Source: Steroidobacteraceae bacterium (GTDB lineage Bacteria > Pseudomonadota > Gammaproteobacteria > Steroidobacterales > Steroidobacteraceae). Taken from it: a DNA stretch of 64,000 bases. The position numbers and the translations under genes were made by a program. The DNA lies in the NCBI GenBank assembly GCA_019187495.1, contig JABAQN010000025.1, forward strand, positions 1-64,000, read 5' to 3'. The notes under the pieces were generated by a model, which was not told where the DNA came from, did not search any database, and was given only the letters and a program-made list of their open reading frames with translations. Below, piece after piece: positions 1-64,000 of this stretch; position 1 is the first letter of the stretch; every line of letters starts with the position of its first letter.

Positions 1-386
1 TGCCACAGCGCACGGGCGCTCTGGCCCGCGCGCTCGAGCGCCGCGCCATAGTTCAGCCGCGCCACATGGAAGTCCGGCACGAGTTGCAACGTCGTGTCGT
101 ACCAGGCGAGCGAGGCGATCACGTTGCCCGCCATTTCATGCGCGCGCGCGAGATGGTAGCGGGCGATCGCGTCGGCGGAATCGAGCGTCGTCGCGCGGGT
201 GAGCCTCGTGATGGCGCGCGCGGCATCGCCGCGGCGCAGCGCCGCCACGGCGACGATCTTGAGTGCCTCGACATCGTCGGGATCGGTTTCGAGGCGCAGC
301 AGGCAGGCGCGCTCGGCTTCGAGCACCTGGCCGCCCCGGAAGAGCCGCAACGCTTCGGCGCGCGCCTCGTCGCGTCGCAGGCTCAC
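1..386 (-). CDS. TPR-repeat protein, N-terminal part only (runs off the window)
   Basis: The reverse strand is open from a GTG at 384-386 to the window edge, about 128 codons. An in-frame TAG lies six codons upstream, so the start cannot be much earlier. The translation begins VSLRRDEARAEALRLF and shows repeating TPR helices (LFRGGQVLEAERACLLRLETD, then ALRRGDAARAITRLTRA, then HLARAHEMAGNVIASLAWY). TPR arrays are protein-protein interaction scaffolds. In this neighbourhood they are fused to sulfotransferase, glycosyltransferase or hydroxylase domains, so the missing C-terminal part may carry such a domain. That is inference. The start lies 32 bases from the divergent oxygenase gene at 419. 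Confidence 0.7.
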   Translation of the reverse strand, partial: MSLRRDEARAEALRLFRGGQVLEAERACLLRLETDPDDVEALKIVAVAALRRGDAARAITRLTRATTLDSADAIARYHLARAHEMAGNVIASLAWYDTTLQLVPDFHVARLNYGAALERAGQSARALW

Positions 387-418
387 GCGCGGCCCCCCGT
401 GCTAGCGTGTACGGCGCC

Positions 419-1000
419 ATGGACCTCGCCGACCTGCGCCACTATGTCCGCGTGTACGACGGCAGCCTCGAGCCCGCGCTGTGCGCGCGCATGCTCGATT
501 CGTTCGCGAAACTCGAGCGCTTCCAGCAGGTGAACGGCGCAGCGGTGCGTCGCGGCCTCGAGGATTCCGCCTGGACCGAACTGAACGTGACGCGGCTCGC
601 GGATGCGGCCTTCCTCGGGTCGTTTCGCCGCACGATCGATGCGGCGCTTGCGCGCTACAACGCCGACGTCGGCCTCGCGATCGATGTGCCGAACACCGGC
701 GTGACCTCCGACCTCGTGATCAAGCAGTACCAACCCGGCGGCGAGCGGTTCCAGCTGCACTTCGATGCGGTCCACCATGTCGCGAACCGCTATCTCGTGC
801 TCCTCTGGTACCTGAACGATGTGGCGGAAGGCGGCGAAACGCGCTTCCCGCAACTCGGGCTCGCGATCCCGCCGCGCGCGGGCCGCCTGCTGATGTTCCC
901 GCCCTACTGGATGTTCCAGCACGAGGGGGCGGCGCCCCGCTCGGGCGTGAAATACATCATCTCCACCTATCTGCTCTTCACCGATCATCCGGCGTCGTAG
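419..1000 (+). CDS. 2-oxoglutarate/Fe(II) oxygenase, prolyl 4-hydroxylase-like
   Basis: The 193-residue protein has the double-stranded beta-helix oxygenase signature: Fe(II) ligands H114 and D116 (FQLHFDAVHH), distal H168 (MFQHEG) and a basic co-substrate residue, K178, in GVKYIIST. The GGETRFP stretch before the distal histidine is typical of P4H-type enzymes. Such enzymes hydroxylate amino-acid side chains of proteins or peptides using O2 and 2-oxoglutarate; the substrate here is unknown. I chose ATG 419 because the longer frame upstream is arginine-rich shadow sequence. A weak TAGCGT at 403-408 could be a -10 box. The 3' end overlaps the convergent sulfotransferase gene by 16 bases. Confidence 0.85.
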   Translation: MDLADLRHYVRVYDGSLEPALCARMLDSFAKLERFQQVNGAAVRRGLEDSAWTELNVTRLADAAFLGSFRRTIDAALARYNADVGLAIDVPNTGVTSDLVIKQYQPGGERFQLHFDAVHHVANRYLVLLWYLNDVAEGGETRFPQLGLAIPPRAGRLLMFPPYWMFQHEGAAPRSGVKYIISTYLLFTDHPAS

Positions 1001-2697
1001 CTCCAGCGTTCGAGGTACGGTGCGAGCGTCGGCAGGATGGGCGCGAACCGCGTCGCGTATGCGCGCCAGCGCCCCACGGCCCGCGTGTTCACGGGTTCCA
1101 CCACCTGTGAATAGCTCGGCGTGCTGATGAAGGGCTTGCCGCGCGCGTGTTCGCCGGGCGCGAGCAATGCGTCGTGCCAGGGAAGGTCGAGGAACGCGGC
1201 GATGCGGCGCACTTCCCGCGCGAAATCACCCACGAGCGTCTCGTAGCGCACTTCGCACACCTTCGCGGCGAGCGCCGCCTGCTCGCGGTACCAGAAGTCG
1301 AACGCACGCCGGTAGCCCGTGGCAAGCGTCGGCAGGTCAGCGCAGAGCAGCGCGAACTCGGGCGCCGTGAACTGCTGCATGTAACAGGAGAGCAGCACGT
1401 CGCAGGGATGGCGCACCGCGAGCAGGATGCGTGCGTGCGGAAAGAGCCGGCGGATCGCGGGCAGGCGCAGCAGATTGAGCGGGTTCTTGTCGACCAGCCG
1501 CTCGCCGGCGGCGAGCGTGACCTTCTGTCGCGCGCGATCGAAGTAGCGGGCACGGATCGCATCGAGTGTGCCCGCGGGGATTTCCGCGAGCGCCTCCGGG
1601 TATCGCCCGCCCGCAGCGGCGGCGAGTTCCTCGAGCGCGCGCTGCAGGAACGGCTGCTCGTCCATCGAACGCAGCAGCGGGTGCGCATCGAGCACCTGCT
1701 CGAGCAGTGTCGTGCCCGAGCGCGGAAACGCGACGATGAAAACCGGGCTCGCATCGGGATCCGGCGCATCCTCCTCGCGCCAGCGCGCCACATCGCCGGG
1801 ATCGCTGCCGTGCGCGGTGATTGCGAACGATGGCGCCCCGCGCGCGGCGACCGCCGGCGCGGCGAGCCTCACCTGTGCCACCTGTGAGCGATGCGCCTCC
1901 GCGAGCCTTGCCCAGGCCGCCTCGTGGCGGCCGACCGCATCGAGTGAGCGCGCCAGCGGGAAGAGTTCGAGGTGGCGGCGGTGCGGTGGCGAGTCCCTTG
2001 CCAACGACTGTTTGAAGTGCGCGATCGCCTCGGCGTGGCGGCCGCGCCGCTGCGCGAGCCGACCCTCGGCCGCGGCCAGGGCGGCCGCATGCCGGGGTGC
2101 GCGGGCAGCCGGGGACCGCGCCCTGCGCGCCAGGACGCGCTCGGCTTCGGTGAGGCGATTCGCGCGTTCGAGCATGTGCACGAGCATGAAGTCCGCTTCG
2201 GGGCCGCGATCCGGCACTTCGCGCAGCATGTCGATCGCAATACCGGCCTCGGTGGCCGCCCCCGCCCCCTGCAGGCGCTGGCCGATGCCGGCGATCGCGG
2301 CGGCGGAGAGCCCCGGCAACTGCTGCCAGCCGGCGAGCGCGGCGACGCCCTCGTCCGTGCGCCCCGATTCGAAGCAGGCGTTTGCGTACTGCAGGCGCAT
2401 GTCGGCGTCCTCGGGTGCCATCGCCATTCCCTGCGCGAGGACGGCGCACGCGGATTCGTAGTCGAGGCGATCGAGATGCGTGAGTCCCACGTTGAAGCAG
2501 AAGTCGGCCGTCGCTCCGCCGAGCGCATGCGCGCGCGCGTACGCGCGCAGCGCATCGTCGTATCGGGCGAGACCACGCAGCGCCGTGCCGAGATTGAGCC
2601 AGTGGCTCGCCTCGAGAGGCTGCATCCCGGTCAGCGCCCTGAAGGCGCGTTCCGCCGCGTCGTAGCGACCTTCCGCATGCGCCGTGGCGCCCCGCAT
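985..2697 (-). CDS. TPR-repeat sulfotransferase
   Basis: About 570 residues. Roughly residues 1-290 are TPR-like helices (for example EGRYDAAERAFRAL, GLARYDDALRAYARA). Roughly residues 315-560 are a sulfotransferase domain. The 5'-phosphosulfate-binding loop FPRSGTTLLEQ is at about 324, and a 3'-phosphate-binding motif RHPCDVLLSC is at about 429. Family members transfer sulfate from PAPS to acceptors; proteins with this TPR fusion have no well-defined substrate. The frame is open up to 2763, which would overlap the upstream TonB receptor gene. I prefer the ATG at 2697 because the first TPR begins there (MRGATAHAEGRYDAAERAF), although no good Shine-Dalgarno sequence is visible. It is transcribed in the same direction as the receptor 35 bases upstream and probably shares its transcript. 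Confidence 0.85.
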   Translation of the reverse strand: MRGATAHAEGRYDAAERAFRALTGMQPLEASHWLNLGTALRGLARYDDALRAYARAHALGGATADFCFNVGLTHLDRLDYESACAVLAQGMAMAPEDADMRLQYANACFESGRTDEGVAALAGWQQLPGLSAAAIAGIGQRLQGAGAATEAGIAIDMLREVPDRGPEADFMLVHMLERANRLTEAERVLARRARSPAARAPRHAAALAAAEGRLAQRRGRHAEAIAHFKQSLARDSPPHRRHLELFPLARSLDAVGRHEAAWARLAEAHRSQVAQVRLAAPAVAARGAPSFAITAHGSDPGDVARWREEDAPDPDASPVFIVAFPRSGTTLLEQVLDAHPLLRSMDEQPFLQRALEELAAAAGGRYPEALAEIPAGTLDAIRARYFDRARQKVTLAAGERLVDKNPLNLLRLPAIRRLFPHARILLAVRHPCDVLLSCYMQQFTAPEFALLCADLPTLATGYRRAFDFWYREQAALAAKVCEVRYETLVGDFAREVRRIAAFLDLPWHDALLAPGEHARGKPFISTPSYSQVVEPVNTRAVGRWRAYATRFAPILPTLAPYLERWSYDAG

Positions 2698-2732
2698 CGA
2701 GAGCGCCACGGCGCGGCCCGCGTCAGGCCTCG

Positions 2733-5594
2733 TCAAAACTTCTGCGTCACACCGAGATACCACTGTCGCCCCAGCAGGTCATACGTCGATACATCGGTAT
2801 TCGCGTTCACCACGTTGTTGTTGTAGAAGAGCGGCGGCTGCTTGTCCGTCAGGTTCTGCACGCCGAGCTGGATGCGGGTGTTTGTCTTCAGCGTATAGCC
2901 GAGTGTCAGGTCGAGGTATGTCACCGACGGGATGTCGAGCCGCTGATCGGGAATCAGGCCATCCGCGTCCCTGATCACGAGGCTGTCGAAGTACCGAGTG
3001 GTCAGGAGGCCATCGAAGCCGGCCATCGACCAGCCGACGCCGAGCACGCCACGCCACTTCGCGTAGTTGCCGTACTGCGGGTCATAGGTGCCGGCCACCT
3101 CGATCGCAGCGGCGCCGGGCGCCGGCACGCTGTTGAAGCTGTTGATGTGCGTCGCCTCGAGCTGGAAGTTCCACGAGCCGAGCCTCGTGTCGCGCAGCTG
3201 ATAGCGGATGCCGACGTCGATGCCGTCCGTCTCGAGCGAGCCGAGGTTGACATTCGGCAGCTGGAACACCAGGAACTCACCCGCATTCGGCCCCGACGCA
3301 TAGCGGTACATCAGGCCGCAGAAATCCGGATTCCCGGTCTGCACGCACTGGTCCGCCGCGAAGTTCGGATCGAGCGCCGTGATGATGTCGTCGATCTTGT
3401 ACTTCCAGTAATCGACGTTGAGCGACAGGCCGCGCACGATGCTCGAGTCGTAGACGAATCCCGCCGTGAGCACGTCGCCCGTCTCGGGCTTCAGTGTCGG
3501 CGTGCCGATCAGGAGCCCCGTGATCTGGCTGTTCGGCTGCGAGAAGCCGGTATCGGGCGCGACGCCGACGCACGCGAGCGCGAGATTGGGGTTCGCGGCG
3601 AGCTGTGCGGAAGTGAGGCCCGTGCACGGGTCCTGCAGCTGGACGGCCGACTGCGTGGGCGCGAGCGACAGGTCATTGATCGTCGGCGCGCGGAACACCT
3701 CGGCGTAGGATGCCCGCAGCATCAGGTCCCGCATCGGCCGGTATTCGAGCTTGGCCTCGAAGGTCGTGTCGTCGCCGATCGTGTCCAGGCTGTAATCGGA
3801 GTAGCGCACGCCCGCCGTGAGGTTGAGCGCCTGCACACCCGGCTTGTCCGCGAGCAGCGGCACGAAGAACTCCCCGTACAGTTCGCGCACGTCGTACTTC
3901 GCCGACGAGTTCCCGGTGCAGGTTTCCTGCGCGAGGAGGCAGGACAGGTAGAGCGGCGCCACGCCGCGCGTCAGCGAATCGGTCTCGAACACGCCCTGCT
4001 GCGAGCGGTACTCGGCGCCAAACGCGGCCTTGACGGCTCCCGCCGGCAACTCGAACAGGTCGCCGTTCAGGCCCGCGCTGAACTGCGAGCTCCTGAACGT
4101 ATAGTCGGTGCGGTAGTTGGTCGAGATGTCCCGCAGCGCGGCGATCTGCGCGGGATCCTGCACGTTGAAGATGTCGATCGGGGTGCAGCCCGCGATCACC
4201 GCGCCCGGCGTGCCGCAATGCGCGCCGCTGCCGTCGATGAATGAAGGCCCGAGCGCCTGCGCGAGCTTGTCCTTCAGGAGATAGCCGTCGATGTTCGTAC
4301 CCTGCCCCATGCGGCCGAGACCGGCATTGGCCTCCCACTCCCAGGAGTTGCCGAAGGAGCCGCGGAATCCGGCATTCGCGAACACCTGGTCGGTCGTCAC
4401 TTCGCTCCTGCGATTGCCGAGCGACTCGAGGCGGGTGCGCAGGTTCGGATTGGTGCCGTCGATGCCGCCGAAATCGTTGCCGAACGGGTTGTACACGCTG
4501 TTGGCCGACACGATGGTGTCATCCGCCACCGCATCGAACGGCAGCGAGGCGAGCGCAAAGCCGGATCGCGTCTGGTTGTACACGACCTGGCCGTACATCT
4601 CGATGTCGTCGGTCAGCTGGTAGTTGATGTCCGTGAACAGGCTGCCGCGCTCCTGCGGCGTCATCAGCAGGTTGAACGGCTGGTAGTTGTAGAGGTCGGC
4701 CGACGTGAAGCAGCGGTAGTCGGCCTGGCTGCCGCCGCCGGCGGCCGGCAGGCGCGTCACGCTGCCGCAGCCGTACTGCGCCTGCAGCGCCGGCGTCAGG
4801 TTGATGCGGCCGTTCGGGGTGCGGCTCGAGCCGCCTGCGGTCACCACGCCGCCGTAGAGATAGAGTGCATCCTTCGAGAAGGCGCGATCACCGGCCGAGA
4901 CCTTCTGCTGCTTGTTGTAGTTGGCGCCGAACACGATGCCGACGCGATCGCTCTGCGACCCGAGCGTCGCGCTCGCGGCCTGGCGCTCGCCATCGGACTT
5001 GCCCGTCTGCCCGTATTGCACGCCGATTTCGGCGCCGTCGAAGTTGCGCCGCGTGATGAAATTCACGACGCCGGCAATCGCGTCCGATCCATAGATCGCG
5101 CCGGCACCCTCCTTCAACACCTCGACGCGCTCGATCATGTTCATCGGCAGCATGTTGATGTCGACGGCCGACGTCTGCGTGTTGCCATAGACGCCGACGC
5201 GGCGTCCGTCGACCAGCACGAGCGTGCGCTGCGCACCGAGGCCGCGCAGCTCGACGTTCGATTCGCCCGTGCCGCCACCGTTGTTCACGGTCGGGTTGGT
5301 TGCAGCACCCGCGACGGTCGGCAGGCGCGCGAGCACATCGCCCATGGTCGTGAGACCGGTCTTCGCGATCTCGTCGGCGGAGATCGACAGCACGGGGCTC
5401 GCGGTCTCGGAATCGACGCGGCGGATGCGGGAACCCGTCACGACGACCGTGTCGATCTCCTTGCCCTGGTCCGCGTTCGCCTGCTCCTGCGCGTGTGCAT
5501 TGCCAGGGAGCGCGGCCGTTGCAGCTGCCGTGACACCCGCCACCAGCGCGAGGCGCACGGCCTCGCGCACCACCGGATTCATGTCTGTGGTCAT
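2733..5594 (-). CDS. TonB-dependent outer-membrane receptor
   Basis: 953 residues, the usual length for this family. An N-terminal signal peptide ends near NAHAQEQ, followed by a TonB-box-like stretch with EIDTVVVTGSRI. A plug domain follows (SPVLSISADEIAKTG, RTLVLVDGRRV, IERVEVLKEGAGAIYGSDAIAGVVN), then a C-terminal 22-strand barrel ending in the outer-membrane signature WYLGVTQKF. Such proteins import large or scarce solutes across the outer membrane using TonB energy. The ligand is not evident: there is no STN signalling domain. The start ATG is preceded by GGAGG ten bases upstream. A 12-base palindrome, GGAACGAGTTCC, sits between that site and the ATG. A TPR-sulfotransferase follows immediately. 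Confidence 0.95.
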   Translation of the reverse strand: MTTDMNPVVREAVRLALVAGVTAAATAALPGNAHAQEQANADQGKEIDTVVVTGSRIRRVDSETASPVLSISADEIAKTGLTTMGDVLARLPTVAGAATNPTVNNGGGTGESNVELRGLGAQRTLVLVDGRRVGVYGNTQTSAVDINMLPMNMIERVEVLKEGAGAIYGSDAIAGVVNFITRRNFDGAEIGVQYGQTGKSDGERQAASATLGSQSDRVGIVFGANYNKQQKVSAGDRAFSKDALYLYGGVVTAGGSSRTPNGRINLTPALQAQYGCGSVTRLPAAGGGSQADYRCFTSADLYNYQPFNLLMTPQERGSLFTDINYQLTDDIEMYGQVVYNQTRSGFALASLPFDAVADDTIVSANSVYNPFGNDFGGIDGTNPNLRTRLESLGNRRSEVTTDQVFANAGFRGSFGNSWEWEANAGLGRMGQGTNIDGYLLKDKLAQALGPSFIDGSGAHCGTPGAVIAGCTPIDIFNVQDPAQIAALRDISTNYRTDYTFRSSQFSAGLNGDLFELPAGAVKAAFGAEYRSQQGVFETDSLTRGVAPLYLSCLLAQETCTGNSSAKYDVRELYGEFFVPLLADKPGVQALNLTAGVRYSDYSLDTIGDDTTFEAKLEYRPMRDLMLRASYAEVFRAPTINDLSLAPTQSAVQLQDPCTGLTSAQLAANPNLALACVGVAPDTGFSQPNSQITGLLIGTPTLKPETGDVLTAGFVYDSSIVRGLSLNVDYWKYKIDDIITALDPNFAADQCVQTGNPDFCGLMYRYASGPNAGEFLVFQLPNVNLGSLETDGIDVGIRYQLRDTRLGSWNFQLEATHINSFNSVPAPGAAAIEVAGTYDPQYGNYAKWRGVLGVGWSMAGFDGLLTTRYFDSLVIRDADGLIPDQRLDIPSVTYLDLTLGYTLKTNTRIQLGVQNLTDKQPPLFYNNNVVNANTDVSTYDLLGRQWYLGVTQKF

Positions 5595-6084
5595 GGAACT
5601 CGTTCCTCCCGAAATGGGTTCGCTGTGCCTGCGACGGACGCTAGCGCGCGGCAGATGTCACGGGAATGGGAGTTGCGACGAAGTCCCCGGCGGCGCGACG
5701 AAGCGAACGTTGCCGGGGCGCCACGCACGCATGGCCGATGTCGCGAGGTCCGCTCGTGTCCTCTCGCTGCGCATGGCCTGCGATCCGTACCCGCCGCGGG
5801 GCGCGAAATGCGACAAGTTGCCCTATCGACGCGGCATGTCGCCCGGGCCGCGCGGCAAGGCGTTTTCCACGAGGTGCGGGTGGGTGCGACGCGTGCCTTG
5901 ACAAATCTCAATACGCCAGGCGCGCATTGAGCCTAGATTCGGGAGCACTTGGCCGCCGGCGTGTGGCATCGGATACAGGGGCATTCCGTTGCACAGGAAC
6001 GACAACGATTCGCTTCGAATCGGCACGACAGAAGTCCGGTTGTCACGCGCGGCAGACATCAGAATTCAATCAGGGAGCAGTCTC
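5595..6084. other. 490-bp divergent intergenic region between two TonB receptor genes
   Basis: No convincing gene. It must hold the promoters of both divergent receptors. A TTGACA at 5898-5903 is the best -35 match, but the nearest acceptable -10 (TAGATT near 5934) is about 30 bases away, so I do not call a promoter. The only clear signals are the Shine-Dalgarno sequences at the two ends. Confidence 0.6.
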
Positions 6085-9042
6085 ATGTCGAATTGCAGGC
6101 AGAGGTACGCAATCCGCCGGGCGATCGTCGCTGCGGGCGCCGCGCTGGCCACTTTCGCGATCGCGCCTTCGGTCGCGCAAGACCAGTCCGGTGAGGTCGA
6201 AACCGTGATCGTGACGGGATCACGCATCCTCAGTTCCAGTCTCGAGTCACCGTCACCGGTGCAGACGATCACTTCGGAGGACATCCAGACATCCGGTGTT
6301 GTCAACATCCAGGACCTGCTGGTGAGGAGCCCGGTCGCCGGCACGCCGCTCAGCCGCACCAACTCGAACTTCCTCACCTCCAGCGTCGGCGTCGCGACCA
6401 TCGACCTGCGCAACCTCGGTACCGCCCGGACCCTGGTGCTGGTGGACGGGCGGCGATTCGTCGCCGGCATTCCCGGCGAATCGGCGGTCGACCTCAACAC
6501 GATCCCGGCGTCCTTCATCGAGCGCGTCGACGTTCTGACCGGCGGCGCCTCGTCGATCTACGGCTCGGACGCGATCGCGGGCGTCGTCAACATCATCTAC
6601 AAGAAGAACTTCGAGGGCTTCTCCTTCGATGCGCAGTACGGCGAGAGCGCCAAGGGCGACGGCGACGAGACCCAACTCGGCGCGACGTTTGGCGTTTCCA
6701 GCGCCGACGGACGCGGCAACATCATGGGTTACATCGGCTACACCGACCAGGGCGCCGTCTACTCGCGTGATCGCAGCCGGTCGGCGGTCGACCAGATCTC
6801 GACTGCGCTGCTCACCGGCGACCCGGCGGACATGTTCACGCCACTGCGGCCGTTCTACTCAAGCTACGCGCCACAGGGCCGGTTCTTTACGGCGAACGGG
6901 CCGGCCTCCGGGATCACCTTCGATGCGAACGGCAATGTGATTCCCTGGTCCACCAACGGCAATGCGTCACTTGCGGCGACAGGTTTCAACCGTTCTGCAT
7001 TCCGCACCATCGCGGTTCCGATCGAGCGTTACCTGTTCGCGAGCCGCGGCAGCTACGAGTTTGCCGATGGGCATCGCACGTTCTTCGAAGGCACGTATGC
7101 GTCGTCTCAGGCCGTCAGCGTGCTCGAGCCCTATCCGCTCGGTGCCGAAGACATCTATCCCGCGACCGGCGGGCAGGTGCCGGCCGAGTTCCTTGTAAAC
7201 GGGGTGCTGCGACGCAACCCGATCGTCCCGGATGCCGTGTTCAATTCGGCGGCGGACGAGGACGGCGATGGCCTGCGCGACTTCTATTTCACGCGTCGCA
7301 TGGCGGAAGCCGGCAATCGCGGCAACGTCGCGGACCGCGACACGTTCCGCGTGGTCGGCGGGCTCGAAGGCGAACTCTTCGGCGGCGGGTGGCATTATGA
7401 GGCGTTCTACGCCTACGGCCAGACGAAGGAAGCCCAGACTTCGAGCGGCCAGGTGAACGTGCTCAACTTCCGCAACGCGCTCGAGGCGGTGCCCGACGTC
7501 GGTGACATCGACGGGGACGGCAACACGACCGAGGCAATCTGCCGTGATGCGAATGCGCGCGACCAGGGCTGCGTGCCGATCAGCGTGTTCGGGTTCAACT
7601 CGATCTCGCCGGCGGCGTTCGACTACATCAAGGCGCCCGGCATGCTCGCGACCTTCACGACCCAGAAGGTGGCGGGCGTCAACGTCTCAGGAAGCCTCTT
7701 CGATCTTCCCGCGGGACCCCTGGGGCTCGCTGTCGGCGCCGAGTACCGCGACGAGTACTCGCGCAGCGAGTTCGATCCGCTGCAGCAGGCCGGCCTCAAC
7801 GCCGGCAATGCAATTCCACGCACCGAAGGCGCCTTCGACGTGACGGAAGGCTATCTCGAGATCCGCGCGCCGCTGCTCGCGGACAGGCCGATGGCCGACA
7901 AGCTCGACCTGAACGGCGCCGTGCGCTTCGCCGACTATTCGACCGTCGGCAGCGTCGTCAGCTGGAACGGCGGCCTCGAGTGGGCGCCCATCCCGTCGCT
8001 GCGCTTTCGCGCGATCCGCGCGCTCGCGACCCGGGCGCCGAACATCAACGAGCTGTTCTCACCACCGAGCCAGGACTTTCCGACCGGCCTGCAGGACCCT
8101 TGTGTCGGCGTCACGGCGACGTCCACGGGGACCTTTGATGCCGCCTGCCGGGCGGCACCCGGCGTGAATGCGAACATCGCCGCGAACGGCGCATTCACGC
8201 TCAACCAGTCCGACATCCAGGGCATCAGCGGCTTCAACCGCGGCAATCCCGACCTGTCGGAAGAGGAAGGCGACTCGTGGACGATCGGGCTCGTGATCAA
8301 GCCCTCGGGCATCCCGGTGCTCGAGGACTTCGGCTTCACGATCGACTACTACCGCATCGACATCAAGGATGCGATCGTGTTCACGCCGCGCCAGTTCATC
8401 CTCGACCAGTGCTACCGCGGCAATGCAGCGTTCTGCCAATTCATCACCCGCCGTCCCGCTGCGGTGGGTGCGAACAGCGCCGGTTCACTGGAATTCATCG
8501 ATTCGGGTCCGACGAACAGCGGCGGCGAGTTCGCCGAAGGCATCGACCTGACGGTGAGCTACGCCCGGGACATCGGCCCAGGCGCATTCCGCGGCCGTCT
8601 CGCCTACACCCATGTGCTCGACCAGTACCGCATCCCGCTGCCGGGCGCCGACAAGGACTACATCGTCGGCGAAGCGGAGGACGGCCTGGTCGCACCCGAG
8701 GATCGCGCCGTGCTGAACCTCGGCTACAACGTGGGCAAGTTCGGCGCCTCGCTGACGACCACATACACCGGCAAGGTATCGCTCGACGACCAGTTCCTCG
8801 CGCAGTTCGGACTGCCGCGCGGCGCGGTGGGGGTCAGCGCCAAGACCTACGTCGATGCGCAGGTCACGTACTCGCCGACGGAGAACTACCAGATCTTCAT
8901 CGGCGGCAACAACCTGTTCGACGAACAGCCGGCACCGCTGATCTCGGGCCTGCCGGGCGATGACACCGGCACCGAGACGAACGGCGGCACCTACGACCCG
9001 ATCGGCCGTCGCTGGTACGCCGGCGTGCGCGTGAAGCTCTGA
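6085..9042 (+). CDS. TonB-dependent outer-membrane receptor
   Basis: 985 residues from ATG 6085, which has AGGGAG seven bases upstream. An upstream in-frame start at 5989 would add about 32 residues before an otherwise normal signal peptide (RRAIVAAGAALATFAIAPSVAQ). A TonB-box-like VETVIVTGSRI leads into the plug (RTLVLVDGRRFVAG, IERVDVLTGGASSIYGSDAIAGVVN). The barrel ends in RRWYAGVRVKL. Loops contain calcium-like acidic runs such as DIDGDGN and DEDGDGLRD. The plug resembles the receptors at 2733 and 15765, suggesting expansion of one subfamily. The ligand is unknown. A 75-bp palindrome begins nine bases after the stop codon. Confidence 0.95.
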   Translation: MSNCRQRYAIRRAIVAAGAALATFAIAPSVAQDQSGEVETVIVTGSRILSSSLESPSPVQTITSEDIQTSGVVNIQDLLVRSPVAGTPLSRTNSNFLTSSVGVATIDLRNLGTARTLVLVDGRRFVAGIPGESAVDLNTIPASFIERVDVLTGGASSIYGSDAIAGVVNIIYKKNFEGFSFDAQYGESAKGDGDETQLGATFGVSSADGRGNIMGYIGYTDQGAVYSRDRSRSAVDQISTALLTGDPADMFTPLRPFYSSYAPQGRFFTANGPASGITFDANGNVIPWSTNGNASLAATGFNRSAFRTIAVPIERYLFASRGSYEFADGHRTFFEGTYASSQAVSVLEPYPLGAEDIYPATGGQVPAEFLVNGVLRRNPIVPDAVFNSAADEDGDGLRDFYFTRRMAEAGNRGNVADRDTFRVVGGLEGELFGGGWHYEAFYAYGQTKEAQTSSGQVNVLNFRNALEAVPDVGDIDGDGNTTEAICRDANARDQGCVPISVFGFNSISPAAFDYIKAPGMLATFTTQKVAGVNVSGSLFDLPAGPLGLAVGAEYRDEYSRSEFDPLQQAGLNAGNAIPRTEGAFDVTEGYLEIRAPLLADRPMADKLDLNGAVRFADYSTVGSVVSWNGGLEWAPIPSLRFRAIRALATRAPNINELFSPPSQDFPTGLQDPCVGVTATSTGTFDAACRAAPGVNANIAANGAFTLNQSDIQGISGFNRGNPDLSEEEGDSWTIGLVIKPSGIPVLEDFGFTIDYYRIDIKDAIVFTPRQFILDQCYRGNAAFCQFITRRPAAVGANSAGSLEFIDSGPTNSGGEFAEGIDLTVSYARDIGPGAFRGRLAYTHVLDQYRIPLPGADKDYIVGEAEDGLVAPEDRAVLNLGYNVGKFGASLTTTYTGKVSLDDQFLAQFGLPRGAVGVSAKTYVDAQVTYSPTENYQIFIGGNNLFDEQPAPLISGLPGDDTGTETNGGTYDPIGRRWYAGVRVKL

Positions 9043-9051
9043 AAGCAAGCA

Positions 9052-9126
9052 TGGTGCCGGGCTTTCGGTTGTTCGGTTATTGCGCGCCAACGGCGCAATA
9101 ACCGAACAACCGAAAGCCCGGCACCA
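9052..9126. repeat. 75-bp palindromic element, copy 1
   Basis: Two exactly complementary 30-base arms (9052-9081 and 9097-9126) flank a 15-base centre, GCGCGCCAACGGCGC, which itself forms a four-base stem. The arm starts TGGTGCCGGG and ends TTCGGTTATT. It starts nine bases after the stop of the receptor gene. Its last base is the A of the next gene's ATG, so that start codon sits at the foot of the hairpin. There is no U-tract, so it is not a classical intrinsic terminator. Confidence 0.97.
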
Positions 9127-9578
9127 TGTCGACCGTGCGGCAACTGCTTCCCTGGATGGTTCTCGCAGCTGCCACAGCCGGGGCCGCGGAACATCCGTGC
9201 GCGGCCATTCCCGCGCCGGCGGAACGGCTCGCCTGCTTCGACCGGGCCTTTCCGCCACGTGCCGCCCCGGCGACGGAGCCGATCGCAGCCACCCGGGATT
9301 TCGGCTTCACGTCCGAAGAGGTTCGCGCTCGCTCGGCCAAGTCAACGAGCACCGAAGCGCCTCGTGCACTCGCGGCAGTGGTGCGCAGCCTGCGCCGCAC
9401 GTCGACCGGGAAATTCATCGCGACGATGGAGAACGGCCAGGTCTGGGCGCAAACCGAAATCGACTCGAAGGCGCGGCTCGCCGCCGGAAGCAAGGTGAAG
9501 CTGGAGCGCGGCGCGTTCGGCTCATATCTCCTCGTCACCCCGGACGGCATCGGCACGAAGGTGCGACGCGTCGAATAG
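9126..9578 (+). CDS. Small secreted protein of unknown function, paralogue of the gene at 10563
   Basis: 150 residues with a signal peptide (RQLLPWMVLAAATAGAAE) and a periplasmic body. I do not recognise a named domain. A CAAIPAPAERLACFDRAF segment near the N-terminus and a GQVWAQTE...KVKLERGAFGSYLL segment near the C-terminus match the protein at 10563-11045 (ACFDAEVARL, GQVWQQL, VKPGALGSYSM). The two form a small family: an N-terminal two-cysteine motif and a C-terminal beta-rich module. The ATG is formed at the edge of palindrome copy 1 and has no Shine-Dalgarno sequence outside the hairpin arm, so translation may depend on the hairpin state or on coupling. Confidence 0.8.
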   Translation: MSTVRQLLPWMVLAAATAGAAEHPCAAIPAPAERLACFDRAFPPRAAPATEPIAATRDFGFTSEEVRARSAKSTSTEAPRALAAVVRSLRRTSTGKFIATMENGQVWAQTEIDSKARLAAGSKVKLERGAFGSYLLVTPDGIGTKVRRVE

Positions 9579-9594
9579 CGCGCGCTGCGCGCCG

Positions 9595-10491
9595 TCAGCT
9601 GCGCAGGTGTATCTCGGCGAGACGGAAATCGATGGAAAAGGTATCCATCGCGCCGAGCACATCCATGCCGATGATCAGCGCGGGCTCGGTGGTGAGGTCC
9701 CACACATCGAAGATGTGGAAATCGCCGAATGCGACGACCACGTGCCGGAACACGGTACCGTCCATCGCGATGTCGGGCACCGCCGCGATATCGCCGATCA
9801 TCGTGGCTTCGGTCGTGCCGTAGACGGTGGCGTGCTCGCGCGCATCCGCGCGCAATGCGTCCTGCAGCGCGCGGTTGCCGAGGGTCCGCGCGCCGCCCGT
9901 GTCGATGATCGCGAGTGCCCGCACCCGCCCGATGCGCACGTGCGCGCCGAGCAGCCCGCCCTCGACCCGGTCCGCGCGGATGCGCAGCTCGTCGGTGCGC
10001 GAGTAGCGCGAGCGCGAGATCGTGACGATGTCGCGCTTGAAATCGACGACGAGCCGCTTGTCGCGCAGCCCCGCGACGCCAAGGATGCCGTCCGCACCGC
10101 CGACGAGATGCGGCGACAGCACCGGCACCTGCTGGCCGTCGAGCACGAGGTCGCCCGCCCGCATCCGTTCGATCTCAACCGCCGGCACCGTCGCGCTGCC
10201 GGTCACCCCGTTCATCACGATCGTCGGCGCATTCGCATAGTCGAGCCCGAGTTGCTCTGCCACCGTGGTGGTGATCGTCGTCCGGTTGGCCCCCGTATCG
10301 ACCATCATCCGGAAGGGTCCCTGCCCGTTGATCATCACCGGCGCGAGGATCCGGCCGATGCGATCGAGTGTGGTCGGCGTCGCGAAAACAGGTTCCGCGC
10401 CGGCGACGGGAACGGGTCCGGTGGACGCGGGAATGAGGGGGGCGGCGAGCGTTCCCGCGAGCGCTACAGCCAGGGCGGCATGGCGCTTCAT
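9595..10491 (-). CDS. Retropepsin-like aspartyl protease with two DTG motifs
   Basis: 298 residues with a signal peptide (MKRHAALAVALAGTLAAPL). Two aspartyl-protease half-sites are visible: MMVDTGANRT with D65 and AIIDTGGART with D197. Each is followed by the hydrophobic segments expected of a half-domain (VGGADGILGV and EPALIIGMDVLG). Retroviral-type enzymes have one DTG per chain and dimerise. Two DTGs in one chain suggest a self-contained, pepsin-like active site in the periplasm. ATG 10491 was chosen because it starts the signal peptide. A CATACT -10 box on the reverse strand (plus-strand 10499-10504) is seven bases upstream, consistent with a leaderless transcript. It lies between the two small paralogous secreted proteins. 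Confidence 0.88.
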   Translation of the reverse strand: MKRHAALAVALAGTLAAPLIPASTGPVPVAGAEPVFATPTTLDRIGRILAPVMINGQGPFRMMVDTGANRTTITTTVAEQLGLDYANAPTIVMNGVTGSATVPAVEIERMRAGDLVLDGQQVPVLSPHLVGGADGILGVAGLRDKRLVVDFKRDIVTISRSRYSRTDELRIRADRVEGGLLGAHVRIGRVRALAIIDTGGARTLGNRALQDALRADAREHATVYGTTEATMIGDIAAVPDIAMDGTVFRHVVVAFGDFHIFDVWDLTTEPALIIGMDVLGAMDTFSIDFRLAEIHLRS

Positions 10492-10562
10492 GGGAACCAG
10501 TATGAGCGCCCGAACGACGGGCGGCAATTCCGCTCGTCGCGGCGCACACCCGGTTCGTCGCG

Positions 10563-11045
10563 CTATTTGATTCGCTTCACCTTGGCCGACCGGCCATAGG
10601 GACTCGTCATGGAATACGAGCCGAGCGCACCGGGCTTCACGGTCACCTGATCACCGACCTTGAGCCGAAAAGTCTCCCCGATCGGCAGCTGTTGCCAGAC
10701 CTGGCCGTTGTCGAGCGTGACGACGAGTTCGCCGCCGGGGCGCGTCGTGAGCGTCGTGACCTTTCCCTCGAGCTTCTCGAGCCGGGATTCCCCGGGTGTC
10801 GCCTTGCGCTCCTGCGCCTGCGCGAGTTCGCCGCGCGCACCGAACTTCTGCTCCGGGGTCGGCGGCGGCGGGAGCGCGCCGAGTCGCGCGACTTCCGCGT
10901 CGAAACAGGCGAGGCGGCGCGCATCGTCGCGCTCCGCCGCGCATTGCTTCAGGGCCGCCGGCAAAGCATCGGTATTGGCCGCCGATGCCGGTTGGGCGGA
11001 ACAGAGGCAGGCTGCGGCCAATGCGCACCACAGTTTGGCGTGCAT
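10563..11045 (-). CDS. Small secreted protein of unknown function, paralogue of the gene at 9126
   Basis: 160 residues from ATG 11045: signal peptide (MHAKLWCALAAACLCSAQPASA), a two-cysteine motif (KQCAAERDDARRLACFDAEVARL), a linker rich in charged residues (LAQAQERKATPGESRLEKLEGK), then a beta-rich C-terminal module (LVVTLDNGQVWQQL, VKPGALGSYSM). The same modules occur in the protein at 9126. The start lies one base after the stop of the oxygenase gene upstream (11047-12225), so translation is probably coupled. Function is unknown; the signal peptide suggests a periplasmic location. Confidence 0.82.
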   Translation of the reverse strand: MHAKLWCALAAACLCSAQPASAANTDALPAALKQCAAERDDARRLACFDAEVARLGALPPPPTPEQKFGARGELAQAQERKATPGESRLEKLEGKVTTLTTRPGGELVVTLDNGQVWQQLPIGETFRLKVGDQVTVKPGALGSYSMTSPYGRSAKVKRIK

Positions 11046-11046
11046 G

Positions 11047-12225
11047 TCAGATCTCCCACTGCGGCTGCGTGCCGCCATACGCGTCGATCGACTCGAACAG
11101 GTTGACGATCAACGAGCGCTCCTCGTCGGTGATCTCCGGCCGCCAGATGTCGAACAGCAGGATCACCCGCGTTTCGGCGCTGCGATTCCACGCCTCGTGC
11201 TCGATCGTGTCGTCGAAGGCCCAGGCCGCGCCCTTGCGCCAGTCGCGCACATCGTTGCCGACGCGGAAGGTGCAACCCTCCGGCACGATCAGCGGCAGGT
11301 GGCAGATGAGGCGCGTATTGACGAAACCGTGGTGCGGCGGAATGTGCGTCCCCGGCCGCAGCAGCGAAAACAGGACCGAAGGCGAGCGCTTCGGCACGGC
11401 GGCGAGCGGGGCATTCCTGAGCGCGCGCATCGTCGCCGGGCAACGCGCCGCATTCTCGGGGACGACTTCGCCGTTCTTCCACAGGAAGAACGCGCTCCAG
11501 GCCGGATCGTTCAGCAGGCTCAGTTCATCCTTGCGCGGCCGGTTCGCGCTGCCCGTGACATACGGCTTGAACGCGCTGTCGTCGCGCAGCACGTCGATCA
11601 GCTCGGCACGGATCGCATCGGTCGCGGCTTCGACTTCGTCGAGCCAGGGGAAGCGCTCGCGCGCGTAGAACTGGATCTGCGGCAGCTCCGGGAAATAGAA
11701 GAATCGCGGTTGCTGCAGGTAGATCTGCTTCTCGCCGAGCGCGATGTCGACGGACCGTGAAAAACGGGCGCTCGAACGAGCGGGGTCGTAGCCGGCCGCG
11801 GCGAGCCGCGAGCGCAACCACTCCTTGTAACGGGCGGCGTACTGCGCACAGATCTCGTTTGCCCGGCGCAGTTCCTGCACGAGATCGGCGGGCAGTTCGG
11901 CCGCCGGCGGCGCGGTGCGCACGGCGCGCTGGTAGAACGCCGAGGCCGAGCGCGTATCGCCCTTGGCCGCGAAGTGATCGCCCTTCAGAAGCAGTGCGCG
12001 CAGATTGCGCGGTTCGCCGGCGAGCAGCCGGTCGACCGCGGCGAGCATGCCGGTCTCATCGCCGAGCGAGCGGCTCGCGTGCGCCACGCCGAGCAGCACC
12101 GGCGCATCGGCGCGCCCGCCTTCGAGGGCCTGCAGATACAGATCGCGCGCCGCGCGTGCATTGCCCGCAAGGAGAGCCGCGTGGGCCGCCTGCACATTCG
12201 CGTCATGATTCGGGGTGTCCGCCAT
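11047..12225 (-). CDS. TPR protein fused to aspartyl/asparaginyl beta-hydroxylase domain
   Basis: 392 residues. About residues 10-130 are TPR-like. About residues 230-385 are an aspartyl/asparaginyl beta-hydroxylase (PF05118-type) domain: HIPPHHG with H298/H299, CHLPL with H309, FDDTIEHEAW with H343, and R353 for 2-oxoglutarate. These enzymes have a two-histidine iron site lacking the usual acidic ligand and hydroxylate Asp or Asn in proteins. Soluble, with no signal peptide. ATG 12225 was chosen over an upstream frame of low-complexity sequence. An AACAAT box (reverse strand, 12233-12238) ends seven bases before it. It is a divergent paralogue of the gene at 12302, with only 76 bases between their starts. 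Confidence 0.9.
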   Translation of the reverse strand: MADTPNHDANVQAAHAALLAGNARAARDLYLQALEGGRADAPVLLGVAHASRSLGDETGMLAAVDRLLAGEPRNLRALLLKGDHFAAKGDTRSASAFYQRAVRTAPPAAELPADLVQELRRANEICAQYAARYKEWLRSRLAAAGYDPARSSARFSRSVDIALGEKQIYLQQPRFFYFPELPQIQFYARERFPWLDEVEAATDAIRAELIDVLRDDSAFKPYVTGSANRPRKDELSLLNDPAWSAFFLWKNGEVVPENAARCPATMRALRNAPLAAVPKRSPSVLFSLLRPGTHIPPHHGFVNTRLICHLPLIVPEGCTFRVGNDVRDWRKGAAWAFDDTIEHEAWNRSAETRVILLFDIWRPEITDEERSLIVNLFESIDAYGGTQPQWEI

Positions 12226-12265
12226 GGCGGCTATTGTTGCCGACCCGATGGGCGGCGTCCAAGCT

Positions 12266-12293
12266 TTGCCGCCTGCGGACGAGTCGCTATAGT
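12266..12293 (+). promoter_or_regulatory. Promoter of the oxygenase gene at 12302 (probably leaderless)
   Basis: TTGCCG at 12266-12271, a 16-base spacer and TATAGT at 12288-12293. The start codon follows after eight bases, leaving almost no leader. It faces the reverse-strand AACAAT at 12233-12238, so the two paralogues are probably expressed from back-to-back promoters. Confidence 0.5.
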
Positions 12294-12301
12294 GCCGCCG
12301 C

Positions 12302-13486
12302 ATGAGCACTTCCGCCGAGACCGCGGCAGCCAACCAGGCCGCCCTGCGCGCAATGGCCGCGGGCGATTTTGCCGGCGCGGAAGCCGCGCTGCTGCAGAGC
12401 CTCGCCGGCAATCGCGCCAACCTCTCCGCGTGGCTCAACCTGGCGGCCGTACGACGCCGGCGCGAGAACATCGACGGCGCCTTCGAGGCGCTGCGCGAGG
12501 TGCTCGCGATCGACGGGCGCGACTTTCGGGCACTGCTGATGAGCGCTTCGATGCTCGAGCAACTCGGGCAGGCGAAGCAGGCGGCCACCGCGTACGGCGT
12601 CGCGCTCGCGAACGTGCCGCCGGACTCGATGCTCGACCCGCCGACACGGGCCGCGGTGGCGCACGGTCGCGAGGTGCAGGCGAAGCACGCGCAGGATCTC
12701 GGCGATTACATTCGCTCCGCATCGGCCGACGTGCGCAGCCAGTGCACGCCCGCCGAACGCCGGCGACTCGAGCACTTCATCGGGATCACGTTGCGGGTGA
12801 CACCGCGTTACCCACAGCTGCCGCTCGAGTATTACTTCCCGGGCCTGCCGCCGATCGAGTTCTACGAGCGCGAGGAGTTTCCGTGGCTCGCGGACCTCGA
12901 GGCTGCGACCCCGGTGATTCAGCGGGAACTGCACGCCATCCTCGCGGAGGATGCGGCGGGGTTCGCGCCGTATATCCACTACGACGAACACCTGCCGCTC
13001 GACCAGTGGCGTGAGCTCAACAATTCACCGCGGTGGACGGCGTTTCACTTCTACGAGCACGGGCGGCGGATCGAGGAGCGCTGCCGCCGGGCACCGCGTA
13101 CGATCGCGGCGGTCGAGGCGCTGCCGCAGGCGCAGGTACCGCTGCGTTCACCGACGGCAATTTTTTCGGTGCTGAAGCCGAAGACCCGGATCCCGCCGCA
13201 CACGGGCGTTGCGAACTTCCGGCTGCTGATCCACCTGCCGCTGATCCTGCCGCCGGGCTGCGGCTTTCGGGTCGGCAGCGAGACCCGCGAGTGGCGCATC
13301 GGCGAGGCGTGGGTATTCGACGATACGATCGAACATGAGGCCTGGAACGACAGCGGCGAGACACGCGTGATCCTGATCTGCGACATCTGGAACCCGCGCC
13401 TGTCGGAGGACGAACGTCGGGCGATCGCGGCCGTGATCGCCGCGACCGACGCCTACAATGGCACCGTGCCGCCGGCGCACGTGTAA
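12302..13486 (+). CDS. TPR protein fused to aspartyl/asparaginyl beta-hydroxylase domain (paralogue)
   Basis: 394 residues, matching the divergent neighbour in length and architecture. TPR-like helices occupy about residues 10-130. The hydroxylase domain has H300 (RIPPHTG), H311 (LLIHLPL), H345 (FDDTIEHEAW) and R355. Both proteins also share FYEREEFPWLADLEAAT / FYARERFPWLDEVEAAT just before the catalytic domain. The TPR part is more divergent than the catalytic part, which suggests different protein partners and a common chemistry (inference). The gene starts eight bases after a TATAGT box. It is followed nine bases later by the PKHD-type hydroxylase gene and is probably co-transcribed with it. 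Confidence 0.9.
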   Translation: MSTSAETAAANQAALRAMAAGDFAGAEAALLQSLAGNRANLSAWLNLAAVRRRRENIDGAFEALREVLAIDGRDFRALLMSASMLEQLGQAKQAATAYGVALANVPPDSMLDPPTRAAVAHGREVQAKHAQDLGDYIRSASADVRSQCTPAERRRLEHFIGITLRVTPRYPQLPLEYYFPGLPPIEFYEREEFPWLADLEAATPVIQRELHAILAEDAAGFAPYIHYDEHLPLDQWRELNNSPRWTAFHFYEHGRRIEERCRRAPRTIAAVEALPQAQVPLRSPTAIFSVLKPKTRIPPHTGVANFRLLIHLPLILPPGCGFRVGSETREWRIGEAWVFDDTIEHEAWNDSGETRVILICDIWNPRLSEDERRAIAAVIAATDAYNGTVPPAHV

Positions 13487-13495
13487 GGACCCTCG

Positions 13496-14161
13496 ATGTT
13501 CCTCAAAATCAGGAATCTTCTGTCGGACGCGGACATCGCGCGCCTGCGTTCGCTCGCCGAAGAGCTCAACTTCGTCGACGGCCGCGTGTCGAATCCCGCC
13601 AACCAGGCCAAGCGCAACCTGCAGGCGGATGCCGGCGACCCGAAGTACGCCGAGTCGGTGCAGATCGTGAGCAGCGCTTTCGCCCGCTCGCGCGAGTTCG
13701 GCGACTTCGCGATGCCGAAGCGCGTCGCGCCACCGCTCCTGTGCCGCTACGAGCCCGGCATGAAATACGGCGCACATGCCGATTCCGCGATCATCCAGGT
13801 GGGCGCGACGCGCATTCGCTCGGACCTTTCCTGCACGGTGTTCATCGCCGATCCCGCGAGCTACGACGGCGGCGAGCTGTCGATCGTCGCCGGCAACCAG
13901 GTGATCAGCTTCAAGGGAGAGCCGGGCGAGGCGATCGTGTATCCCTCGACCACACTGCACGAAGTCGTGCCGGTGCGGGCCGGGCAGCGCCTCGTTTCGA
14001 TCACTTTCATCGAGAGCCTGGTCGCCGACCAGCACCAGCGCACGCAGATCTACGAATTGAACGAGGTCGCCGCGCTCGAGGGCAATACGATGAAGTGGGA
14101 GAACCGCATGCGCCTCGATGTCGTGCGGCAGAACCTGATGCGGATGTGGGCGTCGACCTGA
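13496..14161 (+). CDS. PKHD-type 2-oxoglutarate/Fe(II) hydroxylase (YbiX/PiuC-like)
   Basis: 221 residues, close to the usual 225 of this family. Iron ligands H94 and D96 are in KYGAHADSAI, the distal H155 is in TTLHEVVPV, and R165 (AGQRLVSI) would bind 2-oxoglutarate. The YDGGELSI and GEAIVYPSTTLHEV stretches are characteristic. Homologues are often found near TonB-dependent siderophore receptors (PiuC beside PiuA), which fits the receptor-rich context. The substrate is undefined. Two or three co-directional genes (12302, 13496, probably 14188) look like an operon. Confidence 0.92.
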   Translation: MFLKIRNLLSDADIARLRSLAEELNFVDGRVSNPANQAKRNLQADAGDPKYAESVQIVSSAFARSREFGDFAMPKRVAPPLLCRYEPGMKYGAHADSAIIQVGATRIRSDLSCTVFIADPASYDGGELSIVAGNQVISFKGEPGEAIVYPSTTLHEVVPVRAGQRLVSITFIESLVADQHQRTQIYELNEVAALEGNTMKWENRMRLDVVRQNLMRMWAST

Positions 14162-14187
14162 CTGGTGACCGAAGCGGCGAACTGGGT

Positions 14188-14637
14188 ATGCCGAAAGTGC
14201 TCAGGCCCATCGTGCTCGCGACGCTCGTCTGCGGCACGCTCGATATCGCATTCGCGACGCTGCTGACCGTACTGCGTGGTCGCCCGGTGGCCGGGATGCT
14301 GCGCTTCGTCGCATCGGGACCGGTGCCACCCGCCGTCGACTGGGGCGTCGCGGGCGCCGCGCTGGGCCTCGCCGTGCATTACCTGCTGATGGCGATCATG
14401 GCGGCGGTCTTGATGCTCTTCGTTGCCCGCCGCGCCGGTGCGAACCGGAGCGTGCTCGTCCTCGGTGTCGGCTACGGGCTCGTGACCTGGGTCGTGATGA
14501 ATTTCATTGTCGTGCCACTGCGATTCGATACTCCCTTTCCGCCCGACCCGGTTTTCAGCGCCACCCAGCTCTTTGCGCATGTCGTGCTGGTCGGATTACC
14601 GATGGCGCTCATCGCGAGGCGCCAGCGTTTCGAGTAG
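14188..14637 (+). CDS. Small integral membrane protein, unknown function
   Basis: 149 residues with four hydrophobic segments: about residues 5-22 (VLATLVCGTLDIAFATLL), 48-76 (VAGAALGLAVHYLLMAIMAAVLML), 90-108 (LVLGVGYGLVTWVVMNFIV) and 125-143 (LFAHVVLVGLPMALI). An HYLLM motif in the second helix and a conserved-looking D in the first are the only polar residues inside helices. I do not recognise the family with confidence. It starts 27 bases after the hydroxylase stop. Its end overlaps the convergent sulfotransferase gene by 42 bases. Confidence 0.75.
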   Translation: MPKVLRPIVLATLVCGTLDIAFATLLTVLRGRPVAGMLRFVASGPVPPAVDWGVAGAALGLAVHYLLMAIMAAVLMLFVARRAGANRSVLVLGVGYGLVTWVVMNFIVVPLRFDTPFPPDPVFSATQLFAHVVLVGLPMALIARRQRFE

Positions 14638-15603
14638 GCGCAGGCCCTTCAGGATCTCGCCGCGATTTCGCTGCCGTGAGTCGTGCAACACGGCGGCGCG
14701 CAGCGCCGGATCGTAAGGGTGCTCCGGCGCCTTCGAATATCGCGTGAGAACCGGGCTTTGCATGACGCGCGTCGGGAATGCCGGCTCCGGCCGCAGTCCG
14801 AACTGCGCCAGCACCTCGTGCAGTTGTCCGGGTACGTCGGCCAGGAATGCCTCGAAATCGACAGCGAGCACCCTGCCGGGAAATCGGCTGAGCACCTCGT
14901 GTTGCGTGCTCGTTTCCGCGAGCCAGCCGATCGCGGCGAGCTCGCCGGGCGACAGGGTGTCGAAGGTCGGGAGCGGTGAATACCGCTGCATGGCGAGGCG
15001 GCGCAGGCGTTCGGGCGCGTGGCCACGCAGATCGATCGGCGAGTTCTCGCCGGCGAGCATCGTCGCGAGATACGGTTCGGGCGCGAGATTGAGATAGATG
15101 GCCCGTGCATCCGGCGCGGCATCGAGCAACGCGGGCGCCAGGCGCGCCGAGCTGCTCGTCGCCTTGACGATCACGGCCTGCGTACCTTCAAAGCCGCGGC
15201 GCCATGCATCGAGGAGACGGGCGAGGAGCGCCGCGAACTGATCCGCGGACAGGGGCGGTGGCGCCATCGTCCTGGCCTGCGCGACAGTCAGCGCATCGTG
15301 CGCCTCCGCCAGCGTCCGCAGCGGCAAGGGCTCACGCAGCGAGAGCACGCCACGGTGCTCATCGAGCAGGCGGCTCACGAGCGTCGAGCCCACATGGCCC
15401 GTGTGGAAGATGAAATGGAGCGGCCAGCGTGGCCCGGGCCCGGCAGGGGCCGCGACGAAGTCCTGCAGTGGCAACCAACCGCCCTTCGTGGCCGGCGTCA
15501 GGATGCGGTCGTCGAGGAAACTGGCGGCCCGGAACGCAGGCTCGTCCATCTCGATCCGCAGCACGCGACTGCGCGTCAGGTCCAGCTTGAAGGGGTACAG
15601 CAT
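14596..15603 (-). CDS. Sulfotransferase-like P-loop protein
   Basis: 335 residues without TPRs. A P-loop-like motif FIFHTGHVGSTLVSRLLDEH begins at about residue 64, and the chain has the general layout of bacterial sulfotransferases. A paralogue is at 62211 (IIFHVARCGSTLVSQLL). It may modify a protein or metabolite from PAPS, but the canonical RSGTT loop is changed to HVGST, so activity needs proof. The start at 15603 gives MLYPFKLDL; the frame stays open upstream only because it passes through palindrome copy 2, which ends eight bases before this ATG. The gene follows the TonB receptor at 15765 on the same strand, but a terminator lies between them. Confidence 0.8.
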   Translation of the reverse strand: MLYPFKLDLTRSRVLRIEMDEPAFRAASFLDDRILTPATKGGWLPLQDFVAAPAGPGPRWPLHFIFHTGHVGSTLVSRLLDEHRGVLSLREPLPLRTLAEAHDALTVAQARTMAPPPLSADQFAALLARLLDAWRRGFEGTQAVIVKATSSSARLAPALLDAAPDARAIYLNLAPEPYLATMLAGENSPIDLRGHAPERLRRLAMQRYSPLPTFDTLSPGELAAIGWLAETSTQHEVLSRFPGRVLAVDFEAFLADVPGQLHEVLAQFGLRPEPAFPTRVMQSPVLTRYSKAPEHPYDPALRAAVLHDSRQRNRGEILKGLRLLETLAPRDERHR

Positions 15604-15610
15604 GGAAGCA

Positions 15611-15685
15611 TGGTGCCGGGTTTCCGGTTGTTCGGTTATTGGCGGGCTCCGCCCCAATAACCGAACAACCGGAAACCCGGCACCA
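15611..15685. repeat. 75-bp palindromic element, copy 2 (compensatory arm changes)
   Basis: Arms 15611-15640 and 15656-15685 flank the centre GGCGGGCTCCGCCCC. Compared with the other copies, the left arm differs at arm positions 11 (C to T) and 14 (T to C). The right arm carries exactly the complementary changes, so pairing is perfect. It lies between the terminator of the receptor gene and the start of the sulfotransferase-like gene. Confidence 0.97.
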
Positions 15686-15690
15686 GGGCG

Positions 15691-15723
15691 AAAAAAAGCG
15701 GCGGTCCCTTGCGGAACCGCCGC
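15691..15723 (-). terminator. Intrinsic terminator of the TonB receptor gene at 15765
   Basis: On the reverse strand an 11-base stem (plus-strand 15698-15708 pairing with 15713-15723, one G-U pair) with a four-base loop is followed by seven Ts (plus-strand A run 15691-15697). It lies about 40 bases after the receptor stop codon. This is the clearest intrinsic terminator in the window. It shows that the adjacent palindrome is not needed for termination here. Confidence 0.85.
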
Positions 15724-15764
15724 CAGTTTCTCATACGTTCAGTTCGTTATCGGTCAGGCCACCT

Positions 15765-18725
15765 TCAGAAAGTGATCTTGCCGCGAATGAACATGTACCG
15801 GCCAAGGGCATCGTACAGCTGCGGGTACGTGTTGCCGTTGCCGGTGGTACCGACGGACGAGCTGATCGGCGGATCCTTGTCGAGGATGTTGTTGATGCCG
15901 ATGAGCACCGACGCCTTGTCCGTAATCGCCCAGTTACCCGCGAGGTCGATGTAGCTCTGCGCACCGAGCACGCGATCGATACGCGCCGAGGTGGACGGCA
16001 CGCCGAACTGCGAAACCTCCGCGAAGTACCGCCACGTGAGCGACACATCGAGCGGCCACGGCGTCTGCCAGCCGAGGCGGGCATGGTGACGCCACCGCGG
16101 GCTCGGGACACCGGCGGTGCCCGAGGCGCACGACGACGAGAACTTGCCGGCGCAATCGTACGGCACGGTACCCGGTGAGCCCGGATCAGTGACCAGCTCC
16201 TCGAGGTAAGTGCCGGTCATGCTGAAGTTCAGGCTGCCCGCCGGGCCGATCTCGAGCCCCGCGTAGTTCATGTTGACGTCGATACCGGTCGTCTTGAGCG
16301 AACCGATGTTCGTGTTGAGATCGACCACATGGCCGTCGCCGACCCACAACGTGCCGTTGGCCGGATTGCGAACGATGCGGGCACAGGCCACCGGATCGTC
16401 GTTGTTGTAGCACGCGTCCCACGTGACGCTGGTACCGATCGTCGAGATCGTGTTCTCGATCTTGATGTCGAACCAGTCGACCGACATCGAGAACTTCGGC
16501 AGGAAACGCGGCTGCAGGATGAACCCGAATGTCGTCGTGTCCGACTTCTCCGGCGTCAGCGCCGGATTGCCGCCCTGCAGGAAATTGTACTGGCCAGCCG
16601 GGCTATCGAGGGTCGTCGTGTGGTACGCCGCCGCCGGCATGCCGGTCGCCACGCACTTGGCGAGCGTCGCGTTCGGGTTCGGATCCTGCACGCCGCACGG
16701 ATCACCGTCGGCGTCGAACAGGTTGAAGCCCTGTGCGGTAAAGAGCTCGACCACGTTGGCCGCGCGCACGGCACGCTGGAAACTGCCACGGAGACGCACG
16801 TCGTGGACCGGTGCCCATTCGAGGCCCATCTTGTACGTGTCGGTCGTGATCTCGCCGTAGTCCGAGTAACGGTATGCGCCGTCGACGGACAGCTGGTCGA
16901 AGCCCGGCTTGTCCTGCACCAGCGGCACGTGGATTTCGCCGAAGAGGTCGACCACCTTCGTCGAACCCGAGATGCCGATCGTGGCGCCGCCCGAGCCCGA
17001 CAACAGGGCCTGCGACTGCATCGCGTCGACCGTGTTGACCAGCGAATCGCGGCGATACTCCGCGCCCGCCGCCACCTTGATCGACTCCGCGGCCGTCGGG
17101 ACCGTCCAGCCGAGATCTCCTGTCACCTGGCCGACATAGACCTCCTGGTCGATGGTGCCGGTCTGGATGCCGGGCGCCTGCAGGTAGTTCAGCGCCGCCG
17201 GCGTGATGCCGTTCGGGTCGAACACGTTGTACGGCACGCAGTCCGGATCCGAACCGTCGACGACGGAACGGCAGGTCGGCACGCCACCGTCAAGCACGAC
17301 ATCGAGCGCCCGCGCGATGCGGGGGATCAGGAAATAATTGAGCGTCGTCTGGTTGGCAGACGTGCTCGAGTACTGCGCGGATACGTCGTACTGCCACATC
17401 GGGCTGATGTCGCCGCGCACGCCCACGAGGCCGCGGAACATCGCGTTGCGGAACGACTGTTCGCGCCCGCCGCCTTCCACGTTGCGGCGACCGATGTAGA
17501 GAGTCGTCGACGTGTCGGCGGTGATCATTGCCGGCGTACAGCCAATCGCAGTCGCCTGCTGGTTCGACAGGAACGGGTTGCCGCAATTGATCGTCGAACT
17601 GTCGAAGAAAATACCGCCCGGGGCAATCTGCGCAACCGAACGGTAGTTCGTGTACATCAACTGCGTGTACACGTCGGCGTGGTCGTTCAACTCGTAGTGA
17701 CCCATCGCACCGAGGTTGTAACGGCGGGCGGGGCGCAGGTAATGATTGACCGGCCCGAAGTTGTACTGGTCGAGCGCGTTGCTGAAATTGCGAAAAATGT
17801 TCCCGCCCGGGGTCGACTGCGTCGTGTAAACGAATGTCGAAAAATCCGTGAACTGGCCGGGATACGAGGTACCCGAGCCGCCGCACGAGAACGACACGGT
17901 CGGATTGGCGCCCAGCGAGCAGGCCGAATAGTCACGGTCACGTTCCAACACCTGGTCCTGATCGTCGACACCGCCGTAGGCCATGATGTTGCCGCGGCCA
18001 TCCGCCGAGCTCAGGCCGATCAGGAAATTGACGGACTTGCCGTAACCGTCGGTCACGTTGTTCGGCGGCAGCTTGAACTGCGACGGGTTGGTCGCAGCGC
18101 GTCCCGCAATGACGTCGCGCAGCTTCACGAGGCCCGGGCCGCCGAAGTCGTTGTTGTGCTGGTAGAAGCCGTATTGGGCGTCGATCTGTACGCCCTCGAA
18201 ATCCTTCTTGGTGATGAAGTTCACGACACCGGCGACGGCGTCCGAACCGTACACGGCCGATGCACCGCCGGTCAGCACGTCGACCCGCTCGATGATCGCG
18301 GCGGGAATCGTGTTGATGTCCGGCGCCGAATTGCTCACCGTGCCGTAAGGCAGGCGGCGACCGTCGATCAGCACCAGGGTGCGGGGCGAACCGAGGCCGC
18401 GCAGGTTGATCGTGGCGGCGCCGCTCGCGCCGTTCGCGACGTTCGCGTTCTGCGCGGCAAATGCCTGCGGCAGCTGGTTGACGAGGTCTTCGACGCGGGT
18501 CACGCCCTGGGTCGCGATGTCCTGGCTCGTGACCTGGGTGACGGGGGTCGTGCCCTCGAGGTTGGCGGAACGGATGCGCGAACCGGTGACGACGACGGTT
18601 TCAACCGACGCCGCGGCCTGGTCCTGATCTTGCGCGATCGCTGGAATCGACGCGCCGGCGGCAGTGACGGCGCCCAACACGAGCGCGCGACGGACTGCTT
18701 GCCGAACGAGGCTGTTCATCTCCAT
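15765..18725 (-). CDS. TonB-dependent outer-membrane receptor
   Basis: 986 residues from ATG 18725, which has GGGAGG nine bases upstream. A longer frame to 18785 reads through the leader hairpin and is unlikely to be used. The N-terminus (MEMNSLVRQAVRRALVLGAV) resembles that of the receptor at 2733 (MNPVVREAVRLALVAGV). A signal peptide ends near PAIAQDQ. A TonB-box-like VETVVVTGSRI, a plug with RTLVLIDGRRLPYG and IERVDVLTGGASAVYGSDAVAGVVN, and a barrel ending GRYMFIRGKITF complete it. The ligand is unknown. It has its own promoter, leader hairpin and terminator. Confidence 0.95.
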   Translation of the reverse strand: MEMNSLVRQAVRRALVLGAVTAAGASIPAIAQDQDQAAASVETVVVTGSRIRSANLEGTTPVTQVTSQDIATQGVTRVEDLVNQLPQAFAAQNANVANGASGAATINLRGLGSPRTLVLIDGRRLPYGTVSNSAPDINTIPAAIIERVDVLTGGASAVYGSDAVAGVVNFITKKDFEGVQIDAQYGFYQHNNDFGGPGLVKLRDVIAGRAATNPSQFKLPPNNVTDGYGKSVNFLIGLSSADGRGNIMAYGGVDDQDQVLERDRDYSACSLGANPTVSFSCGGSGTSYPGQFTDFSTFVYTTQSTPGGNIFRNFSNALDQYNFGPVNHYLRPARRYNLGAMGHYELNDHADVYTQLMYTNYRSVAQIAPGGIFFDSSTINCGNPFLSNQQATAIGCTPAMITADTSTTLYIGRRNVEGGGREQSFRNAMFRGLVGVRGDISPMWQYDVSAQYSSTSANQTTLNYFLIPRIARALDVVLDGGVPTCRSVVDGSDPDCVPYNVFDPNGITPAALNYLQAPGIQTGTIDQEVYVGQVTGDLGWTVPTAAESIKVAAGAEYRRDSLVNTVDAMQSQALLSGSGGATIGISGSTKVVDLFGEIHVPLVQDKPGFDQLSVDGAYRYSDYGEITTDTYKMGLEWAPVHDVRLRGSFQRAVRAANVVELFTAQGFNLFDADGDPCGVQDPNPNATLAKCVATGMPAAAYHTTTLDSPAGQYNFLQGGNPALTPEKSDTTTFGFILQPRFLPKFSMSVDWFDIKIENTISTIGTSVTWDACYNNDDPVACARIVRNPANGTLWVGDGHVVDLNTNIGSLKTTGIDVNMNYAGLEIGPAGSLNFSMTGTYLEELVTDPGSPGTVPYDCAGKFSSSCASGTAGVPSPRWRHHARLGWQTPWPLDVSLTWRYFAEVSQFGVPSTSARIDRVLGAQSYIDLAGNWAITDKASVLIGINNILDKDPPISSSVGTTGNGNTYPQLYDALGRYMFIRGKITF

Positions 18726-18741
18726 TAGCTGGATCCTCCCG

Positions 18742-18760
18742 GGAACGGCAGAACCGTTCC
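18742..18760 (-). promoter_or_regulatory. Hairpin in the leader of the TonB receptor gene at 15765
   Basis: A perfect seven-base inverted repeat, GGAACGG with CCGTTCC and a five-base loop, lies just upstream of the Shine-Dalgarno sequence (plus-strand 18735-18740). It could mask or present the ribosome-binding site. The related receptor at 2733 has a shorter GGAACGAGTTCC palindrome next to its own ribosome-binding site. Confidence 0.5.
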
Positions 18761-18846
18761 AAATGTGAGCTTTGTTTCTAATCAAACATCATTGCGGAGC
18801 GATCGCATGTCCCCTGCGGCGCTCGACCCTTCCCCGCGTTGCGTCG

Positions 18847-18876
18847 ATTATTAGGCCAGCCGAACGACAGATACAA
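18847..18876 (-). promoter_or_regulatory. Candidate sigma-70 promoter for the TonB receptor gene at 15765
   Basis: On the reverse strand TTGTAT (plus 18871-18876), an 18-base spacer and AATAAT (plus 18847-18852, five of six matches to consensus). The leader to the ATG at 18725 would be about 115 bases and would contain the hairpin. Confidence 0.45.
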
Positions 18877-19088
18877 GCTTTGTGGCGCAATCGCCACGAA
18901 ATTGTCGATACGCCGAAGCGACTCAGCTGCCGGAATGCTTCGCTTCAACAGCCAAAAACGACCACTCTGTGGTGTTCCACCGCGATAAAGCGAGTTTCGT
19001 TGCGATTCAGCAACCACATCCGACGCAACGCCCCCCGCGCAGCGTTGCGCAGGCACGGCGCGTTCGAATTGCCTATGCTTGCGCCCCC

Positions 19089-21077
19089 ATGAACACATCC
19101 CGATTCGATATCGCCTTGAAGCTGGGTCTCGATGCGAAGTATGATAAGCGGTTTTCAGACGCGGAAATCCACTTTCGCGAGGCGCTCGGCATCGCGCCGA
19201 ACGACCCTGAGGCGACCAGCCTCCTTGGCCTGACACTGTCCACGACCAGCCGCGCACGGGAGGGCATTTCGCTGCTCGAGCGAGCGGTCCAGCTCGATCC
19301 GCAGCGCGCAACGCTGCGCCTGAATCTCGCCGAGGGGCTCGAGGCGAGTGGCGACCTCGCACGGGCGATGGGCGTGCTGCACGCGGTGCTGGAAAGCGAT
19401 CCCGCAAGTCTCGACGCGTGGGTCCGGGCCGGGGATATCGCCGAACGACAGGGCGACCTGCCCGGCGCGATCGAAGCATGGAACCGCGCGCACGACGCCC
19501 ACCCGGGCGCGACGATCCCGATCGCGCGGCTCGCACGCACGGAGCTCGGCCGGGGCAAGACGGCCGAGGCGATGCTGATCCTCGATACGCTCCTGAAGCA
19601 GTACCCGGGGGATGCCGAGATCCTCGATCTGTGGTGCCAGGGCCTGACCGCCCTGCAGCAGTGGGCGCCGCTCGAGCAGACCGCCTCGAAGTGGTGCGGC
19701 GTCGAACGCAGCAATCCAAAGGCCTGGCGGCACCTCGCCTGCGCGCAATTCGAACTCGGGCGCCCGCTCGATGCGGCGAACAGCTGGCAAAACGCCATGG
19801 CGTTGTCCCCCCCCACCGCGCACGCCTTCGCCGCGCTCGCGGGTTGCTATCTGCACGCGCTCGATCACGAACGTGCGGGCGAAGCACTGCGTCGCGCCGC
19901 GGCGATCGACCCGGAATTGCCGGAGGTACTGTCGAAGGTCGCGCTGCTGCACCTCTACCACGGTCGCTTCAGCGAGGCCGTGGACGCGGCAAGGCGCTGC
20001 CTCGCGCGTGCGCCGGGGGAGCCGACCGCGCTCAAGGTGCTGGCGCGGATCCTTCGCGAGGAAGTGACGGACGCGGAGTTCGCGAACATCGCGACAGCCG
20101 CCCAGCGCGAGGACCTGCCGCTCGACGACCGGATCGCGGCCGCCTTTGCGGCCGCCCAGGTACTCGATGCGCGCGACGACTTCGACGAGGCATTCGCCGC
20201 GTGCGAGTACGCGCAGGCGCTCGCCCTCGAGCGCGATCGTCTCGAGGGGCGCCGATATGACCGCGCGCATGCAGAGGCACGTGTGTCCCGCCTGATCGCG
20301 CTGTCCCCCGCCGGATTCGACGCCGCGAAATCGCTCGTCGACGCGGCTGCGCGGCCCATCTTCATCGTCGGGCTGCCGCGCTCCGGCACGACGCTCATCG
20401 AAGCCGTGCTCGGCGCGCACTCGAAGGTGTTCGCGTGCGGCGAGCGCCCCGCGATGCGCCAGATCCTGCACGCGTATCTCGAACTCGATCGCGCCGGCGC
20501 GGTGCCGGACGAGGCGACGCTCGCGAAGTGGCGCGAGGAGTACTTTCGAACTTTGCCCGCCACCGGCGACGCGGCCTGCGTGACAGACAAGCATCCGCGC
20601 AACCTCGAGGCGGTCGGGCTCATTGCGCAGCTCTTCCCCGATGCGCGTGTCCTCATCGTACGGCGCAATCCCGTCGAGACCGGGCTGTCGATCTTCCGCC
20701 AGGAGTTCAGCAAGTATTGGGATTTCGCGCATCGCCTCGCGGACATCGGCCATTTCTACGGCGGCTGCGCACGGCTGGCCGCGCACTGGCAGGAGCGCCA
20801 CCCGGCGCTCGTGACGACAATCCAGTACGAGGATTTCGTCGCCGATTTCGAACGCTCGGCGCGCGCACTCGTCGCATCGTGCGGGCTCGAGTGGGAGCCG
20901 GCGTGCCTCGACTACGCGCGCTCGCCGCGCGCGATCGCGACCTTCAGCGGCGTCGAGGTGCGCGGCCCGATCGCCGACATGCGCCGCGCGGACCGCTACC
21001 GCGACTATCTCGCGCCGCTCGTCGCGGCGCTCGAAGATGCCGGAGTCGACCTCGAGTCGGGCGCGCTGCGCCGCTGA
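19089..21077 (+). CDS. TPR-repeat sulfotransferase
   Basis: 662 residues. Roughly residues 1-340 are about nine TPR units (for example KRFSDAEIHFREALGIAPNDP, GDLARAMGVLHAVLESDP). Roughly residues 420-650 are the sulfotransferase domain, with the 5'-phosphosulfate-binding loop GLPRSGTTLIEAVLGAH at 428 and a 3'-phosphate-binding region RRNPVETGLSIFRQEF. It has the same architecture as the protein at 985. The reading frame is open back to 18882, but ATG 19089 starts directly at the first TPR and the upstream part does not look like protein. It converges with the glycosyltransferase-like gene at 21108, 30 bases apart. Confidence 0.88.
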   Translation: MNTSRFDIALKLGLDAKYDKRFSDAEIHFREALGIAPNDPEATSLLGLTLSTTSRAREGISLLERAVQLDPQRATLRLNLAEGLEASGDLARAMGVLHAVLESDPASLDAWVRAGDIAERQGDLPGAIEAWNRAHDAHPGATIPIARLARTELGRGKTAEAMLILDTLLKQYPGDAEILDLWCQGLTALQQWAPLEQTASKWCGVERSNPKAWRHLACAQFELGRPLDAANSWQNAMALSPPTAHAFAALAGCYLHALDHERAGEALRRAAAIDPELPEVLSKVALLHLYHGRFSEAVDAARRCLARAPGEPTALKVLARILREEVTDAEFANIATAAQREDLPLDDRIAAAFAAAQVLDARDDFDEAFAACEYAQALALERDRLEGRRYDRAHAEARVSRLIALSPAGFDAAKSLVDAAARPIFIVGLPRSGTTLIEAVLGAHSKVFACGERPAMRQILHAYLELDRAGAVPDEATLAKWREEYFRTLPATGDAACVTDKHPRNLEAVGLIAQLFPDARVLIVRRNPVETGLSIFRQEFSKYWDFAHRLADIGHFYGGCARLAAHWQERHPALVTTIQYEDFVADFERSARALVASCGLEWEPACLDYARSPRAIATFSGVEVRGPIADMRRADRYRDYLAPLVAALEDAGVDLESGALRR

Positions 21078-21107
21078 GGCGACCGCGAGCCGGCGCCGCC
21101 CCGCGCC

Positions 21108-23030
21108 TCAGGGCGGCACGTCGAAGCTCGCCGGATCGAGGCCGGCAGCGTGTCGCCTCCACATCGCCTCGAACGCCGCTTCGAGGTGCGCCCGAAAGCG
21201 ATCGGTATCGAACAGCGGGCTTCGCCGCACGCGCTCGCCAACCCGGCGTCGCAATTGCGTCCGGTACGCGGCATCCCGGCCGACGGCAACGGCGAGCGCG
21301 ACGTACTCGTCGTGCGAGGCGACGACGAGTTCCGGAAGGCCCGCGGCGGTGAGCAGGCTCGCCCCGACACGCGAAGCGAATGTCCGGCCGGGGTGCGTGA
21401 CGAACGGCACGCCGGCCCGGAGCGCATCGCTTGCGGTGGTGTGCGCGCCGCAGGGCGCCGTGTCGAGCAGCAGGTCCGCGCATGCGAACCGCGCAAGATG
21501 CGCTGCGTGATCCGCGTGTGGCGCGAACACGAGGCGCGCCGCGTCGACGCCGCGCGCACTCGCGGCGGATCGCAGGTTGCGCGCGACGATCGGGCCTGCA
21601 TCGAGCAGCCACAGGATGCTGCCCGGCACCTCCCGCAGGATGGACATCCAGGTTTCAAACACGGGGGCCGACAGTTTGACTGGCTGGCAAAAGCCCGCGT
21701 AGACGATGCCTTGCGGCGGCAAACCGATGGCTGCGCGTGACGGCGGTTCCGGCGGCGCGGATGCGAGCCGGTCGTTCACCTGGTAGCTGTGGGGCAGGCG
21801 CGCGATGGCGCAATCGTAGAGCGCATCTTCCCCGTGCGGCAGCACGACACTGTCGGCGATGAAGTAATCGAGACCCGGCATGCCGGGCGGGCCGGGATAG
21901 CCGAGGAAATGCACATTGAGCGGCGCCGGCCGTTGGGCAGGCACGCCGGGCCGGTTCCAGTCGGTGTTGCCGCTCAGGTCGACCAGGATGTCGACCGCAT
22001 CGTCCGCAATCGCGCGCGCCGCGCCGCGATCATCGAGGCGCGATATGTCGGCAAAGGCATCGACGCCCTGGCTGATCCGCCGTCGCATCGCCGAGCCGTC
22101 GTCCGGACTCGTGCTGTAGGCGCGGATCTCGAAGCGCGCCCGATCGTGCGATTCGAGGAGGCCCGCGAGCAGGTGTGCGGTGGGATGGTCACGAAAGTCC
22201 CCGCCGAGATAGCCGATGCGCAAGCGATCCTGCGATCTCTCCCCGGCGGGCCGCGCGGGCGGCGCACTGAGTACGGCAAACCGCCGGCGTGCGCACAGCG
22301 CCTGCACTTGCGGGTCGTTGCTCACCATCAGCGACAGGAACGGCTTGAAACTGCTGCCGTGATGCAGCACGCGATCGATCATCAGGTCTTCGAGGGCCGC
22401 GAGGCCCTCCCACGCGCAGAGGTCGCGGCGCGTCGAGATCGCCATGCCGAGCACGTAATCGAGCGTTGCCCCGTCCCGGACGGCCGCGCCGGCCGCGCGG
22501 GCGGGCACCGCGCGCAAGAGCGCGAGGAGCCGCTCGAAGCGCTCGAGCGCGCTCTCCAGCTGGCCGCTCTTGTGGAGGATCGATGCCGAGTTCTGCAACG
22601 CGAGTGGGTGCGCCGGATCGTGCGCGAGCACGCGATCGTGATCCGCGATCGCCTCCGCGAGGCGACCGGCGCGTCGCAACAGGTCGGCACGCGCAAGCCG
22701 CGCGCCGACCTCGTCGGGCGTCGATTGCAGCACCTGGTCGAAGGCGTCGAGGGCCTCGCGATCCCGCCCGAGATCGTAGAGCGCCATGGCGCGATTGCCG
22801 AGCGCGGCGGGATGTGCCGGCGCCAGCTCGAGAGTGCGATCGAACGCGGCGAGTGCCGCCGAAGTCTGGCCGAGCGCAGCGAGGATCGCGCCATGGGCGT
22901 TCACCGTTTCCGGGTCCTGCGGCGCGAGCCCGACGGCACGCTGGCTTGCCGCAAGGGCCAGCTCGAACTCCCCGCGTGCGTGGTGGGAACGCGCGAGCTG
23001 CAGCCAGCTTTTTTCGGACGGCTCATTCAT
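21108..23030 (-). CDS. TPR protein with O-GlcNAc-transferase-like (GT41) catalytic region
   Basis: 640 residues. TPRs occupy about residues 1-180. The C-terminal half matches the SPINDLY/OGT family: GYLGGDFRDHPTAHLL with H282, DILVDLSGNT, GYPGPPGMPGLDYFIAD, YAGFCQPVKLSAPVF with K452 (the family's nucleotide-sugar-binding lysine), ILWLLDAG, CADLLLDTAPCGAHTTASDAL and AGVPFVTHPGRTF. The enzyme would transfer a sugar from a nucleotide sugar to Ser/Thr of proteins chosen through the TPRs, probably in the cytoplasm (no signal peptide). The usual NGHTT motif reads CGAHTT here. It is the third TPR-plus-modifying-enzyme gene in the first 23 kb. Confidence 0.9.
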   Translation of the reverse strand: MNEPSEKSWLQLARSHHARGEFELALAASQRAVGLAPQDPETVNAHGAILAALGQTSAALAAFDRTLELAPAHPAALGNRAMALYDLGRDREALDAFDQVLQSTPDEVGARLARADLLRRAGRLAEAIADHDRVLAHDPAHPLALQNSASILHKSGQLESALERFERLLALLRAVPARAAGAAVRDGATLDYVLGMAISTRRDLCAWEGLAALEDLMIDRVLHHGSSFKPFLSLMVSNDPQVQALCARRRFAVLSAPPARPAGERSQDRLRIGYLGGDFRDHPTAHLLAGLLESHDRARFEIRAYSTSPDDGSAMRRRISQGVDAFADISRLDDRGAARAIADDAVDILVDLSGNTDWNRPGVPAQRPAPLNVHFLGYPGPPGMPGLDYFIADSVVLPHGEDALYDCAIARLPHSYQVNDRLASAPPEPPSRAAIGLPPQGIVYAGFCQPVKLSAPVFETWMSILREVPGSILWLLDAGPIVARNLRSAASARGVDAARLVFAPHADHAAHLARFACADLLLDTAPCGAHTTASDALRAGVPFVTHPGRTFASRVGASLLTAAGLPELVVASHDEYVALAVAVGRDAAYRTQLRRRVGERVRRSPLFDTDRFRAHLEAAFEAMWRRHAAGLDPASFDVPP

Positions 23031-23151
23031 TTCAGGTCAGCCACGGTCCTGCTTCCGGGGCGCCTATCGTAACGACAATCCGGGCACTCCACGTCCCGGA
23101 TGCGGGTCGCGAGCGCCGGCAGTGGCTGCATCGAGCGGCTAGAATGCCCGG

Positions 23152-24516
23152 ATGCCCCGTCCCACCACCACCCTCACCGAGGGGCCGATCGCCCGCACCC
23201 TGATCGTCTTCGCGCTGCCGATGCTCGCCGGCAACGTGCTGCAGTCGCTGAACGGCTCGGTGAATGCGATCTGGGTCGGCAACTTCCTCGGCGAGGCGGC
23301 GCTCACCGCCACCTCGAACTCGAACACCGTGATGTTCCTGCTGATCGGCTCGATCTTCGGCGTATCGATGGCGGCGACGATCCTGATCGCGCAGCATTTC
23401 GGGGCGAAGCGGCTCGAGGAGGCGCGGCGGGTCGTCGGTTCGAGCGCTTCGTTCTTCGCGCTGGTCGCGGTCGTGATCGCGGTGCTCGGCGTGATCTTCT
23501 CGGACTTCATCCTGCGCGCGATGCGCACGCCGCCCGATGCGCTGCCGCTCGCGCACGATTACCTGCGGATCATCTTCGTCGCGATCCCGTTCATCTTCAT
23601 GTATGCGTTCGTGATGGCGGTGCTGCGCGGCTCGGGCGATTCGCGCACGCCGTTCATGTTCCTGCTGTTGTCGGTCGGCCTCGACATCGCACTGAACCCT
23701 CTCCTGATCTTCGGCGTCGGGCCGCTGCCGCGGCTCGGCATCGCGGGCTCGGCGCTCGCGACCCTGATCGCGAACATCACGAGTCTCGTCGCGCTGCTCG
23801 CTTATCTCTACCACAAGCGCAATCCGCTCGCGCTCCATCGCGGGGAGCTGCATCTGCTGCGCATCGACGGCGCGATCGTCGCGACGCTCATCCGCAAGGG
23901 CGTGCCGATGGGGCTGCAGATGGTGGTCGTGTCGGTCAGCGCGCTGCTGATGCTCGGGCTCATCAACCAGTTCGGCTCGCACACGACCGCGGCATTCGCC
24001 GCCTGCATGCAGGTGTGGAGCTACGTGCAGATGCCCGCGTTCGCGATGGGCGCGGCGGTCTCGTCGATGGCGGCGCAGAATGTCGGCGCGGGGCGCTGGG
24101 ACCGCGTGTCGCGCATCGCGCGGGCGGGAGTTGCGTTCCAGACGTTCGTGACGGCCGTGTCGGTCGTCGTGATCACGGCCTTCGCGCAGCCGCTGCTCGG
24201 CATTTTCCTGCCGGCCGGCAGCCCGGCGCTCGCGACGGCGGTGCACCTGAACCTGATCGCGACCTGGTCGTTCATCCTGTTCGGTGTCACGATGGTGCTG
24301 TTCGGCGTCGTGCGCTCGACGGGCGCGGTTGTCGTGCCGCTCCTCATCCTGGTCGTGACGCTGTGGGGCCTGCGCTTCCCGGCGGCCGCGTCGCTGATGG
24401 GGCGCTTCGGCGAGGATGCGATCTGGTGGAGCTTCCCGGCGTCGTCACTGTTCTCGATGCTGCTCGCGATCGCGTACTACAAGCTGGGCGGCTGGCGGCA
24501 TGCGCGGATGAGGTAA
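23152..24516 (+). CDS. MATE-family efflux transporter
   Basis: 454 residues with about twelve membrane segments in two homologous halves, the normal MATE size. The opening (LTEGPIARTLIVFALPMLAGNVLQSLNGSVNAIWVGNFLG) and the second-half repeat (GVPMGLQMVVVSVSALLMLGLINQFG) are family hallmarks. Such proteins export drugs or metabolites in exchange for Na+ or H+. A TAGAAT -10 box at 23140-23145 ends six bases before the ATG and there is no Shine-Dalgarno sequence, so the transcript is probably leaderless. It converges with the DUF4230-like gene, and palindrome copy 3 fills the gap between them. Confidence 0.95.
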   Translation: MPRPTTTLTEGPIARTLIVFALPMLAGNVLQSLNGSVNAIWVGNFLGEAALTATSNSNTVMFLLIGSIFGVSMAATILIAQHFGAKRLEEARRVVGSSASFFALVAVVIAVLGVIFSDFILRAMRTPPDALPLAHDYLRIIFVAIPFIFMYAFVMAVLRGSGDSRTPFMFLLLSVGLDIALNPLLIFGVGPLPRLGIAGSALATLIANITSLVALLAYLYHKRNPLALHRGELHLLRIDGAIVATLIRKGVPMGLQMVVVSVSALLMLGLINQFGSHTTAAFAACMQVWSYVQMPAFAMGAAVSSMAAQNVGAGRWDRVSRIARAGVAFQTFVTAVSVVVITAFAQPLLGIFLPAGSPALATAVHLNLIATWSFILFGVTMVLFGVVRSTGAVVVPLLILVVTLWGLRFPAAASLMGRFGEDAIWWSFPASSLFSMLLAIAYYKLGGWRHARMR

Positions 24517-24520
24517 GAGG

Positions 24521-24595
24521 TGGTGCCGGGCTTTCGGTTGTTCGGTTATTGCGCCCTCCCGGCGCAATAACCGAACAACCGAAAGCCCGGCACCA
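24521..24595. repeat. 75-bp palindromic element, copy 3
   Basis: Arms 24521-24550 and 24566-24595 are perfectly complementary and match the consensus. The centre is GCGCCCTCCCGGCGC, with a five-base stem. It fills the gap between the stop codons of two convergent genes, four bases after one and three after the other. Confidence 0.97.
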
Positions 24596-24598
24596 TTC

Positions 24599-25321
24599 TC
24601 ACTCCTTCCCCATCCCCGCGATCACGCCCCGCGGAGCAGCGTCGAACGCGAACGGAATCGTGTAGCCATCGTCCACTTTCGCGAACGGCACGCCGTTCAC
24701 GGATGCCGTGGAGCCCGCGCACAACTCGAGCGCCGGGAGCTTCGGGAACTTCACGTCGGCGGCGGGGATTTCCACCTTCACTTCCCTGATGCCGAGACCG
24801 AGCGCCCCGGCGAGGCGCATCACGAACTCGGCGAGTTCCTTGCGGAAGTCCAGGGCGAGCGACGGATCGCGGCGCTGGTAGTAGACGCTGAGGTAGCGCG
24901 CGATCGGCGAGGCGCGCGCAATCTCGCGATTGACGAGCTCCTGCTCGTTCACGAGGTTGAGCCACGGCGAGGTCGACAGGTAATCGAGGAAATCCGTCGG
25001 GATCGTCGGCTCGTCGGCCCGGATCGCACCGGTCTTCACCGTGAGGACATCGCCGCTTCGCGTGATGGCGACGTCATCGAGCCCGAGCTCGTACGACAGC
25101 TTCCCCGGCCAGGCGACAAAGATCTCCGGGTTGACGCCTACGACCTCGGGGCACGAGCGGTACCAGATCGCGATCTGCCGCTCGTGCTCGATGATGGCAT
25201 GCGTCTTCACCTGGGTGACGATCACCTGGATGGGATCGCCCGCCGGCACCGGCTTCCACCAGCCCCGCGCGAGCAGGATGCCGAGGGCGAGCGCGAGCAG
25301 CGCGACGAGGAAGCTGCGCAT
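24599..25321 (-). CDS. Membrane-anchored protein, DUF4230-like
   Basis: 240 residues. One N-terminal membrane segment (SFLVALLALALGILLARGWW) anchors a soluble extracytoplasmic domain. Segments such as IQVIVTQVKTHAIIEHERQIAIWY and LSYELGLDDVAITRSGDVLTVKTGAI resemble DUF4230 proteins, but I assign this family only tentatively. No catalytic motif is visible. It is the last gene of the eight-gene reverse-strand run, three bases after the S9 peptidase stop, and ends next to palindrome copy 3. Confidence 0.7.
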   Translation of the reverse strand: MRSFLVALLALALGILLARGWWKPVPAGDPIQVIVTQVKTHAIIEHERQIAIWYRSCPEVVGVNPEIFVAWPGKLSYELGLDDVAITRSGDVLTVKTGAIRADEPTIPTDFLDYLSTSPWLNLVNEQELVNREIARASPIARYLSVYYQRRDPSLALDFRKELAEFVMRLAGALGLGIREVKVEIPAADVKFPKLPALELCAGSTASVNGVPFAKVDDGYTIPFAFDAAPRGVIAGMGKE

Positions 25322-25324
25322 GCG

Positions 25325-27388
25325 TCATTCCTTCAGGTACTTCGTGAGCCAGGCCCGCACCTCGCCGTAGAAGTACCGGCTGTTTTCGCCGGAGAGAATC
25401 CAGTGATTCTCTTCGGGGAACACGAGCAGGCGACTCGGCACCCGCTGGCGCTTGAGCGCGCTCCAGTACTCGAGCGCGTTGTTGATCGGCACGCGGAAAT
25501 CCCTCTCACCGACCGTGACGAGCACCGGTGTCGCGAACTTCGCCGCGAACGCCATCGGATTCTGCGCCTGCCACGCGGCCGGATCGACCCAGGGCGGGCC
25601 ACCGAGGTTGACCTCGCGCGCATAGATCACGTCGCTCGTTCCCCATTGCGACTCGAGATCGACGAGCCCCGCGTGGCTGACGAGGCAGCGATAGCGCGTC
25701 GTGCTCGCCTGCATCCAGTTGGCGAGATGCCCGCCGTAGCTCGCGCCGCCGGCGCACTGGCGGCTCGCATCGATGAAGCTGAAGCGGCGGATCGCCTCGT
25801 CGGCCGCGTCGTTGATGTCGTCGGCCGGGCCGCGCAGCGGATCGCCCTGGATGGCCTGCGAAAACGCCTCGCCGTAGCCGGTCGAGCCCCGGTAGTCCGT
25901 CATCAGCACGACGAAGCCCGGCGCGGCGAGCAGATGCGGATTCCAGCGGATCCCGAAGCTGTCCTGCCACATGCCGTGCGGCCCGCCATGCATCAGCACG
26001 AAGAGCGGATATTTCTTCGCCGGATCGAAGCCCGGTGGCAGCGCGAGGAAGCTGTGAATCGTATCGCCGCGTCGGCTCCTGAACGAAAACTCCCGCAGCG
26101 GCTGCCAGTCGATCGCCGCCGCGCGCGCATCGTTGAAGGCGGTCAGCTGCACGTGACGGCGTGCGTCCGGTTCGAGGCGCGCGATCTCGGACGGATGCAC
26201 GGCGCTTTCCCAGACGGCCGCGATGACGGGCGCCTTTGCGCGCGCCGCCATCGACAGCCCCGAGTAGCTGCCGCTGCCGAGCGCGTAGGCGAGCCGCGGC
26301 GCAGCCCGATCCGCGGGTGTGCTGAAAAGCTGCACGCGCCCCCCGTCTTCGGCGAGGAACCAGACCGTGCGGCCATCCGCCGACACCGCGAACTCATCCA
26401 CGGGCCGATCGAGCGGCGCGGTCAACACCTTCGGCGCACCGGCCGCCGGCCAGTCGAGCACGGCGATCTGGTCGATGTTGTAGACCTTCGGCGTGCGTCG
26501 CTCGTATTTCATGAACAGCCGGTGCCCGTCCGCGGAAAAGCGCGGCCGGCCGTGGCTGTCGGGGCCCGTGGTGATCCGCACGGGTTCGCCTCCCGCGGCC
26601 GGGACGCGATAGAGCTGCAGGTCGACGAAGGCGTACGCGGCCTGGTCCTCGTTCGTCGTGGCGACGAACACGAGTTCGCGGCCATCACGCGTCCACACCG
26701 CATCGAGCGCATCGTCGCCGTTAGTCCGCCGGCCCGCGTAGCCGGACGACTTCGCAAGCTGCGTCCCCGCGAGCAGATCACGCGCCGCGCCCTGCGGCGC
26801 ACCCGCGACATCGAGCGCCTGGACGAACAGGTGCGGCTTTTTCGGCTCGCGCCAATGGTCCCAGTTGCGGATCGGGAAGCCGTCGTAGGCATGTACCTTG
26901 TATTTGTGGTCGGCGGCCGCCGGGTCGTCCGGGACGTCGCTCACGTAGGCGAGCCGCCGGCCATCCGGCGACAGGATCGGTGCACGCGCCCCGTGCGCCG
27001 CGCTCGTCAGGCGACGGGCCTCACCGCCCGAGGCGAGATCGAGCGCGTAGACCTGCGCCGCCTCGTCGCCCTCGCGCTTCGCCACAAACACGATGCGTGT
27101 CCCGTCCTCGCTCCAGGCGACGTCCGCCTCGCCACTGCGACTTCCGGTCAGGCGGCGCGCGGGCCCGCGACCGTCGGCGGCCACGATCCAGAGGTCGGTG
27201 ACCTTGTCCTTGTCCTCGTACGCCGGCTCGACGACCGTGAACACGATGGAGCGCCCATCCGGGCTGACTTGCGGCGCCGATACCCGCTTCGCGAGCCAGA
27301 CATCCTCGTGCGTGATCGGTCGCAACTGCTCGGCCTGGAGAGCGGTTACCGCAAGGAGGCCCATTGCCACCATCAGAGACTTTTTCAT
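25325..27388 (-). CDS. S9-family prolyl oligopeptidase-like peptidase, secreted
   Basis: 687 residues. A signal peptide (MKKSLMVAMGLLAVTALQAEQ) precedes a beta-propeller of WD40-like TolB repeats (VSPDGRSIVFTV, AWSEDGTRIVFVA, LSPDGRRLAYVS), about residues 30-430. An alpha/beta-hydrolase domain follows. The catalytic serine is in GGASYGGHLA, the aspartate in GERDFRVP and the histidine in EENHWI. The layout matches dipeptidyl-peptidase-5-type acylaminoacyl peptidases that trim peptides in the periplasm. The ATG overlaps the kinase stop codon (ATGA), so translation is coupled to the two-component system upstream. Confidence 0.93.
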   Translation of the reverse strand: MKKSLMVAMGLLAVTALQAEQLRPITHEDVWLAKRVSAPQVSPDGRSIVFTVVEPAYEDKDKVTDLWIVAADGRGPARRLTGSRSGEADVAWSEDGTRIVFVAKREGDEAAQVYALDLASGGEARRLTSAAHGARAPILSPDGRRLAYVSDVPDDPAAADHKYKVHAYDGFPIRNWDHWREPKKPHLFVQALDVAGAPQGAARDLLAGTQLAKSSGYAGRRTNGDDALDAVWTRDGRELVFVATTNEDQAAYAFVDLQLYRVPAAGGEPVRITTGPDSHGRPRFSADGHRLFMKYERRTPKVYNIDQIAVLDWPAAGAPKVLTAPLDRPVDEFAVSADGRTVWFLAEDGGRVQLFSTPADRAAPRLAYALGSGSYSGLSMAARAKAPVIAAVWESAVHPSEIARLEPDARRHVQLTAFNDARAAAIDWQPLREFSFRSRRGDTIHSFLALPPGFDPAKKYPLFVLMHGGPHGMWQDSFGIRWNPHLLAAPGFVVLMTDYRGSTGYGEAFSQAIQGDPLRGPADDINDAADEAIRRFSFIDASRQCAGGASYGGHLANWMQASTTRYRCLVSHAGLVDLESQWGTSDVIYAREVNLGGPPWVDPAAWQAQNPMAFAAKFATPVLVTVGERDFRVPINNALEYWSALKRQRVPSRLLVFPEENHWILSGENSRYFYGEVRAWLTKYLKE

Positions 27389-28713
27389 CTTCCCTCCTTC
27401 GTTTCGGATGCAGCCGGCAGCCAGACTGTAGCGCGCGCCCCGCCCCCTTCGCGATTCGCGAGGGCCAGATGCCCGCCGTGCGCCTCGACAATCTCGCGAC
27501 AGATCGTGAGCCCGAGCCCCGTGCCGCTCGCCTTGGTCGAATAAAACGGCAGCAGCGCCGACGCAAGCGCATCGTCGGGCAGGCCCCCGCCACGATCCCC
27601 GATCTCGAGCAGCACGCCGCCGCGATGCGCCCGGACACTCATCTCCACCGCGTCGGGTGGCGAACCCGACTCCCGCGCGTTCTTCAGGAGATTGATCGCG
27701 ACCTGCTCGAGCTGCGCGGCGTCGACCAGCAACGGCATGCGAGGCTCATCGCCGCGCAGCATGAAGGGGGAAACCGCCTGCAGGCGCGCAATGAACGCCG
27801 GCCAGTCGAGCGGCGCGGGTCGCGGCTTCGGCAGCTTCGCAAAACGGGCGTAGCCGTCGATGAAGCCCGCGAGATGCGCGGCGCGATCCTCGATGGTCGT
27901 GAACACGCGATCGAGGCGCTCGTCCCCCGCCTGCGCGAGCAGCAGCCGGCCCGAATGGGCGAGCGACGAAATCGGTGCGAGCGAATTGTTGAGCTCGTGC
28001 GCGATCACGCGGATCACCTTCTTCCAGATTTCCACTTCCTGCGCGGCGAGTTCGCGCGTGAGCCGCTTCAGCAGCAGCAGCCGGTGGGGCTGGGCATTCA
28101 GCAGGAATTGCCGCTGCGAAAGGTGGAAGACCTGCGGCTCGGACTCGACTTCGACGGTGAAGAGCCGATCGTCCGCGCCCGTAAGCGCCTCGCGCAGTGG
28201 CGCGGGCGCACGCTCCAGGACCACCTCGATCGACAGGCCCTCGAGCCTGCGCCCTGCGCCGAACAACTCGCGCGCCGCAACATTGCTGTAGATCACGCTG
28301 CCCGCGGCGTTCGTGAGGATGAGCGCGAGCGGCGTCGTCTGGATCACCGTGTCGAGCAGCAGTTCGCGCTGGTAGAGATCGACGCGTTCGCGCCGCAGCA
28401 GCCCGCCGAGCGAGTTGTAGGCCTCGACGAGTTCACCGAGCTCGTCGTCCGAGGTGCGCGTGATCGACACGCTGAAGTCGCGATCGCGCAGGCTCGCGAT
28501 CCCGTCGCGGAGCGCGACCGCCGTGTCCCGCCAGCGGCCGATGGCCGCGCGCGCGAGCCAGACGCCGGACAGGACCCCGGCGAGCACACCACAGAGGGCC
28601 GCGACCCACGGCGCGAGCCAGCGGCCCGCGATGACGGCGCCTGCGGCTGCGACGAGCGCGGCGGCGCCGACAGCCGGCAGCAGCCTGCCCTCGAGCGAGC
28701 GACGCGGGCGCAT
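27385..28713 (-). CDS. Sensor histidine kinase, NtrY-like
   Basis: 442 residues. Two N-terminal membrane helices (LLPAVGAAALVAAAGAVIAG, WVAALCGVLAGVLSGVWLA) are followed by a HAMP-like linker, a PAS-like domain (about 115-200) and the kinase core. The phospho-acceptor is H239 (VIRVIAHELNNSLAPISSL), the N box is NLLKNARES, and the ATP-lid motifs are GDRGGGLPDDAL and GTGLGLTICREIV. The very short segment between the helices leaves almost no periplasmic sensor, so the signal may be sensed in the membrane or cytoplasm. Its start overlaps the response-regulator stop by one base, so the two are clearly a pair. Confidence 0.93.
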   Translation of the reverse strand: MRPRRSLEGRLLPAVGAAALVAAAGAVIAGRWLAPWVAALCGVLAGVLSGVWLARAAIGRWRDTAVALRDGIASLRDRDFSVSITRTSDDELGELVEAYNSLGGLLRRERVDLYQRELLLDTVIQTTPLALILTNAAGSVIYSNVAARELFGAGRRLEGLSIEVVLERAPAPLREALTGADDRLFTVEVESEPQVFHLSQRQFLLNAQPHRLLLLKRLTRELAAQEVEIWKKVIRVIAHELNNSLAPISSLAHSGRLLLAQAGDERLDRVFTTIEDRAAHLAGFIDGYARFAKLPKPRPAPLDWPAFIARLQAVSPFMLRGDEPRMPLLVDAAQLEQVAINLLKNARESGSPPDAVEMSVRAHRGGVLLEIGDRGGGLPDDALASALLPFYSTKASGTGLGLTICREIVEAHGGHLALANREGGGARATVWLPAASETKEGR

Positions 28714-30059
28714 CAGGCCGTCGACTTGAGGCCGAGTTTCTCCATGCGGCGATAGAGTGCCTGACGCGAGAGCCCGAGGTCACGCGCGGCATGCGCGACG
28801 ATACCCGCGCTGCGGGTGAGCGCCTGCTCGATCGTCTCGCGGTCGAACAGTGATTCATCGCCGCCCGCGCCCGCGGGCTGCGACGGCGCGGCGAGCCCCA
28901 GAGCCGTCGCCGAAATGACCGGTCCCCCGGCGAGCAGCGCTGCGCGCTGCATGGCATTGCGCAGCTCACGTACGTTGCCGGGCCAGTCGTGCCGCACGAG
29001 GGCACGCTCGGCATCGGGCGAGAGCGACAGGTCGGGATCGAGGAAGTGGCGGGCGAGCGGCAGGATGTCCTCGCGCCGCTCCGCGAGCGGCGGCAGTTCG
29101 AGTTCGATCACGTTCAGGCGGAAGTAGAGGTCCTCGCGAAAGCGGCCCTCGCGGATCGCCTGGCGCAGGTTGGTGTTGGTGGCCGCGACGAGCCTCACGC
29201 GCACGCGCCGCGTCTGGTTCGATCCGAGGCGCTCGAACTCGCCCGTCTGCAGCACGCGCAGCAGCTTCGACTGACCGCTCGCGCTGAGATTCCCGAGCTC
29301 GTCGAGCAGCAGCGTGCCCCCGTCGGCGGCCTCGAAGCGCCCCGGACGGGCGCGCGCACCGGTGAAGGCGCCGGTCTCGGTGCCGAAGAGTTCGGCTTCA
29401 ATCAGATCGTTCGGCAACGCCCCGATGTTCACCTTGATATAAGGGCCACCGCGCACCGCGGAATTCGCCTGCACGATGTCGGATACCACTTCCTTGCCGG
29501 AGCCGTTCGGGCCCGTGATCAGCACGGGCACGTCGGCATGCGCGACCTGCGCCGCCATCGCGACGAGGGTGTGCATCCGCTCGCTCGCGTAGACGATGCC
29601 GCAGAGATCGTGGCACGCGGCAAGCTTCTCGCGAGCTGCCGCGCGCTCCTTGCGCAGCGCGAACACGTCCGCCTGCGCGCGCTGCAGGTCGAGGAGATTG
29701 CGCACCGAGGTCAGCAGGCGCGCGTCCTCCCAGGGCTTCGCGACGTAGTCGGCCGCGCCTTCCTTCACGAGTTCGACCGCCGTCTCGAGGTGCGTCCATG
29801 CGGTGAGGAGGATCACCGGCAGTTCCGCCCGCTGCGCCCGGATCGCGCGAAAGAGCTGTACACCCTCTTCGCCGCCCGTCGCCTCGCGCCGGAAGTTCAT
29901 GTCCTGGATCACGAGGTGCACCGGCTCGCGCGCGAGAGTGGCGAGCCCTTCGGCCGGCGACGCCGCGGTGAGCGTGCGCACGCCATGGATCGAAAGCAGC
30001 ACTTCGAATGCCGTGCGGACCGCTTCGCTGTCGTCGATCACCAGGACGGTGCGGTTCAT
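28713..30059 (-). CDS. Sigma-54-dependent response regulator, NtrC family
   Basis: 448 residues from the ATG at 30059. The receiver domain (about 1-120) has the acidic pocket D9/D10, phospho-acceptor D53 (VIQDMNF) and K in YVAKPWED. The AAA+ domain has Walker A GPNGSGKE, the sigma-54 contact loop GAFTGA, Walker B GGTLLLDELG and the R-finger region FREDLYFRLNV. A Fis-type helix-turn-helix is at the C-terminus (HAARDLGLSRQALYRRMEKLGL). Upstream in-frame starts at 30098 and 30203 would only add non-conserved residues. The likely target is the sigma-54 promoter at 34793-34808 that starts this same gene run, which implies autoregulation. Confidence 0.94.
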   Translation of the reverse strand: MNRTVLVIDDSEAVRTAFEVLLSIHGVRTLTAASPAEGLATLAREPVHLVIQDMNFRREATGGEEGVQLFRAIRAQRAELPVILLTAWTHLETAVELVKEGAADYVAKPWEDARLLTSVRNLLDLQRAQADVFALRKERAAAREKLAACHDLCGIVYASERMHTLVAMAAQVAHADVPVLITGPNGSGKEVVSDIVQANSAVRGGPYIKVNIGALPNDLIEAELFGTETGAFTGARARPGRFEAADGGTLLLDELGNLSASGQSKLLRVLQTGEFERLGSNQTRRVRVRLVAATNTNLRQAIREGRFREDLYFRLNVIELELPPLAERREDILPLARHFLDPDLSLSPDAERALVRHDWPGNVRELRNAMQRAALLAGGPVISATALGLAAPSQPAGAGGDESLFDRETIEQALTRSAGIVAHAARDLGLSRQALYRRMEKLGLKSTA

Positions 30060-30142
30060 CAGGCTGTCGCGCAGGGCGTTCGTGGTGGCTGACCTCATCG
30101 TTGGATGCCGGATCCCGCCCGGGGGTTGCAACGCCGTGGCCC

Positions 30143-31357
30143 TCAAACAGTGCGGGTCGCGACGGAGGGTGCGATCCGCGCGGCGCGCCGCGCGGGCTGC
30201 CACGCGGCAGCCTGGCCGAGCGCCCAGAGCGCAACGACGCCGCCGACGAGATAATACAGGTCGAGCCGCGGCAGCTCATAGGCGCGCGACAGCGAGTAGC
30301 CCACGCCAAGCGCGAGCGCGGCGCCGAGCAGGACACCGCCGGTCGTGATCAGCCAGTTCTCGACCATGAAGTAGCGGACCACATCCACCTTGCGCGCGCC
30401 GACCGCGCGGCGCGTGCCGATCTGGCGCGTGCGGACGTTCACGTTGAAAGTGGCGAGCGCGAAAATGCCGAGCGCGGTCACGCAGGCGAGCAGCGCGGTC
30501 ACGGCGACCAGGAAGATCGCGATGTTGCGGTCCGACTGGTAGCTGCGATTGCGATAGTAGTCGAGCGGGCGCACATGCTGGACCACGCGGCGCGCATTCG
30601 AGGCGGATAAGTGTTCCTCCGCCAGTTTCGAGATCGCATTGCGCCGGCCCGCCTCTGTGCGTACGAGGTAGGTCGCATTCGGCCCGGACGGCTGGCGCGG
30701 CAGGAGCCCTACGTGATCGAGCTTGTCCCAGTCCACCCACGAACCCTGCATGTGCTCGATCACGCCGGTCACGGTCACCGGCCGGCCGAGTGCATCGTAG
30801 GCCACCTTGCCGATCGCATTGTCGGTGCCGAACAGCGATTTCGCGAGCGCGCGCGTCACGATCATGCTCGGCACCGGCTGGTTGAACGTCGGGTCCTCGG
30901 GCAGGATTTCCTCCTGCCGGAACTTCCGCCCCGCGGCGAGCTTGACGCCGAGCGCATCGACGCCCGAGTCGTCGAGCAGGAAGTAGTTCATCGGCACCCC
31001 TTCACCCTTCGCTTCCGGTGTCTTGAAGAGCCGATTGGAAGAACCACTGCCGCTCAGCGGGATCTGGCTCACCACTGTCGCGGCGCGCACGCCCGGCTGG
31101 CTGCGCAGCCACCCGAGATCGTCGCGTACGGTCGCCATATGGTCGTAGCCGGCGCCGAAGCCGATGGTGTCGATGACGATGATGTTGCCGATGTCGACGC
31201 CCGTGGGACGACCGATCTTGTCGACGCGCTGCTTCACGATGTAGACGGCGTTGACGAGCACCGCGAGGGCGATAGCGACCTGCAGGGCGACCAGCACGGC
31301 ACCGGTGCGGTTGCGCAGCAGCGCGGAGAGTATCGGACGGATGTCCTGCGTGATCAT
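30143..31357 (-). CDS. MacB/FtsX-type ABC transporter permease
   Basis: 404 residues. One N-terminal membrane helix (TGAVLVALQVAIALAVLVNAVYIV), a large periplasmic MacB-core domain (about 45-275) and three C-terminal helices with the FtsX-domain segment VNVRTRQIGTRRAVGARKVDVVRYFMVENW. The end VATRTV is short. Together with the neighbouring permease, ATPase and membrane-fusion protein it would form a MacAB-like exporter moving a substrate from the periplasm outward. It starts seven bases after the preceding permease gene ends. Confidence 0.92.
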   Translation of the reverse strand: MITQDIRPILSALLRNRTGAVLVALQVAIALAVLVNAVYIVKQRVDKIGRPTGVDIGNIIVIDTIGFGAGYDHMATVRDDLGWLRSQPGVRAATVVSQIPLSGSGSSNRLFKTPEAKGEGVPMNYFLLDDSGVDALGVKLAAGRKFRQEEILPEDPTFNQPVPSMIVTRALAKSLFGTDNAIGKVAYDALGRPVTVTGVIEHMQGSWVDWDKLDHVGLLPRQPSGPNATYLVRTEAGRRNAISKLAEEHLSASNARRVVQHVRPLDYYRNRSYQSDRNIAIFLVAVTALLACVTALGIFALATFNVNVRTRQIGTRRAVGARKVDVVRYFMVENWLITTGGVLLGAALALGVGYSLSRAYELPRLDLYYLVGGVVALWALGQAAAWQPARRAARIAPSVATRTV

Positions 31358-31364
31358 GGGCGCC

Positions 31365-32699
31365 TCACTGCGATTTCAGGTACACGGAAGGTGCAATGCG
31401 TCCGATACGCCACGCGGGATAGAGGCCGGCGGCGAGTGCGGCACCGACGGCGATGGCCACGGCGACGCCGAGGCTCCAGGCATTCACGTGCATCAGCCCC
31501 GTGAAGCCCTCGCGCGGCGACGCATACATGACGCGCAGCGCATGCAGCCCGAGGGCCGAGAGCGCCACGCCCAGCACGGCGCCGACGGCCGCGATCATCC
31601 CGGCCTCGGCCAGGTGCTGCAGGAACACCTGGCGGCGGCTCGCGCCGAGCGCGCGCCGCACGCCGGTGATCGCGGCACGGCCCAGGAACTTGGCGAGCAG
31701 CAGCCCCACGGTGTTGATCAGGCACACTGCGAGGAACGCGAAGGCGAGGGCGACGAGCATGCGGTTGTCGTCACGCACGACTTCATTGATGCGCAACCAC
31801 TCGTCGATGGGCGTCAGCCGATTATTGTCGGGGCGCTGGAAGCGGCCGCTCCTGCGCTCACCGGCCACATAGCTGTCGAGCCAGGCCTGCATGCGCGTAC
31901 GCGCCGCCGCATCCGGCAGCTCGACCCACACCTGGATCCAGATGCATTCCGAGGCGAGGAAGCCCGCGAATGAATCGATCGACTCGGGCTTCCAGCAGTT
32001 GGTGTTGCCTGCGCTTTCCAGTTCGAGCGAAGGCGCCCAGCCGATCGGCACATACATGGCCTCGGGGTCCTGGAACGCGCCGTTGTTCAGATCGTAGAAG
32101 GTCGGCGCCGGATGCCACTCGCCGAGCACGCCGACGATCCGGTACACGCGATCGTTCCAGCGGATCGTGCGCCCGACACTGTTTGCACCGCCGAAGAAGC
32201 GTTCGTTCGTCTCGCTGCTCAGCACCGCGACGGGTTCGGGGGCCGCGTCGGCGGCCGCTTTCCAGCCACCACCGTACCGGAACGGCACGTCGAAGAGATC
32301 GAAGAAGTCCGCCGACGTGACGCGCACGATCGAATTCTCGGGACGCACACCACCGCCGTCGCCATCGTTCGAGATCACGCCATAGCCCTTGAACATGCGC
32401 ACGGCGTGCTGCGGGATGCCCGACGCCGTCACCGCTTCCGCGTCGCGCCAGGTCAACTGCGGAGGCGGCAGGTCCGGATGCTTGTCGTCTGCCGGCTGCT
32501 CCGGGTCCCAGCTGTCGAGCGTCACGGCATAGACGCGATCATTCTTCCACCACAGCGGATTCGAAGACATGCCGTGGTGGACGGTCAGCGTGACCACGCA
32601 CACGGCGATGCCGAGCGCGACCGCGAGCACCATCAGCGAGGTGATGCCGGGGTTGCGGCGCAGGCTGTGCGCCGCGAGCTTGATGTAGTAGCCGAACAT
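31365..32699 (-). CDS. MacB/FtsX-type ABC transporter permease
   Basis: 444 residues with the same architecture as its neighbour: N-terminal helix (PGITSLMVLAVALGIAVCVVTLTV), a larger periplasmic domain containing three cysteines in the NTNCWKPESIDSFAGFLASECIW region, and an FtsX-type C-terminal half (AAITGVRRALGASRRQVFLQHLAEAGMIAAVGAV). Two different half-permeases encoded in tandem suggest a heterodimeric permease, unlike the homodimer of classical MacB. It ends seven bases before the second permease and starts eleven bases after the ATPase gene. Confidence 0.92.
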   Translation of the reverse strand: MFGYYIKLAAHSLRRNPGITSLMVLAVALGIAVCVVTLTVHHGMSSNPLWWKNDRVYAVTLDSWDPEQPADDKHPDLPPPQLTWRDAEAVTASGIPQHAVRMFKGYGVISNDGDGGGVRPENSIVRVTSADFFDLFDVPFRYGGGWKAAADAAPEPVAVLSSETNERFFGGANSVGRTIRWNDRVYRIVGVLGEWHPAPTFYDLNNGAFQDPEAMYVPIGWAPSLELESAGNTNCWKPESIDSFAGFLASECIWIQVWVELPDAAARTRMQAWLDSYVAGERRSGRFQRPDNNRLTPIDEWLRINEVVRDDNRMLVALAFAFLAVCLINTVGLLLAKFLGRAAITGVRRALGASRRQVFLQHLAEAGMIAAVGAVLGVALSALGLHALRVMYASPREGFTGLMHVNAWSLGVAVAIAVGAALAAGLYPAWRIGRIAPSVYLKSQ

Positions 32700-32710
32700 G
32701 GCGCGACTCC

Positions 32711-33430
32711 TCAGCCCGCGGCCGCCGCCGCGAAAGTCGCCGGCTGCGCATGCGGCTCGTACGGCCGGAAATCGGACACCTGTCCGTCGATCACCTGCAC
32801 ATTGCGCTGCGCGCGCCGCGCGAGCTCCGGATCGTGCGTCACGAGCACGATCGTCGTGCCCATCTCGTTGATCTGCTCGAGGAGGTCCATCACCTGGCGC
32901 GCCATCAGCGAATCGAGATTGCCGGTCGGCTCGTCGGCGAGCAGGAACTTGGGATCGCCCGCGATCGCCCGCGCGATCGCGACGCGCTGCTGCTGGCCGC
33001 CCGAGAGCTGCGAGGGCAGATGGTGCGCGCGCGAGGCGAGCCCCACGAGATCGAGCGCGCTCGTGATGCGCTCGCGCCGCTCGGCCGCCTTCATGCGCCG
33101 GTAGCGCAACGGCACGTCCACGTTGTCGAAGATGTCGAGGTCCGGGATCAGGTTGAAGCTCTGGAAGATGAAGCCGATCTTCTCGTTGCGCAGCCGCGAG
33201 CGCGCGTCGTCGGACAGGCCGTTGGTGTCGACGCCGTCGAGATGGTAGGTGCCGGTGTCGAATCCTTCGAGGAGCCCCGCGACGTTGAGGAACGTCGTCT
33301 TGCCCGAGCCCGAGGGACCGGTCACGGCAACGAACTCGCCCTCTGCGACTTCGAGCGAGAAGTCGCGCAGCGCGTGCGTCTCGATGAGGTCGGTGCGGAA
33401 CACTTTGCTGATGTGGCGCATGGCGAGCAT
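32711..33430 (-). CDS. ABC transporter ATP-binding protein, MacB/LolD-type
   Basis: 239 residues from ATG 33430 (preceded by a GAGGGA site); the longer frame upstream is not conserved-looking. Walker A GPSGSGKTT at about 38-46, Q-loop FIFQSFNLIPDL, signature LSGGQQQR, Walker B LLADEPTGNLDS and the switch histidine VTHD are all present. The RNEKIGFIFQ segment is typical of the LolD/MacB subclass. It energises the permease pair encoded immediately downstream. An alanine-rich C-terminal tail of about 15 residues follows the normal end. Confidence 0.95.
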   Translation of the reverse strand: MLAMRHISKVFRTDLIETHALRDFSLEVAEGEFVAVTGPSGSGKTTFLNVAGLLEGFDTGTYHLDGVDTNGLSDDARSRLRNEKIGFIFQSFNLIPDLDIFDNVDVPLRYRRMKAAERRERITSALDLVGLASRAHHLPSQLSGGQQQRVAIARAIAGDPKFLLADEPTGNLDSLMARQVMDLLEQINEMGTTIVLVTHDPELARRAQRNVQVIDGQVSDFRPYEPHAQPATFAAAAAG

Positions 33431-33449
33431 GTGTGGATCCCTCGGGTAG

Positions 33450-34781
33450 TCAGTCGACGATCTGGATTTCGGCGGCATCGCGGAAGTCGCCGGTATCGGA
33501 GACGATCACGCGGTCCTTCGCGGCGAGCCCGGACAGCGCCTCGATCCTGGAAATCGAGGCTGCGCCGAGCTGGACGGGGATGCGCACGGCGCGATCGCCC
33601 CGCACGACATAGACCGCACGGGTGGTCTCGTCGAGCGTCGGTCCCCGGTCGAACGCGAGCACGCCGTCGCGTTCGTCGAGCACGATGCGCACCGAGGCGC
33701 GCTGGTTCTGCCGCAGCGCCTTCGGCGGATCGCCCGCGAACTTGAGTCGCCCGGTGACCTGGCTCTGGCGCACTTCGGGGGAAATCGATGCGACGGTGCC
33801 GGGCCAGGCGCGGCCGTCGAGCGTGATCCCGGCGACCATGCCCGGCCGGATTTCGGTGGCATAGCTTTCCGCGACCTGGAACTCGACTTCGAACTCGCCG
33901 AGATCGACGACCGTCACGAGTGGCGCATTCTGCGCGACGTTGGCGCGCTCGGCCTGCGCGAGGTTGGCGACGCTGCCCGCGACCGGCGAGCGCACCGTGA
34001 GCTCCGCGACGCGGCGCTCGAGGTCCTTCACGACGAGTGCCTGCCGGTCGCGCTCGAGGCGGCGCGTACGCAGCTCGAGCTGCAGGCTGTCGCGCTCGAG
34101 GCTCGCCGTCGCCTTCGCATGGTCGAAATTGAGCCGCGCGGTGGCCACCTCGTCCTGCGCCTTGCGCAGGTCGCGCTCCGGGATCACGCGCGACTCCCAG
34201 GCTGATTGGGCGCGCGCAAGTTCACGTTCGGCGGCGCGGATCTGCACGTCCGCGAGATCCGCCTGCTGCTGGTTCAGGAGATTCTGGCGACGGATCTCGA
34301 TTTCCTCGCGGGCGAGCGCCGCTTCCGCGCCCGCGAGCGTCGCACGCTCGCGCTCGAACTCGTTACGCAGCTCCGGACTGTCGAGGGTTGCGAGGACCGC
34401 GCCGCGCTCGACCGTATCGCCCGCGCGCACCGCGTACGAGATCGTGCCCGGCGCCGAGGCGAAGATCGTCGGGCTCACCGCGGCGATCACCGTGCCTTGC
34501 GCCGCGACATCGCGTACGAAATGGCCCCGAGTCACGGTCGCGATGCGCAGGCGTTCGAGCGGAACCGGGTGGCTCGAGCCGAGCCAGCCGTGCACGAGCC
34601 ACGCGAGCGCGATCAGCGCGATCGCGCCGGCACCCACGGCGATCAGGAGCCGGCGCCGGCGCAGTGCCTGGCGCGGCGCCGGATCGCGCGCGACATCCTG
34701 CGCCGCGGTGCTGCGCATGACGCTGTCGATCGCGAGCGGGGCGGACTCGCCGGACGGCTTGCGAAGCGTGCTGATCTTCAT
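33450..34781 (-). CDS. Periplasmic membrane-fusion (HlyD/MacA-type) protein
   Basis: 443 residues from ATG 34781. An N-terminal anchor helix (LLIAVGAGAIALIALAWLVHGWLG) is at about residues 45-70. It is followed by a barrel-sandwich segment (YAVRAGDTVERGAVLATLDSPELRNEF), a long coiled-coil hairpin (about 150-270, rich in E/R/A heptads), a second lipoyl half (VRSPVAGSVANL) and a beta-barrel domain (ITLDGRAWPGTVASISPEV). It would link the inner-membrane ABC exporter to an outer-membrane channel. The start is uncertain: the predicted sigma-54 transcription start falls almost on this ATG, so a leaderless message or an internal start near 34718 are both possible. It is the first gene of the eight-gene run. 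Confidence 0.9.
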   Translation of the reverse strand: MKISTLRKPSGESAPLAIDSVMRSTAAQDVARDPAPRQALRRRRLLIAVGAGAIALIALAWLVHGWLGSSHPVPLERLRIATVTRGHFVRDVAAQGTVIAAVSPTIFASAPGTISYAVRAGDTVERGAVLATLDSPELRNEFERERATLAGAEAALAREEIEIRRQNLLNQQQADLADVQIRAAERELARAQSAWESRVIPERDLRKAQDEVATARLNFDHAKATASLERDSLQLELRTRRLERDRQALVVKDLERRVAELTVRSPVAGSVANLAQAERANVAQNAPLVTVVDLGEFEVEFQVAESYATEIRPGMVAGITLDGRAWPGTVASISPEVRQSQVTGRLKFAGDPPKALRQNQRASVRIVLDERDGVLAFDRGPTLDETTRAVYVVRGDRAVRIPVQLGAASISRIEALSGLAAKDRVIVSDTGDFRDAAEIQIVD

Positions 34782-34792
34782 GCGCTGTGGGT

Positions 34793-34808
34793 TGCACCAA
34801 CCATGCCA
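34793..34808 (-). promoter_or_regulatory. Sigma-54 (-24/-12) promoter of the ABC exporter / two-component run
   Basis: The reverse strand reads TGGCATGGTTGGTGCA. It has the invariant GG (plus 34806-34807) and GC (plus 34794-34795) separated by exactly ten bases, and matches the TGGCAC-N5-TTGCA consensus at nearly every key position. The transcription start would lie near 34782, directly before the membrane-fusion gene. Confidence 0.78.
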
Positions 34809-34882
34809 GCGCATCGCCCATCGGCAACTGATTGATCAAGCACCACATTTTTCCGCATCCCGTTCCCGACGCCGCCGCGGAT

Positions 34883-34918
34883 GTGTCCGGTGGCGGACAC
34901 CGGACACGTCCGCGGACA
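34883..34918. promoter_or_regulatory. Enhancer-like palindrome array (binding site for the sigma-54 activator)
   Basis: TGTCCG at 34884, then CGGACA at 34894, CGGACA at 34901 and CGGACA at 34913. They form TGTCCG-N4-CGGACA, a perfect ten-base inverted repeat (34883-34892 with 34898-34907) and the palindrome GTCCGCGGAC (34908-34917). The array is about 100 bases upstream of the predicted sigma-54 transcription start, the usual distance for an NtrC-family upstream activating sequence. Confidence 0.7.
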
Positions 34919-34937
34919 GCGCTCGCGGCGGCGACAC

Positions 34938-35054
34938 TCACAGCGTGAACTGTCCGGCGTAGAAGACGAAATCGTACGGCGACACGCCGAACGCCGTGAC
35001 CAGCGTCGCGACGATGAATGCGAAAATCCGGATACCGATCGGGGTGGTGTTCAT
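34938..35054 (-). CDS. Small 38-residue membrane peptide
   Basis: The ATG at 35054 has AAGGAGG five bases upstream, one of the best ribosome-binding sites in the window. The frame codes for 38 residues: MNTTPIGIRIFAFIVATLV, then TAFGVSPYDFVFYAGQFTL. One hydrophobic segment spans most of the N-terminal half. The longer frame through 35261 has no such site. It sits between the divergent LysR gene (start 35163) and the enhancer array. It is unknown whether it belongs to either; the LysR protein is a natural candidate regulator. Confidence 0.65.
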   Translation of the reverse strand: MNTTPIGIRIFAFIVATLVTAFGVSPYDFVFYAGQFTL

Positions 35055-35162
35055 GTTGCCTCCTTGGGGGCCGAGTCCGTGATAATTCCGTGGGTGTACT
35101 TTCACTGCGCGGCCGTTCCGGAACAAACGGACTATCTGAAGCAGCATTAAGAAAGGTTGCCG

Positions 35163-36080
35163 ATGGAAGCGGCGTACGACCGGTTGCCCCTGAACGCGTT
35201 GCGTGTCTTCGAGGCGGTGGCCACGCGACTCAATTTCGCGGATGCCGCCGAAGCACTGCACGTGACGCCGGCGGCGGTGAGCCAGCAGGTGAAGTCGCTC
35301 GAGGACTACCTGCAGACACCGCTCTTCCGGCGCCGCGGGCGCACCGTCGAATTGACGAGTGAAGGCGCCGATCTCCTGCCGCGCGTTCGTCGCGGGCTCG
35401 ATGAGCTCGAGGCGGCGCTGCAGCAGTCGCGCAAACAGCGCGAATCCGGCGTGCTCAACGTCAGCATGCTGTCATCGTTCCTGCAGAAATGGCTCGCGCC
35501 CCGCCTCGGCGCACAGCGTGAGCACCTGCCCGACATCGAACTGCGCGTGCACACCTCGCGCGAGGCGATCGACTTCGCGCGCAGCGATTTCCACGCCGTC
35601 ATCCGCCTCGGGACGGGGTCCTACCCCGGTCTCTATTCCGAGAAGCTGATGGACGACTGGCTCGTGCCCGTCGCGACACCCGCGTTGCTCCGCAAGTACG
35701 GCAAGGTACCGTGCACGAAGGACCTGAGTGCGTTCCCGCTGCTCTACAGTTCGGACGAGCCCTGGTCGGCCTTCGTCTCGGACGAGACCGCGAAATCGGC
35801 GAAGACGAAGCCCGCGATGCTCGACGATTCGGCTTCGGTGATTTCGGCCGCGCTCGAAGGACTCGGTTTCGCGGTGGCGCGCTGGTCGCTCGTGCAGCGC
35901 GATGTCGCCGCGCAGCGGCTCGCGATCGCCTGCGACGTCGCGCGGCAATTCCGCTATTCCTACTACTTCATCTGCCCCGAGTCGTACGCCTCGATGCCGA
36001 AGGTGGTGCGCTTTCGCGACTGGTTGCGCGCGGAAGCGGCGAAACATCCGCTGCCGCCGATGCTTGGCCGCGAGGCCTGA
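35163..36080 (+). CDS. LysR-family transcriptional regulator, GcvA-like
   Basis: 305 residues. The N-terminal winged helix-turn-helix (LNALRVFEAVATRLNFADAAEALHVTPAAVSQQVKSLEDYLQTPLFRR, about 10-58) is very typical. The C-terminal effector-binding domain has the GcvA-type motifs LPDIELRVHTS and RLGTGSYPGLYSEKL. ATG 35163 was chosen over the in-frame TTG at 35157 because AAAGG lies at proper distance. It is divergent from the small membrane peptide gene, the usual arrangement for a LysR regulator and its target. The effector is unknown. Confidence 0.93.
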   Translation: MEAAYDRLPLNALRVFEAVATRLNFADAAEALHVTPAAVSQQVKSLEDYLQTPLFRRRGRTVELTSEGADLLPRVRRGLDELEAALQQSRKQRESGVLNVSMLSSFLQKWLAPRLGAQREHLPDIELRVHTSREAIDFARSDFHAVIRLGTGSYPGLYSEKLMDDWLVPVATPALLRKYGKVPCTKDLSAFPLLYSSDEPWSAFVSDETAKSAKTKPAMLDDSASVISAALEGLGFAVARWSLVQRDVAAQRLAIACDVARQFRYSYYFICPESYASMPKVVRFRDWLRAEAAKHPLPPMLGREA

Positions 36081-36191
36081 AGCGCGCCAGGCCGCCCGCA
36101 ATGCGCGACGAGATGCGCAACCCCAGGTGCGCCGTGCCCATCCAACTGGACGAGACACGGGGATCCCCCGTACCGCAGAGGAGCAGGAGCC

Positions 36192-36557
36192 ATGAAGAGC
36201 ATTTTCATCGGCGCGGCCGCGATCGCCGCGCTCGCGGGAAGCGTCGCGCTGTTCGCGGGCACGCCCGACGGCAATGTCGCGCGGCGATCGGTCGCCGTGC
36301 ACTACCAGGATCTCAACGTGAACTCCGACGTCGGTGCGCAGCGCCTGTACGCGCGACTGAAGTCGGCCGCCCGGCGGGCCTGCGGTGAGCCCCCGGACCG
36401 CGATCTCGCGGCGATCAGCGACTACAACCGCTGTCGCGCGGATGCGCTGTCGGCCGCGGTGGCCGATGTCGGCAGCCGCGCGCTCACCGCGCTGCACCGT
36501 TCGAGCGTTTCACGGCTCGAGCTGGCGCGGTTCGACAGCGTCGTGACCGCTCGTTGA
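36192..36557 (+). CDS. UrcA-family secreted protein
   Basis: 121 residues with a signal peptide (MKSIFIGAAAIAALAGSVALFAG) and an UrcA-type core: VAVHYQDLNVNSDVGAQRLYARLKSAARRACG, then YNRCRADALSAAVADV. The two cysteines (ACG and NRC) could form a disulfide. UrcA proteins are small periplasmic proteins of unknown function, frequent in TonB-receptor-rich bacteria. GGAGC precedes the ATG. The leader contains an ACGGGG-N3-CCCCGT palindrome at 36157-36171 that may be an operator. It lies 111 bases after the LysR gene on the same strand. Confidence 0.88.
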   Translation: MKSIFIGAAAIAALAGSVALFAGTPDGNVARRSVAVHYQDLNVNSDVGAQRLYARLKSAARRACGEPPDRDLAAISDYNRCRADALSAAVADVGSRALTALHRSSVSRLELARFDSVVTAR

Positions 36558-36564
36558 TCCGCTG

Positions 36565-36608
36565 ATCGAGCCGGGCAGTGGTTTGGGTGAACCGCTGCCC
36601 GTCTCGAT
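36565..36608. terminator. Long imperfect hairpin between convergent genes
   Basis: ATCGAG, CGGGCAG and GGTT on one side pair with AACC, CTGCCCG and CTCGAT on the other, with three single mismatches and a six-base loop. It begins eight bases after the urcA-type stop codon and lies before the convergent EF-hand gene. There is no clear U-tract, so termination efficiency is uncertain. It is unrelated in sequence to the 75-bp palindromes. Confidence 0.5.
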
Positions 36609-36709
36609 GAAGTGAACGTCAGTGAACGTCCCGTTGGCCTCGATATCCTGGTTGCAGGCCCGGATCGCGCCTGCATTGCGCTCGATCCACTCCACCCAAC
36701 GACGCGGTT

Positions 36710-36937
36710 TCAAGCGCCGGTCCACCACGCCGCGAATTCATCGAAACCGATCGCGCCGTCGTCGTCGTGGTCGGCGCCCTGGAATGCGAGCTGGCATTCC
36801 TCTTTCGACAGGTCCTCGTCGAGCCCGGCGAGCAGTTCGCAGAATTCCGCGAACACGATCCGCCCGTCATCGTCGCCGTCGTATTCGTGGAAGCGCCCGC
36901 GCAGTTCCGCGATCGCTTCCGGTGTCATCGCGCCCAT
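36710..36937 (-). CDS. Small EF-hand calcium-binding protein
   Basis: 75 residues with two EF-hand loops: [12 protein letters not shown] at about 20-31 and [12 protein letters not shown] at about 56-67. Both have D/N/D ligands at positions 1, 3 and 5 and an acidic residue at 12. There is no signal peptide, so it is a cytoplasmic calmodulin-like mini-protein that could buffer or sense Ca2+. The start may be the first ATG or the fourth codon. It is divergent from the SUI1-like gene at 36995. Confidence 0.88.
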
Positions 36938-36958
36938 GCCCCCTCCCCGTGGACCCCA

Positions 36959-36988
36959 TTAAAGCCCGGGCGCCGCGCTGCGTACAAT
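36959..36988 (+). promoter_or_regulatory. Promoter of the SUI1/YciH gene (leaderless)
   Basis: TTAAAG at 36959-36964, an 18-base spacer and TACAAT at 36983-36988. The GTG start codon at 36995 lies seven bases downstream, where transcription is expected to begin, and no Shine-Dalgarno sequence is present. Confidence 0.55.
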
Positions 36989-36994
36989 ACGCGC

Positions 36995-37255
36995 GTGAAA
37001 AACCTGTCCGGCAGGCCGGTCCCCGTGCGCGTGGGCCGGGAGACGAAGGGGCGCGGCGGCAAGGGCGTGACCGTGATCACGGGCCTGCGGCTCTCCGTCG
37101 CGGAGCTCGAGGCGATCGCGGGCGAACTGAAACGGCGTTGCGGTTGCGGCGGCACCGTCAAGGACGGCGTCATCGAGATCCAGGGTGACCATCGCGACGC
37201 GATCGTGGCGGCACTGCGCGCGCGGGGGTTCGATGCGAAGCGCGCGGGGGGATGA
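36995..37255 (+). CDS. yciH: SUI1/YciH-family translation factor-like protein
   Basis: 86 residues starting at GTG 36995. The SUI1 fold is evident: [61 protein letters not shown], with the basic loop [11 protein letters not shown] and the CGCGGT turn. It is the bacterial relative of eukaryotic eIF1 and influences start-site selection on the ribosome; E. coli YciH has been proposed to act in stress-time initiation control. The TACAAT box six bases before the GTG suggests the message itself is leaderless. E. coli YciH is about 108 residues, so this version lacks part of the N-terminus. Confidence 0.88.
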
Positions 37256-37346
37256 ACGGGAAGCGGGCGGCGGGCAGCGGGCGGCAGGCAGCCAGAGCCG
37301 GGCGACCAGAGGCGGCCGCCCGGCATTTGGGTGCACCGGCGACCGA

Positions 37347-39083
37347 TCAGAAGAGCACGCCGTCGTCGTCTTCGCCGAGCATCGCCCTGCGGACCATCGG
37401 GATCGGCGGCCCGCCGTATGACAGGAACTCGTCGTGGAACTGCTTCCACGCCGCGCGGCCGCCACGGGTCGCGGTCCAGTCGGCGCGCAGTTTCATGATC
37501 ATCAGCTTGCCCATCGTGTAGTTGAGATAGGCCGGATCGTAGGTGCCGCGCGCCGCCTGCTGCCGTGCATTGCCCGGGTCCTGGAAGGCCTCGTCGCGGA
37601 ACATGCGCTCGGACTGCTCGACCGTCATGCCACCGGTGTGCAGGCCGATCGCCGAGACGAAACGCACGTTGCGCAGCAACGCGTTGGACAGTTGCCCGAC
37701 GTGCGCCTCCGCATCACCGCTGTCGAGCCCCATGTCCCACATCATCTCCTCGGCGTAGTGCGCCCAGCCCTCGGCGAACGCGTAACCGACGAACAGGCGC
37801 CCGATCATCGAATTCGATTCGTTCGCGTGCAGGAAGTTGAGGAAGTGGCCCGGCCACACTTCGTGCACCGAGGTGAACAGCAGGTCGTCCTTGCCCGGGA
37901 TGTAGGCGAGCTGGTCGGCTTTGCTCCAGGCCGGATCGGGCGGTGCGATGTAGTAGATCGCCGGCAGTGGCTTCTCGAACGGCCCCGGGATCTCGATGTA
38001 CGCCGAATTGGCGCGGTTGTACGGCGGCGCCTCGCGCACCAGCGCCTGTTCCTCGTTCGGCACCGAGACCACATTCTTGTCGATCACGAACTTGCGCAGT
38101 TCGACGAGTTGTCCGGTTGCCGCCGCAACGGGCCCGCCCTTCGGCTTGTCGGCGTTCAGCTTCGCGAAACAGGCCGGAATCGACTTGCCCGGCGCGAACT
38201 TCGCGCAGGCTTCCTTCACCGCGGCGAGATTGCGGTCGAGATCCGCCCGGCCGATCTTCGCGAGTTCGGCGAGCGGCGTCGTGACCTGCTCGGTCGCGGC
38301 GAGCATCTTCGAGAACTTCCCGGCGCCGAGCGCGAAGCCGTCGGTGGCCGTCGCGCGCTGCGCCTCGAAGTATTTCGCGAGCTCGCGCATCGAGTCCGCG
38401 GCCGCCTTGTTTGCGGCCTTGAAGTCGGCCTGCAGCGCCGCATCATCGACCGCCGCGAAGATCTTCGGTACGTCGTCCGCGAAGAAGCTCGCGTAGCCCG
38501 CGAAGCCCGAGATCGCACGCTCGACGAAAGTCTTCGGCAGCGGCAGCCGCAGGTTTTCCCTGATCAGCCCCGCTGCGGCGGGCACGGCCTTCGCGTAGGC
38601 GACGTACGCGCGCATGCGGTCGGCGAGCGGCGCGTAATCGCGTGTCAAGTAGACGGACGGGTTCAGGCCATCGAGGTAGTAAGTCGGATTCGTGAACGGT
38701 GTTTCGGCGGTCTCGAGCCAGAAGAGCTGGTTGTCGATGCGCGCGATCGTGTAGTTGCGCTCGAAGGCGAGCGCGGCCTCTAGGTGCTTCGCATCGACCT
38801 TCTCCGCTGCGTCGCGTGCCTCGTGCAACCGCTGGATGTTGGCGGCAATGCCCGCCTTGCTCCAGTCCGGCAATTTGCCGTCGAACTCGTGCCGGCCGCT
38901 GTCGACCGCGAACGGCGGATTGCTGCCCAGGCGGTCTTCGATGAATGCGTCGCGTACTTTCTCCCAGGCCGCCGCGGGCGTGACCGCCGGCGTCGTCGCG
39001 ACCGGTGCGGCGCGCTTGCACGCGCCCGTGAGACCGGCCACCAATACCACGAGGGCGATGCCCCCAACACGCATGGATGTCAT
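37347..39083 (-). CDS. DUF885 lipoprotein, putative zinc carboxypeptidase-like
   Basis: 578 residues from ATG 39083, preceded by AGGAGG nine bases upstream. The signal peptide ends in a lipobox (LVAGLTGAC), so the protein is predicted to be lipid-anchored. The DUF885 core contains HEVWPGHFLNFLHANES and EGWAHYAEEMMWDMG, the HExxxGH-plus-glutamate pattern of a metallopeptidase. Characterised functions in the family are few; a dipeptidyl carboxypeptidase role is possible. The gene is divergent from the DUF3014 gene and convergent with the SUI1-like gene. Confidence 0.9.
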   Translation of the reverse strand: MTSMRVGGIALVVLVAGLTGACKRAAPVATTPAVTPAAAWEKVRDAFIEDRLGSNPPFAVDSGRHEFDGKLPDWSKAGIAANIQRLHEARDAAEKVDAKHLEAALAFERNYTIARIDNQLFWLETAETPFTNPTYYLDGLNPSVYLTRDYAPLADRMRAYVAYAKAVPAAAGLIRENLRLPLPKTFVERAISGFAGYASFFADDVPKIFAAVDDAALQADFKAANKAAADSMRELAKYFEAQRATATDGFALGAGKFSKMLAATEQVTTPLAELAKIGRADLDRNLAAVKEACAKFAPGKSIPACFAKLNADKPKGGPVAAATGQLVELRKFVIDKNVVSVPNEEQALVREAPPYNRANSAYIEIPGPFEKPLPAIYYIAPPDPAWSKADQLAYIPGKDDLLFTSVHEVWPGHFLNFLHANESNSMIGRLFVGYAFAEGWAHYAEEMMWDMGLDSGDAEAHVGQLSNALLRNVRFVSAIGLHTGGMTVEQSERMFRDEAFQDPGNARQQAARGTYDPAYLNYTMGKLMIMKLRADWTATRGGRAAWKQFHDEFLSYGGPPIPMVRRAMLGEDDDGVLF

Positions 39084-39126
39084 GGATGGGTACCTCCTGG
39101 TCTCGCATCGTACAGGAGCCCCGCCA

Positions 39127-39154
39127 TTGACAATAATGGCGGGACGATTACGGT
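39127..39154 (+). promoter_or_regulatory. Sigma-70 promoter of the DUF3014 gene (leaderless)
   Basis: A perfect TTGACA at 39127-39132, a 16-base spacer and TACGGT at 39149-39154. The ATG at 39161 follows after six bases, so transcription should begin at or just before the start codon. This is the best example in the window of a promoter that implies a leaderless message. Confidence 0.7.
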
Positions 39155-39160
39155 AGCCGC

Positions 39161-39934
39161 ATGAGGCATCGTCTGGTCGTCGGCGCACTGGTGGCGATTG
39201 CCGCTGCGGTGGGGCTCGCGCTGCTGTTCTGGCCGAAGAAAATGGCGGAGACGCCGCCCCCGCCGCCCTCCGGCCCGACCCTCGCCGGCAATGCCGGCCC
39301 CGAGCATCCGCTGCCACCCGCCGAGGGGCCTGCGGCCCTGCCCCTGCCAGCGCTCGCGGACAGCGACGCGTTCGTCGTCGATGCGCTGGGCGGCATCCTC
39401 GGCGAAAAGGCGGCGCAGGATTACATTGCGACTCCCGGTGTCGTGCGCCGACTCGTCGTCACGGTCGACAACCTCGCGCGCGAGAAGGTGCCGATGCTCA
39501 CGCGCGCGGTCGGCGCACTGCCCGGCACACTCATCGTCACCCGTGACGGCGAGCGCATTTTCATCGGCGAGGACAACTTCACGCGCTATGCGCCCTATGT
39601 CGAGGTGATCGCGCAACTCGACATCGAGCGGCTCGCGTCGCTCTACCAGCGCCTCTATCCGCTGTTGCAGCAGGCGTACGGCGATGTGGGCAAGCCGAAC
39701 GCCTATTTCAACGACCGCGTCATCGCGGTGATCGATGACCTGCTCGCGACGCCTGATGTCACGGGCCCGATCGAACTCGAGCAGCCGAGCGTCTATTTTC
39801 GTTACAAGGACCGCTCGCTCGAAGCGCGTTCGGCCGGCCAGCGCCTGCTGCTGCGCATGGGCGCGGCGAATGCGGCCATCGTCAAGGACAAGCTCGAGGC
39901 CCTGCGCGCGCTGCTGGCGCGCAAGTCCCCGTAA
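39161..39934 (+). CDS. DUF3014 protein, membrane-anchored
   Basis: 257 residues. One N-terminal membrane helix (RLVVGALVAIAAAVGLALLFWP), a proline-rich linker (about 30-58) and the DUF3014 domain: FVVDALGGILGEKAAQDYIATPGVVRRLVVTVDNLAREKVP, then YQRLYPLLQQAYGDVGKPNAYFNDRVIAVIDDLLATP. The domain is typical of Gammaproteobacteria and has no known activity. The body is expected in the periplasm. It has its own promoter and no Shine-Dalgarno sequence. Confidence 0.93.
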   Translation: MRHRLVVGALVAIAAAVGLALLFWPKKMAETPPPPPSGPTLAGNAGPEHPLPPAEGPAALPLPALADSDAFVVDALGGILGEKAAQDYIATPGVVRRLVVTVDNLAREKVPMLTRAVGALPGTLIVTRDGERIFIGEDNFTRYAPYVEVIAQLDIERLASLYQRLYPLLQQAYGDVGKPNAYFNDRVIAVIDDLLATPDVTGPIELEQPSVYFRYKDRSLEARSAGQRLLLRMGAANAAIVKDKLEALRALLARKSP

Positions 39935-39942
39935 GGCGGCTC

Positions 39943-41145
39943 TCAGTACAGCAACACGGCCTCGCGCCCGGCGCGCCAGAGCGCCTCGTCGGCCGCGGCG
40001 AGCGCATCGAGATCGGCCGCCGTGGCTGCCGCGTCGTCCACCCATTCGCGCAGCAGGCTCCCGCCGTTGATCAGGTCGATCGCGAGCCGGTCACGCTCGT
40101 ACTCGTACGGGAAATCGCGCCACAGCGGATAATCCGGCGCAAGGCGCCGGATCGCCTTGAAAGCCGCCGCCACGAGGCGCCAGGGGCGAAACGCCTCGTG
40201 CACGTAGCTCGCCGCCTCGACATGGATCTGCAACCCCGCGCACAGCTTGCCGGCGTGCTTGTGGAAAGTCGGTTCGAACCAGCAGGGTCGCAGGCGGCAA
40301 CCGGCGAGCCAGTCGGGCGCGATGCGGTGCATTTCGCGCAGCAGGGCCAGCGCATCGAGATCGGGCGCACCGAGCAGCTCGAGCGGGCGCGTGGTGCCGC
40401 GCCCTTCGGACAGCGTCGTCCCCTCGAGCATCACGGTGCCGGCGTAGCAACGCGCCATCGAAAGGTTCGGCGCATTGGGGCTCGGATTGACCCACTCGCG
40501 CTCGCCGAGCGGCCAGCCGTGGCCGGGCGCGACATGCGGCTGCCAGCCGAGCATCGTCACGACCTGGTAGTCGACGTCGAGCGCGAGCGTCGCGACGAAC
40601 CAGTGCGCGAGCTCGCCCATCGTGAGGCCGTGGCGCATCGGCAGCGCGCCCGCGCCGACGAAGCTTTCCCAGCCCGTGCGCAGCAGCGTGCCTTCGATCG
40701 GCCGACCGACCGGATTCGGCCGGTCGAGGATCCACACCGTCTTGCCATGCGCCGCCGCGGCCTCGAGCACATAGCGCAGCGTCGTGATGAACGTATAGAT
40801 GCGACAGCCGAGATCCTGCAGGTCGACGAGCAGTACGTCGAAGGCCGCGAGCATGGCGTCGGTCGGACGCCGCACGGTGCCGTAGAGGCTGTAGACGGGA
40901 ATGCCGAGCTGCGGATCGACGTAGTCGGGCGATTCGACCATGTTGTCCTGCTTGTCGCCGCGCAGCCCGTGCTGCGGGCCGAACGCCGCGCTCAACGACA
41001 GGTCGGGCAGTGCGGCCAGCGCATCGAGCGAATGCGTGAGATCAGGCAGCACCGACGCGGGATGCGCCAGCAGCGCGACACGCCGGCCGCGCAGCGCGGC
41101 GCGCAGGTCGGCCTCGCCCGTGATGCGTTCAATACCGAATTTCAT
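39943..41145 (-). CDS. DUF1343 protein, NamZ-like exo-N-acetylmuramidase
   Basis: 400 residues from ATG 41145. Family landmarks are clear: GRRVALLAHPASV, FGPQHGLRGDKQDNM, PVYSLYGTVRRPTDAML, DVLLVDLQDLGCRIYTFITTL, WILDRPNPVGRPIEGTLL, LPMRHGLTMGELA, LSEGRGTTRPLELLGAP and a C-terminal half with FHKHAGKLCAGLQIHV. Members such as Bacillus NamZ remove terminal MurNAc during peptidoglycan recycling. Most homologues carry a signal peptide, but none is seen here, so this version should be cytoplasmic. It starts inside the end of the DOMON-like gene (17-base overlap), implying translational coupling. Confidence 0.92.
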   Translation of the reverse strand: MKFGIERITGEADLRAALRGRRVALLAHPASVLPDLTHSLDALAALPDLSLSAAFGPQHGLRGDKQDNMVESPDYVDPQLGIPVYSLYGTVRRPTDAMLAAFDVLLVDLQDLGCRIYTFITTLRYVLEAAAAHGKTVWILDRPNPVGRPIEGTLLRTGWESFVGAGALPMRHGLTMGELAHWFVATLALDVDYQVVTMLGWQPHVAPGHGWPLGEREWVNPSPNAPNLSMARCYAGTVMLEGTTLSEGRGTTRPLELLGAPDLDALALLREMHRIAPDWLAGCRLRPCWFEPTFHKHAGKLCAGLQIHVEAASYVHEAFRPWRLVAAAFKAIRRLAPDYPLWRDFPYEYERDRLAIDLINGGSLLREWVDDAAATAADLDALAAADEALWRAGREAVLLY

Positions 41146-41680
41146 GCACGAAACTTCCGGCGTGGTGGAAATCGGGGCGTGCCGAGTCGGGATGCGCGAG
41201 TGCCCAGTACGAGAGCCGGCCATCGCGTTCCTCGATGACGGCGGACAGGGAGGCCGCGATCCTGTCGTGCGGTGCAGGGAGGAGCGCGGCCACGGGCACG
41301 GTCGCGACGAGTTCGAGCTGCGTCAAGGACACCGCCACATCTATCTGCGGCGGCTCGATGCCATCGAGGGCCCGCTGACCGGCGCGATAGTCCGTGAACG
41401 CATAGATCGCCCACTCCCGCGATGGGGCGACATTCACTTCCACGTAGGCGGCATCGCCGGCGCTGCGGACAAAAAACTCGAAGCACGTGTGTCGCCACAG
41501 GCCATCGGTGCGGCCGCCGGTGCCGCGCGGCACGCTCACTCTCGTGATGTCGCCCGTCACCCGATACTGCGCAGTGATGAGCGCGCCCTCCCCGCGTGTC
41601 CCGGCTTCGAGGCGCAGGCTCGCCTCGAGACGTTCCACCGGCAATCCGGTCGCGGTTCCGTGGGCGATCAGGGGGCGCAC
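41129..41680 (-). CDS. DOMON-like domain protein
   Basis: 183 residues starting at GTG 41680. A beta-sandwich resembling family-9 carbohydrate-binding/DOMON domains fills the chain: LWRHTCFEFFVRSAGDAAYVEVNVAPSREWAIYAFTDYRAGQR is the hallmark segment. The function is unknown; the fold binds sugars or haem in other proteins. There is no signal peptide. It overlaps the NamZ-like gene, so the pair may act in sugar or cell-wall-fragment recycling (inference). Confidence 0.8.
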   Translation of the reverse strand: MRPLIAHGTATGLPVERLEASLRLEAGTRGEGALITAQYRVTGDITRVSVPRGTGGRTDGLWRHTCFEFFVRSAGDAAYVEVNVAPSREWAIYAFTDYRAGQRALDGIEPPQIDVAVSLTQLELVATVPVAALLPAPHDRIAASLSAVIEERDGRLSYWALAHPDSARPDFHHAGSFVHEIRY

Positions 41681-41741
41681 GCCCCATGATGCAACATTTC
41701 AGGGTAGCCGCGTGGGCCCTCGCGCGTGCACACTCGCGTGC

Positions 41742-42752
41742 GTGGCCGCCCCGCGCAAGAGTCCCGCACGCACCCCCGCCGCGAGAAAGCGCGCCCGGGG
41801 CAAGCTCACGCCCGCGCGTGAACGCCGCGGGCTCGCCGCCGCGGAAGTCGCGCTGCCGCTCGATGCGCCCGAAATCGCGTCGCTCGTCGCCGATGTCTCG
41901 AAGGCCGGCGGTACGGCGATCGGCGCCTACCGCGACCCGCTCGGCGGCCGGCCGCTGCTGCTCGCCTCGCTGCCACTCGCGGCTGTTCAACCGACCCCCT
42001 TCCAGCGCGATCTGTCGCCGACCCACACGCAGCGGCTCGCCCGGAAGATCGACGAGGCGGCCGCGTTCCTCGATCCGTTGATCGTGGTGCGCGGCGCACG
42101 CGGGGGACTGTGGACACCGAACGGCCGCCACCGGCTCGCCGCCGGCAAGGTGCTCGGCCTCAGGCAAATCACCGCGCTCGTCTCGCCCGACGAGTCGCTC
42201 GCCTTTCGCATCCTCGCGCTCAACACCGAGAAGGCGCACAACCTGAAGGACAAGAGCCTCGAGGTGATCCGCATGGCGCGCGCGCTCGCGAAGGCGGATG
42301 CGACGCGCCGCGAGTCGTCGTTCGCGGCGGAGTTCGAGGCGCCGGAACTGCTGACCCTCGGCATCATCTACGAGAAGAGTCCGCGATTCGGCGGCGGTGC
42401 CTACAGCCCGTTCCTGAAGAAGGTGGACCGCTTCGCCGAGCGACCGCTCGCAACGAGCCTGCGCGACCGGCAGGCCCATGCCGCGCGCCTCCAGGGCATC
42501 GAGGCGGACGTCAGGCGCATCGTGGCGGCGCTCACCGCACGCGGCCTGAGATCGCCCTACCTGCGCAACTACGTGATCGCGCGCATCAACCCGGTGCGTT
42601 TCCACAAGGCGAAGAAGGGCGACACGGTGCCTGCCATGCCAATCGCGCAGGCGCTCGTGCGCATGGCCGCCGCGGCCAGACGCTTCGATACGTCGAAAGT
42701 GTCGAACGCCGACCTCGCGTGGGTCGCCGCGGGCGCCGAAGCCGCGGATTGA
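41742..42752 (+). CDS. Stand-alone ParB-like nuclease-domain protein
   Basis: 336 residues from GTG 41742; an in-frame GTG at 41712 is an alternative. A basic N-terminal tail (RKSPARTPAARKRARGK) precedes a ParB/sulfiredoxin-type fold. AVQPTPFQRDLSPTHTQRLARKIDEAAAFLDPLIVVRG and TPNGRHRLAAGKVLG correspond to the GERRxxA-type nucleotide-binding box. No ParA partner, no centromere-like repeats and no helix-turn-helix typical of chromosomal ParB are visible nearby, so it is not the chromosome-partition ParB. It may be a CTP- or ATP-using DNA-associated enzyme of unknown role. Confidence 0.8.
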   Translation: MAAPRKSPARTPAARKRARGKLTPARERRGLAAAEVALPLDAPEIASLVADVSKAGGTAIGAYRDPLGGRPLLLASLPLAAVQPTPFQRDLSPTHTQRLARKIDEAAAFLDPLIVVRGARGGLWTPNGRHRLAAGKVLGLRQITALVSPDESLAFRILALNTEKAHNLKDKSLEVIRMARALAKADATRRESSFAAEFEAPELLTLGIIYEKSPRFGGGAYSPFLKKVDRFAERPLATSLRDRQAHAARLQGIEADVRRIVAALTARGLRSPYLRNYVIARINPVRFHKAKKGDTVPAMPIAQALVRMAAAARRFDTSKVSNADLAWVAAGAEAAD

Positions 42753-42806
42753 CCAATCGCACGGGTGGCCGCGGCGGCGGCCGGACGAGTTGCTAGACTG
42801 CGGAGG

Positions 42807-43805
42807 ATGCGTCGCATCATCCGTGCCCTGATCGCACTCATCGTACTGGCCGGCGCAGGCTACGCCGGCTTTCGTGCACTGCAGCCACCACTGGTGGCGA
42901 CCGCCACGCCGACCCGCGGCCCGGCGATTGAGGCGGTGTACGCCACCGGTGTCGTCGAGCCCGGCCTCGAGATCCGCATCGCGCCCCGTGTCGGCGGGCG
43001 CATCGTCGAGCTGGCCGTCGACGAGGGCGCGCGGGTGCGCAAGGGGCAGCTGCTCGCGCGGCTCGAGGCCGAGGATCTCGTCGCATCCGTCGCGGAACTC
43101 GCCGCACGCGCACAATATGCGCGGTCGCAGTACGAGCGCAGCGTGACACTGCGTGCCGGCGCGCTCATGTCGGCCGCTGCGCTCGAGCAGTCGCGCGCCG
43201 ACCTCGAGGCCGCCGACGCGGCACTGAAGCGTGCACGCGAGCAGGTGGGCTACATGCGCCTCACCGCACCGAGCGACGGGGAGATCACGCGGCGCGACGG
43301 CGAAGTGGGCGAGTTCATCCCCGTGAACCAGGTGATTTTCTACATGGCAGGCCCCGCGCCGCTGCGCATCACCGCCGACGTGGACGAGGAAGATCTGCCG
43401 CGCGTGCAGCCGGGGCTGCCGGTGCTGATCCGTACCGATGCGTTCCCGGGTCGCGTGTTCGACGGCCGCGTCGGCGAGATTACGCCTCGCGGTGACTCGG
43501 TCGCGCGCAGCTTCCGGGTGCGCATCGCGCTCGCGGGCGACGCCCCGCTGCGCATCGGCATGACCACCGAGACGAACATCGTGCTCGAACAGCGCGACAA
43601 TGCACTGCTCGTGCCTTCCTCCGCGGTGGTGGACGGCGCCGTGTGGACGATCGAAGCCGGACGCGCGGCACGCCTGCCGGTCGAAGTCGGCGTCGTCGGT
43701 GCGCAGAAAACCGAAATCCGTAGCGGGATTGCGGGTGACGAGCTCCTGATCGTCGCACCACCCGGCGACATTGGCCCCGGCGACCGCTTCCGGATCGCGG
43801 ACTGA
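42807..43805 (+). CDS. Periplasmic membrane-fusion (HlyD/MacA-type) protein
   Basis: 332 residues from ATG 42807, just after GGAGG and seven bases after TAGACT (42794-42799), consistent with a very short leader. An N-terminal anchor (IIRALIALIVLAGAGYAGF) precedes lipoyl halves (IAPRVGGRIVELAVDEGARVRKGQLLARLEAEDL and MRLTAPSDGEITRRDGEVGEFI), a short coiled coil (about 95-150) and a beta-barrel domain. It would form, with the next two genes, a MacAB/LolCDE-like tripartite exporter. It is shorter than the similar protein at 33450 and belongs to a separate operon. Confidence 0.92.
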   Translation: MRRIIRALIALIVLAGAGYAGFRALQPPLVATATPTRGPAIEAVYATGVVEPGLEIRIAPRVGGRIVELAVDEGARVRKGQLLARLEAEDLVASVAELAARAQYARSQYERSVTLRAGALMSAAALEQSRADLEAADAALKRAREQVGYMRLTAPSDGEITRRDGEVGEFIPVNQVIFYMAGPAPLRITADVDEEDLPRVQPGLPVLIRTDAFPGRVFDGRVGEITPRGDSVARSFRVRIALAGDAPLRIGMTTETNIVLEQRDNALLVPSSAVVDGAVWTIEAGRAARLPVEVGVVGAQKTEIRSGIAGDELLIVAPPGDIGPGDRFRIAD

Positions 43806-43821
43806 CGCCGCCGTCGCGCCC

Positions 43822-45066
43822 GTGCAGCTGCACCTCGACATCGCCTGGAGCCACCTGCGTACGCGGCGCCGGCAGACCGTCGCCTCCCTGCTCGGCGTCG
43901 TGCTCGGCGTCGCGTTCTTCCTTGCGGTGTCGTCGCTGATGCGCGGCTCTGAGCTCGACTTCATCGCGCGCCTCGTCGACAGCACGCCGCATATCACGGT
44001 GTCGGATGAATTCCGCGACCCGACCGTGCAGCCGGCGTTGCTGCGCCATCCGGCGGGTGCCGTCAGCGTGCTGCACGTCAAGCCGCTCACCGAGCGGCGC
44101 GGCATTCGCCAGTACAAGCGGCGGCTCGAGCAGATCGACGCGATCCCCGGCCTGCGCGCCGCGCCGGTGCTCGCCGGCCAGGTGATCTTCAGCTTCGCAG
44201 GTCGCGACGAGGCGATTACCCTTTCGGGCATCGAACCGGCCCGCATGAGGGACGTCACCACGATCGAGAAGGACATCGTCGCGGGCTCGCTCGGGGCGAT
44301 CGATGTGGATCCGAACGGGCTCATCATCGGCCGCTCGCTCGCGCGCAAACTCTCGCTCGCGATGGGCGACACCGTCTCGGTGGTCTCGCCGGTCGGCAAC
44401 GTGCGGGTGATGAGGATCGTGGGCCTGTTCCACACCGGCCGTGCGGTCTATGACGAGACCCAGGGCTTCGCGCAGCTGGCGCGCGTGCAGGCGCTGCTGA
44501 ACCGCCCGAATGTCGCGAACACGATCATCACCCGCCTCGAGGATCCCTACGCGGCGCGCGCGACGGCGGCGCACATCGAGCGCATGACCGGCTACAAATC
44601 GGTGTCCTGGCAGGAGGCGAGCGAAGACATCCTGTCGACGCTGATGGTACGCAACGTGATCATGTACACGGTGGTCGGGGCGATCCTGCTGGTCGCCTCG
44701 TTCGGCATCTACAACGTGATCTCGAGCGTGATCATGGAGAAGACGCGCGACATCGCGATCCTGAAATCGATGGGCTTTCGCGCCGGCGACATCGAACTCA
44801 TTTTCCTGATCGAGGGGCTCGTGGTCGGCGCGGCCGGCAGCGTGCTCGGCTTCCTCGCCGGCAGCGGCCTCATGTGGGTGACCGGACAGGTGCGCCTGAC
44901 CGTGCCGGGCGAATCGGACCCCGTCAACCTGCCCGTGTACTGGGGCTGGAGCCAGTTCGCGCTGGCGATGCTGTTCGCGATGCTGTCGGCGCTCGCCGCC
45001 ACCTACCTGCCCGCGCGCCGCGGCGCGCGCCTCGCGCCGGTGGCGATCCTGCGTGGTGCGGCATGA
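43822..45066 (+). CDS. LolC/LolE/MacB-type ABC transporter permease
   Basis: 414 residues from GTG 43822, 16 bases after the preceding stop; in-frame starts further upstream overlap that gene. One N-terminal helix (TVASLLGVVLGVAFFLAVSSLM), a periplasmic domain (about 45-270) and three C-terminal helices with the FtsX signature (NVISSVIMEKTRDIAILKSMGFRAGDIELIFLIEGLVVGAAG). The MEKTRDIAILKSMG segment is close to LolC/LolE lipoprotein-releasing permeases. It may therefore export lipoproteins or another amphipathic cargo. Only one permease gene is present, so it probably acts as a homodimer. Confidence 0.92.
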   Translation: MQLHLDIAWSHLRTRRRQTVASLLGVVLGVAFFLAVSSLMRGSELDFIARLVDSTPHITVSDEFRDPTVQPALLRHPAGAVSVLHVKPLTERRGIRQYKRRLEQIDAIPGLRAAPVLAGQVIFSFAGRDEAITLSGIEPARMRDVTTIEKDIVAGSLGAIDVDPNGLIIGRSLARKLSLAMGDTVSVVSPVGNVRVMRIVGLFHTGRAVYDETQGFAQLARVQALLNRPNVANTIITRLEDPYAARATAAHIERMTGYKSVSWQEASEDILSTLMVRNVIMYTVVGAILLVASFGIYNVISSVIMEKTRDIAILKSMGFRAGDIELIFLIEGLVVGAAGSVLGFLAGSGLMWVTGQVRLTVPGESDPVNLPVYWGWSQFALAMLFAMLSALAATYLPARRGARLAPVAILRGAA

Positions 45067-45734
45067 GCGCCATACTCGTCGCGCGGGATCTCACCCGCAC
45101 GCTGCCGGGGGAGGTGCCGGTGACGCTGGTACACGACGTTTCGCTCACCATCAATCGCGGCGAGTTCGTCGTCATCAAGGGCCCATCGGGCTCGGGCAAG
45201 TCTTCGCTGCTCTATCTGCTCGGGCTGCTCGACCAGCCCACCTCCGGAACGCTCACACTCGAGGGCGAGGACACCACCGGCTTCGACGAGGACCAGCTCG
45301 CCGCCACGCGCCTCGCGAAGCTCGGCTTCGTGTTCCAGTTCCACTTCCTGCTGGCGGAGTTTTCCGCTTTCGACAATGTGCGCCTGCCCATGCGCCGGCT
45401 CGACCGACTTGCGGACGACATCCAGCGCCGGCGGGCCATGGAGCTGCTGCACGACCTCGGGCTCGTCGGGCACGAGCACAAACGCCCCTCGCAGCTCTCC
45501 GGGGGACAGCGCCAGCGCGTCGCCATTGCGCGCGCACTGGCGAATGACCCGCCGATCATCCTCACCGACGAGCCGACCGGCGCGCTCGATTCGAAGTCGA
45601 GCAGCAACGTGAAGGACATTCTGAAGGAGCTGGTGCGTACCCGCGACCGAACCGTCATCGCCGTCACGCACGATGATCACTTCGCGGCCGGCGCCGACCG
45701 GCAGGTCGAGATCATCGACGGACGACTCGTATAG
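45063..45734 (+). CDS. ABC transporter ATP-binding protein, LolD/MacB-type
   Basis: 223 residues. The ATG overlaps the permease stop (ATGA), so translation is coupled. Walker A GPSGSGKSS at about 40-48, Q-loop FVFQFHFLLAEF, signature LSGGQRQR, Walker B IILTDEPTGALDS and the switch histidine VTHD are intact. The FQFHFLLAEFSA stretch is typical of LolD. It powers the permease encoded immediately upstream. Confidence 0.95.
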   Translation: MSAILVARDLTRTLPGEVPVTLVHDVSLTINRGEFVVIKGPSGSGKSSLLYLLGLLDQPTSGTLTLEGEDTTGFDEDQLAATRLAKLGFVFQFHFLLAEFSAFDNVRLPMRRLDRLADDIQRRRAMELLHDLGLVGHEHKRPSQLSGGQRQRVAIARALANDPPIILTDEPTGALDSKSSSNVKDILKELVRTRDRTVIAVTHDDHFAAGADRQVEIIDGRLV

Positions 45735-45741
45735 CGCAGCG

Positions 45742-46650
45742 ATGACCGGTATCCCGCTGCTCGTCGCCTGCCTGGCCGCCGGCATCTTCGCCGCACGCAT
45801 GCTCGCGCAGCCGGCGCGCCTGGCGCGCGGCATCAGCTGGTGGGTGCTGCGCATCGCGCTGCCCGCACTGGTGCTGAGTCTGCTGCCGCGGCTCACGTTC
45901 GAGCGCAGCCTCTGGTTCCTGGTCGCCGCGATGTGGCTCGTGTTCCTCGGCGGCTGGGCCGTGGCGGCAATTGCTGGCGCGCGCTGCGGCTGGCCGCGCG
46001 CGCGCATCGGCGCCGTCGCGCTGACCGCCGGACTCGGCAACACCGCGTTCACGGGCTACCCGCTGATCGGGGCGCTGCGTGGAACGCAGGCTCTGCCATA
46101 CGCCGCGGTGGCCGATCAGCTCGGCTGCTTCATCGCCCTCGCAACCGGCGGCGTGCTCGTCGCCTCATGGTACGGCAGCGAGCGCGCGCACGCGGGCGCA
46201 CTCATCCGGCGTATCTTGCTGTTCCCACCCTTCCTCGCCTGCATCGCCGGCTTCGTCGCCGGGCAACTCGGTGGCTGGCCGGCCTGGTTCGACCAGGTGT
46301 TGCGCATCCTCGGCGCGACGCTCTCGCCGCTGGCGCTGCTTGCGATCGGGCTGCAGCTGCACTGGCGGATCGATGCGACCCGGCTGCGCGCCGTGGGCAT
46401 CGGCCTCGGCTGGAAGCTCCTCGCCGCGCCGCTGCTCGTTTGGATGTTCGGCATTGCGACAGGCGCCCGGGACCTGCCGCTCACGGTGGGCGTACTGCAG
46501 GCCGCCATGGGCCCGATGGTATCGGCAACGATCCTCGCCGAGGAACGCGGACTCGACGCGGCGGTCGGGCACGCCATGCTCGCGGCCGGCGTGCTCGCCT
46601 CGCTCGTCACGGTCCCCGTCATCGACGCGTTGCTCGGCGCGCCGCGCTGA
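45742..46650 (+). CDS. AEC-family (auxin efflux carrier-like) transporter
   Basis: 302 residues with about ten membrane helices, the family norm. AVALTAGLGNTAFTGYPLIGALRG matches the AEC signature, and ATLSPLALLAIGLQLHW and VLQAAMGPMVSATILAEERGLDAAVG are in the second half. Members export organic acids or other small solutes. It follows the ABC ATPase stop by seven bases and probably belongs to the same transcript, though no functional link to that exporter is evident. It converges with the M20 amidohydrolase gene, seven bases apart. Confidence 0.92.
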   Translation: MTGIPLLVACLAAGIFAARMLAQPARLARGISWWVLRIALPALVLSLLPRLTFERSLWFLVAAMWLVFLGGWAVAAIAGARCGWPRARIGAVALTAGLGNTAFTGYPLIGALRGTQALPYAAVADQLGCFIALATGGVLVASWYGSERAHAGALIRRILLFPPFLACIAGFVAGQLGGWPAWFDQVLRILGATLSPLALLAIGLQLHWRIDATRLRAVGIGLGWKLLAAPLLVWMFGIATGARDLPLTVGVLQAAMGPMVSATILAEERGLDAAVGHAMLAAGVLASLVTVPVIDALLGAPR

Positions 46651-46657
46651 GCCGCGC

Positions 46658-48100
46658 TCAGTCTCGGTAGTCGAGCGGCGGCGCGCGATCGCCGACCATC
46701 GGGCGATAGACGAAATCCGCACCGCGTGCCTGGTCGAACTCCGCGCGGGCACGCTTCACCAGCGCCGGATCGAGGTACAGGCGTGCGGCGGTCAGCGCGA
46801 GCACCTTCGACGCGTTGTGCATGCCCTTGATGCCGATGCCCATCCCGCCGGCCGCGGCGGCCTGCCAGCTGTGCGCGGAAGTGCCGGGCACCCAGGTCGC
46901 CGTGTTGAAGCCCGCCGTCGGCACCGTCCAGCTCACATCCCCCACATCGGTCGAGCCGTAATGCTGCTCCGGCGCGTAAGGCTGCACCACGCGTTCGCTG
47001 CCGAGCGGGCGGGACGGGTTCGTGAGCGTCGCGTAGATGTCCTCTGCAAAGGACTGCTCTGCCGCGTCGTACCGGACACCACCCACGCGCTCGAGGCTCG
47101 CCTGCATCACGTGGCCGAGCGTGTGGTTCGGCAGCAGTGGGTAGGCGCCATGGATCACCTCGACGTCCCAGGTCGTGCCGGTGCCGAGTGCGGCGCCTGC
47201 GGCGATCTTCATCAGCCGCTCCCACAGCGCCTGCACGACCTTCGGGTCCGGGTGGCGCACGTAATAGAACACCTCCGCGAAATCGGGCACGACATTCGGC
47301 GCCGCGCCGCCGCGCGTGATGACGTAGTGCATGCGCGCTTCCTGCGGCATGTGCTCGCGCATCATGTTCGCCATCATGTCCATCGCCTCGACCGCATCGA
47401 GCGCGGAGCGACCCTTCTCGGGCGCCGCGGCGGCGTGGCTCGACACGCCGTGGAAGCGGAACTTGCCGGACTTGTTGCTGTTCGAACCGTTCTGGCTCGC
47501 GTCGTTGCGATCCGCGGCGTGCCAGTGCAGCGCCACGTCGACGTCGTCGAAGAGCCCGCCGCGCACCATGTACACCTTGCCCGCGCCGCCTTCCTCCGCG
47601 GGAGTGCCGTAGAGCCGGATGGTGCCGGGCAGGCCGCGTGACGCGAGCCACTCCCTGATCGCGATCGCGGCACCCGTCGATCCGGCGCCGAACAGGTTGT
47701 GGCCACAGGCATGCGCCGCGTTCCTGCCCGCGATCGGGCTGCGCGCGGCGACGGCGGCCTGCGACAATCCGGGCAGGGCGTCGAACTCCGCGAGGATCGC
47801 GATCACGGGCTTGCCGGAGCCCGCCGTCGCGACGAAGCTCGTCGGCATGCCCGCGACCCCCGCCTCGACGGTGAAGCCGCCCGCGGCGAGTTCTTTCTGC
47901 AGGATGGCGGAACTCTGCTGCTCCTGATAGCCGAGTTCGGCGAGGCGCCAGATTGCGAGCGCCGCCTCGCTGTCCTGCTGCGCATGGGCATCGACGGCGT
48001 TCACCAGGAACTCGCGGTCACGGACGGCAAGCTCTGCGCCATGCAGTGGCAGCGCGGCGACAAAGGCGAGACTCACGAGGCCGAGGCGCATTAGAGTCAT
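46658..48100 (-). CDS. M20-family amidohydrolase, AbgB/HipO-like, secreted
   Basis: 480 residues from ATG 48100 with GGGAG upstream. The signal peptide (MTLMRLGLVSLAFVAALPLHGAE) places it in the periplasm. Metal-site motifs are present: HACGHNLFG, GTPAEEGGAGKVYMVRGG and ALHWHAADRNDA, then a dimerisation insert and the later histidine in AHSWQAAAAGG. The chain resembles AbgB-type aminobenzoyl-glutamate or peptide amidohydrolases. Its start codon is only 28 bases from that of the divergent M19 dipeptidase, so the two peptidase genes may be co-regulated. Confidence 0.92.
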   Translation of the reverse strand: MTLMRLGLVSLAFVAALPLHGAELAVRDREFLVNAVDAHAQQDSEAALAIWRLAELGYQEQQSSAILQKELAAGGFTVEAGVAGMPTSFVATAGSGKPVIAILAEFDALPGLSQAAVAARSPIAGRNAAHACGHNLFGAGSTGAAIAIREWLASRGLPGTIRLYGTPAEEGGAGKVYMVRGGLFDDVDVALHWHAADRNDASQNGSNSNKSGKFRFHGVSSHAAAAPEKGRSALDAVEAMDMMANMMREHMPQEARMHYVITRGGAAPNVVPDFAEVFYYVRHPDPKVVQALWERLMKIAAGAALGTGTTWDVEVIHGAYPLLPNHTLGHVMQASLERVGGVRYDAAEQSFAEDIYATLTNPSRPLGSERVVQPYAPEQHYGSTDVGDVSWTVPTAGFNTATWVPGTSAHSWQAAAAGGMGIGIKGMHNASKVLALTAARLYLDPALVKRARAEFDQARGADFVYRPMVGDRAPPLDYRD

Positions 48101-48128
48101 GGATTCCACTCCCGGAGGCCGATATCCC

Positions 48129-49382
48129 ATGGTAACGCATCGAAGCGCGACGCCTGCCACCCTGCTCCTCCTGCTCCTCACCGGTGTCGTGGCCGGTCCG
48201 GCATCCGCGGCGGACGACGCGCTCGCGCACGCCAACCGCCTGCTTTCGAGCACCATCCTGATCGACGGCCACAACGACCTGCCCATCACGATCCGCGGTG
48301 CGACGAAGGGCGATGTCCGCTCGTACGACCTGCGCGGCCACGCCCCGGGGCAGACCGATATTCCGCGCCTGCGTGCCGGCCACGTCGGGGCGCAGTTCTG
48401 GTCGGTGTACATCCCTGGCGAGATGAAGGGCGGCGGCTTTGCGCGCATGCAGCTCGAGCAGATCGACATCGCGCGCCGGCTGATCGATACGTACCCCGAC
48501 GTGTTCCGCTTCGCGGGCAGCGCCGCGGACATCCGCGCCGCACACGCCGCCGGCCGCATCGCCTCGCTCCTCGGCATCGAGGGCGGCCACGCGATCGAGG
48601 ATTCGCTCGGCGCGCTGCGCGCCTATTACGACCTGGGCGTGCGCTACATGACGCTCACCCACAACTCCCACACCGACTGGGCCGATTCGGCGATGCCGGA
48701 AACACCGAAGTCGGGCGGCCTCTCGCCGTTCGGCGAACAGGTGGTGCGCGAGATGAACCGCCTCGGCATGCTCGTCGACCTTTCGCACACCGCGCCCGAC
48801 ACGATGCGCGATGCCATCGCGGTATCGAAAGCGCCGGTGATTTTCTCGCACGCCGCCGCGCGCGGCCTGGTCGACATCCCGCGCAACGTTCCCGACGACG
48901 TGATCCGCTCCCTGCCAGGAAACGGCGGCGTTCTGATGGTCACGTTCGTCGCGGGCTTCGTGTCGGCGGACGCCGCCAAGGTGCTGTTCCCCGCGATGAA
49001 GGAGTTCTATCGCAGCGCCGGTGGCGTGAAATCCGAAGAAGAGCGCCGCGCGCTCTACGAAGACTTCAAGAAGAAGCTCGTCCTGCCACGCGTGACCGTA
49101 AAGGATGTCGCCGACCATATCGACTACGTCGTGAAGCTCGCGGGGGTCGACCACGTCGGCATCGGCGGCGACTTCGACGGCAACGATCTGTGGCCCGAAG
49201 GACTTTCCGATGTCTCGATGTTCCCGAACCTGTTCGCCGAGCTGATCCGCCGCGGCTGGTCGGACCGCGACCTGAAGAAGCTCGCGGGCGAGAATGTCCT
49301 GCGCGCAATGGAGCGCGCCGAGAAGGTCGCGCGCGAGCTGCAGGCGACGACGGCGCCCGCTATTTCGCTCGGCGGAAAGTGA
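48129..49382 (+). CDS. M19 membrane (renal-type) dipeptidase, secreted
   Basis: 417 residues from ATG 48129, with GGAGG ten bases upstream; an in-frame ATG at 48099 would overlap the divergent gene. A signal peptide (TLLLLLLTGVVAGPASA) precedes the M19 domain: IDGHNDLPITIR (metal ligands H and D), LLGIEGGHAIED (bridging glutamate), YMTLTHNSHTDWADS, LGMLVDLSHTAPDTMRDA, PVIFSHAAARGLVDIPRNVPDD and VDHVGIGGDFDG. The enzyme hydrolyses dipeptides, including D-amino-acid-containing ones in several relatives, with two zinc ions. It converges with and overlaps the AlkB gene by 23 bases. Confidence 0.95.
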   Translation: MVTHRSATPATLLLLLLTGVVAGPASAADDALAHANRLLSSTILIDGHNDLPITIRGATKGDVRSYDLRGHAPGQTDIPRLRAGHVGAQFWSVYIPGEMKGGGFARMQLEQIDIARRLIDTYPDVFRFAGSAADIRAAHAAGRIASLLGIEGGHAIEDSLGALRAYYDLGVRYMTLTHNSHTDWADSAMPETPKSGGLSPFGEQVVREMNRLGMLVDLSHTAPDTMRDAIAVSKAPVIFSHAAARGLVDIPRNVPDDVIRSLPGNGGVLMVTFVAGFVSADAAKVLFPAMKEFYRSAGGVKSEEERRALYEDFKKKLVLPRVTVKDVADHIDYVVKLAGVDHVGIGGDFDGNDLWPEGLSDVSMFPNLFAELIRRGWSDRDLKKLAGENVLRAMERAEKVARELQATTAPAISLGGK

Positions 49383-49977
49383 GGTTGTAGCGCAGCGCGC
49401 CGCTCACGGGGTGCAGGCCGTCGGCAAGCTTGCGCACCCCGTGGAAGCCGGCGCGCGCCCTGCCGCCCCAGACGATGACATCACCGTCCTCCACCAGCGT
49501 CGCGATCGGCCGCTCGCGTCGCGTGGCGCCGTGCCAGAGGAACACCGCGGGAAGGCCGATCGACACCGACACGATGGGGTGGCGCTTGTCGAGTTCATCC
49601 CAGTCGCGATGCGCGCCCATCCGCGCGCCGGGCGCGTAGCGGTTCACGAGGCACGCATCGGGCTCGAAGCCCGCAAATCCGCCGCGCTCCGCCAGCCCTT
49701 GCGCGAGGCGCATGAAGAGCGGCGGCATCGCCGGCCACGGCGCATCGGTCAGCGGATCACGCTCCGCATAGCGGTAGCCACGGGCATCGCTGTGCCAGCC
49801 CCAGGGTCCGCAGTTGGTCATCGCGACCGACATGGTGCCGCCGTTCGGCGTCGCAAGGTGCCGGAATGGCGCACGCGCCGCGATCGCCTCGATGGCGGCG
49901 ACGAGCGGCGCCGTGGGCGCGGCGGCGCCCCTGAAGAGCGTGACTTCAGCGGCGATCGCAGTCGGACCCGTGGTCAT
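49360..49977 (-). CDS. alkB: AlkB-type DNA oxidative demethylase
   Basis: 205 residues, near the 216 of E. coli AlkB. Core motifs: NCGPWGWHSDARGYRYAERDP (nucleotide-lid region), CLVNRYAPGARMGAHRDWDE (iron ligands H and D), PIVSVSIGLPAVFLWHG, GDVIVWGGRARAGFHGVRKL (distal H) and ALRYNLTFRRA (2-oxoglutarate-binding arginines). It repairs 1-methyladenine and 3-methylcytosine by oxidative dealkylation. I chose ATG 49977 over an in-frame start at 50001. It is divergent from the symporter gene at 50000. Confidence 0.95.
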   Translation of the reverse strand: MTTGPTAIAAEVTLFRGAAAPTAPLVAAIEAIAARAPFRHLATPNGGTMSVAMTNCGPWGWHSDARGYRYAERDPLTDAPWPAMPPLFMRLAQGLAERGGFAGFEPDACLVNRYAPGARMGAHRDWDELDKRHPIVSVSIGLPAVFLWHGATRRERPIATLVEDGDVIVWGGRARAGFHGVRKLADGLHPVSGALRYNLTFRRAK

Positions 49978-49999
49978 GCGACACTCCAATGCCAGGCGC

Positions 50000-51241
50000 A
50001 TGTCTCAGACCAATCGCATCATTCTCGCGCTCGTACTCGGCCTCGCGGCCGGCGCGACGATCGCGGCCCTGGGCCAGGCGGGCCTCGCCCGGGCTGTCGC
50101 GCTGCTGCAGCCCGTCGGAACACTGTGGGTCAACGCGCTGCGCATGACCGTGATCCCGCTCGTGTTCGCGGTCCTCGTGACCGGGGTCGCCAACGCCGCC
50201 GGCGCGGCGAGCGCGGGCCGGCTCGCGGCGCGCGCGATGGTGGCGTTCGGCATCCTGCTCCTCGTGTCGGTTGCGGCCACTGCGATCATCGTGCCTGCCC
50301 TCTTCGCGACCTTCCCGATTCCGCCGAGCGCGGCGGCGGCGTTGCGCGCCGGCGCGCTGAGCCAGCATGGCGCGCTGCCGTCCGTCACGCCGCTGTCCGA
50401 ATGGCTGACAGGGATCATACCCGTCAATGCCGTCGAGGCCGCTGCCGAAGGAGCAGTGCTGCCGCTGATCGTGTTCGCGCTGTTCTTCGCCTTTGCGATC
50501 GCGCGCCTGCCCGCAGGCTCGCGCGACCGGCTGACGGGGTTTTTCGAGGCTTTCGCCGCCGCGATGATCACGATCGTGCAGTGGATCCTGCGCGTCGCGC
50601 CACTCGGCGTCTTTGCGCTCGCACTCGGCGTCGGCTTTCACGGCGGGCTCGGCGCCGCGGGCGCACTCCTCCACTACATCGTGCTGCTGTCGGTGATGTG
50701 CCTCCTCGCCACCGGCACGATGTATCCGCTCGCCGCCGCGAGCAAGGCGCTGACCTTGCGCGAGTTCGCGCGAGGCGCGGCGCCGGCGCAGGTCGTCGCC
50801 GCGAGCACGCAGTCGTCGCTCGCGACGCTGCCCGCGATGATCGAAGTGGCGCAACGCACGTTCGGCCTGCCCGCCGGGATCGTCGGCCTCGTGCTGCCGC
50901 TCGCGGTGTCGCTGTTTCGCATCAGCACGGCGATCGCGAATCTCTCCGCGGCGATTTTCGTCGCGGCACTCTACGAGGTCCCGCTGACACCAGCCGATCT
51001 CGCGGCCGGCGCACTCGTCTCGTTCGCGACCAGCATCGGCAGCGTCGGTGTCTCGAGCCAGGTGAGCTATTTTTTCGGCGTGATGCCGATCTGTCTCGCG
51101 ATGGGCCTGCCGGTCGAAGTGCTCGCGCTGTTGCTCGCCGTCGAGGTCCTGCCCGATGTCTTTCGCACCATCTGCAACGTGACGGCCGATCTCGCCGTCA
51201 CCGTGCTGCTCGGCCGTGAGCGACGCACGACCCCCCGTTGA
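50000..51241 (+). CDS. DAACS-family dicarboxylate/amino acid:cation symporter
   Basis: 413 residues from ATG 50000. Membrane-helix pattern and motifs follow the GltP/DctA family: NALRMTVIPLVFAVLVTGV, the serine-rich loop VVAASTQSSLATLPAMIEVA in re-entrant hairpin 1, LVLPLAVSLFRISTAIANLSAAIFVAALY in place of the usual NMDG helix, then SVGVSSQVSYFF and VEVLPDVFRTICNVTADLAV (the usual ending is D..RT..NV.GD). The canonical NMDGT motif reads SLFRIS and the second NVTGD is NVTAD, so ion or substrate choice may differ from the model proteins. It overlaps the PAP2 gene by 26 bases. Confidence 0.92.
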   Translation: MSQTNRIILALVLGLAAGATIAALGQAGLARAVALLQPVGTLWVNALRMTVIPLVFAVLVTGVANAAGAASAGRLAARAMVAFGILLLVSVAATAIIVPALFATFPIPPSAAAALRAGALSQHGALPSVTPLSEWLTGIIPVNAVEAAAEGAVLPLIVFALFFAFAIARLPAGSRDRLTGFFEAFAAAMITIVQWILRVAPLGVFALALGVGFHGGLGAAGALLHYIVLLSVMCLLATGTMYPLAAASKALTLREFARGAAPAQVVAASTQSSLATLPAMIEVAQRTFGLPAGIVGLVLPLAVSLFRISTAIANLSAAIFVAALYEVPLTPADLAAGALVSFATSIGSVGVSSQVSYFFGVMPICLAMGLPVEVLALLLAVEVLPDVFRTICNVTADLAVTVLLGRERRTTPR

Positions 51242-51902
51242 CCATGCGGCGCGGCGCCGCCGGTCGGCGGGCGTGATCGCCGCACTGCTCGTCTGCGTGG
51301 GTGCGCTGCTCGGCTTCGCCGAACTCGCCGGCGAAGTCATCGAGGGCGAAACACACGCCTTCGACGAGGCCGTGCTGCTCGCGCTGCGAGAGCCCGCCGA
51401 TACCGCCGATCCCATCGGTCCGCGGTGGGTCGAAGCGGCGTTCCGCGATCTCACGGCACTCGGCGGCACCTCCGTGCTGACCGTCGTCACCCTCGTGACG
51501 CTCGGCTACCTGCTGCTCGCGCGCAAGGCCGCCACCGCCCTGCTCGTCTTCGTGGCGGTCGGTGGCGGCACGGTGCTCTCGAGCCTGCTCAAGAGCGCGT
51601 ACCAACGACCGCGCCCGGATGTCGTCGCGCATCTCGTCGAGGTCAGCTCGCAGAGCTTTCCGAGCGGCCACGCGATGCTCTCGGCCGTCACATGGCTCAC
51701 GCTCGGCACGCTGCTCGCAACGGTGCAGCCGACACGCCGCCTCAAGGCCTACGTGCTCGGCGTCGGCATCGCCATCGCATTCCTCGTCGGCGTGAGCCGC
51801 CTCTACCTCGGCGTGCACTGGCCCACGGATGTGCTCGCCGGCTGGTGCATCGGCACGGCGTGGGCGCTCGCCTGCTGGCTCGTCGCGGGACGGTTGAGGT
51901 AA
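51216..51902 (+). CDS. PAP2-family membrane phosphatase
   Basis: 228 residues starting at GTG 51216 inside the end of the symporter gene. Five to six membrane helices carry the three PAP2 motifs: KSAYQRPRPD, PSGHAMLS and SRLYLGVHWPTDVLAG, with the catalytic histidine in VHWPTD. It is related to undecaprenyl-pyrophosphate and phosphatidic-acid phosphatases. The active site would face the periplasm. Palindrome copy 4 begins seven bases after the stop codon. Confidence 0.93.
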   Translation: MSDARPPVDHAARRRRSAGVIAALLVCVGALLGFAELAGEVIEGETHAFDEAVLLALREPADTADPIGPRWVEAAFRDLTALGGTSVLTVVTLVTLGYLLLARKAATALLVFVAVGGGTVLSSLLKSAYQRPRPDVVAHLVEVSSQSFPSGHAMLSAVTWLTLGTLLATVQPTRRLKAYVLGVGIAIAFLVGVSRLYLGVHWPTDVLAGWCIGTAWALACWLVAGRLR

Positions 51903-51908
51903 GGCGTT

Positions 51909-51983
51909 GGTGCCGGGCTTTCGGTTGTTCGGTTATTCGCGCGCTGCGCGCGAATAACCGAACAACCGAAAGCCCGGCACCCG
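51909..51983. repeat. 75-bp palindromic element, copy 4
   Basis: Left arm 51909-51938, centre CGCGCGCTGCGCGCG (a perfect six-base stem with a three-base loop), right arm 51954-51983. The arms pair over 29 of 30 positions; only the outermost base is changed (C for A at 51983). It lies between the co-directional PAP2 and PD40 genes, directly after the PAP2 stop. Confidence 0.97.
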
Positions 51984-52097
51984 CCGCTCGGCTGACCACG
52001 GCTCGGACCCGAAACACCGCGGCGCCCGGATGCCCTTGGCGCACCCCTCGTGCGGGCGGAAGATGCGCGCTCGCGAGGCTCAACGACGGTGAATACC

Positions 52098-53186
52098 ATG
52101 AAGCTGATCCCGACTGCGACCCTGGCCACTTCCGCGGCGTTCGCTGCATTGCTTTGCGCCGGCACAGCGTTGTCCGCCGCCCAGGCCGATGCACCGCGCG
52201 ACCCGCGCGAACTGCCGTACTACATGATCCCGAACATTCCCGATGCGGCGGAGGCCTACTGGGCCCCGGACTCGCGCCACCTGATCGCACAGACGCGTGA
52301 CAAGCGCGCCCTGCCGACGAAAAGCGGCGGGCTCGGCGCGCTGACCTGGATTTTCACCGCCGACGGCACCGAGATGTGGAACGTCAACGACCATGGACAG
52401 GACGGCTGCTCGTTCTTCTTCCCGGATGGCCAGCGCATCGTGTGGACCTCGACGCGCGACAACATGTCGATGCCGATCGGCAACTGGTCCGATTCCGACG
52501 ACTACCCGCAGGGCGCCGAGTTGTATTCGTCCGACCTGCACGGCGGCCACCTGAAGCGGCTCACGAACAACAAGTGGTATGAGGCCGAAGTTTCGGTGTC
52601 GCCCGACGGCAAGTGGATCACGTTCGGCCGGCAGATCGACGGCAAGATGGACATCTGGGTGATGCGATCGGACGGCACCGGCGAGTTCCAGGTCACGCGC
52701 ACCGACGACTGGCAGGAAGGCGCGCCGTTTTTCATGCCGGACAGCGAACACATCATTTTCCGCGCGTGGAAGCGCGCCGACTACAAGAAGGTGCGCCCGA
52801 CGCCGATGACCGTGTTCACGATCAGGCGCGACGGCACCGACTGGCGGCGCCACACCTTCGACAATGGCATGAACTGGCATCCGGTGCCGGCACCCGACGG
52901 CCGCCACTACGTGTATGTGAAAGCGCTGACCGAGTCGAACTGGGAAATCTATCTCGGCGATCTCGCGGGCGGTGAGCCGCGGCGGCTCACCTACTTCGAC
53001 AATCTCGACTTCCTGCCGCAGGTCTCGCCCGACGGCAAGAAGATGAACTGGGCCCGCGCGCGCGGGCCGGGCTTCATGCAGGGAATCCGCACCTACGTGA
53101 TGGACGTGTCATCGCTGAACCTGGGCCGCGAGCACGCGGTGCCGTTCGACCCGAACTGGGGACAACCGATGACGGCGGGGCGGTAG
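52098..53186 (+). CDS. Secreted TolB-like (PD40) beta-propeller protein
   Basis: 362 residues from ATG 52098 with a signal peptide (KLIPTATLATSAAFAALLCAGTALSAAQA). The body is a six-blade PD40/WD40-like propeller: YWAPDSRHLIAQT, FFPDGQRIVWTSTRD, VSVSPDGKWITFGRQIDGKMDIWVMRSDGTG, FMPDSEHIIFRAW, PAPDGRHYVYVKA and VSPDGKKMNWARA. There is no hydrolase domain, so it is a binding or scaffolding protein rather than a peptidase. Such proteins resemble TolB and the propeller part of S9 peptidases. It is flanked on both sides by palindrome copies 4 and 5. Confidence 0.9.
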   Translation: MKLIPTATLATSAAFAALLCAGTALSAAQADAPRDPRELPYYMIPNIPDAAEAYWAPDSRHLIAQTRDKRALPTKSGGLGALTWIFTADGTEMWNVNDHGQDGCSFFFPDGQRIVWTSTRDNMSMPIGNWSDSDDYPQGAELYSSDLHGGHLKRLTNNKWYEAEVSVSPDGKWITFGRQIDGKMDIWVMRSDGTGEFQVTRTDDWQEGAPFFMPDSEHIIFRAWKRADYKKVRPTPMTVFTIRRDGTDWRRHTFDNGMNWHPVPAPDGRHYVYVKALTESNWEIYLGDLAGGEPRRLTYFDNLDFLPQVSPDGKKMNWARARGPGFMQGIRTYVMDVSSLNLGREHAVPFDPNWGQPMTAGR

Positions 53187-53194
53187 CGGAAACC

Positions 53195-53269
53195 TGGTGC
53201 CGGGCTTTCGGTTGTTCGGTTATTCGGGCGCTTCGCCCGAATAACCGAACAACCGAAAGCCCGGCACCA
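53195..53269. repeat. 75-bp palindromic element, copy 5
   Basis: Left arm 53195-53224, centre CGGGCGCTTCGCCCG, right arm 53240-53269. Arms and centre pair perfectly, giving a 36-base-pair stem with a three-base loop (CTT). It is the most stable copy. It lies between the stops of two convergent genes, nine bases after the PD40 gene and about ten before the TonB receptor end. Confidence 0.98.
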
Positions 53270-53278
53270 TTGTTGCCT

Positions 53279-55930
<2,652 letters not shown>

Positions 55931-56093
55931 GATCTTCCCCCCTCGTTATGGAAGAGACGATCGAAGCCCCGCTTTTCCTCAGCAGCATCGCAGGCAGGAG
56001 CGCGACGAGCTTGACTCGAGCCGCGATGCGCGCCTAGTTTCGCGCCCCACGCCCGATCCGCGGCAACTCGACGGCTCGGCACACGGGAGCAAC

Positions 56094-57116
56094 ATGCTGA
56101 AGAAGACAGTCCTCCGCGCCGGATGCGTCCTGGCGACTCTCCTCGTGGCGAACCAGGCGCTCGCCCTCAACATCCTGCTGACCAATGACGACGGGTTCGA
56201 GAGCGCGCAGATCCGCGCGCTGTACGCGAGCCTCGAAGCGCGCGGGCACAGCGTCGTCATCTCCGCCCCGGCACAAAACCACAGCGGCTCCGGTGGCGCA
56301 ATGAATTTTCTCCAGCCCATCGGGCCGCTCACACGGCCCACTCGCGGCGGCACCGTACCCGCCGGCGAGCCGGGTGTCGGCCGTGATCGGTCCGATCCCG
56401 ATATCCACTATGTGAATGGCACACCGGTCATGTCGCTCCTCTACGGGCTCGACGTGATCGCATCGAGGAAATGGGGCGCAGCGCCCGATCTCGTGATTTC
56501 CGGCCCCAACGAGGGCAACAATCAAGGCATGATCAATCCCGCCTCGGGCACGTTCAACAATGCGTTGTTCGCGATCAATCGCGGCATTCCGGCCATCGCG
56601 GTGAGCACCGGCGAGGTGGCGCAGAAGAACGGACTGCCCACCGACCCCGGGGCGACCGAGTTCAGGATCGCCTCGCTGGTCGTTGCCCTGATCGAGCGGA
56701 TCGAACGGAACAACGAACGGGCGCACCGGAGGACATCGTTTCTGCCGCCGGGCACCGGCCTGAATGTGAATGTGCCGAAGTTCGATCCGGCACACGGCTG
56801 CACCCCGGAAAAGTACCACTTCACACGCGTCGGCACCGCCACCGCCTATCAGCCGGTTTTCTTCGAGAAGCTCTCGGAGAGTCCGGCGGCCGTCAGCTTC
56901 GGTGCCGCGTCTCCCTTGCCGGGTATCTCGTTCGTGCTGGCCGGTGGCAAGGCGCCGGCCGGCGTCCGGCTCGTCGAAGATGACGATCCGGACTCCGAGG
57001 CCAATGCGAACCAGGAGTGCTTCATTTCGATCAGCCCGATCCAGGGTGTGCCGGAAGCCTCGGCGGCGAATGCCAGGGCGGTGCGCGCACGGCTGCGGGG
57101 AATACCGACGAAATAG
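56094..57116 (+). CDS. SurE-like 5'/3'-nucleotidase, secreted
   Basis: 340 residues from ATG 56094 with GGGAG upstream. Unlike cytosolic SurE it has a signal peptide (MLKKTVLRAGCVLATLLVANQALA). The SurE core is recognisable: NILLTNDDGFESAQIRALYASLEARGHSVVISAPAQNHSGSGGAM (metal ligands in NDDG, N in APAQNHSG), VNGTPVMSLLYGL and DLVISGPNEGNNQGMINPASGTFNNALFAINRGIPAIAVST. Family members are metal-dependent nucleotidases or exopolyphosphatases. It stands alone on the forward strand between the broken receptor and the reverse-strand fecR-type gene. Confidence 0.9.
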   Translation: MLKKTVLRAGCVLATLLVANQALALNILLTNDDGFESAQIRALYASLEARGHSVVISAPAQNHSGSGGAMNFLQPIGPLTRPTRGGTVPAGEPGVGRDRSDPDIHYVNGTPVMSLLYGLDVIASRKWGAAPDLVISGPNEGNNQGMINPASGTFNNALFAINRGIPAIAVSTGEVAQKNGLPTDPGATEFRIASLVVALIERIERNNERAHRRTSFLPPGTGLNVNVPKFDPAHGCTPEKYHFTRVGTATAYQPVFFEKLSESPAAVSFGAASPLPGISFVLAGGKAPAGVRLVEDDDPDSEANANQECFISISPIQGVPEASAANARAVRARLRGIPTK

Positions 57117-57154
57117 CCCTGTCGTGCGGCCATCTGCCGCGCAAGAGCGGCTGG

Positions 57155-58114
57155 TCAATCCCGCTTTGCGAGGTGGAGCACGATCTGCGACTGCATGAGA
57201 TCGGCCCGCGCCGGAAGCAGCTCACACACCGAGCGGGCGAACGCCTCGGGATCGCCGGTACCGTAGACGCCACTGATATGCATGGCCGCGAGCGCCGCAT
57301 CGGCAATCACCAGCGGGCGGCGCGTGTAGCGGTTCATTTCAGCCACGGCCTCGGCGAGCGACCGGTCGTCGAAGACTGCGCGCCCCGTCTGCCACGCCGT
57401 CACCTCGTTGAGGTTCGGCTGATCCTGCACGACCCGCCCCGACCCTTCGAACACGATTCGTTCGCCCGCCGAGAGCATGCGGGTGGCCGATTGCGGCGCA
57501 TCGACCACCGGCTGGACTGCGACCCGACCCTCGATCAGGGCGACCGTGACTTCGTCATCGCGGCGAAACACATCGAAGGCGGTACCCACGGCAATCACCT
57601 GCCGGACGCCCGCCTGTACCCGAAAGGGCCGCAGTGGATCGGTCGCCACTTCGAAGTACGCCCGTCCCTCGATCAATTCGATCTGCCGTTGCTGCCGGGT
57701 GAAGGCGACGCGTATGCGCGTATGCGTATCCAGGGTCACGGAGGATCCATCGTCCAGGGCGATCCGCCGCTGTTCACCCACCCGGGTCCGGTAAGATTCG
57801 CCGCCCGCGAGCTGCCAGACACTCACGCCCGCGATCGAAGCCAGTGCCCCAGCGCCCCCGAGGACCAGCGCGCGCCGATTGACCGCGCGGAGAGGCCGAT
57901 GATCACGCCCGGCGTGCCTGCCCAGGCTGCCGGTCGCCTCCCAAACCTCCGATACACGTTCGAAAGCCTGGGCGTGCCGGGCGTCGTGCGTGAGCCACGC
58001 GCGAAAGCCGGCCTCATCCGCGGGCCCGCGCTCCTCCGAACGCAGCCGGGCCAGCCAGGCCGCGGCTTCGGCCCTGATGCTGTCGGTACTCTCTTCGCGC
58101 GGCACGCCAGACAC
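57155..58114 (-). CDS. FecR-type anti-sigma factor / transmembrane signal transducer
   Basis: 319 residues from GTG 58114, one base after the sigma-factor stop (TGAAGTG), a translationally coupled start; an in-frame TTG at 58141 is the alternative. The cytoplasmic part (EAAAWLARLRSEERGPADEAGFRAWLTHDARHAQAFERVSEVWEAT) is the sigma-regulating domain. One membrane helix follows (LVLGGAGALASIAGVSVWQLA, about 85-105). The periplasmic FecR domain contains RRIALDDGSSVTLDTHTRI, ELIEGRAYFEVA and FDDRSLAEAVAEMNRY. It would receive a signal from an STN-type receptor, for which the interrupted gene at 53279 is the obvious partner. Confidence 0.93.
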   Translation of the reverse strand: MSGVPREESTDSIRAEAAAWLARLRSEERGPADEAGFRAWLTHDARHAQAFERVSEVWEATGSLGRHAGRDHRPLRAVNRRALVLGGAGALASIAGVSVWQLAGGESYRTRVGEQRRIALDDGSSVTLDTHTRIRVAFTRQQRQIELIEGRAYFEVATDPLRPFRVQAGVRQVIAVGTAFDVFRRDDEVTVALIEGRVAVQPVVDAPQSATRMLSAGERIVFEGSGRVVQDQPNLNEVTAWQTGRAVFDDRSLAEAVAEMNRYTRRPLVIADAALAAMHISGVYGTGDPEAFARSVCELLPARADLMQSQIVLHLAKRD

Positions 58115-58115
58115 T

Positions 58116-58649
58116 TCACCAACCCTCTGTCCAACCGGCAAGGAACAATGCCGCCTTTGCGACGTGCTTCTCGACGGCGCTGACTGTGATACCGAATCGG
58201 GCGGCGATTTCCCGGTACTTCAGCCCATCGACCCGATGCATCAGGAAGACCTGCCGGGTCCGCGGGCTCAATGCTGCCAGACCCGCCTGCACCCTTTCCA
58301 GACGTTCTCGGGTCTCCAAAACCTCATCATGCAGCGGCTGGCCGTCCGCCAGGTCGATCATCCTGTAGACAGAATCCGGGATCTCGGCCCGCACCCGCTC
58401 GTGGCGCGCCTCGTCGACTGCGATATTGGCAGCCACCCGAACCAGAAAGGCAGCCGGATTCTCGACCGCATGCCGCGCGCGGTACTCCTCGAGACGCAGG
58501 AACGCCGAATGCAGCAAGTCCTCCGCACGCTGCGGATCGCGCGTGACCCTGGCTACGCGTCGCACCAGCGCTCGCCACCCGCCGCGATCGCGTGGCAGTC
58601 GTTCCTGGGACAAGGCCTGCTCCCCCCGGCGCACACTCGCTCCCTGCAC
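58116..58649 (-). CDS. ECF sigma factor, FecI-type
   Basis: 177 residues from GTG 58649. Region 2: DPQRAEDLLHSAFLRLEEYRARHAVENPAAFLVRVAANIAVDEARHERVR; region 4: GLAALSPRTRQVFLMHRVDGLKYREIAARFGITVSAVEKHVAKAALFL. The closing AVEKHVAKA segment is the FecI-type hallmark. A TTG at 58613 preceded by GGGGGAG is an alternative start and would remove twelve non-conserved residues. It is followed directly by fecR-type 57155 and presumably directs transcription of an iron-uptake gene set, as in the Fec paradigm. It is divergent from the metal-uptake operon, 73 bases away. Confidence 0.92.
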   Translation of the reverse strand: MQGASVRRGEQALSQERLPRDRGGWRALVRRVARVTRDPQRAEDLLHSAFLRLEEYRARHAVENPAAFLVRVAANIAVDEARHERVRAEIPDSVYRMIDLADGQPLHDEVLETRERLERVQAGLAALSPRTRQVFLMHRVDGLKYREIAARFGITVSAVEKHVAKAALFLAGWTEGW

Positions 58650-58722
58650 CGAAGGCTAACATCCGATGCGGCAATCGGGCAGAGGGCGGGCGAGATTGCC
58701 AAGTCATCAGGTGTGCGCCAAC

Positions 58723-59094
58723 ATGGGTGCGGAACGTCGCCATGGACACCGCGAGTCGAGCCCGGAGCATCAGGCCCTGAGCAGAGCCCGAGTCAACCTG
58801 ATCACGCGCCTGCTGTCGCTCGCGCTGCTTTGCGCCCAACTCGGTGCGCAGGCGCACGCTTATTCACATTTCGGCTCCGATCCGCACGGCGCGCCGGCAA
58901 CCACCCAGCTTTGCAGCGCCTGCCTGTCGATCACGCCGCTGTGCGGCGCGGTCGGTCCGGCGCCGCTCGCACTGCCCGTCGATCTGCGCACGGCGCAGAT
59001 CGTCGTGCCTGCCGAATCCGTCGCTCCGGCGGATCGTTTCCACCACCCCGCTTTCCGCTCCCGCGCTCCGCCCGCCGTCCTTCGCGCCGACTGA
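58723..59094 (+). CDS. Small DUF2946-like secreted protein
   Basis: 123 residues from ATG 58723; the start is not certain. A hydrophobic signal region (NLITRLLSLALLCAQLGAQAHA) is followed by YSHFGSDPHGAPATTQLCSACLSITPLCGAV. The QAHAYSH and CSAC motifs are typical of the DUF2946-like proteins often encoded at the head of metal-uptake operons, possibly metal-binding through the cysteines and histidines. It is the first of four co-directional genes ending in the metal ABC permease, which supports a metal role (inference). Confidence 0.7.
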   Translation: MGAERRHGHRESSPEHQALSRARVNLITRLLSLALLCAQLGAQAHAYSHFGSDPHGAPATTQLCSACLSITPLCGAVGPAPLALPVDLRTAQIVVPAESVAPADRFHHPAFRSRAPPAVLRAD

Positions 59095-59148
59095 TCACAC
59101 GACCGCGCGTGCGCGGCCGTGAACGTTCGCTTCGCGAGGAGACGTTCC

Positions 59149-60534
59149 ATGACTCCAGTTCGACCCATCGTGGCGCTGTGCGCGCTCGGGTTGGCTTCCA
59201 TGCCTTCCTTCGCCGCCACCGCGGACGATGCCGCGGGCCTGCGCGCCGAACTCGACGCGCTCAAGGCCGATTACGCAACGCGCATCGGGGCGCTCGAGGC
59301 GCGCATCGCGCAGCTCGAGGCGGCGGCATCCAACGCGCGACAGCCGGCGCCCGCAGCTTCCGCACCGCCCGCCGATGCCACACGCAGCGCCGCGACGGCC
59401 TTCAACCCGGCGATTTCCCTGATCATCGGTGGCAGCTACACCGCCACATCACGCAATCCGGACGACTGGCGATTGGCTGGCTTCATGCCGGCGGGTGGCG
59501 AAACCGGCCCCGGCGATCGCAGTTTCAACCTCGGTGAATCGGAACTCACGCTGGCGGCGAACGTCGACCCGTATTTTTCGGCCACGATGACCGCGGCGAT
59601 CTCCGGCGAGAACGAGATCGAGGTCGAGGAGGCCTTCTTTCGCACGCTCGCGCTGCCCGCGGGGTTCAGCGCGAAAGGCGGCCGCTTCTTCTCCGCCTTC
59701 GGCTACCTGAACGAGGTACACGCACACGCCTGGGACTTCGTCGATCAACCGCTCGTGTACCAGGCGTTCTTCGGCAACCAGATGGCGCAGGACGGGTTGC
59801 AGGTGAAGTGGCTCGCGCCGACCGATCTCTTTCTCGAGTTCGGCGCCGAAGCGGGCAACGGCGACGCATTCCCGGCGACGCATCGCCAGCGAAACGGCGT
59901 CAACGCCACCGCGCTCTTCGCGCACGTCGGCGGCGATCTCGGCGTCGCGACGAGCTGGCGGGCGGGTGCCGCGTGGCTCGATCAGCGCGCGACGGATCGT
60001 GCCTACGACGACATCGACGCCCTCGGCAATCCGGTCATCGATGCTTTCAGTGGTACCGCCCGCACCTGGATCTTCGACGCGGTGCTCAAGTGGACGCCGG
60101 GTGACGCCACGCGCCGGCAGCTGAAGCTGCAGGGCGAGTACATGCGTCGCAGCGAACGCGGCGCGCTCGCCTACGACGTGGACGCGCTCGATCTCGCGGG
60201 CGGCTATCGCAGCGAGCAATCCGGCTGGTACCTGCAGGGCGTCTATCAGTTCAATCCACGCTGGCGGGCCGGACTGCGCTACGACGCGCTCGATTCCGGC
60301 GCGTCCTTCATCGGGCTCGTCGACGACGGCACGTTGCCCGTCGGCGCCTTCCCGCGACTGCGCGTCGCGGATCCGGATCGCGTATCGCTGATGCTCGACT
60401 GGAACCCGAGCGAGTTCACGCGCCTGCGCGTGCAGGTGAGCCGGGACGAGGCGCGCGCCGACGGTGATCCGGACCGGCAACTGAAGCTGCAATACCTCCA
60501 CGGCATCGGCGCGCACGGCGCGCACAAGTATTAG
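59149..60534 (+). CDS. Outer-membrane beta-barrel protein of a metal-uptake operon
   Basis: 461 residues from ATG 59149 (GGAG eight bases upstream). A signal peptide ends SFAATADD. A coiled-coil segment (LRAELDALKADYATRIGALEARIAQLEAAASNA, about 25-60) and a proline/alanine linker follow, then a porin-like barrel of alternating strands (NPAISLIIGGSYTAT, AWDFVDQPLVYQAFFGNQMAQDGLQVKWLAPTDLFLEFGAEAG) ending QLKLQYLHGIGAHGAHKY. Histidine-rich spots (NEVHAHAWDF, the HGIGAHGAH tail) hint at metal binding. It resembles porins such as OprO/P in layout, but no family is assigned. It is probably the outer-membrane entry route for the metal captured by the next gene product. Confidence 0.82.
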   Translation: MTPVRPIVALCALGLASMPSFAATADDAAGLRAELDALKADYATRIGALEARIAQLEAAASNARQPAPAASAPPADATRSAATAFNPAISLIIGGSYTATSRNPDDWRLAGFMPAGGETGPGDRSFNLGESELTLAANVDPYFSATMTAAISGENEIEVEEAFFRTLALPAGFSAKGGRFFSAFGYLNEVHAHAWDFVDQPLVYQAFFGNQMAQDGLQVKWLAPTDLFLEFGAEAGNGDAFPATHRQRNGVNATALFAHVGGDLGVATSWRAGAAWLDQRATDRAYDDIDALGNPVIDAFSGTARTWIFDAVLKWTPGDATRRQLKLQGEYMRRSERGALAYDVDALDLAGGYRSEQSGWYLQGVYQFNPRWRAGLRYDALDSGASFIGLVDDGTLPVGAFPRLRVADPDRVSLMLDWNPSEFTRLRVQVSRDEARADGDPDRQLKLQYLHGIGAHGAHKY

Positions 60535-60544
60535 GAGCACCCGC

Positions 60545-61453
60545 ATGACGGCACTCAACCGCAACGCAATCGCGTTCCTTGCCATCCTCTGCTGCGCCGC
60601 GCCCGCCCACGGGGCAATGCGCATCCTCGCGACCACGAGCGACTGGGGCGCCCTCGCCCGCGAACTCGGTGGCGACAAAGTCGATGTGTACGTGGCAACC
60701 ACGGCGAAACAGGATGTCCATCGCGTCGAGGCGAAGCCGAGTCTCGTCGCGCGGGCGCGCACCGCCGACCTGCTCGTTGCGACCGGCGCGGAACTCGAGA
60801 TCGGCTGGCTGCCGGTACTCGTGCGCGAATCCGGCAATCCGCGCATCCAGCCGGGCGCGACCGGCTACTTCGAGGCCGCGGCACAGCTGAAGCTGCTCGA
60901 CGTGCCGGTGCACTTCGATCGCGCGATGGGGGATATCCATCCGCAGGGCAATCCGCACGTGCAACTCGATCCGCGCAATATCGCCATCGTGGCGAAGGCG
61001 CTCGCGGCACGCCTCGCGGTGATCGACGCGTCGAACGCGACGTACTACGCGCAGCGGGCGGCGGATTTCGAAACTCGCTGGCAACAGGCGATCGCACGCT
61101 GGACGGCACGGGCGGCGCCGCTCGAGGGCGTGCCCATCGTCGTGATGCACAAGGACCAGGCCTATCTCTGCCATTGGCTCGGGCTCGTGGAGGTGGCCGC
61201 GATCGAGCCGAAGCCGGGCGTGCCGCCGAGTGCCGGTTACCTCGGGGAGCTCGTCGTGAAACTCGGTGCGTCGCCGCCGAAAATGATACTGCGCAACGCC
61301 TACAACGATCCGAAGGCGTCCGAGTGGCTCGGCGGGCGCATTCATGTGCCGGTGGTGCTGCTGCCATTCTCGGTCGGCGGCACGCCGGGCGCGAAGGATC
61401 TCTTCGGGCTTTTCGATGACACGCTCGACCGTCTGCTGGCGGTGCCGCGATGA
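60545..61453 (+). CDS. Metal ABC transporter substrate-binding protein (ZnuA/cluster A-1)
   Basis: 302 residues; GGAG precedes the ATG and the signal peptide is MTALNRNAIAFLAILCCAAPAHGA. Metal ligands typical of the A-1 family are visible: QDVHRVEAKPS, GNPHVQLDP and VMHKDQAYLCHWLGL, then a late acidic ligand region (RNAYNDPKASEWL). There is no histidine-rich loop like that of E. coli ZnuA. Zinc is the likeliest metal, but manganese cannot be excluded. It starts ten bases after the outer-membrane protein gene, and its stop overlaps the permease ATG. Confidence 0.9.
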   Translation: MTALNRNAIAFLAILCCAAPAHGAMRILATTSDWGALARELGGDKVDVYVATTAKQDVHRVEAKPSLVARARTADLLVATGAELEIGWLPVLVRESGNPRIQPGATGYFEAAAQLKLLDVPVHFDRAMGDIHPQGNPHVQLDPRNIAIVAKALAARLAVIDASNATYYAQRAADFETRWQQAIARWTARAAPLEGVPIVVMHKDQAYLCHWLGLVEVAAIEPKPGVPPSAGYLGELVVKLGASPPKMILRNAYNDPKASEWLGGRIHVPVVLLPFSVGGTPGAKDLFGLFDDTLDRLLAVPR

Positions 61454-62235
61454 GTCTCTTCGACACCGATATCGCGATCCTGTGGCCCGCGCTGCTCGCG
61501 GGGCTGCTCGTCGCCGTCTCGCACGTGCCGCTCGGCCAGCAGGTGCTCGCGCGCGGCATCGTGTTCATCGATCTCGCCATCGCACAGGTTGCCGGACTCG
61601 GCGTGATCGCAGCGAACGGCTTCGGGCTCGAGCTGACCGGCTGGGGCTCACAGGCAGCCGCCGGCGCCGCAGCGCTCGCCGGCGCGCTGCTGCTCACCTG
61701 GACCGAGCGCAAGCGACCGGAAGTACAGGAGGCGCTGATCGGCATCCTCTTCGTGCTCGCGTCCACCGCGCAGATCCTGCTGCTCGCCAACGATCCGCAC
61801 GGCGGCGACAACCTGAAGGACCTTCTCGCGGGCCAGATCCTCTGGGTGTCGAATGCCCAGCTGATCCGCACTGCCGTCGTGACCGCGATCTTCGCGGCCG
61901 TCTGGTTCCTCTGGCGCGAACGGATCGGCCGCGTCGGGTTCTACGTGCTGTTCGCACTCGTCGTGACGGCCTCGGTGCAGCTCGTCGGCGTCTACCTCGT
62001 GTTCACGACGCTGATCGTGCCGGCGGTCGCCACCTGTCGCCTCGCGGCCAAGCGCCGGCTCGTGTTCGGCTACGCCGTGGCGTTCGCCAGCTATCTGGCG
62101 GGGCTTGCGATCTCCGTCGTGACGGATCTGCCGTCGAGCGCGGTGATCGTGTGGACGATGGCGCTCTTCGCCCTGGGCACGCACCTGGTGCCGGGCTTTC
62201 GGTTGTTCGGTTATTCGCGCGAAGCGCCGGAATAA
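61450..62235 (+). CDS. Metal ABC transporter permease (ZnuB/ABC-3 family), C-terminus supplied by a palindrome
   Basis: 261 residues with seven or eight membrane helices; FIDLAIAQVAGLGVIAANGFG, ALIGILFVLASTAQILLLANDPHGGDNLKDLLAGQIL and GVYLVFTTLIVPAVATC are ABC-3 permease hallmarks. ATG 61450 overlaps the binding-protein stop. The natural chain appears to end near MALFALGTH. The last residues, LVPGFRLFGYSREAPE, and the stop codon are encoded by palindrome copy 6. No gene for an ATP-binding subunit lies in this operon, so the ATPase must come from elsewhere or the transporter is incomplete. Confidence 0.92.
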   Translation: MSLFDTDIAILWPALLAGLLVAVSHVPLGQQVLARGIVFIDLAIAQVAGLGVIAANGFGLELTGWGSQAAAGAAALAGALLLTWTERKRPEVQEALIGILFVLASTAQILLLANDPHGGDNLKDLLAGQILWVSNAQLIRTAVVTAIFAAVWFLWRERIGRVGFYVLFALVVTASVQLVGVYLVFTTLIVPAVATCRLAAKRRLVFGYAVAFASYLAGLAISVVTDLPSSAVIVWTMALFALGTHLVPGFRLFGYSREAPE

Positions 62236-62260
62236 CCGAACAACCGAAAGCCCGGCACCA
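62186..62260. repeat. 75-bp palindromic element, copy 6, inside two convergent genes
   Basis: Left arm 62186-62215, centre CGCGCGAAGCGCCGG (partly mispaired), right arm 62231-62260; arms perfectly complementary. It lies inside the 3' ends of both flanking genes. The permease reads it on the forward strand as VPGFRLFGYSREAPE then TAA, the sulfotransferase-like gene reads it on the reverse strand as VPGFRLFGYSGASRE then TAA. The two genes overlap by 25 bases within it. Confidence 0.97.
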
Positions 62261-63185
62261 CGCCCAGCCGCGCGAGTGCCGGCCGTGCTATTTCGTCGAC
62301 GGCGCGACGCAGTTCTGCGCTGGCCGCGGCCTGCTTGGTCGCCGCGTCGCCGCTGAAGGGTGTCGTGCTCGTGACCGGCGCTTTTGCATGCCGGGTCGCG
62401 GCCTGCGCCATGCGGTCGCGCGCCACCTCACTCACGGGCAACGAAAAGTGCGGCGCGACGTCGCCCCACGTTGCCCCAGGCAATTCGGCATATTCGACCA
62501 GGCGGCCCTTTCCCGGATCGAGGCGCACGACGGAATCACAGAATGCGGCATAGGTGCGAGCGACGAGTTCTTCGTTGCTTCGCGAGCGGTTCTGCGGGTC
62601 GACAATCGTTGCAAAGCGCCGCGACATCTCGTCCGTCCCGAGCAACCAGCCGGGCGGCCGCTGCAGCAGCGACACGCAGACCTCGACCGGATCCCGCAGG
62701 CACAGCACCCAGGGCGAATCCGGGAATGCCTCGGTGAGCAGGTCGCAATGGAGCGTATTCCAGCTCGTGAGCTTCAGGACGTAAGGCCGCGCCGCGTGCG
62801 CCGCGAATGCGGCGCCCAACGATCGCAGCGCCGCGACCATTCGTGCGTGCGGCCAGGGCTGCGGCGGGCGCAGGATTTCATTGACCGGCGGCGGCTCGGC
62901 GTAAACGGCGCAGCCGCCCTGCAATTTCAACAGTTGCGACACGAGCGTCGAGCCGCAGCGCGCGACATGGAAGATGATCCCGGCAGGACCCGACCCGGGC
63001 GGCGCGCGACCGAGATCCTGCATCTCGATCTGCACATACTCCTCCGGCGCCGCACTGCGGGCGAGCGTCTCCTTCATGAACGGGTCGTGCAGTTCCGGCA
63101 CCGCGATGTCGCGCAGTTGAAGGTATAGCCCGGTCGGATGCAGCGCCGCGCGCGCCGGCAGCCAGTCCCCCTGCCCGTGATGCAT
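62211..63185 (-). CDS. Sulfotransferase-like P-loop protein, C-terminus supplied by a palindrome
   Basis: 324 residues, a paralogue of the protein at 14596. The P-loop-like GIIFHVARCGSTLVSQLL is at about residue 69. YVLKLTSWNTLHCDLLTEAFPDSPWVLCLRDPVEVCVSLLQRP matches the 3'-phosphate-binding region of sulfotransferases. LVEYAELPGATWGDVAPHF is typical of this bacterial branch. The substrate is unknown. The last 15 residues, VPGFRLFGYSGASRE, come from palindrome copy 6. It is divergent from the JmjC-type oxygenase gene at 63209, which is again the sulfotransferase/oxygenase pairing seen at 419-2697. Confidence 0.85.
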   Translation of the reverse strand: MHHGQGDWLPARAALHPTGLYLQLRDIAVPELHDPFMKETLARSAAPEEYVQIEMQDLGRAPPGSGPAGIIFHVARCGSTLVSQLLKLQGGCAVYAEPPPVNEILRPPQPWPHARMVAALRSLGAAFAAHAARPYVLKLTSWNTLHCDLLTEAFPDSPWVLCLRDPVEVCVSLLQRPPGWLLGTDEMSRRFATIVDPQNRSRSNEELVARTYAAFCDSVVRLDPGKGRLVEYAELPGATWGDVAPHFSLPVSEVARDRMAQAATRHAKAPVTSTTPFSGDAATKQAAASAELRRAVDEIARPALARLGVVPGFRLFGYSGASRE

Positions 63186-63208
63186 GCGCCATGCTAACGT
63201 CTCGCGCC

Positions 63209-64000
63209 ATGCAGTTGGCGGAATTCCTCACGCCGTTCGATGCGGATACGTTCCGCACCCGCTACTTCGGCAAGCTGCCGCTGCATATCCCGGCGGCGGG
63301 GCCAGCGCGCGCGGCGCTGCTGCCGTGGTCGCGGTTCAACGAAGTCCTCGCGCTGACGCCATACTGGAACGAGGACACACTCAAGGTTTATTTCAAGAGT
63401 CGCGCGGCGCTGCGCGAGAACTATTGCGATACGGCCGACCTGCGATCGGGCACACCGGCGCCCGTGAACCCCGCCAAGGTCAAGGCGCTGATGGGGCTCG
63501 GAGCGAGCCTCGTCGCGAACAGCCTGCATCGGGTGTGCGCGCCGGTCGATGCGGTCGTGCGCATGCTCGGTGAGGAATTCGCCGCGCGCAGCTTCGCGAA
63601 CGTCTATTGCTCGTTCCGCGGAGTGCAGGCATTCCAGACGCATTTCGACCTGCACGACGTGTTCGCGGTCCAGGCGGAAGGCGAGAAGACGTGGCGCATT
63701 TACGAGGCGCGCGCGGATGCGCCGGTCGCGCCCGTGCCACCCGGTGACGAAGGCGAGAAATTCCTGATCGCGACACGCGGCAAGGTGCTGCAGGAAATCG
63801 TCATGCGGCCCGGCGATGTGCTCTACCTGCCGCGCGGCCAGTACCACGACGCGCTCACCGGAGCGCAGGCTTCGCTGCACATCACCTTCGGTGTGGGACC
63901 TGCGACCGGGCTTTCGCTGTTCAAGCTGCTCGAGAAGGCGCTGGCGGCGGAAAGCGGGTTCCGTGCCTATCTGCCCGATGCGCGCGACCCGGCGGCATTG
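63209..64000 (+). CDS. JmjC/cupin-4-type 2-oxoglutarate oxygenase, 3' end outside the window
   Basis: 264 codons visible from ATG 63209, open to the window edge. The start MQLAEFLTPFDADTFRTRYFGKLPLHIPAAG is typical of cupin-4/ribosomal-oxygenase-like proteins. Iron ligands are in QTHFDLHDVFAVQAEGEKTW (H and D), and the distal histidine is in IVMRPGDVLYLPRGQYHDAL. Relatives such as RoxA/YcfD hydroxylate ribosomal-protein arginine; others hydroxylate unknown targets. A TAACGT -10 box at 63195-63200 ends eight bases before the ATG without a Shine-Dalgarno sequence, so the message may be leaderless. Confidence 0.9.
   Translation, partial: MQLAEFLTPFDADTFRTRYFGKLPLHIPAAGPARAALLPWSRFNEVLALTPYWNEDTLKVYFKSRAALRENYCDTADLRSGTPAPVNPAKVKALMGLGASLVANSLHRVCAPVDAVVRMLGEEFAARSFANVYCSFRGVQAFQTHFDLHDVFAVQAEGEKTWRIYEARADAPVAPVPPGDEGEKFLIATRGKVLQEIVMRPGDVLYLPRGQYHDALTGAQASLHITFGVGPATGLSLFKLLEKALAAESGFRAYLPDARDPAAL

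Follow-up and report, generated by a model that had tools for sequence, protein, structure and literature searches.

The window analysed here is a stretch of 64,000 nucleotides (contig JABAQN010000025.1, positions 1 to 64,000) of the genome of a Steroidobacteraceae bacterium (GCA_019187495.1; 3.57 Mb in 80 contigs), labeled G000; the other six members of the same genus are labeled G001 to G006. Two convergent genes meet at the first repeat listed in Table 1, one encoding a permease that matches the ABC-3 family of Pfam (E 5e-21), the other a sulfotransferase-like protein whose match to Sulfotransfer_3 (E 6e-6, 27.2 bits) is barely above the 27-bit cut-off. The palindrome gives the last 15 codons and the TAA to both of them, and their overlap of 25 bp falls entirely within it. 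According to the translation of the open reading frames the permease ends in ...THLVPGFRLFGYSREAPE and the sulfotransferase-like protein in ...LGVVPGFRLFGYSGASRE; both genes enter the element in the frame GTG CCG GGC TTT CGG TTG TTC GGT TAT and are closed by the far-arm TAA. The preliminary description, in which a single palindrome supplies the C-terminal tail and stop codon of two convergent genes, is therefore borne out by the sequence and its open reading frames; three-frame translation of this copy likewise agrees that both strands encode VPGFRLFGY with a TAA in frame, the VPGF frame alone being closed while the other two stay open on both strands.

Searching the window for the arms gave 12 matches and 100 shuffled versions gave none, thus placing the palindrome beyond chance. 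The predicted RNA fold of the copy at the gene junction reaches -66.5 kcal/mol (z -12.9). Scanning the window at the Rfam gathering thresholds returned no family, and neither tRNA nor tmRNA genes were found in it.

Table 1. Coordinates of the palindromic repeats and of the two convergent genes in the window
Feature	Position	Strand	Remarks
75-bp palindromic repeat	62186..62260	none	30-nt arms (29-nt core plus outer T/A) and 15-bp centre
Left arm, 29-nt core	62187..62215	+	identical to the consensus of 45 copies
15-bp centre	62216..62230	none	same centre also in G000 copy C44_16235 and in one G001 copy
Right arm	62231..62259	-	perfect reverse complement of the left arm
ABC-3 family (metal) permease	61450..62235	+	tail codons 62188-62232 and TAA 62233-62235, inside the palindrome
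Sulfotransferase-like gene	62211..63185	-	tail codons 62258-62214 and TAA 62213-62211, inside the palindrome
Copy of the repeat	9053..9125	none	10 bp behind a gene on +
Copy of the repeat	15612..15684	none	adjoins an apparent ordinary intrinsic terminator; G002, G004 and G005 retain remnants, G006 shows none
Copy of the repeat	24522..24594	none	between convergent genes, stops 5 and 4 bp away
Copy of the repeat	51909..51981	none	6 bp behind a gene on +
Copy of the repeat	53196..53268	none	between convergent genes, stops 9 and 10 bp away

The element belongs to a family with 45 complete copies and one lone half in G000, all taken from stretches picked by arm matches with up to three mismatches, so that more decayed copies would be missed. 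The lone half, which has no partner arm, lies at G000:C1:145563-145591. Complete copies (core arms plus centre) measure 63 to 80 bp, 73 bp being the commonest length, and have the ends GGTGCC/GGCACC. Both arms of a copy are identical in 41 of the 45, with four mismatches over 1305 arm positions; between copies, arm positions 10 and 13 vary, and whenever they do the change is present in both arms. The centre was first described as being of fixed length, which does not hold for the family: centres in G000 range from 5 to 22 bp, and 25 of the 45 have 15 bp. Direct repeats of 2 to 5 bp, looked for at two offsets as signs of a target-site duplication, occurred in at most three of the 45 copies for any one length and offset, and no duplication was seen.

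Using a strict palindrome pattern, the family was detected in 6 of 217 genomes of the Steroidobacteraceae, all six within the genus, with 43, 27, 21, 4, 1 and 1 copies; the same pattern gave no copy in G006, the seventh member (78% complete), nor in the 210 family genomes of other genera. A mismatch-free arm pattern retrieved five stretches from a collection of 84,980 species, located on three sets of MAG contigs, and had no match among viral contigs. A literature search, which included Steroidobacteraceae together with palindromic, found no report of this repeat family.

Perfect palindromes are prone to assembly artefacts, and the three named record sets carrying the arms are all MAGs, as would be expected if the repeats were hairpin chimeras of a metagenome bin; however, the family occurs in six of the seven genus genomes with species-specific arms and shared sites, and the copy at 62186 lies in the middle of its contig between two intact genes, leaving the artefact a negligible probability. 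Elsewhere in the window, a short stretch at about 55002-55175 has many similar sequences (about 66-85% identity) scattered over all six genus genomes; it may be a repeat or a common domain.

The REP transposase family (RAYT; Y1_Tnp, PF01797) was searched in 21 genomes, with a positive E. coli control and four positive genomes of the order, and was found in none of the seven genus genomes, drafts of 78-100% completeness in which a gene may have been missed; it was the sole family sought as a parent transposase. SbcD (TIGR00619) was found in none of the nine family genomes searched, all seven genus members included, and its absence may make long palindromes tolerable. The idea that SbcCD loss marks the element-rich species was rejected, SbcD going unfound in rich and poor species alike. 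Copy-rich species are G000, G001 and G003, and copy-poor ones are G002, G004, G005 and G006.

The position of the copies relative to genes was analyzed with a codon-usage gene caller of our own, in place of a standard annotation. Of the 45 copies in G000, 34 begin 0-16 bp behind the stop of a flanking gene and three contain the stop codon of a gene; among the element sides that face a gene 3' end, 46 of 59 do so at a distance of 0-15 bp. The 16 bp behind a 3' end, which make up 12.3% of the intergenic bases in the same stretches, hold 34 of 42 copies (binomial p 5e-24). Moreover, 16 of the 44 copies having two called neighbours lie between convergent genes, compared with 42 of all 244 pairs of neighbouring genes in those stretches, a total to which the element pairs also contribute. 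Of the eight copies that neither lie within 16 bp behind a called stop nor supply one, two are in frame inside genes; the six others include two between divergent genes and one beside an apparent ordinary terminator. Most copies are harmless, since they already lie behind an existing stop (34/45).

Gene-end placement, the many convergent pairs, the predicted hairpin energy and an enrichment of T/C on the outer flanks over all copies would also suit bidirectional transcription terminators that were placed and kept by selection for termination, some of them having slid into coding ends. Nevertheless we regard this as unlikely: the copy at 62186 has the G+C-rich hairpin of an intrinsic terminator, yet the scan found no terminator-type T run there; where a copy lies inside a gene, the reading frame continues through it; and the copy at 15612 sits beside what appears by eye to be an ordinary intrinsic terminator. 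The latter, at about 15691-15725 on the minus strand, directly adjoins the palindrome, so that the genome seems to use classical terminators as well.

The double tail can be compared with G005, in which the same two genes are convergent neighbours with no element between them, both stops sharing one CTAG. On either side, the alignment of the G000 flank with G005 reaches the element or stops no more than one base short of it, and in place of the element G005 has about 36 bp containing both stops; because of these 36 bp between the aligned flanks, the G000 site is no simple insertion relative to G005. A CTAG junction holds no spare stop, and therefore an element replacing it would have to end both genes. 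The proposed sequence of events is as follows: the element would have replaced a spacer-free stop junction like that of G005, removing both native stops at once, and the two genes would have been left to end in the element, each entering its one closed frame. More generally, the frame of a gene lacking a stop of its own ahead of the element runs into it and ends there, as can be read directly from the copies concerned.

Homologues outside the element lack the tails: 13 permease homologues from other genomes have unrelated and variable native tails, and the sulfotransferases of G002, G005 and G006 have native ends, with no element at the site in G005 and G006 and with one 46 bp behind the gene in G002. 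None of the homologues compared carries the same C-terminal residues without a palindrome, so that the first condition named as refuting the preliminary description brought no refutation. In G001 and G004 the sulfotransferase orthologue likewise finishes within the element (VPGFRLFGYSGAARE; VPGFRPFGQ in G004, where a decayed copy closes the tail early with a TGA); the tail of this protein is therefore common to three species, and the permease tail was seen in G000 alone. Trees from three proteins resolved the genus poorly. The permease was not found in G001, where a single element lies between a 365-aa gene and the sulfotransferase (G001:C5:110045-113030), an arrangement that looks as if the intervening segment (window 52079-62260) had been lost by recombination between copies like those at 53196 and 62187. 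Taken together, we consider it likely that a genus-restricted, interspersed and nearly perfect gene-end palindrome replaced a stop junction here, and that both genes now end in it; the RNA hairpin, the transcription and the peptide tails are predictions from the DNA.

Additional proteins read into copies of the family. In G000, 12 open reading frames were flagged, four of which were counted as C-terminal and two as in-frame internal read-ins; the remaining six (L062+, L064-, L065+, L068-, L046+ and L070-) were dropped by judgement, as they are probably antisense or chance frames. Beyond the permease and the sulfotransferase, the C-terminal cases in G000 are a gene for a 5-formyl-THF cyclo-ligase and one for an RNA methyltransferase, which we take to be ygfA-like and rsmE-like. 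The six flagged in G001 comprise three C-terminal (a TauE-family gene, presumably tauE-like, the sulfotransferase and the ygfA-like gene), one internal and two dropped (L192+ and L194+), the families in both genomes being assigned from Pfam; in G003 three candidates were flagged among the 12 copies fetched. Two conserved genes contain an internal copy in frame: an FAD oxidoreductase in G000, G001 and G003 (L068:2467-4098), with three further genus orthologues lacking it, and a MacB/FtsX-type permease in G000 and G005 (L065:780-3455), with four further orthologues lacking it, two rows of this last alignment being too short to judge.

The ygfA-like protein ends in ...VPGFRLFGYFGAAAPK in G000 (centre of 18 bp) and in ...GAGFSVIRLLWRRRAITE in G001 (centre of 15 bp), so that one and the same gene end is read in different frames of the element in the two species. 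In G003 to G006 the orthologues have short native tails followed directly by the same downstream sequence and no element; the G002 row of this comparison was unreadable. The peptide of the VPGFRLFGY frame was present on four proteins in two species, namely the permease, the sulfotransferase (in both species), the G000 ygfA-like and the G001 tauE-like protein. Such recurrence could point to a selected functional peptide, for instance a sorting or degradation tag, an explanation we find scarcely credible given that the G001 ygfA-like and G000 rsmE-like proteins use another frame with another peptide, and that homologues do without a tail. Rather, the proteins would simply tolerate the borrowed peptide as baggage, their C-termini varying freely from one homologue to another. 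In transcripts, the element would form a very stable 3'-end hairpin of the REP type, which may shield the ends of mRNAs or delay ribosomes at the stop codon.

It had also been proposed that the centre length is partly maintained because 15 bp keep a TAA in the VPGF frame, making insertion at gene 3' ends harmless. This geometry is real for the copy at 62186; moreover, the centre is a multiple of three in 62 of 87 copies from three genomes (41 of those 62 being 15 bp long), and its length modulo 3 is kept in 16 of 21 orthologous pairs. However, when length 15 is excluded multiples of three drop to 21 of 46 (p = 0.055), so that most of the excess is length 15 itself. This length is found in 24 of the 40 G000 copies counted as untranslated and in one of the five translated; all but one of its 25 occurrences in G000 are thus in copies counted as untranslated. 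Every strand examined closes at least one frame (90/90 in G000, 60/60 in G001 and 24/24 in G003; 174 strands), mostly by means of the far-arm TAA, the centre setting which entry frame meets it. Furthermore, only 8 of 30 centres in G001 have 15 bp, centre length is equal in 9 of the 21 orthologous pairs, and the ygfA-like tail is reached through different frames around centres of 18 and 15 bp in the two species. Centre lengths and frames do not support the proposal, and the reading of the centre as selected is largely refuted; we consider it very improbable.

To what extent the family persists at given sites was evaluated by pairing copies between species, that is, copies at the same gene ends or at the same place in a gene; the pairs were picked by hand. 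Sixteen of the 30 complete copies fetched from G001 pair with G000 sites, as do five of the 12 fetched from G003, a partial sample of the about 21 copies in that genome. The G001 partner of the copy at 62186 could be paired with it or with the copy at 53196, because it lies between the sulfotransferase and the gene adjacent to the latter. Left out of the 21 pairs were the G000-G005 pair C6_24686, a half copy in G004 (L035), two G003 loci with flanks more than 1 kb apart (L198 and L205) and sites without a complete element. In all 21 pairs (G000 vs G001 or G003) the species differ at arm position 19, and do so in both arms: the base is G in G000 and A or T in G001 and G003. In the G000-G005 pair, located inside the MacB/FtsX-type permease gene, the arms are identical between the two species and the centres almost so. 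For the most part centres do not match between orthologous copies, yet the very same centre can turn up at other sites and in other species.

These observations can be read in two ways. Each lineage might have inserted its own copies independently into common hot spots, in which case the shared sites would not be one old, homogenised set; the mostly unrelated centres at orthologous sites, the identical centres at non-orthologous ones and spacer lengths that sometimes differ all fit such a history. On the other hand, with thousands of gene ends available, 16 of 30 G001 copies at G000 sites should greatly exceed the chance expectation; some junctions, e.g. C50_4707, C3_137364 and C6_24686, match base for base on one side or both; and the 15612 site holds short remnants or half copies, different in each species, in G002 (L122), G004 (L115) and G005 (L117), which point to an old presence, so that separate insertion seems rather unlikely to us. 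The remnants look like leftovers of separate deletions, and they suggest an older and wider set decaying in the copy-poor species. Conversion, replacement insertion or a changed reader protein may account for the paired arm changes. We give somewhat less than even odds to the reading that the gene-end palindromes hold their sites over the long term and change sequence in concert, tails and in-frame peptides being by-products.

When compared with known systems, the family resembles REPs in having many dispersed palindromic copies (45 in G000), mostly behind genes. REPs of the GTAG and CGTC super-families are presented, in the passages of PMC3733652 concerned with them, as palindromes of 20-40 bp that lie for the most part behind genes, in many cases where the neighbouring genes are convergent or unidirectional, that give TAG stop codons to flanking ORFs and that are sometimes found within ORFs. 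For E. coli, a portion of PMC12306157 reports that REPs at most 15 nt from the stop stall ribosomes or lower translation. Unlike those REP descriptions, our copies have 63-80 bp and end in GGTGCC/GGCACC with no GTAG/CGTC tag; their arms of 29-30 nt are nearly perfect, and, in contrast to RAYT-linked REPs, no Y1 transposase was found in the seven genus genomes (78-100% complete).

Rickettsia palindromic elements (RPEs), as outlined in parts of PMC2229807, PMC3767692 and PMC10969869, are in-frame palindromic inserts of about 100-150 bp in conserved genes of Rickettsia and Wolbachia, to which they add a peptide, the insertion site being shared by orthologues. Copies of the present family likewise lie in frame within conserved genes that have orthologues without them (the FAD oxidoreductase and the MacB/FtsX-type permease); judged by those descriptions they are set apart by lying mostly at gene ends, by their nearly perfect arms and by the unrelated clade. 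Bacterial MITEs (Correia/NEMIS, RUP, ERIC, YPAL and RU-3) are described in part of PMC2229807 as small inverted-repeat elements whose transcripts form long hairpins and some of which fuse in frame with ORFs, RU-3 at the C-terminal end. Small size, inverted repeats, a (here predicted) hairpin and in-frame fusion are common to both, whereas in our family no target-site duplication was seen, no parent transposase was identified with PF01797 as the one family sought, and the palindrome is nearly the whole element, which differs from the MITEs as described there. In mitochondria of Nematomorpha, according to the section of PMC6649704 on this subject, perfect inverted repeats lie in coding sequence and both arms encode conserved protein regions; the inverted repeat inside a protein-coding sequence is thus shared with the present case, which differs from that account in being a dispersed repeat added to unrelated proteins.

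Because REPs give stops and lie in ORFs, and RPEs are in-frame palindromic inserts, the double tail is an event of a known kind; the family differs in its length, the perfection of its arms, the lack of a tag, the failure to find a RAYT and the genome-wide paired arm changes. That a single repeat should end two convergent genes, and with an identical peptide, takes to a neat extreme the known process by which repeats give stops. The family offers a natural gradation: some copies follow a stop, some supply it and some sit inside a protein, and sister species provide sites without the element, so that one can watch repeats turning into protein ends. The paired arm changes make the homogenisation of short bacterial palindromes testable in a genus without a found REP transposase; if the concerted change is true, it would imply an unknown copying or conversion system that works without a REP transposase and where no SbcD was found, or else a genome-wide reader protein whose target word has changed.
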